Positions 1-34,416 of a stretch of DNA of 34,416 nucleotides are shown here, one piece after another. The stretch's first letter is position 1. The number at the start of each line of letters is the position of its first letter. The notes below the pieces were generated by a model, which made no database searches, was not told the DNA's origin, and saw nothing but the letters and a program-made list of their open reading frames with translations. A program made the position numbers and the translations under genes. The stretch is from a virus, in the IMG/VR virus record IMGVR_UViG_3300009164_000192, positions 1-34,416 of that record, one strand, 5' to 3'.

Positions 1-220
1 CAGGCCGTCGTAGGCCGTCGTAGGCCGTCGTAGGCCGTCGTAGGCCGTCGTAGGCCGTCGTAGGCCGTCGTAGGCCGTCGTAGGCCGTCGTAGGCCGTCG
101 TAGGCCGTCGCAGGGCGTCTCCGGCCGTCGCAGGGCGTCGCCGGCCGTCGCAGGGCGTCGCAGGCCGTCGTAGGCCGTCGTAGGCCGTCGTAGGCCGTCG
201 TAGGCCGTCGTAGACCGTCG
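1..220. repeat. 10-bp tandem repeat array, at least 22 units
   Basis: Twenty-two consecutive 10-bp units fill positions 1-220. Most are TAGGCCGTCG; units 1 and 17 are CAGGCCGTCG, and units 12-16 alternate CAGGGCGTCG/T and CCGGCCGTCG types. The last unit (211-220) is TAGACCGTCG. The array begins at the window edge, so its true length is unknown. Because 10 is not a multiple of 3, every plus-strand frame meets a TAG, while the minus strand is stop-free and would read as a repeating RRPTTAYDGL peptide, but I see no start codon or Shine-Dalgarno for it. A 10-bp period is close to one DNA helical turn, which fits protein-binding or origin-type DNA. It could equally be a contig-end artefact of repeat collapse. 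Confidence 0.95.
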
Positions 221-240
221 ACGTGCGATTACCGGACCGG

Positions 241-279
241 AGAAACGAAAGAACCCCGCGGCCTAGATAGGCGACGGGG
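241..279 (-). terminator. Intrinsic terminator of the left minus-strand operon
   Basis: Read on the minus strand, CCCCG (279-275), a 2-nt bulge, GCCTA, a 2-nt loop, TAGGC, a 2-nt bulge and CGGGG (258-254) form a long hairpin. It is followed by TTCTTTCGTTTCT (253-241). It lies about 30 nt after the stop of the last minus-strand gene (309), the expected position for an operon end. It also separates the operon from the decamer array. Confidence 0.75.
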
Positions 280-308
280 CTCTGGTGTTAAGGGATTGTG
301 TCTAAATT

Positions 309-527
309 TCAGATCCATGGCCTTGCATAATAGTCGTCTGCCGCCTTGCGTTGCGCTTGCTTGCGGAGGGCCAATTCGGCAAGGGCCAAAGCCTTGTCGC
401 CCTTGTACCACCACGCACCACCCGTGCATCGAGCGTCGGCGCTTCCGAACTCGATGTAGGTCCAGCCCTCGGCGCTTGGACTGAAGGTTGGAGTGTGAAA
501 GTGTCGAAGCGTGTATTTTTCGCCCAT
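309..527 (-). CDS. Hypothetical small protein (72 aa)
   Basis: I do not recognise this protein. It is 72 aa, rich in aromatic residues in its first half (segments such as EGWTYIEFGS and AWWYKGDKA), with a basic and alanine-rich helix at residues 45-65 and the end YYARPWI. The ATG at 527 comes one base after the TAA stop of the upstream gene, suggesting translational coupling. It is the last gene before the operon terminator. Two longer overlapping minus-strand frames here (302-790 and 229-429) look like shadows, because this frame fits the stop/start spacing of its neighbours. Confidence 0.6.
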   Translation of the reverse strand: MGEKYTLRHFHTPTFSPSAEGWTYIEFGSADARCTGGAWWYKGDKALALAELALRKQAQRKAADDYYARPWI

Positions 528-528
528 G

Positions 529-717
529 TTACGCCTTGCCTTTCGACGTTGCCGCGACCGCTACGCTTTCGAGTCCGCGTGCCAGCAGCTCGCGATACAC
601 GGCGCCGATTGACGGGATTTGGTAGGGGTTTTCGGTTGCGCGTTGATCCCGGAGTGCTTCGACCGCTTGCACAAGCGGCAGAGGACAGCGGATTGCGATG
701 TTCTTGAATTCGGCCAT
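529..717 (-). CDS. Putative ribbon-helix-helix DNA-binding protein (62 aa)
   Basis: The 62-aa product has the length and pattern of an Arc/CopG-type ribbon-helix-helix repressor: a short beta strand (NIAIRCP, residues 5-11), helix A (LPLVQAVEALRDQR) and helix B (SIGAVYRELLARGLES). The ATG at 717 overlaps the TAA stop of the upstream gene as TAATG, so I prefer it over the in-frame upstream methionines at 762 and 732. RHH proteins bind as dimers to short inverted repeats, and two such palindromes lie in the control region at 1964-2011, so autoregulation is a reasonable inference. The assignment rests on secondary-structure pattern only. Confidence 0.55.
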   Translation of the reverse strand: MAEFKNIAIRCPLPLVQAVEALRDQRATENPYQIPSIGAVYRELLARGLESVAVAATSKGKA

Positions 718-1241
718 TAGAGCGTCTCCCATTCGTCGCACTTGTCTGCCAACTCTTCGCAAAGCGCGCGCAATAGCCGGTCCGCGACAATATAAAGGGC
801 CGCGTTCGCGACGACGTCGCCCGTCACCTCTTGCCGCGTGTCGATAAGCCCCGAAACGTCCTCTTCATAAGCAGCCAACTGCACGAAAGTCTGCCATTTG
901 CGGTGCGTATAAACAGGGACGGCACTATCTGCAATTTCGTGCAAATGGCCGTTGTCCGCAAGACGTTCGATTTCGCGCCGGATGTCAGAAGCGTCTGCCT
1001 GCGCGTCGATTTCGTCGATAGCTGTAAACTCTAGTGCATTGATGAAAGAGTCAAACAAGTCGCATAGGAACGCGCCGCCTTCGATTTCGTTACGCTCTGG
1101 AGCCGCGCAGTCCGCTGACCTTGCGAGCATCCACGGCGCGAAGACCGACTGTCCCTGTTCGTGGCCGTCGTCACCGTAAAGCGGAGCGGTGTACTCTGCA
1201 CGAAGGGAAGCAAGCGCGGCTTTCAGGATGGGATTCTTCAT
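717..1241 (-). CDS. Hypothetical protein (174 aa)
   Basis: An acidic, mostly helical protein of unknown function. I place the start at the ATG at 1241 (MKNPILKAALASL), which has a GGAG 9 nt upstream on the minus strand; an in-frame ATG at 1295 would add 18 Pro-rich residues and lacks a clear ribosome site. The middle carries a strongly acidic stretch (EFTAIDEIDAQADASDI) and the C-terminus an alanine/leucine helix ending DKCDEWETL. Its stop overlaps the start of the RHH-like gene. It is the largest product of this early-type operon. Confidence 0.6.
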   Translation of the reverse strand: MKNPILKAALASLRAEYTAPLYGDDGHEQGQSVFAPWMLARSADCAAPERNEIEGGAFLCDLFDSFINALEFTAIDEIDAQADASDIRREIERLADNGHLHEIADSAVPVYTHRKWQTFVQLAAYEEDVSGLIDTRQEVTGDVVANAALYIVADRLLRALCEELADKCDEWETL

Positions 1242-1316
1242 GGCAGGAGACTCCGGCCGCGGTAGCGGCCCGTGCGTGTAGTCCGGTGGCACCATGCCGC
1301 CGGACGGGTGGAACGG

Positions 1317-1421
1317 CTACTGATGCGGGCCGAAGAAGCCCTTGCGGCACAGGTAAATGACGCCGGACATGAGAATGAGCGCGGGTAAGGTCGTGAAAGC
1401 GTTGTCGATTAGGCCGTCCAT
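1317..1421 (-). CDS. Small single-pass membrane peptide (34 aa)
   Basis: The 34-aa peptide starts MDGLIDNAF, has one hydrophobic segment (TTLPALILMSGVIYLC, about residues 10-25) and a short basic tail, RKGFFGPHQ. The ATG at 1421 is preceded by GGAG about 9 nt upstream and lies one base past the upstream stop (1423), so it is coupled. Longer in-frame starts up to 1553 run through the neighbouring gene and are unlikely. Predicted topology is N-out or N-in single pass; such micro-proteins in early phage operons often act on host membrane or division proteins, but nothing here shows that. Confidence 0.5.
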   Translation of the reverse strand: MDGLIDNAFTTLPALILMSGVIYLCRKGFFGPHQ

Positions 1422-1422
1422 G

Positions 1423-1590
1423 TTAGGCGTTCTCCACGTCGGACTGAGTGAGATATCCGGCCGAAACGAGCCACTCGTAATCATGCTCTTCCCATGCCGC
1501 GAGGACGTCCTCACGGGCGCTTCGGGCATCGTCGGCCGCACGCTGCAGGTCAATCAATGCTTGTTGCAGCTTGTCACCTAAAGTGCTCAT
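1423..1590 (-). CDS. Small helical protein (55 aa)
   Basis: The ATG at 1590 opens a 55-codon frame reading MSTLGDKLQQALIDLQRAAD through to SAGYLTQSDVENA, ending at the TAA at 1425-1423. AAAGAG lies about 8 nt before the start. Residues 5-35 have heptad-like leucine and alanine spacing, compatible with a short coiled coil; an aromatic patch (WEEHDYEWLV) follows. It fills the space between the 72-aa gene and the membrane peptide with tight spacing on both sides, which supports it as a real gene. Function unknown. Confidence 0.55.
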   Translation of the reverse strand: MSTLGDKLQQALIDLQRAADDARSAREDVLAAWEEHDYEWLVSAGYLTQSDVENA

Positions 1591-1629
1591 TCTGTCGCTC
1601 TTTCCGGCCGCTTGTGCGGCCCGTACGTG

Positions 1630-1848
1630 TTAGCAGCTGCGAGTATCCCGAAAGGCCTCAAGGCGCATTTCGACCGTAACGAGTTGGTCCGCGTTCGCGG
1701 TCGCAATTTCAAGGGCCATTGCCTCAGTGAGCGTCTCTTCCCAATTCAGGGCCGCGACAGCGGTGGGCGTGGTCGCGACGAAACCGTCCAAATCCGCCGT
1801 GAAATTCTCCGCCCATCGGCCGAAATTCGATGCGTGAAAAACTGTCAT
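1630..1848 (-). CDS. Hypothetical protein (72 aa), first gene of left operon
   Basis: This is the promoter-proximal gene of the left minus-strand operon. It starts with ATG at 1848, with GAGG a few bases upstream (AAAGAGGGAACG before ATG). The product is acidic and alanine/threonine-rich with a C-terminal amphipathic helix (ADQLVTVEMRLEAFRD). No family is recognised. The promoter candidate at 1900-1928 would give a leader of about 45 nt. Confidence 0.6.
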   Translation of the reverse strand: MTVFHASNFGRWAENFTADLDGFVATTPTAVAALNWEETLTEAMALEIATANADQLVTVEMRLEAFRDTRSC

Positions 1849-1899
1849 CGTTCCCTCTTTCAGTGTCCGTCCGGCCCTACGCCGTTCGGGGTGAGTGCG

Positions 1900-1928
1900 C
1901 TTGTACCCCTAGCATCGGCACGGGTCAA
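1900..1928 (-). promoter_or_regulatory. Sigma70-like promoter for the left minus-strand operon
   Basis: On the minus strand, TTGACC (1928-1923) and TACAAG (1905-1900) are separated by exactly 17 nt. The 14-nt block TTTTTTCTTGACCC around the -35 recurs identically in the promoter at 32471-32499, which strengthens both. The predicted start near 1893 is about 45 nt before the first ATG. Confidence 0.55.
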
Positions 1929-1962
1929 GAAAAAATTAAGGGGTGCTTGTGCTTTTTTCTAG

Positions 1963-1980
1963 TGTGGCGTTTTGCCCCAC
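1963..1980. promoter_or_regulatory. Operator-like imperfect palindrome 1
   Basis: TGTGGCGTTTTGCCCCAC is an imperfect inverted repeat (GTGG...CCAC arms) with the same layout, TGTGGC-NNN-TTGCC-N-CAC, as the perfect palindrome 33 bp downstream. It lies in the divergent region between the left operon and the gene at 2040. Confidence 0.45.
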
Positions 1981-1996
1981 TATCCGTGTAACTTGT

Positions 1997-2011
1997 GTGG
2001 CAAATTGCCAC
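1997..2011. promoter_or_regulatory. Operator-like perfect palindrome 2
   Basis: GTGGCAAATTGCCAC is a perfect inverted repeat with 7-bp arms around a central A. Its start is 33 bp (about three helical turns) from that of the related site at 1964, so both would face the same side of the DNA. It lies 29 bp before the ATG at 2040, where a bound repressor would block rightward transcription. Confidence 0.55.
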
Positions 2012-2039
2012 GATTCGCAGAAAGGTGTACAAAAAACCC

Positions 2040-2645
2040 ATGACGCAGCGACCGCCCGCCACTGCATGGACTATCCCCAGTTCAAATGCGTCTTATTCGC
2101 GCACAAAGAGTATTGCGCAAATGGTCCGCGATGCGACGAACGGCGGGCAAGCCCTGATAGACGCCCTGGTCGAAATGGCCCTTGACTCTGACGCCGCGTA
2201 CCGCGACCGGACGACGGCCGCTTCCATCCTTCTAGATCGCGGCTTTGGGAAGGCGGTCGAAACGTCCCTGACGCTGTCCGTGGACGCGGGCTCTTCGGAA
2301 GCCCTATCGCAGCTCGCCGACGCGGAGCTTGAGCGCCTAGCGGCCACGCTGGCCCCGTCCACGGTCCGGCCCGTCGTGGTCCTCCCCGCAGGTACGCTGT
2401 CGCCTAGCGTGGACAGTCTGCCCGACGCTCCACCGGAAGCCCTTGAGGCCCCGCTCAGGCCCCTCGAGCCCGTCACACTACCGTCCGCTCCCGTGACAAC
2501 AACCCCTACCGACCCCCTCCCCCCTCCCTTGGTGCGCGCCCCACGTCGGCGGATCGTCGTACCCCGTCCCCCTGTATCGGGGCAGGCAAGCCCGGACACA
2601 ACGCAAGATGTAGTAGACCGCAGCGATATTGACCCCAAGGCGTAG
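2040..2645 (+). CDS. Possible terminase small subunit (201 aa)
   Basis: The N-terminal half is helical, with the segment ALVEMALDSDAAYRDRTTAASILLDRGFGK (split here as ALVEMALDSD and AYRDRTTAASILLDRGFGK) at about residues 43-70. That pattern of a short helical repeat ending LLDRGFGK/LLDRGWGK is frequent in phage small-terminase-like proteins. The C-terminal half (about 100-190) is Pro-rich and probably disordered, ending in basic PRRRIVVPRPP. I take ATG 2040 (MTQRPPATAW) as start; an in-frame ATG at 1995 lies inside the operator region. The large terminase is two genes downstream, the usual neighbour. The small-terminase role is inference from position and a weak sequence resemblance; it could also be an unrelated regulator. 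Confidence 0.5.
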   Translation: MTQRPPATAWTIPSSNASYSRTKSIAQMVRDATNGGQALIDALVEMALDSDAAYRDRTTAASILLDRGFGKAVETSLTLSVDAGSSEALSQLADAELERLAATLAPSTVRPVVVLPAGTLSPSVDSLPDAPPEALEAPLRPLEPVTLPSAPVTTTPTDPLPPPLVRAPRRRIVVPRPPVSGQASPDTTQDVVDRSDIDPKA

Positions 2646-2652
2646 GGGGTAT

Positions 2653-2665
2653 GGGGGGGGGGGGG
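2653..2665 (+). repeat. Homopolymer run of 13 G
   Basis: Thirteen consecutive G follow the stop codon of the gene ending at 2645 after a 7-nt gap. C-rich sequence follows, including CCCCCC near 2699-2705, which could pair with it. No gene crosses the run as read. It is a length-unstable sequence by nature. Confidence 0.9.
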
Positions 2666-2750
2666 CCAACCCTTTCCGCCCGCCCCGCGCTAGCACTAGC
2701 CCCCCTATAAAATTTTTCCCCTCCAAACCAAGTGACCTTTATTCAAGACC

Positions 2751-2858
2751 TTGACCGAACTTCCGTCATGTTGACCGAACTTCCGTCATGCTGACCTTGA
2801 CCGAACTTCCATCATGCTCAACAAACTTCCGTCATGCTGACCTTGACCTTCCATCATG
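2751..2858 (+). repeat. Five direct repeats of a 20-bp element ahead of the late operon
   Basis: Copies: 2751-2770 and 2771-2790 (both TTGACCGAACTTCCGTCATG), 2797-2816 (one change, CCATC), 2817-2836 (CTCAACAAACTTCCGTCATG) and 2843-2858 (shortened by GAAC). CTGACC spacers (2791-2796, 2837-2842) sit before copies 3 and 5. The array ends 13 bp before the first late gene (ATG 2872). The 20-bp period puts the units on the same DNA face. TTGACC resembles a -35 hexamer, but no good -10 follows any unit at 16-18 bp, except a weak TGCTACGGT at 2857-2865. I favour binding sites for an activator or polymerase that turns on the late genes. Confidence 0.85.
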
Positions 2859-2871
2859 CTACGGTGACCCG

Positions 2872-2979
2872 ATGAACAACCTCGACTCACAGTCTTTCGT
2901 GACCTTGATGAAGGTCGTTGCGGTCATCTGCATCATCGCGATGGTGCTGGCCGTTTGGCCCGGTGACAACGAAGAATGA
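2872..2979 (+). CDS. Small membrane peptide (35 aa) upstream of terminase
   Basis: MNNLDSQSF is followed by one transmembrane segment (VTLMKVVAVICIIAMVLAVW, residues 10-29) and an acidic end GDNEE. ATG 2872 has GGTGA 8 nt upstream; the longer in-frame start at 2788 would translate the 20-bp repeat array and is unlikely. The stop overlaps the terminase start as ATGA, so the two are translationally coupled. Function unknown. Confidence 0.6.
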   Translation: MNNLDSQSFVTLMKVVAVICIIAMVLAVWPGDNEE

Positions 2980-4496
2980 CCCCTACGTTTTCGCCCGAGG
3001 ACATCCAACGTGAGCTCGCGAAGCGAGCGGCATCGGCTCTATGGGCGCGCGGCAATCTGACGTACAAGCTGGACGCGACTCAGCGGAGCATCAAGGCATC
3101 GCTCTCGGCCACGAAGGAACGCAAGTTCTTCCTCCTGTGTTCACGGCGCTTGGGCAAGAGCTTTACGCTAGTCCTTGAGGCATTTGAGACCGCTCTCAAG
3201 AAACCGCTGTCCCGCATCCTCTACCTTGCCCCGACCGGCAAGGACGCTGCCGACATCGTGACCGACATCGTGGATGGACACCTCTTGCCGGACTGTCCGT
3301 CGACTTTGCGTCCCGATTACGACCGGCAGCAAAAGGTCTACAGCTTCAAGAACGGGTCAACCATCCGTTTCAAGGGCGTGAACGGCGAGCACGCCGAAAA
3401 CCTTCGAGGCGGTGCGGCAGACCTCGTGATTCTCGACGAGTGCGGAACGATGGACGACTTGGCCTACGTCGTGTCGAGCGTCGTCATGCCCATGACGCTG
3501 ACGACCGGCGGACGGGTGCTGTTGGCGACGACCCCGTCTCGGAGCCCCGGACACGACTCGGTCGCTATCTACGAGGACTTGGCCGGCAGGAACGCGACGG
3601 TGAAGTTCACGCTTCTTGACAATCCCCGCGTCCCACCGGAGGTCAAAGCCGAGTTCCTGAAGGAAGCCGGTGAGCCGGACGCGCTCTTGGACGCCATCGT
3701 TGCCGGAAAGGCGTCACCGACCACGACTACTGCATTGCGAGAGTACTTCTGTGAGTTCGTGACCGACGCGGCCAGTGCAGTCTTGCCCGAGTTCACGGCG
3801 GACGCACAAGCGCAGACGGTCAAGTCGTCACCCAGGCCCCCGTACTTCGACGCCTACGTCGCCATGGACCCCGGCTTTCAGGACCGCACCGCTATCTTGT
3901 ACGGGTACTGGGATTTTAGGCGGGCAAAACTCGTCATCGAAGACGAATCGCTCATGCATCGGCCGAGCACGAGTGACATCGCCGCTGAAATCGCGCGAAA
4001 AGAGCGGGCAGCGTGGGCGGGACAAGAGCCTTACGCCCGTGTCAGTGACGTGGACCCTCGCCTCATCGCGGATCTGTGGCAGCTTCACCGCATCCAGTTC
4101 CGCGCTTCCGAAAAACAGGACTCGCTCGGGGCGATCAACCTCGTGCGAAACATGATTCAGAGCCGCGAGCTCGAGATAGACCCGAGGTGCGTGCATCTCG
4201 TCCGGCAGATGCGAAACGCTATCTGGAACAACAAGGCTACGGACTTTGCGAGAGCTGGCTCCAAGACGCCGGACGGTCACTTCGACCTTGTGGCCGCGCT
4301 CAAATACCTCTGTCGAGGCGTTAATCGGCACCACAATCCCTATCCCGAAGGGTACGGAGCCGTCACGACCCAGAACTTGTGGCTTTCTCCACGCCCTACA
4401 GCGAGTCCGGTCGGCCTCGGACTCATGGCGGACACGCCTTTTTCGCGCAGACTTGCACGAACCCGCCGAAACCGAGGACCTTCGTCGCGGTACTAG
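2976..4496 (+). CDS. terL: Terminase large subunit
   Basis: This is the ATP-driven DNA packaging motor, which also cuts concatemeric DNA. The 506-aa length is typical. ATPase domain: P-loop CSRRLGKS (residues 55-62), Walker B VILDE (151-155) with the catalytic Glu, and the coupling motif LLATTPS (182-188). Nuclease domain, RNase H fold: AMDPG with Asp 298, an acidic SDVDP near 357-361, and the C-terminal HFDLVAALKY with Asp 437. These are the family's usual metal ligands. It starts by overlap with the 35-aa gene and precedes the portal gene by 46 nt, the classical terL-portal order. The basic tail (RRLARTRRNRG) may contact DNA. Confidence 0.95.
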   Translation: MTPTFSPEDIQRELAKRAASALWARGNLTYKLDATQRSIKASLSATKERKFFLLCSRRLGKSFTLVLEAFETALKKPLSRILYLAPTGKDAADIVTDIVDGHLLPDCPSTLRPDYDRQQKVYSFKNGSTIRFKGVNGEHAENLRGGAADLVILDECGTMDDLAYVVSSVVMPMTLTTGGRVLLATTPSRSPGHDSVAIYEDLAGRNATVKFTLLDNPRVPPEVKAEFLKEAGEPDALLDAIVAGKASPTTTTALREYFCEFVTDAASAVLPEFTADAQAQTVKSSPRPPYFDAYVAMDPGFQDRTAILYGYWDFRRAKLVIEDESLMHRPSTSDIAAEIARKERAAWAGQEPYARVSDVDPRLIADLWQLHRIQFRASEKQDSLGAINLVRNMIQSRELEIDPRCVHLVRQMRNAIWNNKATDFARAGSKTPDGHFDLVAALKYLCRGVNRHHNPYPEGYGAVTTQNLWLSPRPTASPVGLGLMADTPFSRRLARTRRNRGPSSRY

Positions 4497-4542
4497 CCAA
4501 AAACCAGTACCTCGAACGCTTCAACCGTGATACGGGGCGAAC

Positions 4543-6624
4543 ATGCCGCAGAATCTCTGGGACAAAGACACGCAGTACTTCGCGACCGAGCCTCCCGAGG
4601 AGTTGGGACCGAAGCTGGTCGAGAAGCTCCAGCAATATCGGTACGACACGGGCGTGCAGCAGATTGACACGCGCATGGCTCACGCCTGGCGGTACTACTA
4701 CGGCTACGACCCGATGGGATTTCACGCCACGGGGCATGTGGCACGCGGCGGTCTTCAGGGAGAGTTGGCGGAAATCCGCATCAACCACTCCCGAAGCCTC
4801 GTTCAGACGCTGCTGAACCTCATCGTGTCTCCGCAGTTCGTGTGGAACCCTCGAGCCAGCACAATGGACTACGACGCCGTGCGTCAGGTCGAGGCGGCGC
4901 GGGCGATTTTGGAGCATTACTGGCACAACAGGCAGTTCTCGACCTACGCTACCAAGGCCGTCGAGAGCGCCATCGCCCTTTCCGAGGGTTTCATTCACGA
5001 GGAATGGGATTCCAGCCTCGGTGAAGAGTATTCGGTCGACCCCGAGAACCCCGGCAACGTCATCAAGACCGGCGACATCCGATTTACCAATCCGGCCCCG
5101 TGGGACGTCATCCGCGACCCTTACAAGAACGACTTCACCGAGTGCCAGTGGGTTATCGTCCGCCTTTTCAAGAACAAGTGGGACCTTTCGGCGCAGTATC
5201 CGGCCAAGGCCAAAGAAATCCACGATATTCCACCGGAATTGCCGGTTCGAGGCGATGCGGGCTACGCTCTGAAGGTCGCGACCGACGACGTGCCGCTGTA
5301 CTACTTCTACCACAAGCCCTCGGCATCTCTGCCGCTCGGGCGGATGGTCAAGTTCGTGTCCTCGGGCGACGTGCTCGAAGACACCATCCTTCCCTACGGC
5401 GCGATTCCGCTCCAGCGCATCACTTGCGCCGAGCTTCAGGGAACGCCCTACGGGTACACGCCGTACTTTGAGATTCTCGGCATTCAGGAGGTCATGGACA
5501 GCATTAACTCGTCCATCACGACCAACATCACGACTTTCGGCACGCAGTCTTTGGCCGTCGAGGAGGGTTCGCCCGTTCAGCCGGACGACCTGGGCGGCGG
5601 GATGCGGATCATCTACTACCGCCCTGGTAGCCAACCCCCGCAGCCGCTTCAGTTGACCAAGAGCCCGCCGGAAGCGTTCAAGTACCTTGAAGACCTCAAA
5701 ACGCATGAAGAGCTGCTCATGGGTCTGAACAACGTGGTGCGCGGGCAGATGCAGACGGGCAAGGAGTCCGGTGCCGCGCTCGCTTTGCTGCAAAGCCAAG
5801 CAATTCAGCAAGCGTCGGTCCTCCAGCGAAACTACATCAACGCGCTTGTGAGTGCGGGTACTTCCATCCTTCGCATCATTCGGTCGCGCGCGGCGCTGCC
5901 GCTCAAGATCGGCCTCGTCGGCAAGAGCCGGATGGACCTCATTCGCGAGACCGAGGTCAACAAGGACACGATTCAGAGCGTCGATCAGGTCGTTGTCGAA
6001 CTTGGCAATCCCGTGAGTCAGACGGCAGCGGGCCGGTTTGAGTTGGCCATGCAGCTCGTGCAGATGTCGGTCATCAAGACACCGCAGGAAGTTCTTGAGG
6101 TCCTTGAGACCGGACGCCTCGAACCCATCATCAAGGGGACTCAGGAGGAGTTGGTCAACATCATGAAAGAGAATCAGGACATGGTGCGGGGCGAGACTCC
6201 GGTCGTGCTCCTGTCCGATGACCACCCGCTCCACGGCAAGGAACACACGGCTGCGGTCGCTTCGCCGGCCGCAAGGCGGGACCCAAACGTCCTTCGCGCT
6301 TATCGCGAGCACATGCACGAGCACTACTCGCAATTCTACGGGGTTCCGCTGGAACAGGTCGAGATGGACCCGATGTACCGACAGCGGTTCCTGATGCTGT
6401 GCGGTCGTCCGGTACCTCCCGAGCCGATGCCGCCACCGATGGGGCCGATGGGACCGGGCGGAGCACCGATGCCCGCCGGACCTGAAGCCGGTCCGCCGCC
6501 CGCGCCCACGATGGCCGCGACAGGACCGACGCTCGGGGCCGAGATGCCATCAATGCCTACGAACCCTGCAACGGGTCAGGAATGGAACCCGAACAATGGC
6601 GGCGGGGTAGTCCCGCCCCGATAG
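4543..6624 (+). CDS. Portal protein
   Basis: The 693-aa product forms the dodecameric ring at the capsid vertex through which DNA enters and leaves. The N-terminal part (MAHAWRYYYGYDPMGF, SLVQTLLNLIVSPQFVWNP) and the central helical part (EELLMGLNNVVRGQMQTGKE, then ALALLQSQAIQQASVLQRNY) match podovirus-type portals of similar length. A Pro/Met/Gly-rich tail from about residue 622 is probably disordered. ATG 4543 has GGGG 5-8 nt upstream. Position directly after terL and before the scaffold supports the call. The 636-aa open frame on the opposite strand is a shadow of this gene. Confidence 0.9.
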   Translation: MPQNLWDKDTQYFATEPPEELGPKLVEKLQQYRYDTGVQQIDTRMAHAWRYYYGYDPMGFHATGHVARGGLQGELAEIRINHSRSLVQTLLNLIVSPQFVWNPRASTMDYDAVRQVEAARAILEHYWHNRQFSTYATKAVESAIALSEGFIHEEWDSSLGEEYSVDPENPGNVIKTGDIRFTNPAPWDVIRDPYKNDFTECQWVIVRLFKNKWDLSAQYPAKAKEIHDIPPELPVRGDAGYALKVATDDVPLYYFYHKPSASLPLGRMVKFVSSGDVLEDTILPYGAIPLQRITCAELQGTPYGYTPYFEILGIQEVMDSINSSITTNITTFGTQSLAVEEGSPVQPDDLGGGMRIIYYRPGSQPPQPLQLTKSPPEAFKYLEDLKTHEELLMGLNNVVRGQMQTGKESGAALALLQSQAIQQASVLQRNYINALVSAGTSILRIIRSRAALPLKIGLVGKSRMDLIRETEVNKDTIQSVDQVVVELGNPVSQTAAGRFELAMQLVQMSVIKTPQEVLEVLETGRLEPIIKGTQEELVNIMKENQDMVRGETPVVLLSDDHPLHGKEHTAAVASPAARRDPNVLRAYREHMHEHYSQFYGVPLEQVEMDPMYRQRFLMLCGRPVPPEPMPPPMGPMGPGGAPMPAGPEAGPPPAPTMAATGPTLGAEMPSMPTNPATGQEWNPNNGGGVVPPR

Positions 6625-6657
6625 CGTCACCCGAGAGGTGACCGAGAGGCAAGGCGC

Positions 6658-7665
6658 ATGGAAAACCAGACCGGAACGACCGAATCCACCCCCACGGGCG
6701 ATGCGGCGACCGAAGGCAGCGAGGGCCAGGACCTCGTTTCTTCGGGCGCCGGGTCGTCCGAAGGAAGGTCCTCGGGTTTTGACTCGGCGGCTGCGGATGC
6801 CGCGATGAAACCGACTCTTGGTTCCGCCAAGAGTCCAGCCGACGCGGCCAAGCCGGCGGCACCAAAAGTTCCGACCGCTGCCGAAAAACGGCGATACGCG
6901 CTCAAGGTCGATGGACAGGACATCGAGGAGGAGTTGAGCGACGACGAGATTCGCGTGCGGCTTCAAAAGGCCCATGCGGTCGACAAGCGGTTTGCCGAGG
7001 TTGCTAATCAGCGCAAGCAAATCGAGGCGGCGCTGAGCCAACTCAAGAACGATCCGGCCAAGGCGCTGAAAGAGATCGCCGGTCTCGATCTCGACGAGTG
7101 GGCCGAGAAGCGTATTCTGGAGCGATACCAGGAGGCCATGCTTCCCGAGGCCGAGCGCGAAAAGGCCGAGATGCAGAAGAAGCTGGCCGATTATGAACGC
7201 CAGTTCGAGGAGCAGAAGACCGCCGCCGAGAGCGCCAAGCAGCAGGCGTACGAGCAGCAGGTGTTCGAGAAGACCGAGCAGGAATTCATTCAGGCGGTCG
7301 AAACGCTCGGGTACGACAAGGGCTTTTCGCGCACGGTGCTCGTGCCGATGATGGCTGAGATTGCCGAGTCGGCGCTGGACTACGGCGTCGAGCTAACGCC
7401 GTCGCAGATGGCAGCGGAAGCGAACAAGCGGCTGGAGACCATCCACCGTCGTCAGGTGCAGGGACTCAAGGGCGAGCAGCTTCTGAGGTACTTGGGCGAC
7501 GACGTGGTAACCGAGGCCATTCGAGCGAAGCTGGCGGCGACTCGCGGACCTTCGGCCGCGCCCTCGACGCCTCCGCCTCCCGCTCGCAAGCCCGTGACCG
7601 AGGCCCCGCGCAAGCCGATGACGCCGCAGGAGTGGCGGATGAAACACCTGTACGGCATGGAATGA
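6658..7665 (+). CDS. Capsid scaffolding protein
   Basis: The 335-aa protein has a Ser/Gly/Ala-rich disordered N-terminus (1-70), a small folded segment (RRYALKVDGQDIEEELSDDE, about 78-97), a long Lys/Glu/Gln coiled coil (about 100-215) and a Pro-rich C-terminus ending in the basic stretch MTPQEWRMKHLYGME. Scaffolds bind the capsid shell through such basic C-terminal helices and leave after assembly. Its place between portal and major capsid genes is the standard one. Shine-Dalgarno is weak (AGGCAAGG 4-11 nt before ATG). It ends 37 nt before the tRNA-like element and its terminator. Confidence 0.85.
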   Translation: MENQTGTTESTPTGDAATEGSEGQDLVSSGAGSSEGRSSGFDSAAADAAMKPTLGSAKSPADAAKPAAPKVPTAAEKRRYALKVDGQDIEEELSDDEIRVRLQKAHAVDKRFAEVANQRKQIEAALSQLKNDPAKALKEIAGLDLDEWAEKRILERYQEAMLPEAEREKAEMQKKLADYERQFEEQKTAAESAKQQAYEQQVFEKTEQEFIQAVETLGYDKGFSRTVLVPMMAEIAESALDYGVELTPSQMAAEANKRLETIHRRQVQGLKGEQLLRYLGDDVVTEAIRAKLAATRGPSAAPSTPPPPARKPVTEAPRKPMTPQEWRMKHLYGME

Positions 7666-7702
7666 CCATGCCGTCCGGAAAGCTACGGGATGGAATAGGG
7701 TT

Positions 7703-7764
7703 GGCAGTCGAGTAGCTCAGCGGGAGAGCCTCGGGACGCTGGTTCGAGTCCAGCCTCGACTGTC
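7703..7764 (+). ncRNA. tRNA-like element lacking the anticodon arm
   Basis: The 62-nt segment folds as a cloverleaf with one leaf missing. The acceptor stem is GGCAGTCGAG (7703-7712) with CTCGACTGTC (7755-7764), 10 bp with one G-U. Then come TA (7713-7714, standard positions 8-9), a D stem GCTC/GAGC (7715-7718, 7726-7729) with loop AGCGGGA, and a T arm GCTGG-TTCGAGT-CCAGC (7738-7754) with the invariant TTCRA loop. Between D and T arms only CTCGGGAC (8 nt) is present, where an ordinary tRNA has about 22 nt of anticodon arm and variable loop. No CCA is encoded. It cannot decode as drawn; it may be a decayed tRNA, or an RNase P/Z processing signal in the late mRNA. Confidence 0.75.
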
Positions 7765-7769
7765 AAATC

Positions 7770-7813
7770 TAGGGGCCGATACGGACAGTCCGTATCGACC
7801 CCTATTTCTTTTT
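7770..7813 (+). terminator. Strong intrinsic terminator after the tRNA-like element
   Basis: A 16-bp stem with a single mismatch (7770-7785 with 7789-7804), a CAG loop and then TTTCTTTTT (7805-7813). It lies six bases past the tRNA-like element and about 200 nt before the capsid gene, so full-length late transcription must read through it or restart beyond it. Confidence 0.9.
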
Positions 7814-7978
7814 GGCAAGGAAACAAGAAAGGACGAAAGGGATAGGACGCTCACGCCATCTGACCACCTTTCCTCCGGTTCTTGGAGCAGACCGCACACG
7901 GACGCCGCAAGGCTATCCGCGGAAAGCGACAAGGAACTGACCGCACGAACGTAAGCCCAACGTCCGATAACCCCCTCC

Positions 7979-7995
7979 GCTTCGCAAAGCGAAGC
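7979..7995 (+). promoter_or_regulatory. Perfect 7-bp hairpin in the capsid gene leader
   Basis: GCTTCGC-AAA-GCGAAGC forms a perfect stem with a 3-nt loop, ending 18 nt before the capsid ATG and just before the AAGGCAAGG ribosome site. With no U-tract it is not a terminator. It could protect or present the ribosome site of a highly translated mRNA. The rest of 7814-7978 holds no promoter I can defend. Confidence 0.6.
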
Positions 7996-8013
7996 CCCGA
8001 AAGGCAAGGCATC

Positions 8014-9282
8014 ATGTCGAATCAGGCGAATGACGTTTCTACACTCAACGGTCTTTTCAAGACCCAGTACGCTCCGGATCTGAACGATCTCATCCCGCAG
8101 CACGCCATTCTTCAGCAGAAGATCAAGTACGTTCCGGCCGACAAGCAGAACGGTGCCTTCTACGCTGTTCCGTGCGTGCTCCAGAGCAACCAGGGCGTGA
8201 GCTACCTGGGCGAGGGCGGCGGCGTTTCTGACCTGAATGACGCGATCAACGCGATCATGAAGGAGGCTCAGGTCAAGGGCAGCGAGCTGAACATCCGTGG
8301 CCAGCTGAGCTACAAGGCGCTCTCGCAGGCCGCGACGGCTGGTGCTCGCGCGTTCAAGAAGTCCTCCTCGTGGCTCGTTGAGGACATGGCGAACGTGTCG
8401 TTTACCCGCCTTGAGCTGTCGACCATCTACGGCCAGGTCGGTCTTGGCAAGGTCGAGAGCAACACCTCGACGGGTTCGGGCGCGTGCGACATCGTTATCA
8501 CCGAGCCGACGTGGGCGACCGGCATCTGGGTCGTCCTTGAGGGCGCTCAGTTCGACTTCTGGAACTCTGCTGGCAAGCCCTGCACGGCCAAGCTGGTGAA
8601 GGTCAACTCGGACCTCCGCAAGCTGTCGTTCACGACTATCTCGGGCAATGAGACGCTTATCGTCGCTGGCGATGACGTCTACCCGAGGGGTGCGAAGGTG
8701 GGTACCGGAACCGCCGCGTCCAACTACAACGAGATGGCGGGTCTCTTCAAGCAGTACAACCCGGCCACCGTCGAGCTGTTCGGCATCACGCGCACCCCGT
8801 ACACCCTGCTTCAGGGCAACGAGTACGCCAGCGTGGGCGAGATCAGCTCGGCCAAGGTCGTTCAGGGCGCGAGCCTCGCGGTTGACAAGGGTCTGATGAC
8901 GGACGCCGTGTTCCTCTGCGGCACCAAGACCTTCGCGGACCTGAACGCCGAGAACATGGGCCTCCGCATGTTCGACAGCTCGTACTCGCCCGCTAAGGCC
9001 GAGAACGGGGCGCAGGCGCTGACCTACGACCACATCAACGGCAAGATCACGGTCATCTGCCATCCGTTCATCAAGAGCGCCGACGCGCTGCTGATGGACG
9101 CGAACGACGCGCTGTTCGTCGGTTCCAGCAAGCCCACGTTTGAGATTCCGGGCATGCCGGACCGCTTCTTCCGCCTCGTGCAGGACAAGAACGCGGTCGA
9201 GCTCCAGAACTATGCGGATCTCGCGGTGTTCGTCCACAAGCCGGGTCAGGGCGTCATCTACTCGGGCATCACGCACGGGTAG
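8014..9282 (+). CDS. Major capsid protein
   Basis: The 422-aa protein starts MSNQANDVSTLNGLFKTQYA, and its size and content fit an HK97-fold capsid subunit of a podovirus-like phage: an N-terminal helical arm (residues 5-45), glycine-rich GVSYLGEGGGVSD near 65-77, alternating helices and strands, and a C-terminal VQDKNAVELQNYADLAVFVHKPG typical of a P-domain end (last part). ATG 8014 has AAGG twice within 14 nt upstream; an in-frame start at 7882 would translate the leader hairpin and is unlikely. The gene follows the scaffold and is bracketed by terminators at 7770-7813 and 9303-9340, as expected for the most abundant virion protein. Fold assignment is by context, not alignment. Confidence 0.85.
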   Translation: MSNQANDVSTLNGLFKTQYAPDLNDLIPQHAILQQKIKYVPADKQNGAFYAVPCVLQSNQGVSYLGEGGGVSDLNDAINAIMKEAQVKGSELNIRGQLSYKALSQAATAGARAFKKSSSWLVEDMANVSFTRLELSTIYGQVGLGKVESNTSTGSGACDIVITEPTWATGIWVVLEGAQFDFWNSAGKPCTAKLVKVNSDLRKLSFTTISGNETLIVAGDDVYPRGAKVGTGTAASNYNEMAGLFKQYNPATVELFGITRTPYTLLQGNEYASVGEISSAKVVQGASLAVDKGLMTDAVFLCGTKTFADLNAENMGLRMFDSSYSPAKAENGAQALTYDHINGKITVICHPFIKSADALLMDANDALFVGSSKPTFEIPGMPDRFFRLVQDKNAVELQNYADLAVFVHKPGQGVIYSGITHG

Positions 9283-9302
9283 TCGGACCAAGGTCTGAGA
9301 AT

Positions 9303-9340
9303 CGGCCCACCTTCCGAAAGGGAGGTGGGCCGTTTCGTTT
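9303..9340 (+). terminator. Intrinsic terminator after the capsid gene
   Basis: CGGCCCACCT pairs with AGGTGGGCCG (9303-9312 with 9323-9332) around a short CCGAAAGG-containing loop, followed by TTTCGTTT. It lies 21 nt after the capsid stop. It likely reduces, rather than ends, transcription of downstream structural genes. Confidence 0.8.
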
Positions 9341-9351
9341 GTCGAGGACCG

Positions 9352-9371
9352 TAAACAAGACCGACGAGGAG
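9352..9371 (+). promoter_or_regulatory. TAAACAAG leader with GAGGAG ribosome site
   Basis: TAAACAAG (9352-9359), 6 nt, GAGGAG (9366-9371), 6 nt, then ATG 9378. One of five copies of this leader layout in the late operon; this one comes 12 nt after a terminator T-tract. Confidence 0.6.
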
Positions 9372-9377
9372 TTTCCC

Positions 9378-9632
9378 ATGCCGCGTTACGTCCTTCCGAA
9401 CGATCCGGCCCTGTCCGCCGCCAGCGTGACACCGAACGACTTGGCCGACCTTCCGAACTACTCGCGGATGCTGTACGTTGGTGTCGGTGGGTCCGGTAAG
9501 CATGTTCGCGTCACGACGCTCAACGGTCACGACGTGGTGTTCAAGAACGTGCCGACCGGCATGCTCACGGTGCAGGCCGTAAAGGTCTGGGCCAACGGAA
9601 CGACGGCCACCGAGATTCTGGCGCTCTGGTAA
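9378..9632 (+). CDS. Small conserved virion-type protein (84 aa)
   Basis: MPRYVLPNDPALSAASVTPN leads into a small beta-rich domain, MLYVGVGGSGKHVRVTTLNG, with VVFKNVPTGMLTVQAVKVW and the end TTATEILALW. Proteins of this size and pattern often lie next to capsid and tail genes in tailed phages; I cannot name the exact role, decoration or head completion being the likeliest. The ATG at 9378 carries the TAAACAAG/GAGGAG leader, so it is preferred over the in-frame start at 9339, which lies in the terminator. It is the first gene past the capsid terminator. Confidence 0.65.
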   Translation: MPRYVLPNDPALSAASVTPNDLADLPNYSRMLYVGVGGSGKHVRVTTLNGHDVVFKNVPTGMLTVQAVKVWANGTTATEILALW

Positions 9633-9644
9633 TCGAGGTCACCG

Positions 9645-10736
9645 ATGGCATTTCCGCGCATTGAAATCTACCCTAGAGCACATCAACCCCTCGTCGGCGA
9701 TGAGGACATGGTCATCTCTCAGGGTGGCGTACTGCGAAAAACGAACGCTCAATCCGTCGCGGACCTCGCGGCGCAGGGCGTGTTCGTCACCCTGGCCGGC
9801 GAACTGTTCGTTGCCAAGAACGGGTCGGACACTGCGGGAACCGGCTCGTTGTCAAGGCCGTTTGCGACCATCGGTGCGGCCCTGACCGCAGCTTCAGCCA
9901 ACTACACGGCTACCGACTTTGTCCGCATCAACGTTTCCCCTGGCGAGTACCCTGCCGCCCTCTCTATCACTCGGCATCGTACGTTTATCGTTGGTTCCGA
10001 CGTAACAGCTGAAAGTCGAGCAACCAAGATTGGCCCCGTGACCATCGACTGTGCTTCGGCGACGCAGAAGTACAATGACACGGTCGCGCTCGGAAACATG
10101 CTCATTGAAAGCAATCAGGCCCAGCCCGCGCTTAAGGTCACGGGAGCCGGTCTGTTTACGGTGGACGTGTCCAACGTCTACATCACGACCGGACAGGCCG
10201 CTCAAAACGCGGTGCTGTGTGACGCAAGTCATTCGGACAAGGTTCGCGTCTACTTGCGAAACTGCGTTGTGACCAAGCAGTCTTCGGCCAGTGCAGATGT
10301 CATGCGTTTTCGTCGAGGAGATATCCGAGTCGAGTCCACGCAAGTTTACGCCTCGATTTCTGGCACGGGTAACGGTATCGCTTTTGAAAACAACGCCGTA
10401 GGTCTTCTCGACCGTGTCCTCGTTGACATCTCAACGACCGGCGCGGCTGTTCGCGCAAACTTGGCTTTTGCGACGGCGTCTGCGCCCTTGGTCGTCTCAA
10501 ACAGCAGCCTCGCATCAAGCGCCGTTGGGTCGCCGTGTTTACAGCTTGCCAACACGCTCAGCCTCGCAGCCCTTGTCTGGCAAACCATCTTCACCAAGAC
10601 CCTGAGCGGCGCGGGGGAGTACGCCATCACCGGCACATCGAACGGAAGCACGTTGACGCTGTTGTCCGGCAACATGGCCTTCACAAGCAACAGCACCATC
10701 AACGGCGTGACGCGCGTGGGCATGACCATCGTCTAG
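9645..10736 (+). CDS. Beta-helix-like tail spike or virion adhesin (363 aa)
   Basis: Residues 1-36 (MAFPRIEIYPRAHQPL...GGVLRKT) are nearly identical to the start of the next gene, a shared N-terminal module likely anchoring both to the virion. Residues from about 58 on (FVAKNGSDTAGTGSLSRPFA, then TIGAALTAA) match the opening of right-handed beta-helix proteins of the pectate-lyase type, and the rest is a series of short strands (VRVYLRNCVV, IRVESTQVYA, LLDRVLVDIS, LVVSNSSLAS) consistent with beta-helix coils. Such proteins bind or cut surface polysaccharides, but I see no identifiable catalytic pair. The ATG at 9645 follows the previous stop by 12 nt with GAGGTCACCG upstream. Confidence 0.7.
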   Translation: MAFPRIEIYPRAHQPLVGDEDMVISQGGVLRKTNAQSVADLAAQGVFVTLAGELFVAKNGSDTAGTGSLSRPFATIGAALTAASANYTATDFVRINVSPGEYPAALSITRHRTFIVGSDVTAESRATKIGPVTIDCASATQKYNDTVALGNMLIESNQAQPALKVTGAGLFTVDVSNVYITTGQAAQNAVLCDASHSDKVRVYLRNCVVTKQSSASADVMRFRRGDIRVESTQVYASISGTGNGIAFENNAVGLLDRVLVDISTTGAAVRANLAFATASAPLVVSNSSLASSAVGSPCLQLANTLSLAALVWQTIFTKTLSGAGEYAITGTSNGSTLTLLSGNMAFTSNSTINGVTRVGMTIV

Positions 10737-10745
10737 AGGTTCTTC

Positions 10746-11234
10746 ATGGCGTTTCCGCGCATTGAAATCTACCCAAGGGCTCACCAACCGCTGTCTGGCG
10801 ACGAGGACTTGGTCGTTTCGCAGGGTGGCGTTCTTCGTAAGACCTCGACTGACTCCATTGCTGCGCTGGCGACGGGCGGCGGCGGTGGCGACGGAACAAC
10901 GACCTTCGGTGGTGCTGCTTCAACCTTGCCCGCGGGAACAAGTGTTGGAATCGGTCCTTCCGGTACGCTCATTGAGTGTAAGGCCTCGGACGGCACAAGC
11001 ATGCCCTCGTTTGTCGGGTTTTTGCTCGACCCGACCACGAACAAGGTACAGACGCAGGGTTTGTTCATCACAAGCGGATTGACGCCTGGAGCTTCCTATT
11101 TTGTGGGCAATAGCGGTGGCATCACGCTTACGGCCCCGACCGCATCAGGATACGCGGTTCAGTGCATCGGAGCCGCCTACACTTCCACCAGGCTGTTCGT
11201 TCAGCCAAGCATCATCATTCTCAATGACGGCTAA
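10746..11234 (+). CDS. Virion adhesin-like protein sharing the N-terminal module (162 aa)
   Basis: The first 36 residues repeat the N-terminus of the 363-aa protein (MAFPRIEIYPRAHQPLSGDE, then the SQGGVLRKT end), followed by a glycine-rich hinge (ATGGGGGDGTTTFGG) and a different beta-rich C-terminal domain of about 100 residues (PSFVGFLLDPTTNKVQTQGL ... SYFVGNSGGITLTAP). This is the layout of interchangeable receptor-binding or decoration modules on a common anchor. ATG 10746 has AGAGGTTC upstream. The next gene begins inside its last codons (ATG at 11224), an 11-nt overlap. The C-terminal domain family is not recognised. Confidence 0.65.
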   Translation: MAFPRIEIYPRAHQPLSGDEDLVVSQGGVLRKTSTDSIAALATGGGGGDGTTTFGGAASTLPAGTSVGIGPSGTLIECKASDGTSMPSFVGFLLDPTTNKVQTQGLFITSGLTPGASYFVGNSGGITLTAPTASGYAVQCIGAAYTSTRLFVQPSIIILNDG

Positions 11235-11616
11235 AAGTCCCAAGCCCAAGATTTCCAAGGACGCCTTGAAGCCGAAGGTGTCTTTGTCCGACCTGCCGCA
11301 GCCCAAACCCGTTGTGAAGCTGCTTGATGACGAGCATCGACAGCTCGTGACCGCCGCTCTAGAGGGCGAGGCGTCGAACGAGAGAGCCGCAAGACTGCGG
11401 CTGGAACGTCTTGTCTTGCTTGCGCGCATCGACCCAGAGAATCGCGTGCTCGCCCTTGAAAAGGCAGTCGCCGAGTGCGGCGAGCGACTGTCGAAGGCGG
11501 AAACAAGGCACAACGAGTGGATGAGCCGTGTGCGCGAGCGGACGGGCATCCAGACCGAATTCACGTTCGACTCCGAGACCGGGGTCATTACCACCGAGAT
11601 TTCCTCGGGGCAGTAG
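11224..11616 (+). CDS. Hypothetical helical protein (130 aa)
   Basis: The start overlaps the preceding gene by 11 nt (ATGACGGCTAA), indicating coupling. The first 35 residues are basic and Lys/Pro-rich (KSPKPKISKDALKPKVSLSD); residues 40-110 form a charged helix or coiled coil (RAARLRLERLVLLARIDPEN, VLALEKAVAECGERLSKAET), and the end is a small acidic beta segment (TEFTFDSETGVITTEIS). Coupled small helical proteins beside fibre genes can be fibre chaperones or linkers; that is only a suggestion. Confidence 0.6.
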   Translation: MTAKSPKPKISKDALKPKVSLSDLPQPKPVVKLLDDEHRQLVTAALEGEASNERAARLRLERLVLLARIDPENRVLALEKAVAECGERLSKAETRHNEWMSRVRERTGIQTEFTFDSETGVITTEISSGQ

Positions 11617-11625
11617 GAGGCAGCA

Positions 11626-12300
11626 ATGGCTAGCATCAAGAGTGTGTTCAGTGCGGGCGCGGGCAAGGTCAAGGAGATCGCTGGTCTGGCGTACAACGAC
11701 GCCGCTGGTGGGTCGCTCGACGTCACTTTGCCTATCGTTTCGACGGCGGCAATCTCGGGTACGGACCTGACGGCTTCGGGTTTGGTCACGGGCGACACCC
11801 TCAACATCGGCGCGGCGACTACGGCGGCGGACGGCTTTGCCATCTCGTCCGACTCGGCTGGCGGCGGCGACAGCAAGCTCGCGACCGCGGGTTACGTTGA
11901 CGCGCAGGTCAGCGTCATCGCCTCGGGTGTCTCGCTCCAGACTTTCACGGTCGATTCCGCGACGGGTCTGGCTGTGGGTAAGGTCGTCTGCCTTGCGTCG
12001 GGGACGAACGCTCCGCTGGCGCTTGCCGACAAGGATGCGGACCTCACTTCCAATGCCATCGGCATCATCAAGAGCATCGACACCCTCGACGTCACCGTGC
12101 AGCTCGACGCCGAGATTGCGGTTCCGAGCCTCGGCGGTCTGGCTTCGGTCGGCGAGCCGGCGTTTGTGGGCGATAGCGGCGCGATCCTGCCCTACAGCTC
12201 GCTGGCTTCGGGCGACTTCGCCACGCAGGTCGGGTACGTTTCCGATGTGGCGGGCAAGAAGATCGTGCTCGTCCTCAAGACCTTTGGCGAGCTGGCCTAG
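11626..12300 (+). CDS. Structural protein, possible head or fibre decoration (224 aa)
   Basis: The protein is Ala/Ser/Gly-rich with alternating short strands. Residues 20-90 (VTLPIVSTAAISGTDLTASG ... SKLATAGYVDAQV) resemble the stalk part of phage fibres, where KLATAGYVDAQV is a typical trimerising-stalk phrase. Residues 100-224 form a beta domain (FTVDSATGLAVGKVVCLASG, AIGIIKSIDTLDVTVQLDA, VGYVSDVAGKKIVLVLKTF) of the type seen in capsid-decorating or head-fibre tips. AGGAGG precedes ATG 11626 by 6 nt. It is followed by a GC-rich hairpin (12327-12354). Exact role not determined. Confidence 0.6.
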   Translation: MASIKSVFSAGAGKVKEIAGLAYNDAAGGSLDVTLPIVSTAAISGTDLTASGLVTGDTLNIGAATTAADGFAISSDSAGGGDSKLATAGYVDAQVSVIASGVSLQTFTVDSATGLAVGKVVCLASGTNAPLALADKDADLTSNAIGIIKSIDTLDVTVQLDAEIAVPSLGGLASVGEPAFVGDSGAILPYSSLASGDFATQVGYVSDVAGKKIVLVLKTFGELA

Positions 12301-12326
12301 TTCCATCAACTCGTGACCTAGCGCAG

Positions 12327-12354
12327 CGCCCCTCGGCCTTATGGTCGGGGGGCG
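12327..12354 (+). terminator. GC-rich hairpin, probable weak terminator or attenuator
   Basis: CGCCCCTCGGCC (12327-12338), loop TTAT, GGTCGGGGGGCG (12343-12354): 12 bp with two G-U pairs. No U-tract follows (TTCGCGTAAAC), so termination would be inefficient; a transcript 3' end stabiliser or pause site is equally possible. It directly precedes a TAAACAAG leader. Confidence 0.55.
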
Positions 12355-12360
12355 TTCGCG

Positions 12361-12380
12361 TAAACAAGACCGTCGAGGAG
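12361..12380 (+). promoter_or_regulatory. TAAACAAG leader with GAGGAG ribosome site
   Basis: TAAACAAG (12361-12368), 6 nt, GAGGAG (12375-12380), 5 nt, ATG 12386. It begins 7 nt after the hairpin at 12327-12354. Confidence 0.6.
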
Positions 12381-12385
12381 TTCTC

Positions 12386-14608
12386 ATGTCCAAGCCCGTC
12401 CTTCTCTCCGGTGGTAATGGCAAAGCGTCGGAGCTTGCCGGTACGAACGACAACGACGTCCTGACATGGGATTCGGTGCTGGACGGAGGGTCTTGGAAGT
12501 CGGCACCTGGCGGCGGCGGAGGAGGACCCCCTACCGGAAACGCAGGGGGTGACCTTTCGGGAACGTACCCCAATCCAACCGTTGCCCAGATTCAGGGTTT
12601 TCCTGTTTCAACAACCGATCCGACCGTGGGCAAAATTCTTCAGTTTGACGGTACGGAGTACGTTCCTGCCAACATTCCGCAGGGAGGGTCCGGCGGGGGT
12701 GGCGTCACCTACTTCTTGAACAAGGGAACGGCTCGTAGCGGCGGCAATCTTCCGGCAAACACCTATCAGCTTGGTCGTACAGCAGAAACCGGACAGAATA
12801 ACGTCGCTCTGACGAATCTTGCGACGGGGTCTTGGACCCGCGTTGGCGGGTTCGTGACGGACGCTAGCGACCCGTCAATCACGAGCATTCCCGCAGGTCT
12901 GTGGGACTTTAACGTTTGGGCCGACACTACGGCAGCAGCCAATAACCAGGCGTACATCCGTTTTCGCCTATACGCCTACGACGGTTCGACGAACCCCGAA
13001 GCCGGTACGTTGCTTGCCGAGACGGACAACATCTTCCTGTACGACAAGGGCGTCATCGCGCAGTACATCGCGTCGATGCTCATTGCCGGCGGAACAACGC
13101 TGGCTTCGACGAACACGCGCTTGTACCTGCTCTTTGAGGCGCGGGCTTCAATAAGCAACCGAAACCTCACGGTCTACTTCGGCGACTCGACGCCGACGCA
13201 CACGCACACGACCGTTCCTTCGGTCGCTGGAACGGGCATCGTTCATGTGGTCGACGGTGTGGTTCAGTCCCCGGCCTCAGCCGTAACCCTTTCGTCGAAC
13301 ACCACAGGCGGAGACGTTACCGGCGTCCTTAAGCTCGCTAACGGCGGTACGGGCGCGGCTTTGACGGTCGCGCCAGGCGGCGCGGTTTACGGTGCGAGTT
13401 CTACAGCGTTGGGCGTGACCGCGGCGGGTGTCGCCGGTACGGTGCTCGTAAGCGATGGCGCGTCGGCCCCTTCGTTCACAACCATCGGCGGTACGGCTTT
13501 TGGTTCGCAGACCGCAAAGTACGTTCTTGCGGCTCCGTCAGGATCGAGCGGAAATCCGAGCTTCCGCCAGTTGACGACGTCGGACATCACCAGCTTCTCG
13601 TCAAATGCCGTGACGTCCCTTGCCGGTACCGCGAGCCAAATCCTCGTGAACGGAGGAACGTCTGCGGTTGCGGGCGACGTGACGCTGACGCTGCCGCAGT
13701 CCATTGCCACCACGAGTTCGCCTACCTTTGTCGGTCTCACCCTGTCTAACGCAAACGGTCTTTCCGCAGCCAATGGCGGCACGGGAATGAAATCGTACAC
13801 GATTGGCGACATCATCTACGCCAACGGAACGTCATCGCTCAACAACCTTCCGGCTGTGGCGACGGGCAATTCGCTGATTTCGGGTGGCGTCAACACGGCT
13901 CCAAGCTGGGGCAAGATCGGCCTGACCACGCACGTCTCGGGGACACTGGCCGTAGGAAATGGTGGTACGGGCGCAACGACTCTGACCGGCTACGTCAAGG
14001 GAAGTGGCACGAGCGCGTTTACGGCCTCTGCAACGATTCCTGTGGCAGATGTGACAGGTGCCGCACCCCTGGCATCGCCTACGTTCACGGGTACGGTAAC
14101 GATTCCGGCGGGCGCGAGCATCGCGGGCTACCTTACGACGACCAGCGCAGCCTCGACCTATGCCCCGCTCGCGTCACCTACGTTGACAGGCACTCCGACC
14201 GCTCCAACCGCATCTACAAGCGACAGTTCAACGACCATCGCTACGACTGCCTTCGTCAAAAATCAGAACTACCTGACCTCAATCCCCGCTCAGCCCTACG
14301 ACATCTCGGGCGAGGTTGTGGGTACGCCGACCACGGGCGCGACCATCCTACGGTTCGTGGCCGCTCGAACGTTTACGCTCGGAGGTACGGCTCAATTTGC
14401 TTGCACGACGGGTCCTACCTCGACCGCCACGTTTACGGTTTCCGTTGCAGGTGTTTCCAAGGGGACCGTCACCATCGCGACAAGCGGCACTTCGGGAACT
14501 GGAACCATCACATCGACCTCGGTCACCGCAGGCCAGACCGTCACGGTCGTCGCGACGACACCGGCTGCTATCGTCGATGTGTGGTTCACCCTGCCGGGGA
14601 CGGTGTAG
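12386..14608 (+). CDS. Tail fibre protein with GGTG and ASPTFTGT repeats (740 aa)
   Basis: Start at ATG 12386 (MSKPVLLSGGNGKASELAGT) by its TAAACAAG/GAGGAG leader. A glycine hinge and the phrase GGDLSGTYPNPTVA lie near residues 45-75; then a beta domain to about 300 (WTRVGGFVTDASDPSITSIP, WDFNVWADTTAAANNQAYIR) that could be a carbohydrate-binding-like sandwich. After it come three GGTG stalk repeats (KLANGGTGA, AANGGTGMKS, VGNGGTGATTLTGYVKGSG) and two PLASPTFTGT / PLASPTLTGT repeats, both classic for trimeric phage side fibres. The C-terminus is a Thr-rich Ig-like domain (TFTVSVAGVSKGTVTIATSG). It most likely recognises the host surface. I see no intramolecular chaperone domain at the end. 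Confidence 0.8.
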   Translation: MSKPVLLSGGNGKASELAGTNDNDVLTWDSVLDGGSWKSAPGGGGGGPPTGNAGGDLSGTYPNPTVAQIQGFPVSTTDPTVGKILQFDGTEYVPANIPQGGSGGGGVTYFLNKGTARSGGNLPANTYQLGRTAETGQNNVALTNLATGSWTRVGGFVTDASDPSITSIPAGLWDFNVWADTTAAANNQAYIRFRLYAYDGSTNPEAGTLLAETDNIFLYDKGVIAQYIASMLIAGGTTLASTNTRLYLLFEARASISNRNLTVYFGDSTPTHTHTTVPSVAGTGIVHVVDGVVQSPASAVTLSSNTTGGDVTGVLKLANGGTGAALTVAPGGAVYGASSTALGVTAAGVAGTVLVSDGASAPSFTTIGGTAFGSQTAKYVLAAPSGSSGNPSFRQLTTSDITSFSSNAVTSLAGTASQILVNGGTSAVAGDVTLTLPQSIATTSSPTFVGLTLSNANGLSAANGGTGMKSYTIGDIIYANGTSSLNNLPAVATGNSLISGGVNTAPSWGKIGLTTHVSGTLAVGNGGTGATTLTGYVKGSGTSAFTASATIPVADVTGAAPLASPTFTGTVTIPAGASIAGYLTTTSAASTYAPLASPTLTGTPTAPTASTSDSSTTIATTAFVKNQNYLTSIPAQPYDISGEVVGTPTTGATILRFVAARTFTLGGTAQFACTTGPTSTATFTVSVAGVSKGTVTIATSGTSGTGTITSTSVTAGQTVTVVATTPAAIVDVWFTLPGTV

Positions 14609-14611
14609 CGC

Positions 14612-14899
14612 ATGCCGCTTCTTCGAGTGCATCGAGCGTCTTTTCCCTCGACCGGCAATCTTGATTGGATGATCACGGTCACGGGAACATACGCTTGCGG
14701 GAACACGCCGCAGCAGTTCGATCTTTCAAGCGCATCGCTGACCGCAGGCCGTTGGGTCATTTTGCGAGCGAACGCAATTACCGGATGGGCAGGAGCGACA
14801 ATTACGCCGCCCTCGGGCCTGACCGTGTACAGCGTAGCGTTAGAAGATGTTGTTTATAGCGGGACCACTTACAAGTGCGTGGTTGTCACGCTCGTCTGA
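14612..14899 (+). CDS. Small beta-rich virion protein (95 aa)
   Basis: The ATG lies 3 nt after the fibre stop. MPLLRVHRASFPSTGNLDWM begins a beta-rich domain (WMITVTGTYACGNTPQQFDL, WVILRANAITGWAGATITPP, VYSVALEDVVYSGTTYKCVV). The tight coupling between the fibre gene and the next adhesin gene suggests a fibre accessory, tip or collar protein. No family recognised. Confidence 0.55.
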   Translation: MPLLRVHRASFPSTGNLDWMITVTGTYACGNTPQQFDLSSASLTAGRWVILRANAITGWAGATITPPSGLTVYSVALEDVVYSGTTYKCVVVTLV

Positions 14900-14916
14900 G
14901 CGAAGGGAGATGAGCG

Positions 14917-17838
14917 ATGGCTGTTCGATACTTTGACCTCAACGGCGCAACGGCCGGCTTTGGCACGTTGACAGGGGCATGGAATACCAGTTCAGCGTTC
15001 TGGTCTACATCTTCGGCTGGAACAGCGACTCCTGCTGCGTACACGTTTACGAGCGCAGACAGTGCCAACTTTGGTTTTTCGGGAACGACAGCAACCGCCG
15101 GGACTGCAACAATTGCAAATGCAGTTACCGTTACGCTCAATAACATCACAACGGCCAATCTTTCGGGGCTGCAAACAATTGCGCGGACGGGAACAGGTGC
15201 TTTAACCATAGCAGGAACATCGCCAAGCATTACCGCCAATTCGGCAGGCGGACTGACGATATCTGCGCCCATTGGAGGAACGACTGCTTGGACCTCAAAC
15301 GGTTCAGGCGTATTGACCTTGACTGGCGACAACACCTTTAATAACACCGTTACTGTTTCCGCCGGTACGCTCAACGCCAACTCAGCCACGGCTCTCGGTA
15401 CGGACACAAGCAGCGTTACGCTGACTTCAGGAGCGGCACTCTCAATTGGCGCGGCACTCAACTACTCGACGCGCAACTGGTCTATTGGCGGTACGGGCGC
15501 TACCGGCGTTGATGGTGGTTCTGTCATCCTTGCCTACGCAGGAACGGTAAAGATCGGAAGCTCGATTGGGGCGACCAATAACACCTACATCCGCGCCACG
15601 GCCGATGGTGCGGGTTTGTCGTCCAACATCTCTTGGTCGTCCGGTTTGAGCGGTCAAGGTTTGCGTCTTGGAGCCGCCACAGGAACGACGGCTACGTTCT
15701 CGGGCGCGATCAGCGTCAGCAGCGGCACGCTGGTTGCGCTTCTCTTCGGACGCAGCAACAACCCAGATCTCGGAACTGTAGTTCTTACAGGCTCCAACAC
15801 GTTCGCGGCTCCTACGCAAATTGATTACGGCACGCTTCGAATCAGTTCAGATGCTAACCTTGGAACCGCGCCGGTAGCGGAAACAGCTGCGTATCTCGTT
15901 ATCGGCGGAAGCACGACGCTGGCAACAACAGCCAACTTCACTCTCAGTGCAAATAGAGGCATCGCTCTCGGGCCGTCAACAGGCAGTGGAACCGGCACCA
16001 CCGATGTTGCGAACGCAACGACGCTGACTTACGCGGGCATCATCGCAAACAACGGCACGGGAACGGGTAATCTTGCCAAGACAAACACCGGCACACTCGT
16101 TCTGAGCGGCGCGAACACCTTCACCGGCACCGTCACCGTCTCCGCCGGTACGCTCAACGCCAACTCGGCTACGGCTCTCGGCGCGGCGTCGAGCACGGCG
16201 GCAATCTCAGTCGCGAGCGGGGCCACGCTGTCGCTGGGCGCGGCGCTTGACTACTCCTCACCAGGGCGAACGACGACTATCAACAGCACGGGCGTCTCGA
16301 CCGGCGGCGCGCTGATCCACAATTACGCAGGCGCGGCGAACATCGGCTCGATCACCCTCGGCTCGGCGAGCTACGTTCGCGGTACGGCGACAGGCACCTC
16401 AACACTATCCAGCAGCTTCACGAATGCGGGCTTCGCGTTGACCACAGGCGCGGCATCGGGAAACACGCTCACACTTACGGGCGGCATCAGCGGACTCGGC
16501 GGCCTCGTCATCGGCAACAGTTCGTCGGACACCGGCACGGTCGCTCTCACGACGGCAAAGACCTATCAGGGCAACACAACGCTGTCTTACGGCACGTTGT
16601 CGGTCGGCAACGCAGGCGCGCTGGGTAGCGTCGGAAGCCTTGCCTTCAACGGCGGTACGCTTGATGCCTCTGTATCTGGCCTCACTATCGTCAATGCGTT
16701 TACACTCCCATATGGTGTTTTGTATTTTGCTGGAACAAACTCAATGGAGTTGTCAGCAAACATTAACATCGGTTCGGGTACACCCAGCATCCGCGTTTCT
16801 GCTTCGACGCTTACGCTCTCGGGGCTTATTAGCGGGTCCGGCGGTAGCCTTGATGTTTCTGGATCAAGCTCTGGCACCTTGCGGCTGCTAAATGGGTCAA
16901 ACAGCTACAGCGGCGGAACGGGAATATACTCTCCTGTATCGTTTGCAAACGGAGCACTTGGCTCAGCGGGTTCGATTACGCTGGTAAACAGCTCGCTGAA
17001 ATGGGACTCAGGAAATACTCAAGATGTTTCCTCTCGTTTGATTTTGAGCAGCATTTACGCGACGTTTGATGCAGGAGGCAATGCTAGAGTTCCTTTTGCA
17101 TCTGCTTTTGGCAATAACGCCACTACCGACATTCATACGAACGGAACGGCAACGGGAGGCCAGACCGGGGTTATTGATTTTCAAGGTGCAAACACGTTTA
17201 CAGGCGATGTGTGGGTCGACACGGGCTCTCTATGGGCGGCAGGCAGTGCGGCTCTGGGTCCAAATCGAGCCAGCACTGTTCGCATCGCGTCCGGTGGAAG
17301 TCTGACGATTTACAGTCTGTCCGCTGCTCTAGACTACAGCCTTTTGACGATAAACTTGCGCGGAGCAGGTAACAGCACGGACGCCGGAGCGCTCGTTCTT
17401 TCAAACGCCTACTCAGTCAACATGGGTAGCATTGTGTTACAGGAAGACGCGGCCATTTTGGGCCGAATGACGGCGGCGCTTACAAGTGGCGTAGACCTTT
17501 CGGGACGAACGCTTACCCTGAGGTCAACATCCGTAAACAGCACCTTTATTCAGGGAAACATTACTAGCTCGTCGAGCGGAAGCCTTGTCGTTGGCGGTGG
17601 AACGTACACCGGAACCGTGAAGCTGACGGGAACAAACACACACAAGAACGGCACTACAATCAGCACGGGTACTTTACAGGCTGGGTCTGTTCAAGCTCTA
17701 GGCACGGTAGGCACCGTGAGCCTTTCGTCAGGGGCCACGCTCCAGACGCTCACGTCGGGGTTCAGCGGCCAGAACGGCAAGCTGACCGTGGCCGCGCTCA
17801 ACAACGCCTCTGGCGGCACCATCAAGATTGGCGGATAA
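14917..17838 (+). CDS. Giant adhesin-like protein with seven autotransporter-type repeats (973 aa)
   Basis: Seven repeats of the passenger-associated type, each about 28 residues and ending in ..ALG or ..NLG, begin near DNA positions 15307, 15778, 16095, 16540, 16878, 17172 and 17617. Examples: SGANTFTGTVTVSAGTLNAN, TAKTYQGNTTLSYGTL, GANTFTGDVWVDTGSLWAAG, GTNTHKNGTTISTGTLQAGS. In bacteria this repeat builds the beta-helical passenger of type V autotransporters. No signal peptide and no C-terminal beta-barrel is present (the end is NASGGTIKIGG), so the protein is used without that export machinery, presumably as a virion spike or fibre. GGGAG precedes ATG 14917 by 8-12 nt. Repeats 1 and 3 are nearly identical at DNA level, a sign of recent duplication or gene conversion. 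Confidence 0.75.
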   Translation: MAVRYFDLNGATAGFGTLTGAWNTSSAFWSTSSAGTATPAAYTFTSADSANFGFSGTTATAGTATIANAVTVTLNNITTANLSGLQTIARTGTGALTIAGTSPSITANSAGGLTISAPIGGTTAWTSNGSGVLTLTGDNTFNNTVTVSAGTLNANSATALGTDTSSVTLTSGAALSIGAALNYSTRNWSIGGTGATGVDGGSVILAYAGTVKIGSSIGATNNTYIRATADGAGLSSNISWSSGLSGQGLRLGAATGTTATFSGAISVSSGTLVALLFGRSNNPDLGTVVLTGSNTFAAPTQIDYGTLRISSDANLGTAPVAETAAYLVIGGSTTLATTANFTLSANRGIALGPSTGSGTGTTDVANATTLTYAGIIANNGTGTGNLAKTNTGTLVLSGANTFTGTVTVSAGTLNANSATALGAASSTAAISVASGATLSLGAALDYSSPGRTTTINSTGVSTGGALIHNYAGAANIGSITLGSASYVRGTATGTSTLSSSFTNAGFALTTGAASGNTLTLTGGISGLGGLVIGNSSSDTGTVALTTAKTYQGNTTLSYGTLSVGNAGALGSVGSLAFNGGTLDASVSGLTIVNAFTLPYGVLYFAGTNSMELSANINIGSGTPSIRVSASTLTLSGLISGSGGSLDVSGSSSGTLRLLNGSNSYSGGTGIYSPVSFANGALGSAGSITLVNSSLKWDSGNTQDVSSRLILSSIYATFDAGGNARVPFASAFGNNATTDIHTNGTATGGQTGVIDFQGANTFTGDVWVDTGSLWAAGSAALGPNRASTVRIASGGSLTIYSLSAALDYSLLTINLRGAGNSTDAGALVLSNAYSVNMGSIVLQEDAAILGRMTAALTSGVDLSGRTLTLRSTSVNSTFIQGNITSSSSGSLVVGGGTYTGTVKLTGTNTHKNGTTISTGTLQAGSVQALGTVGTVSLSSGATLQTLTSGFSGQNGKLTVAALNNASGGTIKIGG

Positions 17839-17869
17839 CCGGCGCAACGCGCCCGAAAGGTAGGAACAC

Positions 17870-18148
17870 ATGGCACTTCAGATTGCACTCCTCGCCGAGG
17901 ATACGCTCGTCGGCACTCACTGTCCTGAGAGCTACGTCAAGGTGGAGTTCGTCCGCGCGTTCAAGGGCGAATCGCTCCTCTGGGTCAACTGGTACGCGGA
18001 CGCGACCGCTCGCGCGGACATGAAGCAGCCGGTCAAGCAGCGCGAGTACACGGCCCCGACCGCTGACCTCGTAAGCGCGAACATCATCGCGGCCTCGTAC
18101 ACCTGGCTCAAGGCGCTGCCCGAGTTTGCCGGCGCGGTGGACATCTAG
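17870..18148 (+). CDS. Hypothetical virion-region protein (92 aa)
   Basis: MALQIALLAEDTLVGTHCPE opens a compact alpha/beta protein with YVKVEFVRAFKGESLLWVNW in the middle and a C-terminal helix (TADLVSANIIAASYTWLKAL). AAAGGTAGG lies 6-14 nt before ATG 17870. It sits between the adhesin block and a run of very small genes before the connector. No family recognised. Confidence 0.6.
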   Translation: MALQIALLAEDTLVGTHCPESYVKVEFVRAFKGESLLWVNWYADATARADMKQPVKQREYTAPTADLVSANIIAASYTWLKALPEFAGAVDI

Positions 18149-18150
18149 CC

Positions 18151-18471
18151 GTGGGTAGCGGATTCAAGCCTCCCGCCTCGGCGGCAGCGGCAGCAGCCCA
18201 CGGTCTGGAACTTCGACGCAAGTGGGGCCGAGGCGGGACTCCTGTCGGAGTGGCGAGAGCAAGAGACCTGTCGAACGGGTCCGAGGTGTCCCGTGAGACC
18301 GTGGGCCGCATGGCCGCGTTCGCACGGCACCTCGGTCAACCGGAATCCGACCCGCCGGACGGCGGACCTTCAGCTAGGGCCATCGCCATCAAGTTGTGGG
18401 GCGGAGCGTCCGGTGTAAACTGGGCAAAGGCCAAGATGAACGCCATTCGTCGCCTCAAGAAAGGGGACTGA
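18151..18471 (+). CDS. Small phage domain protein (106 aa)
   Basis: The start is GTG 18151, 2 nt after the previous stop, with GGTGGA about 9 nt upstream. After an Ala-rich and basic N-terminus (HGLELRRKWGRGGTPVGVAR), residues 45-105 read VSRETVGRMAAFARHLGQPE ... SARAIAIKLWGGASGVNWAK. This motif, a helix beginning VS..TV.RM..F..RH followed by S...IA..LWGG..G..WA, recurs as a small domain in phage head and prohead-protease-type proteins, from my knowledge of such proteins; its function is unknown. Here it stands alone. Confidence 0.65.
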   Translation: MGSGFKPPASAAAAAAHGLELRRKWGRGGTPVGVARARDLSNGSEVSRETVGRMAAFARHLGQPESDPPDGGPSARAIAIKLWGGASGVNWAKAKMNAIRRLKKGD

Positions 18472-18473
18472 CC

Positions 18474-18665
18474 GTGCCTTACAAGAGCAAGAGCCAGCAG
18501 AGATTCATGTACGCCGCCGAGGCCAGAGGGGACGTCGAGCCGGGGACTGCGGCTCGTTGGTCTCACGAGACGAAAGACATCAAGGGTCTTCCCGAGAAAG
18601 TGAAGTCGGCCAAGAAGGCGGCTTATGCTAGGATGCGTCGAACCGGCGGCAGCGAGTCGCCGTAA
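18474..18665 (+). CDS. DUF3008-like basic protein (63 aa)
   Basis: The start is GTG 18474, 2 nt after the upstream TGA. The product begins (V/M)PYKSKSQQRFMYAAEARGD and contains ETKDIKGLPEKVKSAKKAAY. Proteins of the DUF3008 type share the K-S-K-x-Q-Q-R-F-M opening and the KGLPEKV phrase. It is strongly basic. The longer frame starting at 18396 overlaps the previous gene and is unlikely. Its role is unknown; basic charge allows DNA or nucleotide contact. Confidence 0.7.
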   Translation: MPYKSKSQQRFMYAAEARGDVEPGTAARWSHETKDIKGLPEKVKSAKKAAYARMRRTGGSESP

Positions 18666-18680
18666 CTCAAGGAGTACACC

Positions 18681-18881
18681 ATGACCATCGAACAGTTTCT
18701 CGCCATCGTTGGGGCCATCGTCCCCGTGTTCTCGGCCATTGCATCGGCACTCAACCAGCGCGCCCGCACGACCGAGGCCCCTTCGGCCAACCTGGCGAAG
18801 GCTCAGGTCATCGTAAACACGCTGGCACTGAACCTTGACAAGGTCAAACAGGCCGCTGCTCTTTTGAAGGCAGCGAAGTAA
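18681..18881 (+). CDS. Small membrane-associated protein (66 aa)
   Basis: An N-terminal hydrophobic segment (FLAIVGAIVPVFSAIASAL, residues 6-24) is followed by a charged linker and a C-terminal amphipathic helix (AQVIVNTLALNLDKVKQAAA). AAGGAG lies 8 nt before ATG 18681. It could be a minor virion or membrane protein; holin is possible from size, but a second membrane gene sits beside the endolysin and is the better holin candidate. Its TAA stop is the first part of a TAAACAAG box. Confidence 0.6.
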   Translation: MTIEQFLAIVGAIVPVFSAIASALNQRARTTEAPSANLAKAQVIVNTLALNLDKVKQAAALLKAAK

Positions 18882-18899
18882 ACAAGGCACAACGAGGAG
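18879..18899 (+). promoter_or_regulatory. TAAACAAG leader with GAGGAG ribosome site
   Basis: TAAACAAG (18879-18886) starts on the upstream stop codon; 7 nt later GAGGAG (18894-18899), 6 nt, ATG 18906. Confidence 0.6.
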
Positions 18900-18905
18900 T
18901 CGAAC

Positions 18906-19289
18906 ATGAACCCGATGGACGTCAAGAAGAAGGCGCTTGGAGCCGTCAAGGGCTACGGACGCGAGGGCATCGGCGAGATGCTCAAGAAGAGCTACGGCAA
19001 GCCGGCCGTGTCCATCAGCGTCGAGACCGTACGCCCGATGGGCAAGCACACCGGCATGTCCGAGGAGGCTGAAGGCGAGGGCGACCTGTCTCCCGAGATG
19101 CTGGCCAAGCACGAGGGCGGCGAGTCGACGCCCGAACTGAAGAAAGAGGGCGAGTACGGCATGGAGGAGTCTCCCGAGGAGCACGCCATGTCGGACGGGT
19201 CCATGATGAAGGACTCGGAGATGGGCAAGGGCGAGTCGAAGATCACTCCCGAGCTGCTTGAGATGCTTCTCGCGAAGTTGGGGAAGTAG
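18906..19289 (+). CDS. Acidic low-complexity protein (127 aa)
   Basis: Residues 1-40 are a basic helix region (KKKALGAVKGYGREGIGEML, KKSYGKPAVSISVETV); residues 50-112 are Glu/Ser/Met/Gly-rich and probably disordered (EEAEGEGDLSPEMLAKHEGG, MEESPEEHAMSDGSMMKDSE). A C-terminal helix follows (ITPELLEMLLAKLGK). The layout is that of a scaffold-like or capsid-internal acidic protein, but the role is not known. It is expressed with the TAAACAAG leader, like other late virion genes. Confidence 0.6.
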   Translation: MNPMDVKKKALGAVKGYGREGIGEMLKKSYGKPAVSISVETVRPMGKHTGMSEEAEGEGDLSPEMLAKHEGGESTPELKKEGEYGMEESPEEHAMSDGSMMKDSEMGKGESKITPELLEMLLAKLGK

Positions 19290-19292
19290 CCC

Positions 19293-20000
19293 ATGGCCTC
19301 TGCCGATTACACGCTGGCGAACATGGTCGCTGACGTGCGTCGGCGAGCCATGATTCCCAACTCCACTCAGGTCCTGACGAACGCCGACATCACCGGCTTT
19401 CTGAACGACGAGATGTGGGAGTACATCGTTCCGATGCTCATGACGACGACCGAGGAGTACCTCGTCGTCGCCAAGGACCTTGGCACGCCCACGAGCACTG
19501 AAATCGACCTGACCGACGAGGTTCTGTTCCCCGGTCTTGTCGGCCTCAAGGTCCGTGACGTCCAGCTCGCTTCCATGAACGCCTGGGTATCTCTGCCCCG
19601 CATCGAACCCGAGTACGAGGCTCAGTTCCTCGCGTCGGGTACGGTGCAGGGCTATCTGTTCCGCGGGTCGAAGATTTTCCTCATCCCCGTGAACCAGACC
19701 CCGAACGCGAAGCTTCGCATCCTCTACTACAAGCGGCCGGATGCGCTTGACTACGACCATCCGACCGTCAAGCCGCAGATTCCATTGGACTTGTGCCCGC
19801 TGCTCATCCAGAGGGCTGTGTATCGTTGCCTTGACGCCATCGGCGACGACCGCGCGGAAGCGGCCGCTGCGTCGGCCGAGCGGACCCGTGTGACGTGCAT
19901 CCAGCTCATCTCGCCGCGCGGTGAGGGTTCGGCTCGTGTGGTCATCAACTACTTCGGTCCCGGTTGGACCTATCGTCGCCGCCCGTATTACATGCGGTAG
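19293..20000 (+). CDS. Head-tail connector or adaptor protein (235 aa)
   Basis: The helical N-terminus (TLANMVADVRRRAMIPNSTQ, LTNADITGFLNDEMWEYIVP) resembles adaptor proteins of podovirus-like phages that dock under the portal. A beta region follows (VGLKVRDVQLASMNAWVSLP, SKIFLIPVNQTPNAKLRILY) and then a helix (CPLLIQRAVYRCLDAIGDDR). It directly precedes the nozzle-type protein, which is the expected order. GGGGAAG lies upstream of ATG 19293. Assignment rests on length, pattern and position. Confidence 0.65.
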   Translation: MASADYTLANMVADVRRRAMIPNSTQVLTNADITGFLNDEMWEYIVPMLMTTTEEYLVVAKDLGTPTSTEIDLTDEVLFPGLVGLKVRDVQLASMNAWVSLPRIEPEYEAQFLASGTVQGYLFRGSKIFLIPVNQTPNAKLRILYYKRPDALDYDHPTVKPQIPLDLCPLLIQRAVYRCLDAIGDDRAEAAAASAERTRVTCIQLISPRGEGSARVVINYFGPGWTYRRRPYYMR

Positions 20001-20011
20001 GCGGAGGCCCC

Positions 20012-22654
20012 ATGGCCGGCATCTCTACCGTACTTTCCGCTCGTGGACTCGTCACCTCGGCCAACAACCTTGGCGCAACGGAACAGGGCGCTTTGGTCGA
20101 GGCCGACAACGTCGTCATTCGGTTTGCCGACATCATCGAGCCGAGGCGTGGTCAGGTCAAAATTGAGGCTCTTGTCGATTATCCCGAGAGCTACGCAGAG
20201 GGCGACTACCTTCGCCAGATCATGCCGTTTGTCGACTCGCAAGTGTTCAACACCCACGACGGCAAACTGGCTGATTTGGCAAACATCGCCAACCCCTACG
20301 AGGGAACTTGGTTCTCAGCCGACTACGGAGCCGAAGACAGCCGGATGAAGTCGACCGTTGCTAAGCAAAACCTGCACATGGCAACGAACAAGGGCATGTA
20401 CGTCCTTGAATCGCTGACGTCGCAGCCCCGAGCCAGCGGCTTGCCGGTGCCTCCCGATCCCACGGTTCAACCCGTTACTGCGTCAGCAGGCTTTCTTGCG
20501 GATACAAATCGCTGCGGCTACAAGGTCGTGTACGGACGAACGGACATTCACGGAGCCAAGAACTACTACCTTGGCCCACCCAGCTATCCGGTCGTCGTTC
20601 TGAATACGACCGGAGGATTAGCCAACGTCCGCCTGACCATCCGAACGGATGTCCTGCCAACGAGCACGACCGACCCGACCAAATTTGCGGACGGTCTGTT
20701 TGTTCAGATCTACCGAACGGTGCAAGTTGCCCCCGGCATTCCGAGCGTCGGCGACAACTACCTTCAGGTCTTTGAGCAGCCTCTCGGTGGTGCGGATTTT
20801 GTCTCGACCATCAGCATCACCGATTCGACGCCTGACGCCTTCATTGAGGTCGGAAGCACGGGCGACGCCCTTCCGCTTTACACGAACTCGGACTCGGAAG
20901 GCCCGACCCAGCGCAACGACACGCCTCCGTATTCGCGGGATGTGGCGACGTGGCAGTCCCGTACCTGGTACGCGCAGACCACGAACCTGCATTCATTGTC
21001 CATCAAGCTCTTGGGCGTGGGCGGCGGAGGGACGGAAGCGAACGGTGTAACGGGTCTTCGAGCGGGTGACGTCGTCATCATCGACGGTGTATCGTTTACG
21101 GGTATCGGCTCAGGTTTTCCGTTGCCCGGTAGCTTCCTCGTCTACACGTCAGGAAACCCAACCGAAAATATCCTTGTGACCGCTCGAAATTTGGTCAATG
21201 CGGTCAACATCTACGCTATTGCCAACCCGTCATTTACCATCAACGCCTTTTTGACGACCGGCGATGCCGTTCCGCCGACCATCTTGCTGGAGCGGGACAC
21301 CTACCCAAATAACACCGTCTTCTCAGTGACGTTTAAGACGCAGACCAGCAACGTAGACGTCGTTTCCGCACCCAACGTTTTTGGAAAGCGCCAAGTAACA
21401 ACGGTTCAAGATCACCGCCTGATCGTCGGCGATGTGGCGACGTTCGTTCTTGATGTTCCCCACGCACCCACACAAACGTTCGTGGTCGAAGCTCCTGTTA
21501 CGGACACAACGTTCTGGATCACCGACTCCGCTACGCTGACCTACGACTACGTTTACCGAGCCTACGGCGAAACGGCTTGGAACCCCGCGCTTCCGAGGAC
21601 CGGAACGGCGGTATCGTCAAATAACGACGACGCACCGAACCGGCTGTGCTTCAGCAAGATTCAGGAGCCGGAGTCCGTTCCCCGCTACGTCAACTCGCTG
21701 GACATCGGCACTCCGGGCAAGAAGATTCTTCGCATCCAGCCGATGCGGGATCAGATGCTGGTGTTCAAGGAAGAGGGAACCTACGTCGTCTATGCCGACG
21801 AGCCGTACTCCGTGGCCCTGCTCGACAACACGGTCCAGCTTCAAGCCATCGACACGGTCTCGGCCGTAGGCTCGACGGTCTTCGCACTCGTGGACGACGG
21901 TGTCGCGGCCTTCACCGAATCGTCCATTCAGCCGACGAGCGTGGTTATCCAGAACCAGCTCATGCCGTACCTCGGGTCGCTCGGTCGTGACTCGACAGCG
22001 GATGCTTACGGCATCGCCCATGAATCGGACCAGCTTTTTTCGTTGTGGATTCCCGCGATCCCCGGACAGGCGTCGTGTCCAGCAAAGACCTTCGTCTACG
22101 GTCTTCGAGGAAACGCTTGGACTACATGGTCATTTCCGACCGCTCAAGACCGTACCTGCGGCAGGGTCGATCCGTTTTCTGACACACTGTACCTTGGCGT
22201 CAACGATGGGGACGGTGCCATCTTCAAAGATTTGCACTCGTCGCGTCGATCAGACTACGTCGACCTCGAAGAAGACCCCATTCGAACGACCGTGACGTGG
22301 GCCACTCACGTCTTCGGTCAACCGGCGGCGACCAAGCAGGCCCGTGAGATGCACATGCATTTCAAGCAGGCCGACTTCAACACAGGGACCCTGACCTTCA
22401 AGGTCGACAAGAATACTATCCCTGCGTCCGGTCCTACGCCCATCACGCCGGGGTCGGTTTACTCGGTGGACAAGTTCATCGGCCCTTGGGAGCAGCCTCA
22501 GCAGTTCCGCGTCCTCGTCCCGCAGGACGCCCAGCGAGGGGCCTATTTCACCTTCACCTGGTCGACAAACGAGGCCAAGGCATATTGGGCGCTCAACGGC
22601 TTCTCGACCGTCTACGAGAACACGTCCGAGCGGACAAACACCGTCCGCACATAA
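20012..22654 (+). CDS. Tail nozzle-type structural protein (880 aa)
   Basis: Start at ATG 20012 (MAGISTVLSARGLVTSANNL) with GGCGGAGG upstream; the in-frame ATG at 19964 lies within the previous gene. The N-terminal phrase GALVEADNVVIRFADIIEPR, followed by RGQVKIE, is typical of large proteins in podovirus-like genomes that follow the adaptor and form the tail nozzle or tube (T7 gp12-like or P22 gp10-like in role). Later landmarks include MLVFKEEGTYVVYADEPYSV, the GSTVFALVDDGVAAFTESSI block and a C-terminal beta domain (REMHMHFKQADFNTGTLTFK). The family name is inferred from position and these phrases. Confidence 0.7.
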   Translation: MAGISTVLSARGLVTSANNLGATEQGALVEADNVVIRFADIIEPRRGQVKIEALVDYPESYAEGDYLRQIMPFVDSQVFNTHDGKLADLANIANPYEGTWFSADYGAEDSRMKSTVAKQNLHMATNKGMYVLESLTSQPRASGLPVPPDPTVQPVTASAGFLADTNRCGYKVVYGRTDIHGAKNYYLGPPSYPVVVLNTTGGLANVRLTIRTDVLPTSTTDPTKFADGLFVQIYRTVQVAPGIPSVGDNYLQVFEQPLGGADFVSTISITDSTPDAFIEVGSTGDALPLYTNSDSEGPTQRNDTPPYSRDVATWQSRTWYAQTTNLHSLSIKLLGVGGGGTEANGVTGLRAGDVVIIDGVSFTGIGSGFPLPGSFLVYTSGNPTENILVTARNLVNAVNIYAIANPSFTINAFLTTGDAVPPTILLERDTYPNNTVFSVTFKTQTSNVDVVSAPNVFGKRQVTTVQDHRLIVGDVATFVLDVPHAPTQTFVVEAPVTDTTFWITDSATLTYDYVYRAYGETAWNPALPRTGTAVSSNNDDAPNRLCFSKIQEPESVPRYVNSLDIGTPGKKILRIQPMRDQMLVFKEEGTYVVYADEPYSVALLDNTVQLQAIDTVSAVGSTVFALVDDGVAAFTESSIQPTSVVIQNQLMPYLGSLGRDSTADAYGIAHESDQLFSLWIPAIPGQASCPAKTFVYGLRGNAWTTWSFPTAQDRTCGRVDPFSDTLYLGVNDGDGAIFKDLHSSRRSDYVDLEEDPIRTTVTWATHVFGQPAATKQAREMHMHFKQADFNTGTLTFKVDKNTIPASGPTPITPGSVYSVDKFIGPWEQPQQFRVLVPQDAQRGAYFTFTWSTNEAKAYWALNGFSTVYENTSERTNTVRT

Positions 22655-22668
22655 ACAAGCCCGAGGAG
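22652..22668 (+). promoter_or_regulatory. TAAACAAG leader with GAGGAG ribosome site
   Basis: TAAACAAG (22652-22659) starts on the stop codon of the nozzle gene; GAGGAG at 22663-22668; ATG 22678. Start-to-ATG distance is 26 nt, as in the other copies. Confidence 0.6.
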
Positions 22669-22677
22669 AGGTAAGCC

Positions 22678-23046
22678 ATGCCCCGTTTTACGAACCACAT
22701 AACCTACGTCTACGACAACGTGACCAACCTGAACTGGAAGGTCTCTCCGAACAACCGGATGCTTTGGCGCGAGGCCGAAGCCGGTATTCCGCCCGGCTGG
22801 CGCATTCCGACCCTCGACGAGATGCAGAGCTTGATTGCCGGTCAGAAGGACAATCTCGCCGAGTGCAACGCCGCTTTTGGCGAAGGTCATCTTCCGACCG
22901 ATTGGTTCTGGGTCCACAAGCTCAACGCTGCGGGTGAGGAGCAGGGTTCGCCAGGTGCCTTCGCGGCGTACTTTGTATCGATGGGCTTTACGCCCATCAA
23001 CCGTCGCATGGAACGCGCTCTTTGCCGGTACGTTCAGACCAACTAG
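22678..23046 (+). CDS. DUF1566/Lcl-C-like domain protein, candidate receptor binder (122 aa)
   Basis: The pattern VYDNVTNLNWKVSPNNRMLW ... EAEAGIPPGWRIPTLDEMQS ... MERALCRYVQ matches the DUF1566 (Lcl C-terminal) domain: D-x-x-T-x-L-x-W, then GWR-P-T-x-x-E-x-x-S-L, and a C-terminal hydrophobic strand with R. The domain has a C-type-lectin-like fold and occurs in secreted and phage adhesins. It lies right after the nozzle gene, where receptor-binding proteins are common. Two tryptophans (FW/W) remain exposed in the middle (TDWFWVHKL). No reverse transcriptase or template repeat is visible, so a diversity-generating cassette is not supported here. Confidence 0.65.
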   Translation: MPRFTNHITYVYDNVTNLNWKVSPNNRMLWREAEAGIPPGWRIPTLDEMQSLIAGQKDNLAECNAAFGEGHLPTDWFWVHKLNAAGEEQGSPGAFAAYFVSMGFTPINRRMERALCRYVQTN

Positions 23047-23058
23047 CTGGAGGTCCGT

Positions 23059-23472
23059 GTGGCGAAGCCTCCCATCCTCGGCCAGCTTCGCGTGGACATG
23101 CTGCGTGATGTACCGGAGGAAATCTCTCCGGTCCTTCAGCAGATGTTCTACGCCCTGAACCCGTTTATTCAGGCTACAAAGGGCGCTCTTGCCGGTAAGC
23201 TCGGGTGGGAGAACTTCCGAGCGGTCAAGAAAACGGTCGAGGTGGCTTCGCTGCCGTATACGTTCACGGTTCCCGAGCTTCGAGGTAACGTGTACTGGGT
23301 GACGGTCGCTCAGGCTTTCGACCTGTCTCAGAAGTCGGTTCCGTCCATCATCCCGCCTCGGGTGGCTTGGACGACGAGCGTGGTTCGCGGTGTTCCGGCC
23401 ATCACCGTTACCGACGCTTCGGACTTCGACACGGCGAAGAAATATCGATGGAACTTGCTCGTGACCTCGTGA
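23059..23472 (+). CDS. Hypothetical virion protein (137 aa)
   Basis: Start is GTG 23059 with GGAGG 7 nt upstream. The sequence MAKPPILGQLRVDMLRDVPE (first residue V in DNA) is followed by a helix (VLQQMFYALNPFIQATKGAL) and a beta domain (YTFTVPELRGNVYWVTVAQA, VPAITVTDASDFDTAKKYRW). The layout suggests a tail accessory or assembly protein between nozzle and internal virion proteins. No family recognised. Confidence 0.6.
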   Translation: MAKPPILGQLRVDMLRDVPEEISPVLQQMFYALNPFIQATKGALAGKLGWENFRAVKKTVEVASLPYTFTVPELRGNVYWVTVAQAFDLSQKSVPSIIPPRVAWTTSVVRGVPAITVTDASDFDTAKKYRWNLLVTS

Positions 23473-23475
23473 CCT

Positions 23476-23494
23476 TAAACAAGGTCCAGTGAGG
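23476..23494 (+). promoter_or_regulatory. TAAACAAG leader with GAGG ribosome site
   Basis: TAAACAAG (23476-23483), 7 nt, GAGG (23491-23494), then ATG 23501, 25 nt from the start of the box. Confidence 0.55.
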
Positions 23495-23500
23495 TAGCGC

Positions 23501-24298
23501 ATGGCATCCTTCCCCATCAAAACCGATCCGATGTCGTCGCTCTCGGGCTATTTCCAGATGCGTCAGCCCCGAGCGGCGGATATGCAGCCGAGCCCGCCGC
23601 AGTCGTCCGGCTTCAGCGCACCCTCGGCCACCGAGAGTGCGTTCCATGTCCTCGCGTCCAATCCGCCGGATACGACCAAGAGCGCGACGTTCTCGACGCC
23701 CGCTCAGCCTCGGCCTATCGCCTACGCTCCGCAGCCTCCGCAAGCGAGCACGTTCGCGCCGGCACCGGTCAGTTCCCAGACCATTCAGGATCAAGCCGCC
23801 GGACGTGAGCAGCGTACCGCAAAGCAGGTCTCGCCTTCCCGTTTCAGTCAGGGGATGTCGAAGGACTCGACCCAGCCCGCCTATGCCTCGGCCGGTGACT
23901 CGGTTCCCAAGGGCGGCAAGGGCGGCACGGGCTTCACAAGCTTCAATCAGTACTTCGGAGCCAACGCGCCCGCAGCCGAGGCCATGACTCCGCTGACGAC
24001 CGCCCCTACCGGATGGAGTTCGGCAGACGCTTTCAACGCAATGTTGAGCTATCCTGCTGAACAAAGGCAGGCCGAACAGATGCGTCAGCAGGCAGAACAG
24101 CGTGCAGCGCAGAATAAGGCTGCGTTCGCGCAGCAGCAGGCCGCGGCGCAGGCTCAGCGTGAAACTCGCGCTCGTTCCGTCGCTGAGCAAGGTCGTGGTC
24201 CTGAAGCGCAGCAGATGCGGGCGGAAGAACGTCCTGATACGCGAAAACAACAGAGCGAACGTCGAGGCTCGCGCTTTGACGACTACTTCGTCGACTAG
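23501..24298 (+). CDS. Low-complexity internal virion protein candidate (265 aa)
   Basis: The first 150 residues are Pro/Ser/Gln/Ala-rich and probably disordered (MQPSPPQSSGFSAP, RPIAYAPQPPQASTF). Then comes a small Gly-rich piece (GGKGGTGFTSFNQYFGANAP), and residues 180-250 form a Gln/Ala/Arg-rich helix (PAEQRQAEQMRQQAEQRAAQ). The end is GSRFDDYFVD. Disordered plus long polar helix is characteristic of ejected internal virion proteins, and three further such genes follow. Sequence families cannot be told from composition alone. Confidence 0.6.
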   Translation: MASFPIKTDPMSSLSGYFQMRQPRAADMQPSPPQSSGFSAPSATESAFHVLASNPPDTTKSATFSTPAQPRPIAYAPQPPQASTFAPAPVSSQTIQDQAAGREQRTAKQVSPSRFSQGMSKDSTQPAYASAGDSVPKGGKGGTGFTSFNQYFGANAPAAEAMTPLTTAPTGWSSADAFNAMLSYPAEQRQAEQMRQQAEQRAAQNKAAFAQQQAAAQAQRETRARSVAEQGRGPEAQQMRAEERPDTRKQQSERRGSRFDDYFVD

Positions 24299-24307
24299 GA
24301 CACACCC

Positions 24308-25036
24308 ATGCCTGTCATTCTCGGAATTCTCGGAACGGCCATCGTCGGGTCCATCATTGCTCAGGGCATGAACGACGCCGACACAGCCAAGGCTCTCCGC
24401 AACGCTGTGGCGCAGTACAAGCCAGAAGCTCTGGCTCAGGTTGATGAATACCTGAAGCAGCCGCTCGCCATCTCGTCGCTCCGTGCGGAGACCGAGGCCC
24501 CGGAAGCCGTGGCCGCGCAGAAGAACGCACTTCAGAAGCTTCAGCAGGTTACTGAGAAGGGCTACACGGCCGAGGAGCAGGCGGCGCTGAACCGGATTCA
24601 GCAGCAGTCCGCCGCTCAAGCCGCGCAGCAACAGGCCGCTCTCAAGTCACAGATGGCTCGTCGTGGTGTCGCCGGTACGGGACAAGAGCTGGCGATGAAC
24701 CTCGCCAACCTTGGCCAGCAGTCCGCAAATCAGTATCAGGCCGGTCTTGACGTCGCCGCTCAGGCACAGCGTCGAGCGTTCCAAGCGATGCAGGCACAGG
24801 GCGGTCTTGGAAGCCAAGTGCGTCAGCAGGCGTACGGCGAGGCCGAGCGACGAGCCGGTGCGTTGGATGAGAAGAATCGCATTGCCGGTCAGCGGCGGTT
24901 CGACGTTCTTGACCGCTCGCTCAATGCTACGACGGGCATGGAAGCGAACGTCAACGAACTTGAAAACCGCAAGTGGGGCAAGACCGGCGAAGTGGCCACG
25001 GCCGCAGCCAAGGGCGTTCTCACGGGCTGGAAGTAG
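24308..25036 (+). CDS. Internal virion / DNA ejection protein, small (242 aa)
   Basis: An N-terminal hydrophobic segment (ILGILGTAIVGSIIAQGM, residues 4-21) is followed by a long Gln/Ala-rich helical body with QQAALKSQMARRGVAGTGQE, LAMNLANLGQQSANQYQAGL and AEAR-type repeats. In podoviruses the proteins with a membrane-active N-terminus and Q/A-rich helices, such as the small ejection proteins of the P22 type, are delivered into the host to build a DNA-transit channel. It begins the ordered set small-large-large of ejection-type genes. Homology to a named family is inferred from pattern. Confidence 0.65.
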   Translation: MPVILGILGTAIVGSIIAQGMNDADTAKALRNAVAQYKPEALAQVDEYLKQPLAISSLRAETEAPEAVAAQKNALQKLQQVTEKGYTAEEQAALNRIQQQSAAQAAQQQAALKSQMARRGVAGTGQELAMNLANLGQQSANQYQAGLDVAAQAQRRAFQAMQAQGGLGSQVRQQAYGEAERRAGALDEKNRIAGQRRFDVLDRSLNATTGMEANVNELENRKWGKTGEVATAAAKGVLTGWK

Positions 25037-25045
25037 GAGACGACA

Positions 25046-26872
25046 ATGACTCTCGACACGATGCGCCGCCGTTTTGCTCTGGACGAAGAGGCTTCGGTCG
25101 AGGGCGGGATGTCCCCGACGACGACCGAAGAGCAGTTGGCTCAATTCGCGACCATGGACGCGCAGGAAGAAGCCAACGCTGCGGGTCAAGGCGCGAGCGT
25201 CGATGACCTGCGCTTTGCCAAGAGGCAGAAGCAGCGCGAGCAGGAATACTTTGATGCTTACGGCATGCCAATGGAGACGAAGTCCTTTGTTCAGGTACCT
25301 CCGTCCATGCGCTCGCCCAAGATGAAGGCCGATAATAGCGAAGCGTTTGCTGCTATGGCCCCTATGGCTGAACGACTCATGGCTTCTCGTAAGCAAGGTC
25401 TTCCGGAAATGAGTGCAGACTTCGTTTCCCTTCAGAAGACTATGTCGCCTGGCTCGTTTACCTCTCCAATTCCCGTTGCCCGTCCGGCAGCTCGGGATGG
25501 ATTAGACGCCGAGCCGGGGGTCATCAAAACCACGATGCCTGCGGTCGATGCCGCTAATCCCGCAGGCAAGGCCGGTCAGCCGACCGATACCCTGAAGCCT
25601 CCTGCGCCGCCGACGTCGAGTGCTGGTGGCGACGATACCGAACTATCGGACCTTCGTAGGCGGCTCGGCTTTCAGCAAGCCTTTGAAGGTCTTGGATCTG
25701 CGGCTTCGGGCAAGAACCTCTACACGGACGGTGGGATTCTTGCCGACCGCATGAAGCAGATCGAGGCTCTGAGGGCGAAGAAGGCTCAGGCCGAAGAGGA
25801 CCGTGCACTAGAAGCGAAGACCTGGGGCGCGTCGAACCGTGGAACGCTTGCAGGGTACATTGCTCAGTTCAAAGACCGACCCGAGGTTGTCGCAGCGCTC
25901 AAGGCCATGGAACCAGCAGCGGATACGACCAAGCCCGGTGACTTCAATCGGAACGTCATCGGTGCCATCACAACGCCGGGTAAGGTTGCGGGAATGGAAG
26001 CGGGGGTCGCAAAGACCAACGTACAGATTCCCGACATTCAAGCGGGGACCGCAGGCAAAGTCGCCAAGACCGCTGAAATTGGTCCCGAAGGCGAAAGCAA
26101 GCGCAAGCTCCGCGCTGCACAGGTCGCCAAAATCTACAAGGACATGGAACTTGCGGGCACGAAGCTCGCCATCGACGAGCGAAAGACTATTGAACAGGCT
26201 CAGCAGTCCAAAGACCCGTACAAGAAGCTGGAGAGCTTGAACACCATCGCGGACAAGAAAGAGTTCGGCGGATTTACGACACTGGCCGGTGACCTTGGAG
26301 ACCTTGAGCGTGCGGCCCCTGGCTTTGTGACGAGAGGCGAGGTTCCTGAATGGCTGACCCGCGAGCAGCAGCTTCTTGGACAGAACTGGCCCACCTCGAC
26401 CGACCCTCGCGTTGTTGATTTCCTTGCCGCCTACGGCAAGGTCGCGAACGAAGAGCGGCATCGGCAGTACGGCAGCGCCCAGACGGATGGCGAGCTTCGC
26501 GCCTTTATGCAGCAGCTCAATGCTAGTCCTCTGTCTGCCGGTCCGCAGGTGCTCGCGCAGCAGGTCAAGCGTTTCGGTCAGGCGGCAGGACGTGTCGCCA
26601 AGGGTCGTTTGACTCGGTACAACAACGTCTTTGGTGCAGAGAACGTGGACACGGTCTTCGCTCCTGAGTGGAAACCGCTCTTCGACGCAGGAGGCGTGTT
26701 CGCGGCACAGGGGTCGCCGTTCGTAGCAACTCGGGCTCCTGCGGCAGCAGGCGGCATTCCCGAAGCGGCGACCGTGACCATCAAGCGCAAGGTCGGCGGC
26801 AAGATCAAAATCGTTCCCGCTGTAGACAGAGCCAAGTGGCTTGCAAACCCCGATTTTGAAGAGGCCAAGTGA
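25046..26872 (+). CDS. Internal virion protein, large (608 aa)
   Basis: ATG 25046 has GTAGGAG 8 nt upstream. The protein has a charged N-terminal helix (EEQLAQFATMDAQEEANAAG), a long helical region with KRQKQREQEYFDAYGMPMET and LRRRLGFQQAFEGLGSAASG, a Lys/Ala helical middle (AAQVAKIYKDMELAGTKLAI) and a C-terminal folded segment (TVTIKRKVGGKIKIVPAVDR). No lysozyme motif is evident. The gene overlaps the next one by TGATG. Its position between two other helical virion genes suggests a role in genome ejection. No family is recognised with certainty. Confidence 0.6.
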   Translation: MTLDTMRRRFALDEEASVEGGMSPTTTEEQLAQFATMDAQEEANAAGQGASVDDLRFAKRQKQREQEYFDAYGMPMETKSFVQVPPSMRSPKMKADNSEAFAAMAPMAERLMASRKQGLPEMSADFVSLQKTMSPGSFTSPIPVARPAARDGLDAEPGVIKTTMPAVDAANPAGKAGQPTDTLKPPAPPTSSAGGDDTELSDLRRRLGFQQAFEGLGSAASGKNLYTDGGILADRMKQIEALRAKKAQAEEDRALEAKTWGASNRGTLAGYIAQFKDRPEVVAALKAMEPAADTTKPGDFNRNVIGAITTPGKVAGMEAGVAKTNVQIPDIQAGTAGKVAKTAEIGPEGESKRKLRAAQVAKIYKDMELAGTKLAIDERKTIEQAQQSKDPYKKLESLNTIADKKEFGGFTTLAGDLGDLERAAPGFVTRGEVPEWLTREQQLLGQNWPTSTDPRVVDFLAAYGKVANEERHRQYGSAQTDGELRAFMQQLNASPLSAGPQVLAQQVKRFGQAAGRVAKGRLTRYNNVFGAENVDTVFAPEWKPLFDAGGVFAAQGSPFVATRAPAAAGGIPEAATVTIKRKVGGKIKIVPAVDRAKWLANPDFEEAK

Positions 26873-28920
26873 TGGCGACCTTGGATGAAGAGTTCGACGC
26901 GCTTCCTGACGCACCCGTAGGTAAATCGTTGAATGACGAATTTGACGCCCTGCCGGACGCTCCTGTTCCCGCCCCCACGCTTACCGCGCCTCGCACCAAG
27001 ACCCCGCTCACGACGGCCATCGGTCGGAGCGTGGCTGAGGCCGTGCCGTTTGCTCCGCAACTGACCGGCGTCACGGAACAGGGCATCGCTGAGGCTCGTC
27101 AGGACCGTCCGTTTACGACCGCCGCTACGCGAGCCGCAACGACGCTCGGCGAGTATGCCGGAGCGGCACGTCTTGGTGGTCCGGTGGGCATGGGTCTTCT
27201 TGCGGCAGCACAGGAAGCCAGCGGTCTTCAGCGTGAGGGCAAGCTCGACTTCACGGACCCGATGACCTACGCCAAACTAGCGGGAGCCGGGGTTCTTGGT
27301 GGTGTCATTCCCAAGGCTTTCGGTTTTGCCGGCAAGGCTGCGGAAGCAATTGCTCCCGAGGCCGCGACCCCAGCACTTGCGGCTGGTGCGAGGCGCGTCG
27401 GTCAGGCATTTATTCGTACGGCCACGCCGGCCGCGCTCGCGGTTCCGCAGGTCTCGACCTTGCTCTCGCCTGAGACGGATACCAGCGGACAGGTAGAAGC
27501 TCTCGCGAACCTTGGATTGCTCGGGTCAATGCCTGTGCTCGCCGGTCGTCGAGGCGCGGCTCGCATGGGCGCAGAGCGAGCTGGGTCCATCGCTGAGCAG
27601 GCTGAAATGCAGGGCCGAAACGTCATCGCCGAGGGCGAGACCAAACGAGGCGAGACGGCCATCGCATCACAAGCGGGCAAGGAAGCCGAACAAGCCATTT
27701 CTCAGCGGCAAGAAGCAAACAAGCGCGCTCGTCGTGAGGTCTCTTTTGAGCAGAGTATCGACCTTGCTGCGGACAGGTTGAAGGGTGGCGCACAGAAGGC
27801 TCTTGCTACGGTTCAGACCGAACTGGCAAACCAGCAGCAACTGATTCAGGCTCTTGAAAACGCGACCGACCCGAGCCTTCTTGGCTGGCGAGCTAAACAG
27901 TTTCAGGACATGGCCAACCGCCTCAACTCCTACGAGGCGTCTTGGAATCGCGAGTATCCCGGCCAGCCGCTGCCGCCTGAGTTTGATTCCGTGCGATCCA
28001 AGCTGGATCAGTCGTTGATGCGAAACACGCAGCTTCTTGGCTCTAACGCGACAGAGAACTTCCTTGCGGATCCAGATGCCAAGTTCGCTGAGTATCAGGC
28101 GCGTAAAGTGGCTGATGGTAAGACCAAAGAAGCAGATATCCTTCAACGACTCAACAACGCCCTTGTGTTTGCCAACAAGGACTTCAACGCCGAAGCTCGA
28201 TCACAGGCCGTTGCGCGTAAACCGCAGATTGATGACGCTCGACGCGGGTCCATCTACGCAAAGTACGGCTTGGCAGATCCCGGTCCGCAAGCCCCTTTCG
28301 CGTCTCCCGTACTTGCGGAGAGCCTTGCGGATGTTTCGCGAGGCATATCTTCGGCTCCGACAAGGAGGGGGGAGCTAGCAGACATTTACCGGCAGCAAGG
28401 CCTTCCTTCCGGCATGTCTGAGGCTGACATCCTTCGCGCCGCCAACGTCACGCCAGCCGAAGCCGCTCGTTTGCTTCAAGAGCAGAGGGTCGCGGCCAAG
28501 AATGTGGCGGAGTTTGGTACTCCGACCCCCACCGCTTCGACGCAGCGGCGCATGGACCTTGAGAGCACGGGCCGTGCGATGCGAGAGACGGTCGTTCCGT
28601 CGTGGCTCCGCGGCGGTGTCATCCTTCGTGGTCTGGGTGGCCGTATCTTTGGCTCCGACGTCATTCCGCAGACGCTGCCTGAGTACGCTCGGTGGACCTC
28701 GCCCACAAAGTCGACCGAAGCTCGGATGCAGACCCCCTTCGAGGCCCTTGAAATCGCCGGAGCCTTTGAGCGTTTGTTGAAGGCCGATACGGCCGTGGAC
28801 AGCAACTACCGCAAGTTTGTCGAGCGCAATCCTGGAGCGACTTGGCTCTCGTATCTGCGTGCAAACCCCGTTGTCGCGGCCAAGGTGGAAGCGGAGCGGA
28901 AGGCTACTGCCGCTCCCTAA
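26872..28920 (+). CDS. Internal virion protein with FDALPDAPV repeats (682 aa)
   Basis: The stop and start overlap as TGATG; a GTG at 26869 is an alternative start adding one residue. The N-terminus repeats DEEFDALPDAPV (residues 5-16) and NDEFDALPDAPV (21-32), whose DNA has diverged while the peptides stayed the same. A hydrophobic, glycine-rich middle region (GGPVGMGLLAAAQEASGLQR, AGAGVLGGVIPKAFGFAGKA) suggests membrane insertion, and a long charged coiled coil lies at about 240-420 (KRARREVSFEQSIDLAADRL). The end region is helical. All this suits a large ejected virion protein. No catalytic motif seen. Confidence 0.65.
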   Translation: MATLDEEFDALPDAPVGKSLNDEFDALPDAPVPAPTLTAPRTKTPLTTAIGRSVAEAVPFAPQLTGVTEQGIAEARQDRPFTTAATRAATTLGEYAGAARLGGPVGMGLLAAAQEASGLQREGKLDFTDPMTYAKLAGAGVLGGVIPKAFGFAGKAAEAIAPEAATPALAAGARRVGQAFIRTATPAALAVPQVSTLLSPETDTSGQVEALANLGLLGSMPVLAGRRGAARMGAERAGSIAEQAEMQGRNVIAEGETKRGETAIASQAGKEAEQAISQRQEANKRARREVSFEQSIDLAADRLKGGAQKALATVQTELANQQQLIQALENATDPSLLGWRAKQFQDMANRLNSYEASWNREYPGQPLPPEFDSVRSKLDQSLMRNTQLLGSNATENFLADPDAKFAEYQARKVADGKTKEADILQRLNNALVFANKDFNAEARSQAVARKPQIDDARRGSIYAKYGLADPGPQAPFASPVLAESLADVSRGISSAPTRRGELADIYRQQGLPSGMSEADILRAANVTPAEAARLLQEQRVAAKNVAEFGTPTPTASTQRRMDLESTGRAMRETVVPSWLRGGVILRGLGGRIFGSDVIPQTLPEYARWTSPTKSTEARMQTPFEALEIAGAFERLLKADTAVDSNYRKFVERNPGATWLSYLRANPVVAAKVEAERKATAAP

Positions 28921-28961
28921 AACAAGCCCCATGAACCTCTCTATCACCTAGTGACGACACC

Positions 28962-29234
28962 ATGCCCACGCCCAACGCTCACCCGCCCATGGACGCCCTT
29001 CGACAGTGGTGGCCGATACTTCTGAGTGTGGTGATGGGTCTGACGGGACTCGGGGCGATGTGGGCGAACACGAACAGCCGGTTCGATACGCTTGAACAGC
29101 GCGTGGCCGGATTGGAACTGGACCGGCAGCACGAGCGCGAGGCGATGGTCAAGGTGCTCGACGCCATTCAGCGCACCGACCGAAGGCTCGCCCTGTGGAT
29201 TTGCAGTCAAGACCCCAAAAGGTGCGCGGAGTAA
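28962..29234 (+). CDS. Putative holin or spanin-like membrane protein (90 aa)
   Basis: The N-terminal transmembrane segment WWPILLSVVMGLTGLGAMWA (residues 16-35) is followed by a coiled coil (RFDTLEQRVAGLELDRQHER, then AMVKVLDAIQ) and a short Cys-containing end (CSQDPKRC). Immediately downstream lies the peptidase endolysin, as in phage lysis cassettes. A single transmembrane segment plus long coiled coil fits an inner-membrane spanin (i-spanin) as well as a class III holin. No canonical outer-membrane spanin gene is seen here. Shine-Dalgarno is weak (GTGACG). Confidence 0.55.
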   Translation: MPTPNAHPPMDALRQWWPILLSVVMGLTGLGAMWANTNSRFDTLEQRVAGLELDRQHEREAMVKVLDAIQRTDRRLALWICSQDPKRCAE

Positions 29235-29237
29235 CTG

Positions 29238-29777
29238 ATGACGATGGACTGTCCGAAGTGTTGGGGCAAGAGCAAGACCTGCGTTCGCTGCGGCGGGGAC
29301 GGTAAGTGTCCTGACGTCCAGCTCAGCCCCCACTTTCGCTTGAGCGAGCTGCTGGCGTCGAACACCGCCAAGTCGAAGGGTCTTGACAACGACCCTTCGG
29401 CCGAGGTGCTCGTCAACCTCAAAAACCTGTGCGTCAACGTCCTCGAACCCATCCGGGCCAAGGTCGGGCCGCTCAAGATCAACAGCGGCTACCGTTCCGA
29501 CCCGGTGAACGACGCGGTCGGCGGGTCGAAGACGAGCGCACACAGCTACGGCCTCGCGGCGGACCTTCATCCGGCCCACGGCTGCAAGAAGCTGATGAAC
29601 GACATTATCGCGAGCGGCGTGAAGCTCGACCAGGTCATCTTTGAGCGAACGTGGGTCCACGTTGGCTACCTCCACCCGAAGACGAAGGCTCAACGGAACG
29701 ACAAGCTGTCGATGTTCGTCGTGGGCGGGAAGACGACCTACGAGCCGTACAACGCCAACGACGCCCGGATAGCCTAG
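29238..29777 (+). CDS. Endolysin: M15-type peptidase with N-terminal zinc-knuckle-like cysteines
   Basis: The catalytic domain carries the D-Ala-D-Ala carboxypeptidase/M15A signature: SAHSYGLAADL (residues 100-110, His 102 and Asp 109 as zinc ligands) and WVHVGY with His 141 as the third ligand. INSGYRSD (81-88) is the usual pre-motif. It would cleave peptide cross-links of the host wall. Unusually, residues 1-26 hold Cys 5, 8, 15, 18 and 24 (DCPKCWGKSKTCVRCGGDGK), a CXXC...CXXC pattern resembling a zinc ribbon. Start ATG 29238 is coupled to the upstream stop. The stop overlaps the end of the converging thymidine kinase gene. Confidence 0.85.
   Translation: MTMDCPKCWGKSKTCVRCGGDGKCPDVQLSPHFRLSELLASNTAKSKGLDNDPSAEVLVNLKNLCVNVLEPIRAKVGPLKINSGYRSDPVNDAVGGSKTSAHSYGLAADLHPAHGCKKLMNDIIASGVKLDQVIFERTWVHVGYLHPKTKAQRNDKLSMFVVGGKTTYEPYNANDARIA
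29774..29777. other. Shared CTAG of two convergent stop codons
   Basis: The plus-strand TAG stop of the lysin (29775-29777) and the minus-strand TAG of thymidine kinase (29776-29774) overlap in one CTAG. No terminator hairpin separates the two converging operons. Confidence 0.9.
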
Positions 29778-30316
29778 TCTCTCCGGTAGTAGCAGTCCCA
29801 GCACACCGACTCGTATCGCTCCGACCCCCCGACCATACCCTCAGGCGCGTCCGGCTTGCGACGGGTTTGATGCGCGAGAAGGCCACACTTGCAGTCCGTC
29901 TTGAGCTTGTGAACCACGTCCGCTTGGGCAAGAAGCTCGCCCATCGGCCCGAAGGTCTTGCCGCTCGACTCTCGGTCCAGCCCCGCGAAGATGACCGAGA
30001 TGCCCACCGACCGGGCGAGCACCGCCCATCCGGCCACGTCGCCGTCAAAGAACTGGACCTCGTCGATGGCGACGACCTTCACGTCGGGGTTCTGCTGCGC
30101 CAGGATGGCGATGTCGGTAACGTCGCTCGCCGACATGCAAGCTAAGGCAACGCCCGAATGTGTCGTGACCGACTGACCGCTACCGTACCGCTTGTCCGAG
30201 GCATGCTTCACGAGCAGCGTCGGCACACCGGCTCCTCGGAAGTAGTGGACCCGGTCGAGCAGCCCCGTGGTCTTGCCGGCGAACATCGGCCCCGTGAACA
30301 CCTCGATGGTCGCCAT
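29774..30316 (-). CDS. tdk: Thymidine kinase (type II)
   Basis: The enzyme phosphorylates thymidine to dTMP using ATP, feeding phage DNA synthesis. The 180-aa sequence has the P-loop GPMFAGKTT (residues 9-17), the catalytic VVAIDEVQFF (81-90, Glu 86), the central AGLDRESSGK (111-120) and the substrate lasso GGSERYESVC (163-172). Four cysteines for zinc are Cys 142 and 144 (DCKCG) and Cys 172 and 175 (VCWDC). All family hallmarks are present. It is the last gene of the right-hand minus-strand operon, starting right beside the stop of the 62-aa gene, and converges with the lysin gene. Confidence 0.93.
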   Translation of the reverse strand: MATIEVFTGPMFAGKTTGLLDRVHYFRGAGVPTLLVKHASDKRYGSGQSVTTHSGVALACMSASDVTDIAILAQQNPDVKVVAIDEVQFFDGDVAGWAVLARSVGISVIFAGLDRESSGKTFGPMGELLAQADVVHKLKTDCKCGLLAHQTRRKPDAPEGMVGGSERYESVCWDCYYRRD

Positions 30317-30505
30317 CTAGTGACCACCAATGAAGCGGGGCATTCCGACCCAATGGTCCCGAAGGGCGATTGGCTGTTCGACCTCAAGAATGTCGCGCAG
30401 CCGGCGAACCTCGTCGACGAGGCGCTGAACGTCCTCGTTCGTCCATCGAACGCCGACCGTGCTCTTAAGAAGGGTGTCGTAGGTCTTCAGGTCCTTGTCG
30501 GTCAC
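30317..30505 (-). CDS. Hypothetical protein (62 aa)
   Basis: A short helical, charged protein (MTDKDLKTYDTLLKSTVGVR, VQRLVDEVRRLRDILEVEQP) with a C-terminal WVGMPRFIGGH. Its stop is adjacent to the thymidine kinase ATG and its start overlaps the previous gene by 4 nt (ATGA). Not recognised. Confidence 0.6.
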   Translation of the reverse strand: MTDKDLKTYDTLLKSTVGVRWTNEDVQRLVDEVRRLRDILEVEQPIALRDHWVGMPRFIGGH

Positions 30506-30741
30506 GGCTCACCTTCTAGCGTTCGGTTGACGTTGTCGAGGGCGTACTGCGCGATGGCTTCGTAGGTGCCGAGACCGTAGTAGAAGTTGACCTCGGTGTC
30601 GGTCAAGACCCGCTTGCCCCGCTTGACGACGAGCCGGTCGACCTCGGGTTTCTCGCCCTTGGCTCCGTAGAACCGCGCCTCGCAGTCCAGCGTGTCAAAG
30701 ACGGTGCCGTCCTCGTTCTCGATGTCGTACTCAAAGATCAT
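30502..30741 (-). CDS. Hypothetical protein (79 aa)
   Basis: The start overlaps the upstream gene by ATGA (30738-30741). It begins MIFEYDIENEDGTVFDTLDC, with an acidic beta-hairpin-rich N-terminus, a middle KPEVDRLVVKRGKRVLTDTE and an aromatic helical end (NFYYGLGTYEAIAQYALDNV). No family recognised. Its overlap on both sides marks it as part of the compact operon. Confidence 0.6.
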   Translation of the reverse strand: MIFEYDIENEDGTVFDTLDCEARFYGAKGEKPEVDRLVVKRGKRVLTDTEVNFYYGLGTYEAIAQYALDNVNRTLEGEP

Positions 30742-31070
30742 CGCTCGTGTCCTTCAATGGCCTGCTCAAGTTCTACGACTCGGGCCATGAGGTACTGGCT
30801 CAGGTCAAGCGCCTCTTCGAGCGCCATCATGGTCCAATCGTAGTTCGCCCGGTGATCAAGCCCCGTGCCGTAGGTCTCTCGACCCTTTGCTCGGCGTTCG
30901 GCCACGAGAGCATCGAATCGCTTTTCCGTCTCCGTGAGTTCCACGTCTCCCTCCATTGAAGCCCCTACAGCCTCGTTTAGTGTCCGCTCAAAGTCCGGTC
31001 GGTCTTGCTTGGAGTCGAACGCCCGAGCCGCTCCAATGGCCCGTACCGACTCAACCTTAAGTGTCGTCAA
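30738..31070 (-). CDS. Possible MazG/all-alpha NTP pyrophosphohydrolase-like protein (110 aa)
   Basis: The C-terminal half reads GRETYGTGLDHRANYDWTMM ... ALEEALDLSQYLMARVVELE. A helix with E-E-A-L-D-L-x-x-Y after a K/R-x-x-Y-G element is the pattern of the MazG-like/dATP-dGTP pyrophosphohydrolase-type phage proteins, which shape the dNTP pool. The N-terminal 40 residues are different and helical. Proximity to thymidine kinase supports nucleotide metabolism. The assignment is from motif memory only; the metal ligands are not all provable here. Confidence 0.45.
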   Translation of the reverse strand: MTTLKVESVRAIGAARAFDSKQDRPDFERTLNEAVGASMEGDVELTETEKRFDALVAERRAKGRETYGTGLDHRANYDWTMMALEEALDLSQYLMARVVELEQAIEGHER

Positions 31071-31374
31071 TGGCTACCACCTTCGGTCCTCGGAAGAGCA
31101 TCCCGACCTGTGCCGCCATTCGGCGAGCGTGGCGAGCGGCCATCGCCTCGACCTGGAGCTGAGTCATGTCCGACGAACCGTAGTGGTCAACCCGCACGCA
31201 CCAATCCCACTTTCGGTCGTCTTGGTTCCACGACATCTCCCCGTGGATTTGAACGTCGCCGTCATCGGCGTACATGACCTTCTCGCGGCAACCGACCGTG
31301 TGCGAACAGTCGAGGTCCGAGCACTTCCATCGCAGCCGGTCCCCTCGGTCGGCTTTCGGTCCGTGGATGCCCAC
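31057..31374 (-). CDS. Hypothetical Cys-containing protein (105 aa)
   Basis: I place the start at GTG 31374, one base after the TAA of the upstream gene. The product begins VGIHGPKADRGDRLRWKCSD, with Cys residues in the order WKCSDLDCSHTVGC (about 17-30) that could bind metal, then an acidic and aromatic region (EMSWNQDDRKWDWCVRVDHY) and a C-terminal basic helix. It overlaps the next gene by 14 nt. An internal ATG (MYADDG) is an alternative start. Not recognised. Confidence 0.55.
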   Translation of the reverse strand: MGIHGPKADRGDRLRWKCSDLDCSHTVGCREKVMYADDGDVQIHGEMSWNQDDRKWDWCVRVDHYGSSDMTQLQVEAMAARHARRMAAQVGMLFRGPKVVAIDDT

Positions 31375-31375
31375 G

Positions 31376-31684
31376 TTAGGAAGCCAGCGTCGTGACCGTA
31401 TCGGTCGACTTCTCGGCGATGGCCTTCTTGATGGCGTCGACCTTGGCGTCGAGGAGGGCCTGATGCTCCTCTTCCTTGCCATTCGGGACCACGGCGAGAA
31501 AGCCCTGAATCTGCCCGACGCGAAGCTGAAGGCCCTGATCGGGAACGAGGATGGTTGCTTGGCTGATACCGTCGTCACTGGTCACCCAGCCGGTAACCGA
31601 GCGCGTCTCGACCTTCTCGCTGGCCGGGTTGTAGAAGTGGGCGCTGAAGCGAATGCCTGAGTCGTTCTGGAAGCTGACAAACAC
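31376..31684 (-). CDS. Hypothetical protein (102 aa)
   Basis: The start is GTG 31684 with an excellent AGGAGG 6 nt upstream. The beta-rich body includes FVSFQNDSGIRFSAHFYNPA, TRSVTGWVTSDDGISQATIL and LQLRVGQIQGFLAVV; a helical tail follows (HQALLDAKVDAIKKAIAEKS). It resembles small single-stranded-DNA-binding folds only in general pattern; no function is claimed. It lies downstream of the recombinase with 21 nt between. Confidence 0.6.
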   Translation of the reverse strand: MFVSFQNDSGIRFSAHFYNPASEKVETRSVTGWVTSDDGISQATILVPDQGLQLRVGQIQGFLAVVPNGKEEEHQALLDAKVDAIKKAIAEKSTDTVTTLAS

Positions 31685-31705
31685 GATGACCTCCTAGGGT
31701 GAGTG

Positions 31706-32422
31706 TTACAGAACCGCCTTGAGCAGACGGTCGGCGTGAGCCGGTGAGTTCCACGAGAAGTTGCGGAAGACGACCCCTTCGATACGAAACGTGGCGCAGA
31801 TACCACGCATGGACTGGCCTTGTGAAGAAAGATATTTGGCCTGAAGGATGACTCGCTGCTCGTCCTCGTTGGCGACCAGCTTACCGTCCACGTCCGAGAA
31901 GCCGTAGGGAATGCCGCCGATGCGTTCGGCCTTGGTCTTCTTGACCGCAAGCGCCGCCTTCGTGCGCGCACCGATGATGAGCCGCTCGTATTCGGCGAAG
32001 GCGTCGATGATGGTTCGCATGAGCTTGGCGGCAGGGTCGGTACCGTCGCCCTCGCCTGCCGCGCTTACGATGCGAGCACCGAGTGCCTCGGCACGAGCCT
32101 CAGCCATCGCGGACTTCATAACGTCGCGGGCAAGACGGTCTCGCTTGGCGACAACGAGCAGACCGGCGGCATGAACACGGAGGTTTTCGAGCGCGGCCAT
32201 GAGTCCCGTGCAGTCCGCCAAGGGCGTGGCACCGGACACGCCGAGGTCGCGGTGAACGGCGACGACCGTGATGCCCTGACGGCTCGCCCAGAGTTCGATG
32301 GCGGCGAGCTGAGCCTCGGGGCCGAGGTGCTGCTCCTCGGTCGAGACGCGGATGTACGCGACCGCTTTCAGCGGGTCGGTGACGGGACGGGACTTCTTGG
32401 ACTTGGACTTGGACTTGGTCAT
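31706..32422 (-). CDS. Serine recombinase of the resolvase/invertase type (238 aa)
   Basis: The catalytic domain has YIRVSTEEQ with Ser 27 (MTKSKSK start), arginines in KRDRLARD (93-100) and the long E-helix (AFAEYERLIIGARTKAALAV). It attacks DNA through the serine, making staggered cuts and rotating strands. A partial recombinase-type linker, GGIPYGFSDVDGKLVANEDE, follows, then a helix-turn-helix-like segment (QSMRGICATFRIEGVVF). At 238 aa it is much shorter than large serine integrases (usually 450 aa or more). Start ATG 32422 has GAGGGTC upstream, preferred over 32443. It has its own promoter. It could resolve genome multimers, invert DNA or integrate; no recombination site is visible. Confidence 0.85.
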   Translation of the reverse strand: MTKSKSKSKKSRPVTDPLKAVAYIRVSTEEQHLGPEAQLAAIELWASRQGITVVAVHRDLGVSGATPLADCTGLMAALENLRVHAAGLLVVAKRDRLARDVMKSAMAEARAEALGARIVSAAGEGDGTDPAAKLMRTIIDAFAEYERLIIGARTKAALAVKKTKAERIGGIPYGFSDVDGKLVANEDEQRVILQAKYLSSQGQSMRGICATFRIEGVVFRNFSWNSPAHADRLLKAVL

Positions 32423-32470
32423 GCGACCCTCGGTGTGCGTCACAGGCCCCTACGGCCAGCGACGGGAGGG

Positions 32471-32499
32471 AGTATGCCGGAGCGTTACAGAAGGGTCAA
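32471..32499 (-). promoter_or_regulatory. Sigma70-like promoter for the serine recombinase and downstream genes
   Basis: On the minus strand, TTGACC (32499-32494), 17 nt, CATACT (32476-32471). The 14-nt TTTTTTCTTGACCC surrounding the -35 is identical to that at the left promoter (1923-1928). The predicted start near 32464 gives a leader of about 42 nt to ATG 32422. Confidence 0.5.
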
Positions 32500-32514
32500 G
32501 AAAAAAGAGCATCG

Positions 32515-32715
32515 CTACTTTATCCCGCCCTCGGAGAGGTCGACAAACCAGTTCAGGTGCCTCGCGAGGTCACGCAGGACACGGGTCTGCGAGTCCTTGG
32601 TGCTGTCGGTCGTAACCGTGACCTCGTACAGCGTGTAGCCGTCGTCGTCCGTATCGACGAGACGTCCCTTCACGGACCCCGAACCGGCGTAGGTCAGCTC
32701 GACGATGAACTTCAT
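32515..32715 (-). CDS. Hypothetical protein (66 aa)
   Basis: Overlaps the preceding gene by ATGA. MKFIVELTYAGSGSVKGRLV, DTDDDGYTLYEVTVTTDSTK, and a helical end RVLRDLARHLNWFVDL make a compact beta-beta-alpha protein. Not recognised. It is the last gene before the recombinase promoter. Confidence 0.6.
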   Translation of the reverse strand: MKFIVELTYAGSGSVKGRLVDTDDDGYTLYEVTVTTDSTKDSQTRVLRDLARHLNWFVDLSEGGIK

Positions 32716-32954
32716 GGAACGTTCAACAGCTTGGCCGTTCCCGGCTTCTGTCGCAGGAGCAGAGCCGTAGCGCCTCGCTGGGCCTGCTCGGAGGTCTTGC
32801 CGAAGATGACACTCGTCGAGAGACCACCGGCCCCATCCGGCTCGTGCATCAGCCAGAGCTGGTCGTAAGGAGCCTTCGCCTTCTCAAGAAGGATGATGCG
32901 ACCTTCGTGAACGGCTCGGTAGCAGCCCTTCGGTCCCTTGCGCTTCCAGTTCAT
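32712..32954 (-). CDS. Hypothetical basic protein (80 aa)
   Basis: Start at ATG 32954 (MNWKRKGPKGCYRAVHEGRI) overlaps the RuvC-like stop as ATGA; the longer frame beginning at 33308 is out of context. The N-terminus is basic, the middle reads LLEKAKAPYDQLWLMHEPDG and the end is LLLRQKPGTAKLLNVP. Nucleic acid binding is possible from charge; no family recognised. Confidence 0.55.
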   Translation of the reverse strand: MNWKRKGPKGCYRAVHEGRIILLEKAKAPYDQLWLMHEPDGAGGLSTSVIFGKTSEQAQRGATALLLRQKPGTAKLLNVP

Positions 32955-33436
32955 CGCTTGCTCCTGTTCTTGAACCACCACTGCCCAATGCCCACGGCGT
33001 CCAGCACATTGTGACGGAGGCTCGGAGGCGCTGCCGCTTCGACCATCGCCATCTCCTCCGGGGTCAGGGTCTTCACGAGACGGGCGTGGTGAACGTCCTT
33101 GGGGACCTGGCCCTTCCACTCCCTCGGCTTCACGCCCATTCGAACGTCGGACTGAATGAGCATGGAAAAAACACCGACTACACCCGCGAGCTGGATGAGA
33201 TCGTCCGGGTCGCCTTTCGACGCCCCGACTCGGTAGACCTGCGGGACCTCCGAAATGAAGTACGCTGTCCTTCGGTTCCAAATGTAGGTGCTCTGGTAGC
33301 CGGTCCACGCTCTTGGGCCGTCACCCTGCTTCACGGTATTGCGAACGTAGGCGACGTGGGCGAGGGAACCGTCCTCGTTCCAGTAGGCGAGACCGCACCC
33401 TCTCAGGCCGGGGTCGAGAGAGACGAGGTGGGTCAT
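32951..33436 (-). CDS. RuvC-like Holliday junction resolvase
   Basis: The 161-aa sequence has the RNase H-fold acidic residues in RuvC order: SLDPGLRGCG with Asp 8, ISEVPQVY with Glu 63, and LRHNVLDAVGIG with Asp 146 plus His 142. RuvC-type enzymes cleave four-way junctions in replicating and packaged DNA. Length is near that of bacterial RuvC. It overlaps the methyltransferase stop by ATGA and leads into an 80-aa gene. The family could also include transposon-type nucleases, but the size and the phage setting favour resolvase. Confidence 0.8.
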   Translation of the reverse strand: MTHLVSLDPGLRGCGLAYWNEDGSLAHVAYVRNTVKQGDGPRAWTGYQSTYIWNRRTAYFISEVPQVYRVGASKGDPDDLIQLAGVVGVFSMLIQSDVRMGVKPREWKGQVPKDVHHARLVKTLTPEEMAMVEAAAPPSLRHNVLDAVGIGQWWFKNRSKR

Positions 33437-34416
33437 CGGTCACCTTTCGCGACGGCGTCAAGCCGCTGCCCTATCCAGCGCATCACCGGCACCGCCATGG
33501 AGTTCCCCATCGCCTTGTACCGAGGGCCGTCCGGACACTCGGACGCGGGCTTGCCTTTCCAAGGAATCAGAGTCCAATCCGGCGGAAATCCCTGGAGGGC
33601 CTCCGTCTCAATGGGGAGCAATCTGCGACAGGCCATTACAGCTTTCCGCGTCTCGCTTGTTGCGCGTGTGTCCCGCAATAGCCATTCGCGTGATGCTTCT
33701 TCAAGCAGCCTAAGACAGCGCACAAACGAGTCGGATTCAACTCCGTGTCCTTCCGTGCTGATACAAACTGATTGTCCTTGACGATCATCGGATCGCCCCA
33801 TTTCTTGAATCGAGCTGCGTGCATCGTGCAGTATCCGTAGCGTCTCAACGGCCTGTCGCACACCTTGCACAATTTGCCGCCACGATGCGCTCGAATGTGA
33901 CAGCCCCGACAGGTACGCTGCAAGTTCTTGATGTCGTTGTTCGTGTGATTCCCATCGACATGGTGAACGTCGAGCGCATCCGGCTTCCCGCAGACCGCGC
34001 AGGGTCCAGGTGGCACCATCTTCCGCGAGTGGTAGTGATACGCCTCCCACGCAGTGCTGCGTTGCGGCCTCGCGTCGAACGCTTTCCCCATGCAGGTAGT
34101 GTTGCAGAACTTCCGGCGATTGAAGTGAAGCAGCGACTCCAAGTCCCCAGACGACAAACGCTTCCGCTCCAATTTCGTCGAGCACTGTTCGCAGTACTTT
34201 TCGGGCGTCGGCTTGCGTGGCATCGGCATGGCTCAAGTCCTCCAACGCCAAGGTATCAGCCAGCGAACAGTCTTGTAAAGCGTCGAATCCTACGGGCTGC
34301 AACCCACCCGCGACCTCGAAATCCGTCCCGAGTCCGCCGCCGGCGGTCGCGCGGCTGGATAGGGTGCCGGTGACCTCGGTCGCCAAGTAGGTCGTCTGCT
34401 TCATGCCAGGCTGTGC
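33433..34416 (-). CDS. DNA cytosine-C5 methyltransferase, C-terminal part, interrupted by HNH gene (partial)
   Basis: The gene runs off the right edge. The visible C-terminus has the motif IX-like RRLLPIETEALQGFPPDW and motif X-like DGPRYKAMGNSMAVPVMRWI of m5C methyltransferases (target-site reader and SAM-site closing helix). The catalytic PCQ and ENV motifs must lie upstream beyond 34416. Near 34350, TGTLSSRATAGGGLG is the usual sequence just before motif IX. Between residues of about 34267 and 33641 the frame is open but its peptide is not methyltransferase-like: it is the out-of-frame translation of the inserted HNH gene. Whether the protein is made as one chain with a 200-residue insert, or the gene is inactivated, is not known. 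Confidence 0.85.
   Translation of the reverse strand, partial: AQPGMKQTTYLATEVTGTLSSRATAGGGLGTDFEVAGGLQPVGFDALQDCSLADTLALEDLSHADATQADARKVLRTVLDEIGAEAFVVWGLGVAASLQSPEVLQHYLHGESVRREAATQHCVGGVSLPLAEDGATWTLRGLREAGCARRSPCRWESHEQRHQELAAYLSGLSHSSASWRQIVQGVRQAVETLRILHDARSSIQEMGRSDDRQGQSVCISTEGHGVESDSFVRCLRLLEEASREWLLRDTRATSETRKAVMACRRLLPIETEALQGFPPDWTLIPWKGKPASECPDGPRYKAMGNSMAVPVMRWIGQRLDAVAKGDR
33636..34229 (-). CDS. HNH endonuclease nested in the methyltransferase gene
   Basis: The 197-aa protein has the HNH core DVHHVDGNHTNNDIKNLQRTC ending in GCHIRAH (about residues 87-113; split to the key residues His 89-90, Asn 98, His 111). Several zinc pairs surround it: Cys 13/16, Cys 42/46, Cys 77/80, Cys 107/110, and two C-terminal knuckles (CKVCDRPLRRYGYCTMHAAR and the CAVLGC...YCGTH pattern). 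Such zinc-rich HNH proteins are free-standing homing endonucleases in phages. It has its own GGAGG 9 nt before ATG 34229. It lies in a different frame from the surrounding methyltransferase and fully inside it. Confidence 0.9.
   Translation of the reverse strand: MPMPRKPTPEKYCEQCSTKLERKRLSSGDLESLLHFNRRKFCNTTCMGKAFDARPQRSTAWEAYHYHSRKMVPPGPCAVCGKPDALDVHHVDGNHTNNDIKNLQRTCRGCHIRAHRGGKLCKVCDRPLRRYGYCTMHAARFKKWGDPMIVKDNQFVSARKDTELNPTRLCAVLGCLKKHHANGYCGTHAQQARRGKL

Follow-up and report, generated by a model that had tools for sequence, protein, structure and literature searches.

Between the probable scaffold and capsid genes of the phage analysed here lies an RNA fold in which the anticodon arm is missing and the rest of the tRNA core is whole, and this armless tRNA design recurs across phages of very different hosts. 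Members of the class stand at boundaries of RNAs and genes, and behind GOLLD RNAs they share a slot with ordinary tRNAs. We lean, with modest confidence, towards the view that the armless element acts, independently of decoding, as a signal for RNase P/Z processing and would thereby define RNA 3' ends.

The armless element and its locus

Throughout, the window is the whole stretch of 34,416 nucleotides of viral DNA that was analysed, and window coordinates refer to the plus strand. The element occupies positions 7706–7762 and corresponds to tRNA positions 1–73 minus the anticodon arm, as read from the sequence, the Rfam tRNA model (RF00005) and the class model R1 introduced below. RF00005 gives it 43.3 bits against a gathering threshold of 29 (E 5.9e-8 in 551 nt, 8.9e-10 for the whole record), with model positions 1–71 aligned and the anticodon arm skipped, which bears out the preliminary description of a tRNA-like element without an anticodon arm between the scaffold and capsid genes. 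Thermodynamic folding by itself is moderately unusual (z -2.07). The acceptor stem, which had been described as 10 bp long, folds as 12 bp, its 5' strand at 7701–7712 pairing with 7755–7766, and comprises the 7-bp acceptor and a 5-bp extension formed by leader and trailer, with one G.U pair at 7704/7763. U8-A9 (7713–7714), the 4-bp D arm (7715–7729; stem 7715–7718/7726–7729, loop AGCGGGA) and the 5-bp T arm (7738–7754; stem 7738–7742/7750–7754, loop TTCGAGT at 7743–7749) are found at the spacing first reported, both arms by the Rfam tRNA alignment and by direct reading. In the place of the anticodon arm there is a linker, CTCGGGAC (7730–7737), of 8 nt as previously counted, versus 23 nt in a normal tRNA; it parses as position 26 followed by two surplus bases and, as its last 5 nt, the variable loop GGGAC (positions 44–48), whose final C48 makes the Levitt pair with G15. 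The elbow nucleotides are complete (U8, A14, G15, G18, G19, A21, C48, U54, U55, C56 and A58). The element thus has the acceptor stem, D arm and T arm of RF00005 with canonical tertiary-contact nucleotides, and has no anticodon arm with a 7-nt loop; decoding is impossible for an RNA without an anticodon.

ARAGORN called no tRNA at the element and cmscan with its fast filters did not report it, so that routine annotation would overlook it too. The comparison with tRNA and tmRNA covariance models that had been proposed at the outset came out for tRNA: the permuted tmRNA model reached 10 bits against a cut-off of 47 and the tmRNA models matched weakly or not at all, which rejects a tmRNA half or permuted tmRNA. 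The mascRNA-menRNA model (RF01684) found no match at window positions 7500–8050 up to E 10.

The gene upstream (6658–7665) lies between the portal and capsid genes and encodes a probable scaffold protein of 335 aa, which has relatives in six contigs and found no match in PHROG or Pfam. Downstream, the probable major capsid protein (422 aa; 8014–9282) matches SU10_MCP weakly, under the cut-off (E 0.0012), and its relatives are 71–100% identical. The portal protein has a P22-type likeness that also falls below the cut-off, and the phage is probably a podovirus. An intrinsic terminator, recognised by folding as an imperfect 15-bp hairpin (TAGGGGC...GACCCCTA) followed by TTTCTTTTT, occupies 7770–7813; it begins 3 nt downstream of the 12-bp stem, in agreement with the start 6 nt past position 7764 given earlier, and was not listed by a simple terminator scan. 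The capsid gene then has its own leader (7814–8013), conserved in all six relatives, with two hairpins of the form GGACGC-tetraloop-GC(C/T)ATC, for which no Rfam family match was obtained; no sigma-70-like promoter was found between the terminator and the capsid gene. The tetraloops of these leader hairpins vary (UCAC, GCAA, GAAA, UUCG). Upstream of the element, the scaffold stop codon is located in the loop of a 9-bp hairpin, ACGGCATGG-AATGA-CCATGCCGT (7652–7674), which shows a C/G change with pairing retained in L002 and L003 and is absent from L006.

Relatives at this locus comprise six IMG/VR contigs (L001 to L006) with genes for the adjacent capsid and scaffold proteins, L001 being identical over the capsid; two additional scans returned the same six, and a BLASTN comparison of the scaffold-capsid region with cultured phages gave no match. 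In the homologous intergenic regions, whose comparison had also been suggested beforehand, four of the six relatives (L001, L003, L005 and L006) keep the element. In L004 it is absent; in L002 a deletion reaching from D stem to trailer has removed it. The terminator is at the same place in all six; since L002 and L004 have it without the element, the latter is dispensable or replaceable. Pairing of the 12-bp stem is mostly retained in L003, L005 and L006 through compensatory changes with few mismatches. Relatives' copies replace A-U by C-G at 7706/7761, G-C by U.G at 7707/7760, A-U by U.G or G.U at 7711/7756, and G.U by U-A or G-C at 7704/7763, and the T-stem pair 7740/7752 changes from U-A to G-C. 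The mismatches are two at the end of the 7-bp acceptor in L006 and one C.A in L005. The linker of L003 is 13 nt long.

An armless class in unrelated phages

IMG/VR was searched with a DNA pattern that specified D- and T-arm letters and a short linker and left the acceptor stem unspecified; such a pattern is biased towards a single type of tRNA, with the D arm TAGCTYAG. A strict version returned 12 viral stretches and a looser one at least 119, amounting to at least 102 unique elements from unrelated phages with very different hosts. Among the matches listed, the linker measures 8–9 nt in 64 of 102 unique elements, its commonest 8-nt form being CTTGGGTC, and C48 is retained in 69 of 72. The acceptor, on which the search placed no demand, pairs at six or seven of its seven positions in 76 of the 102 listed; shuffling the partners of these same elements leaves on average 4.3, and at most 11, with six or more pairs, and their acceptor 5' strands come in 93 distinct versions. 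In an alignment of 57 members, both sides have changed at all seven acceptor pairs and at three T-stem pairs, the covariation score is 0.767 versus 0.156 after shuffling, and 98.6% of cells are paired; these members were preselected for at least five acceptor pairs, so that the unbiased figure is the 76 of 102 among the matches listed. Further tallies among the matches listed give a discriminator A in 33 of 72 elements, an encoded CCA in 8 of 72, G3:U70 in 7 of 82, and no extended stem in 37 of 72. The low count of G3:U70 rejects an alanine minihelix, and this rarity, together with that of CCA and the lack of a fixed acceptor sequence, points to recognition by shape and not as an amino-acid acceptor.

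R1, a covariance model built from the class elements, describes a paired 7-bp acceptor, D and T arms and a linker of about 6–12 nt with C48 last, all of which the window element has; it scores 69 bits at 7706–7761, its own sequence being part of the training set. Outside that set, the model gives 74 bits to an element of the cultured Polaribacter phage Danklef_1 (record positions 43546–43603), annotated 'tRNA-OTHER, Undet NNN' and encoded a few genes ahead of those for terminase, and 51 bits to elements of Lactococcus P335-type phages, which follow the endolysin gene; Lactococcus carriers include bIL309, in which the element is downstream of endolysin, and TP712; canonical tRNAs, of length 72–73, score up to about 50 bits. 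A common bacterial element is rejected by a survey of 118 Lactobacillales genomes, among which the query's own was the only armless match and the others were tRNAs of 72–73 nt. The armless elements apparently form a large family without a name. Open-licence PMC literature yielded no paper on such a class, and the design is overlooked because a tRNA finder and a fast covariance scan skip the window element; where an annotation exists, in Danklef_1, it is the indeterminate label quoted above.

Sites at RNA ends and late gene junctions

In locus L076, a GOLLD RNA (6773–7161) is followed after 3 nt by an armless element (7165–7223), and locus L214 has the order tRNA-Gln, ROOL RNA, armless element, the latter overlapping the end of the ROOL model by ~10 nt. 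In sister phages, which are GOLLD-bearing phages of Streptococcus, the position behind GOLLD is held by tRNAs: tRNA-Phe starts 8 nt behind it in Javan565, tRNA-Ser 10 nt behind in LYGO9 and a tta tRNA 10 nt behind in Javan636, and Streptococcus phage Javan584 has an odd 113-nt tRNA-model match with a large insert 6 nt behind (L265 2955–3067). Loci L245 and L264 carry a weak, degenerate tRNA-like stretch in the same slot. That the slot takes various tRNAs or an armless element suggests a function for which the tRNA shape matters and the codon does not. GOLLD and ROOL have been found near tRNA islands (PMC12286853), and a pseudo-tRNA lies within mycobacterial GOLLD (PMC6582537). Among the loci tested, GOLLD or ROOL adjoins an armless element in two only, and GOLLD, ROOL or abiF RNAs were rejected as general partners, 50 records of each having given one ROOL, one abiF and no further GOLLD.

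Junctions of late structural genes provide a further setting. In fetched loci, whose gene calls are mechanical, a T7-like cyanophage relative (L066) has the element between its T7-type scaffold and Gp10A-type capsid genes, and two T7-like loci (L037, L100) have it between the Gp10A capsid and tail tube genes. Single-sequence reading with weak model scores suggests degenerate T-arm elements at the scaffold-capsid junction of the cultured T7-like cyanophages Syn5 (L268 2780–2850), S-TIP28 (L272 1895–1975), P60 (L273 1790–1890) and S-CBP2 (L266 2000–2110); those of P60 and S-CBP2 overlap the end of the scaffold gene. Two separate matches were recorded at these junctions: a Glutamine-II riboswitch between the scaffold and capsid genes of cyanophage S-TIP28 (L272 1665–1717; 51.6 bits, cut-off 33), and an abiF RNA immediately upstream of the armless element of L066 (1866–1903; 39.9 bits, cut-off 37). 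The abiF match could be a phage-borne copy of a type III antitoxin RNA, or just a hairpin formed by chance. At other loci the neighbours belong to late-regulator, terminase, portal and capsid families; some members lie near tRNA arrays, and the genome position varies.

The 55 nt upstream of class elements are more structured than intergenic controls from the same contigs (mean z -1.44 vs -0.29, p 1e-5), and very strong hairpins stop 2–5 nt before the element in seven loci (L026, L103, L120, L205, L037, L146 and L244). In L026, L103, L120 and L205, a 14–15-bp hairpin ending in ACCA or ACCAC directly precedes the element; 3' of it, L103, L120 and L205 have ACCA and L026 has ACCC. Locus L073 repeats the order of stop codon, element and terminator seen in the window. 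A terminator right behind the element, noted in the preliminary description, is a usual feature of this phage family, not of the class at large, where it was rejected as a general partner because among the matches listed it is adjacent in 11 of 71, compared with 7.6% of random windows.

A candidate processing mark

RNase P and RNase Z recognise the stacked acceptor and T stems and the elbow, not the anticodon. An RNA derived from a tRNA could therefore keep its acceptor stem, its T arm and the elbow of D loop and T loop for the processing enzymes and drop the part that serves decoding only. Such an element would fold in the late transcript downstream of the scaffold reading frame and be mistaken for a pre-tRNA by host RNase P, and perhaps RNase Z, whose cuts at its ends would leave the RNA upstream with a fixed 3' terminus, in many cases shortly after a protective hairpin, and detach it from the RNA downstream. 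In the window, the cut would fall either at 7706 or where the helix ends, at 7701; alternatively, the fold may serve as an uncut 3' cap. The terminator would close the unit, and the capsid message would follow with its own leader. Known properties of the enzyme agree with this scheme: bacterial RNase P accepts heavily truncated tRNAs, the fidelity of E. coli P RNA is unaffected by two extra acceptor or T-stem pairs, and bacterial substrates include mRNAs, phage regulatory RNAs and OLE RNA (PMC4919922, a review).

The processing signal suggested in the preliminary description is thus partly upheld: the GOLLD slot shared with tRNAs, the ROOL 3' end and the T7-like head-gene junctions argue for it, and we infer the cleavage, its enzyme and a role in handling scaffold versus capsid messages. 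It is the best reading left for the class. For this phage's own family we would rate it lower, since leader and trailer are drawn into the stem and the terminator follows at once, which weakens the step from class to window: base-paired leader and trailer are unlike a normal RNase P substrate, and with the scaffold message already ended by the terminator there is no evident need for a cut. The wider proposal, that tailed phages commonly use a purpose-built tRNA module without an anticodon as a portable mark for RNase P/Z cutting, swappable with tRNAs and forming the 3' ends of GOLLD, ROOL and late structural-gene messages, strikes us as evenly poised.

The same features of this family, a stem of family-specific length mostly kept by compensatory change and a terminator 3 nt downstream, with the matching order in L073, could also mean that stem, compact tRNA fold and terminator together form an uncut 3' end that shields the scaffold mRNA from exonucleases. 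Most class members, among the matches listed, have neither the extension nor an adjacent terminator, so that an uncut end would be a special use, and a plain hairpin would suffice for it; we regard this as distinctly improbable. Somewhat less so, although still unlikely, is a small RNA acting in trans, that is, a released free tRNA mimic serving for instance as a decoy for a tRNA-binding or tRNA-cutting defence protein or for a processing enzyme. The wide carriage of the element by unrelated phages, the conservation of the full elbow, the variable genome position and the proximity of some members to tRNA arrays would suit a free RNA. Tight placement beside the ends of non-coding RNAs and hairpins would be unneeded for it, however; acceptor stem and discriminator vary freely, ordinary tRNAs replace the element behind GOLLD, and an armless RNA would be invisible to anticodon nucleases.

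That the element might be a relic of a lost phage tRNA, as also raised in the preliminary description, draws on its deletion in L002, its absence from L004 and the longer linker of L003. A functionless, decaying sequence would hardly share one architecture across over 70 well-paired elements of unrelated phages, with variable but paired acceptors, a sharp linker peak at 8–9 nt and C48 almost always kept; covariation largely refutes decay and, with recurrence, led us to reject a simple relic, leaving this origin very little probability. Least probable of all is an attachment or recombination site. An attP carried by a phage is often the 3' portion of a tRNA gene, and tRNA fragments at integrated elements have been discussed (PMC9897764). 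Such sites retain the anticodon loop and everything 3' of it, whereas the window element misses exactly the anticodon arm, its 5' acceptor strand and D arm are present and co-vary, and its locus lies between head genes; attP is rejected on anatomy.

Were the processing reading correct, it would account for the 3' ends of GOLLD and ROOL and for their company with tRNAs, add RNase P to the ways in which phages set head-protein levels, and supply small natural RNase P substrates together with a portable tag that might be used for cutting in RNA engineering. The module reading would make the element a phage counterpart to MALAT1/mascRNA and to tRNA punctuation.

Viral tRNA-like structures are known from the 3' ends of plant RNA viruses and from the tRNA-like RNAs of gammaherpesvirus 68, which likewise imitate tRNA for host enzymes but belong to other viruses and differ in architecture and use. 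The tRNA-like domain of tmRNA, an RNase P substrate, shares an acceptor and T arm without anticodon; unlike the window element, tmRNA has no D stem and bears a reading frame. Canonical phage tRNAs, including those beside GOLLD and ROOL, have the elbow, the acceptor and the GOLLD slot in common with the armless element, which differs in lacking the anticodon arm and decoding and in seldom encoding CCA (PMC12286853, PMC6582537). Outside bacteria, RNase P-type enzymes act on tRNA-like t-elements and MALAT1 (PMC4919922). Plant mitochondrial mRNA precursors contain t-elements, which are tRNA-like and processed by PRORP; these t-elements are non-decoding, lie beside reading frames and are proposed to set mRNA ends (PMC4919922); they are organellar, whereas the phage class has a fixed armless design and a presumed cleavage. 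Likewise, mascRNA and menRNA (RF01684), cut by RNase P and RNase Z at the 3' ends of MALAT1 and MEN beta, are tRNA-like ends of long non-coding RNAs, comparable to GOLLD and ROOL, but are eukaryotic and nuclear, and the window has no match to that sequence family; the Syn5 element gives RF01684 a weak, non-significant 23.4 bits. A position at an RNA or gene boundary is shared with both systems, at the scaffold-capsid junction here and at GOLLD and ROOL ends elsewhere.

Bacterial matches with linkers of 10–15 nt were left out of the class, most of them having no acceptor pairing or being assembly gaps. Among them, chromosomal loci of Bacteroidetes (L157, L173, L189 and L206) and Clostridia (L155, L162 and L172) combine a D-arm and a T-arm motif across such a linker with no paired 7-bp acceptor, and represent a different, recurrent tRNA-like motif.
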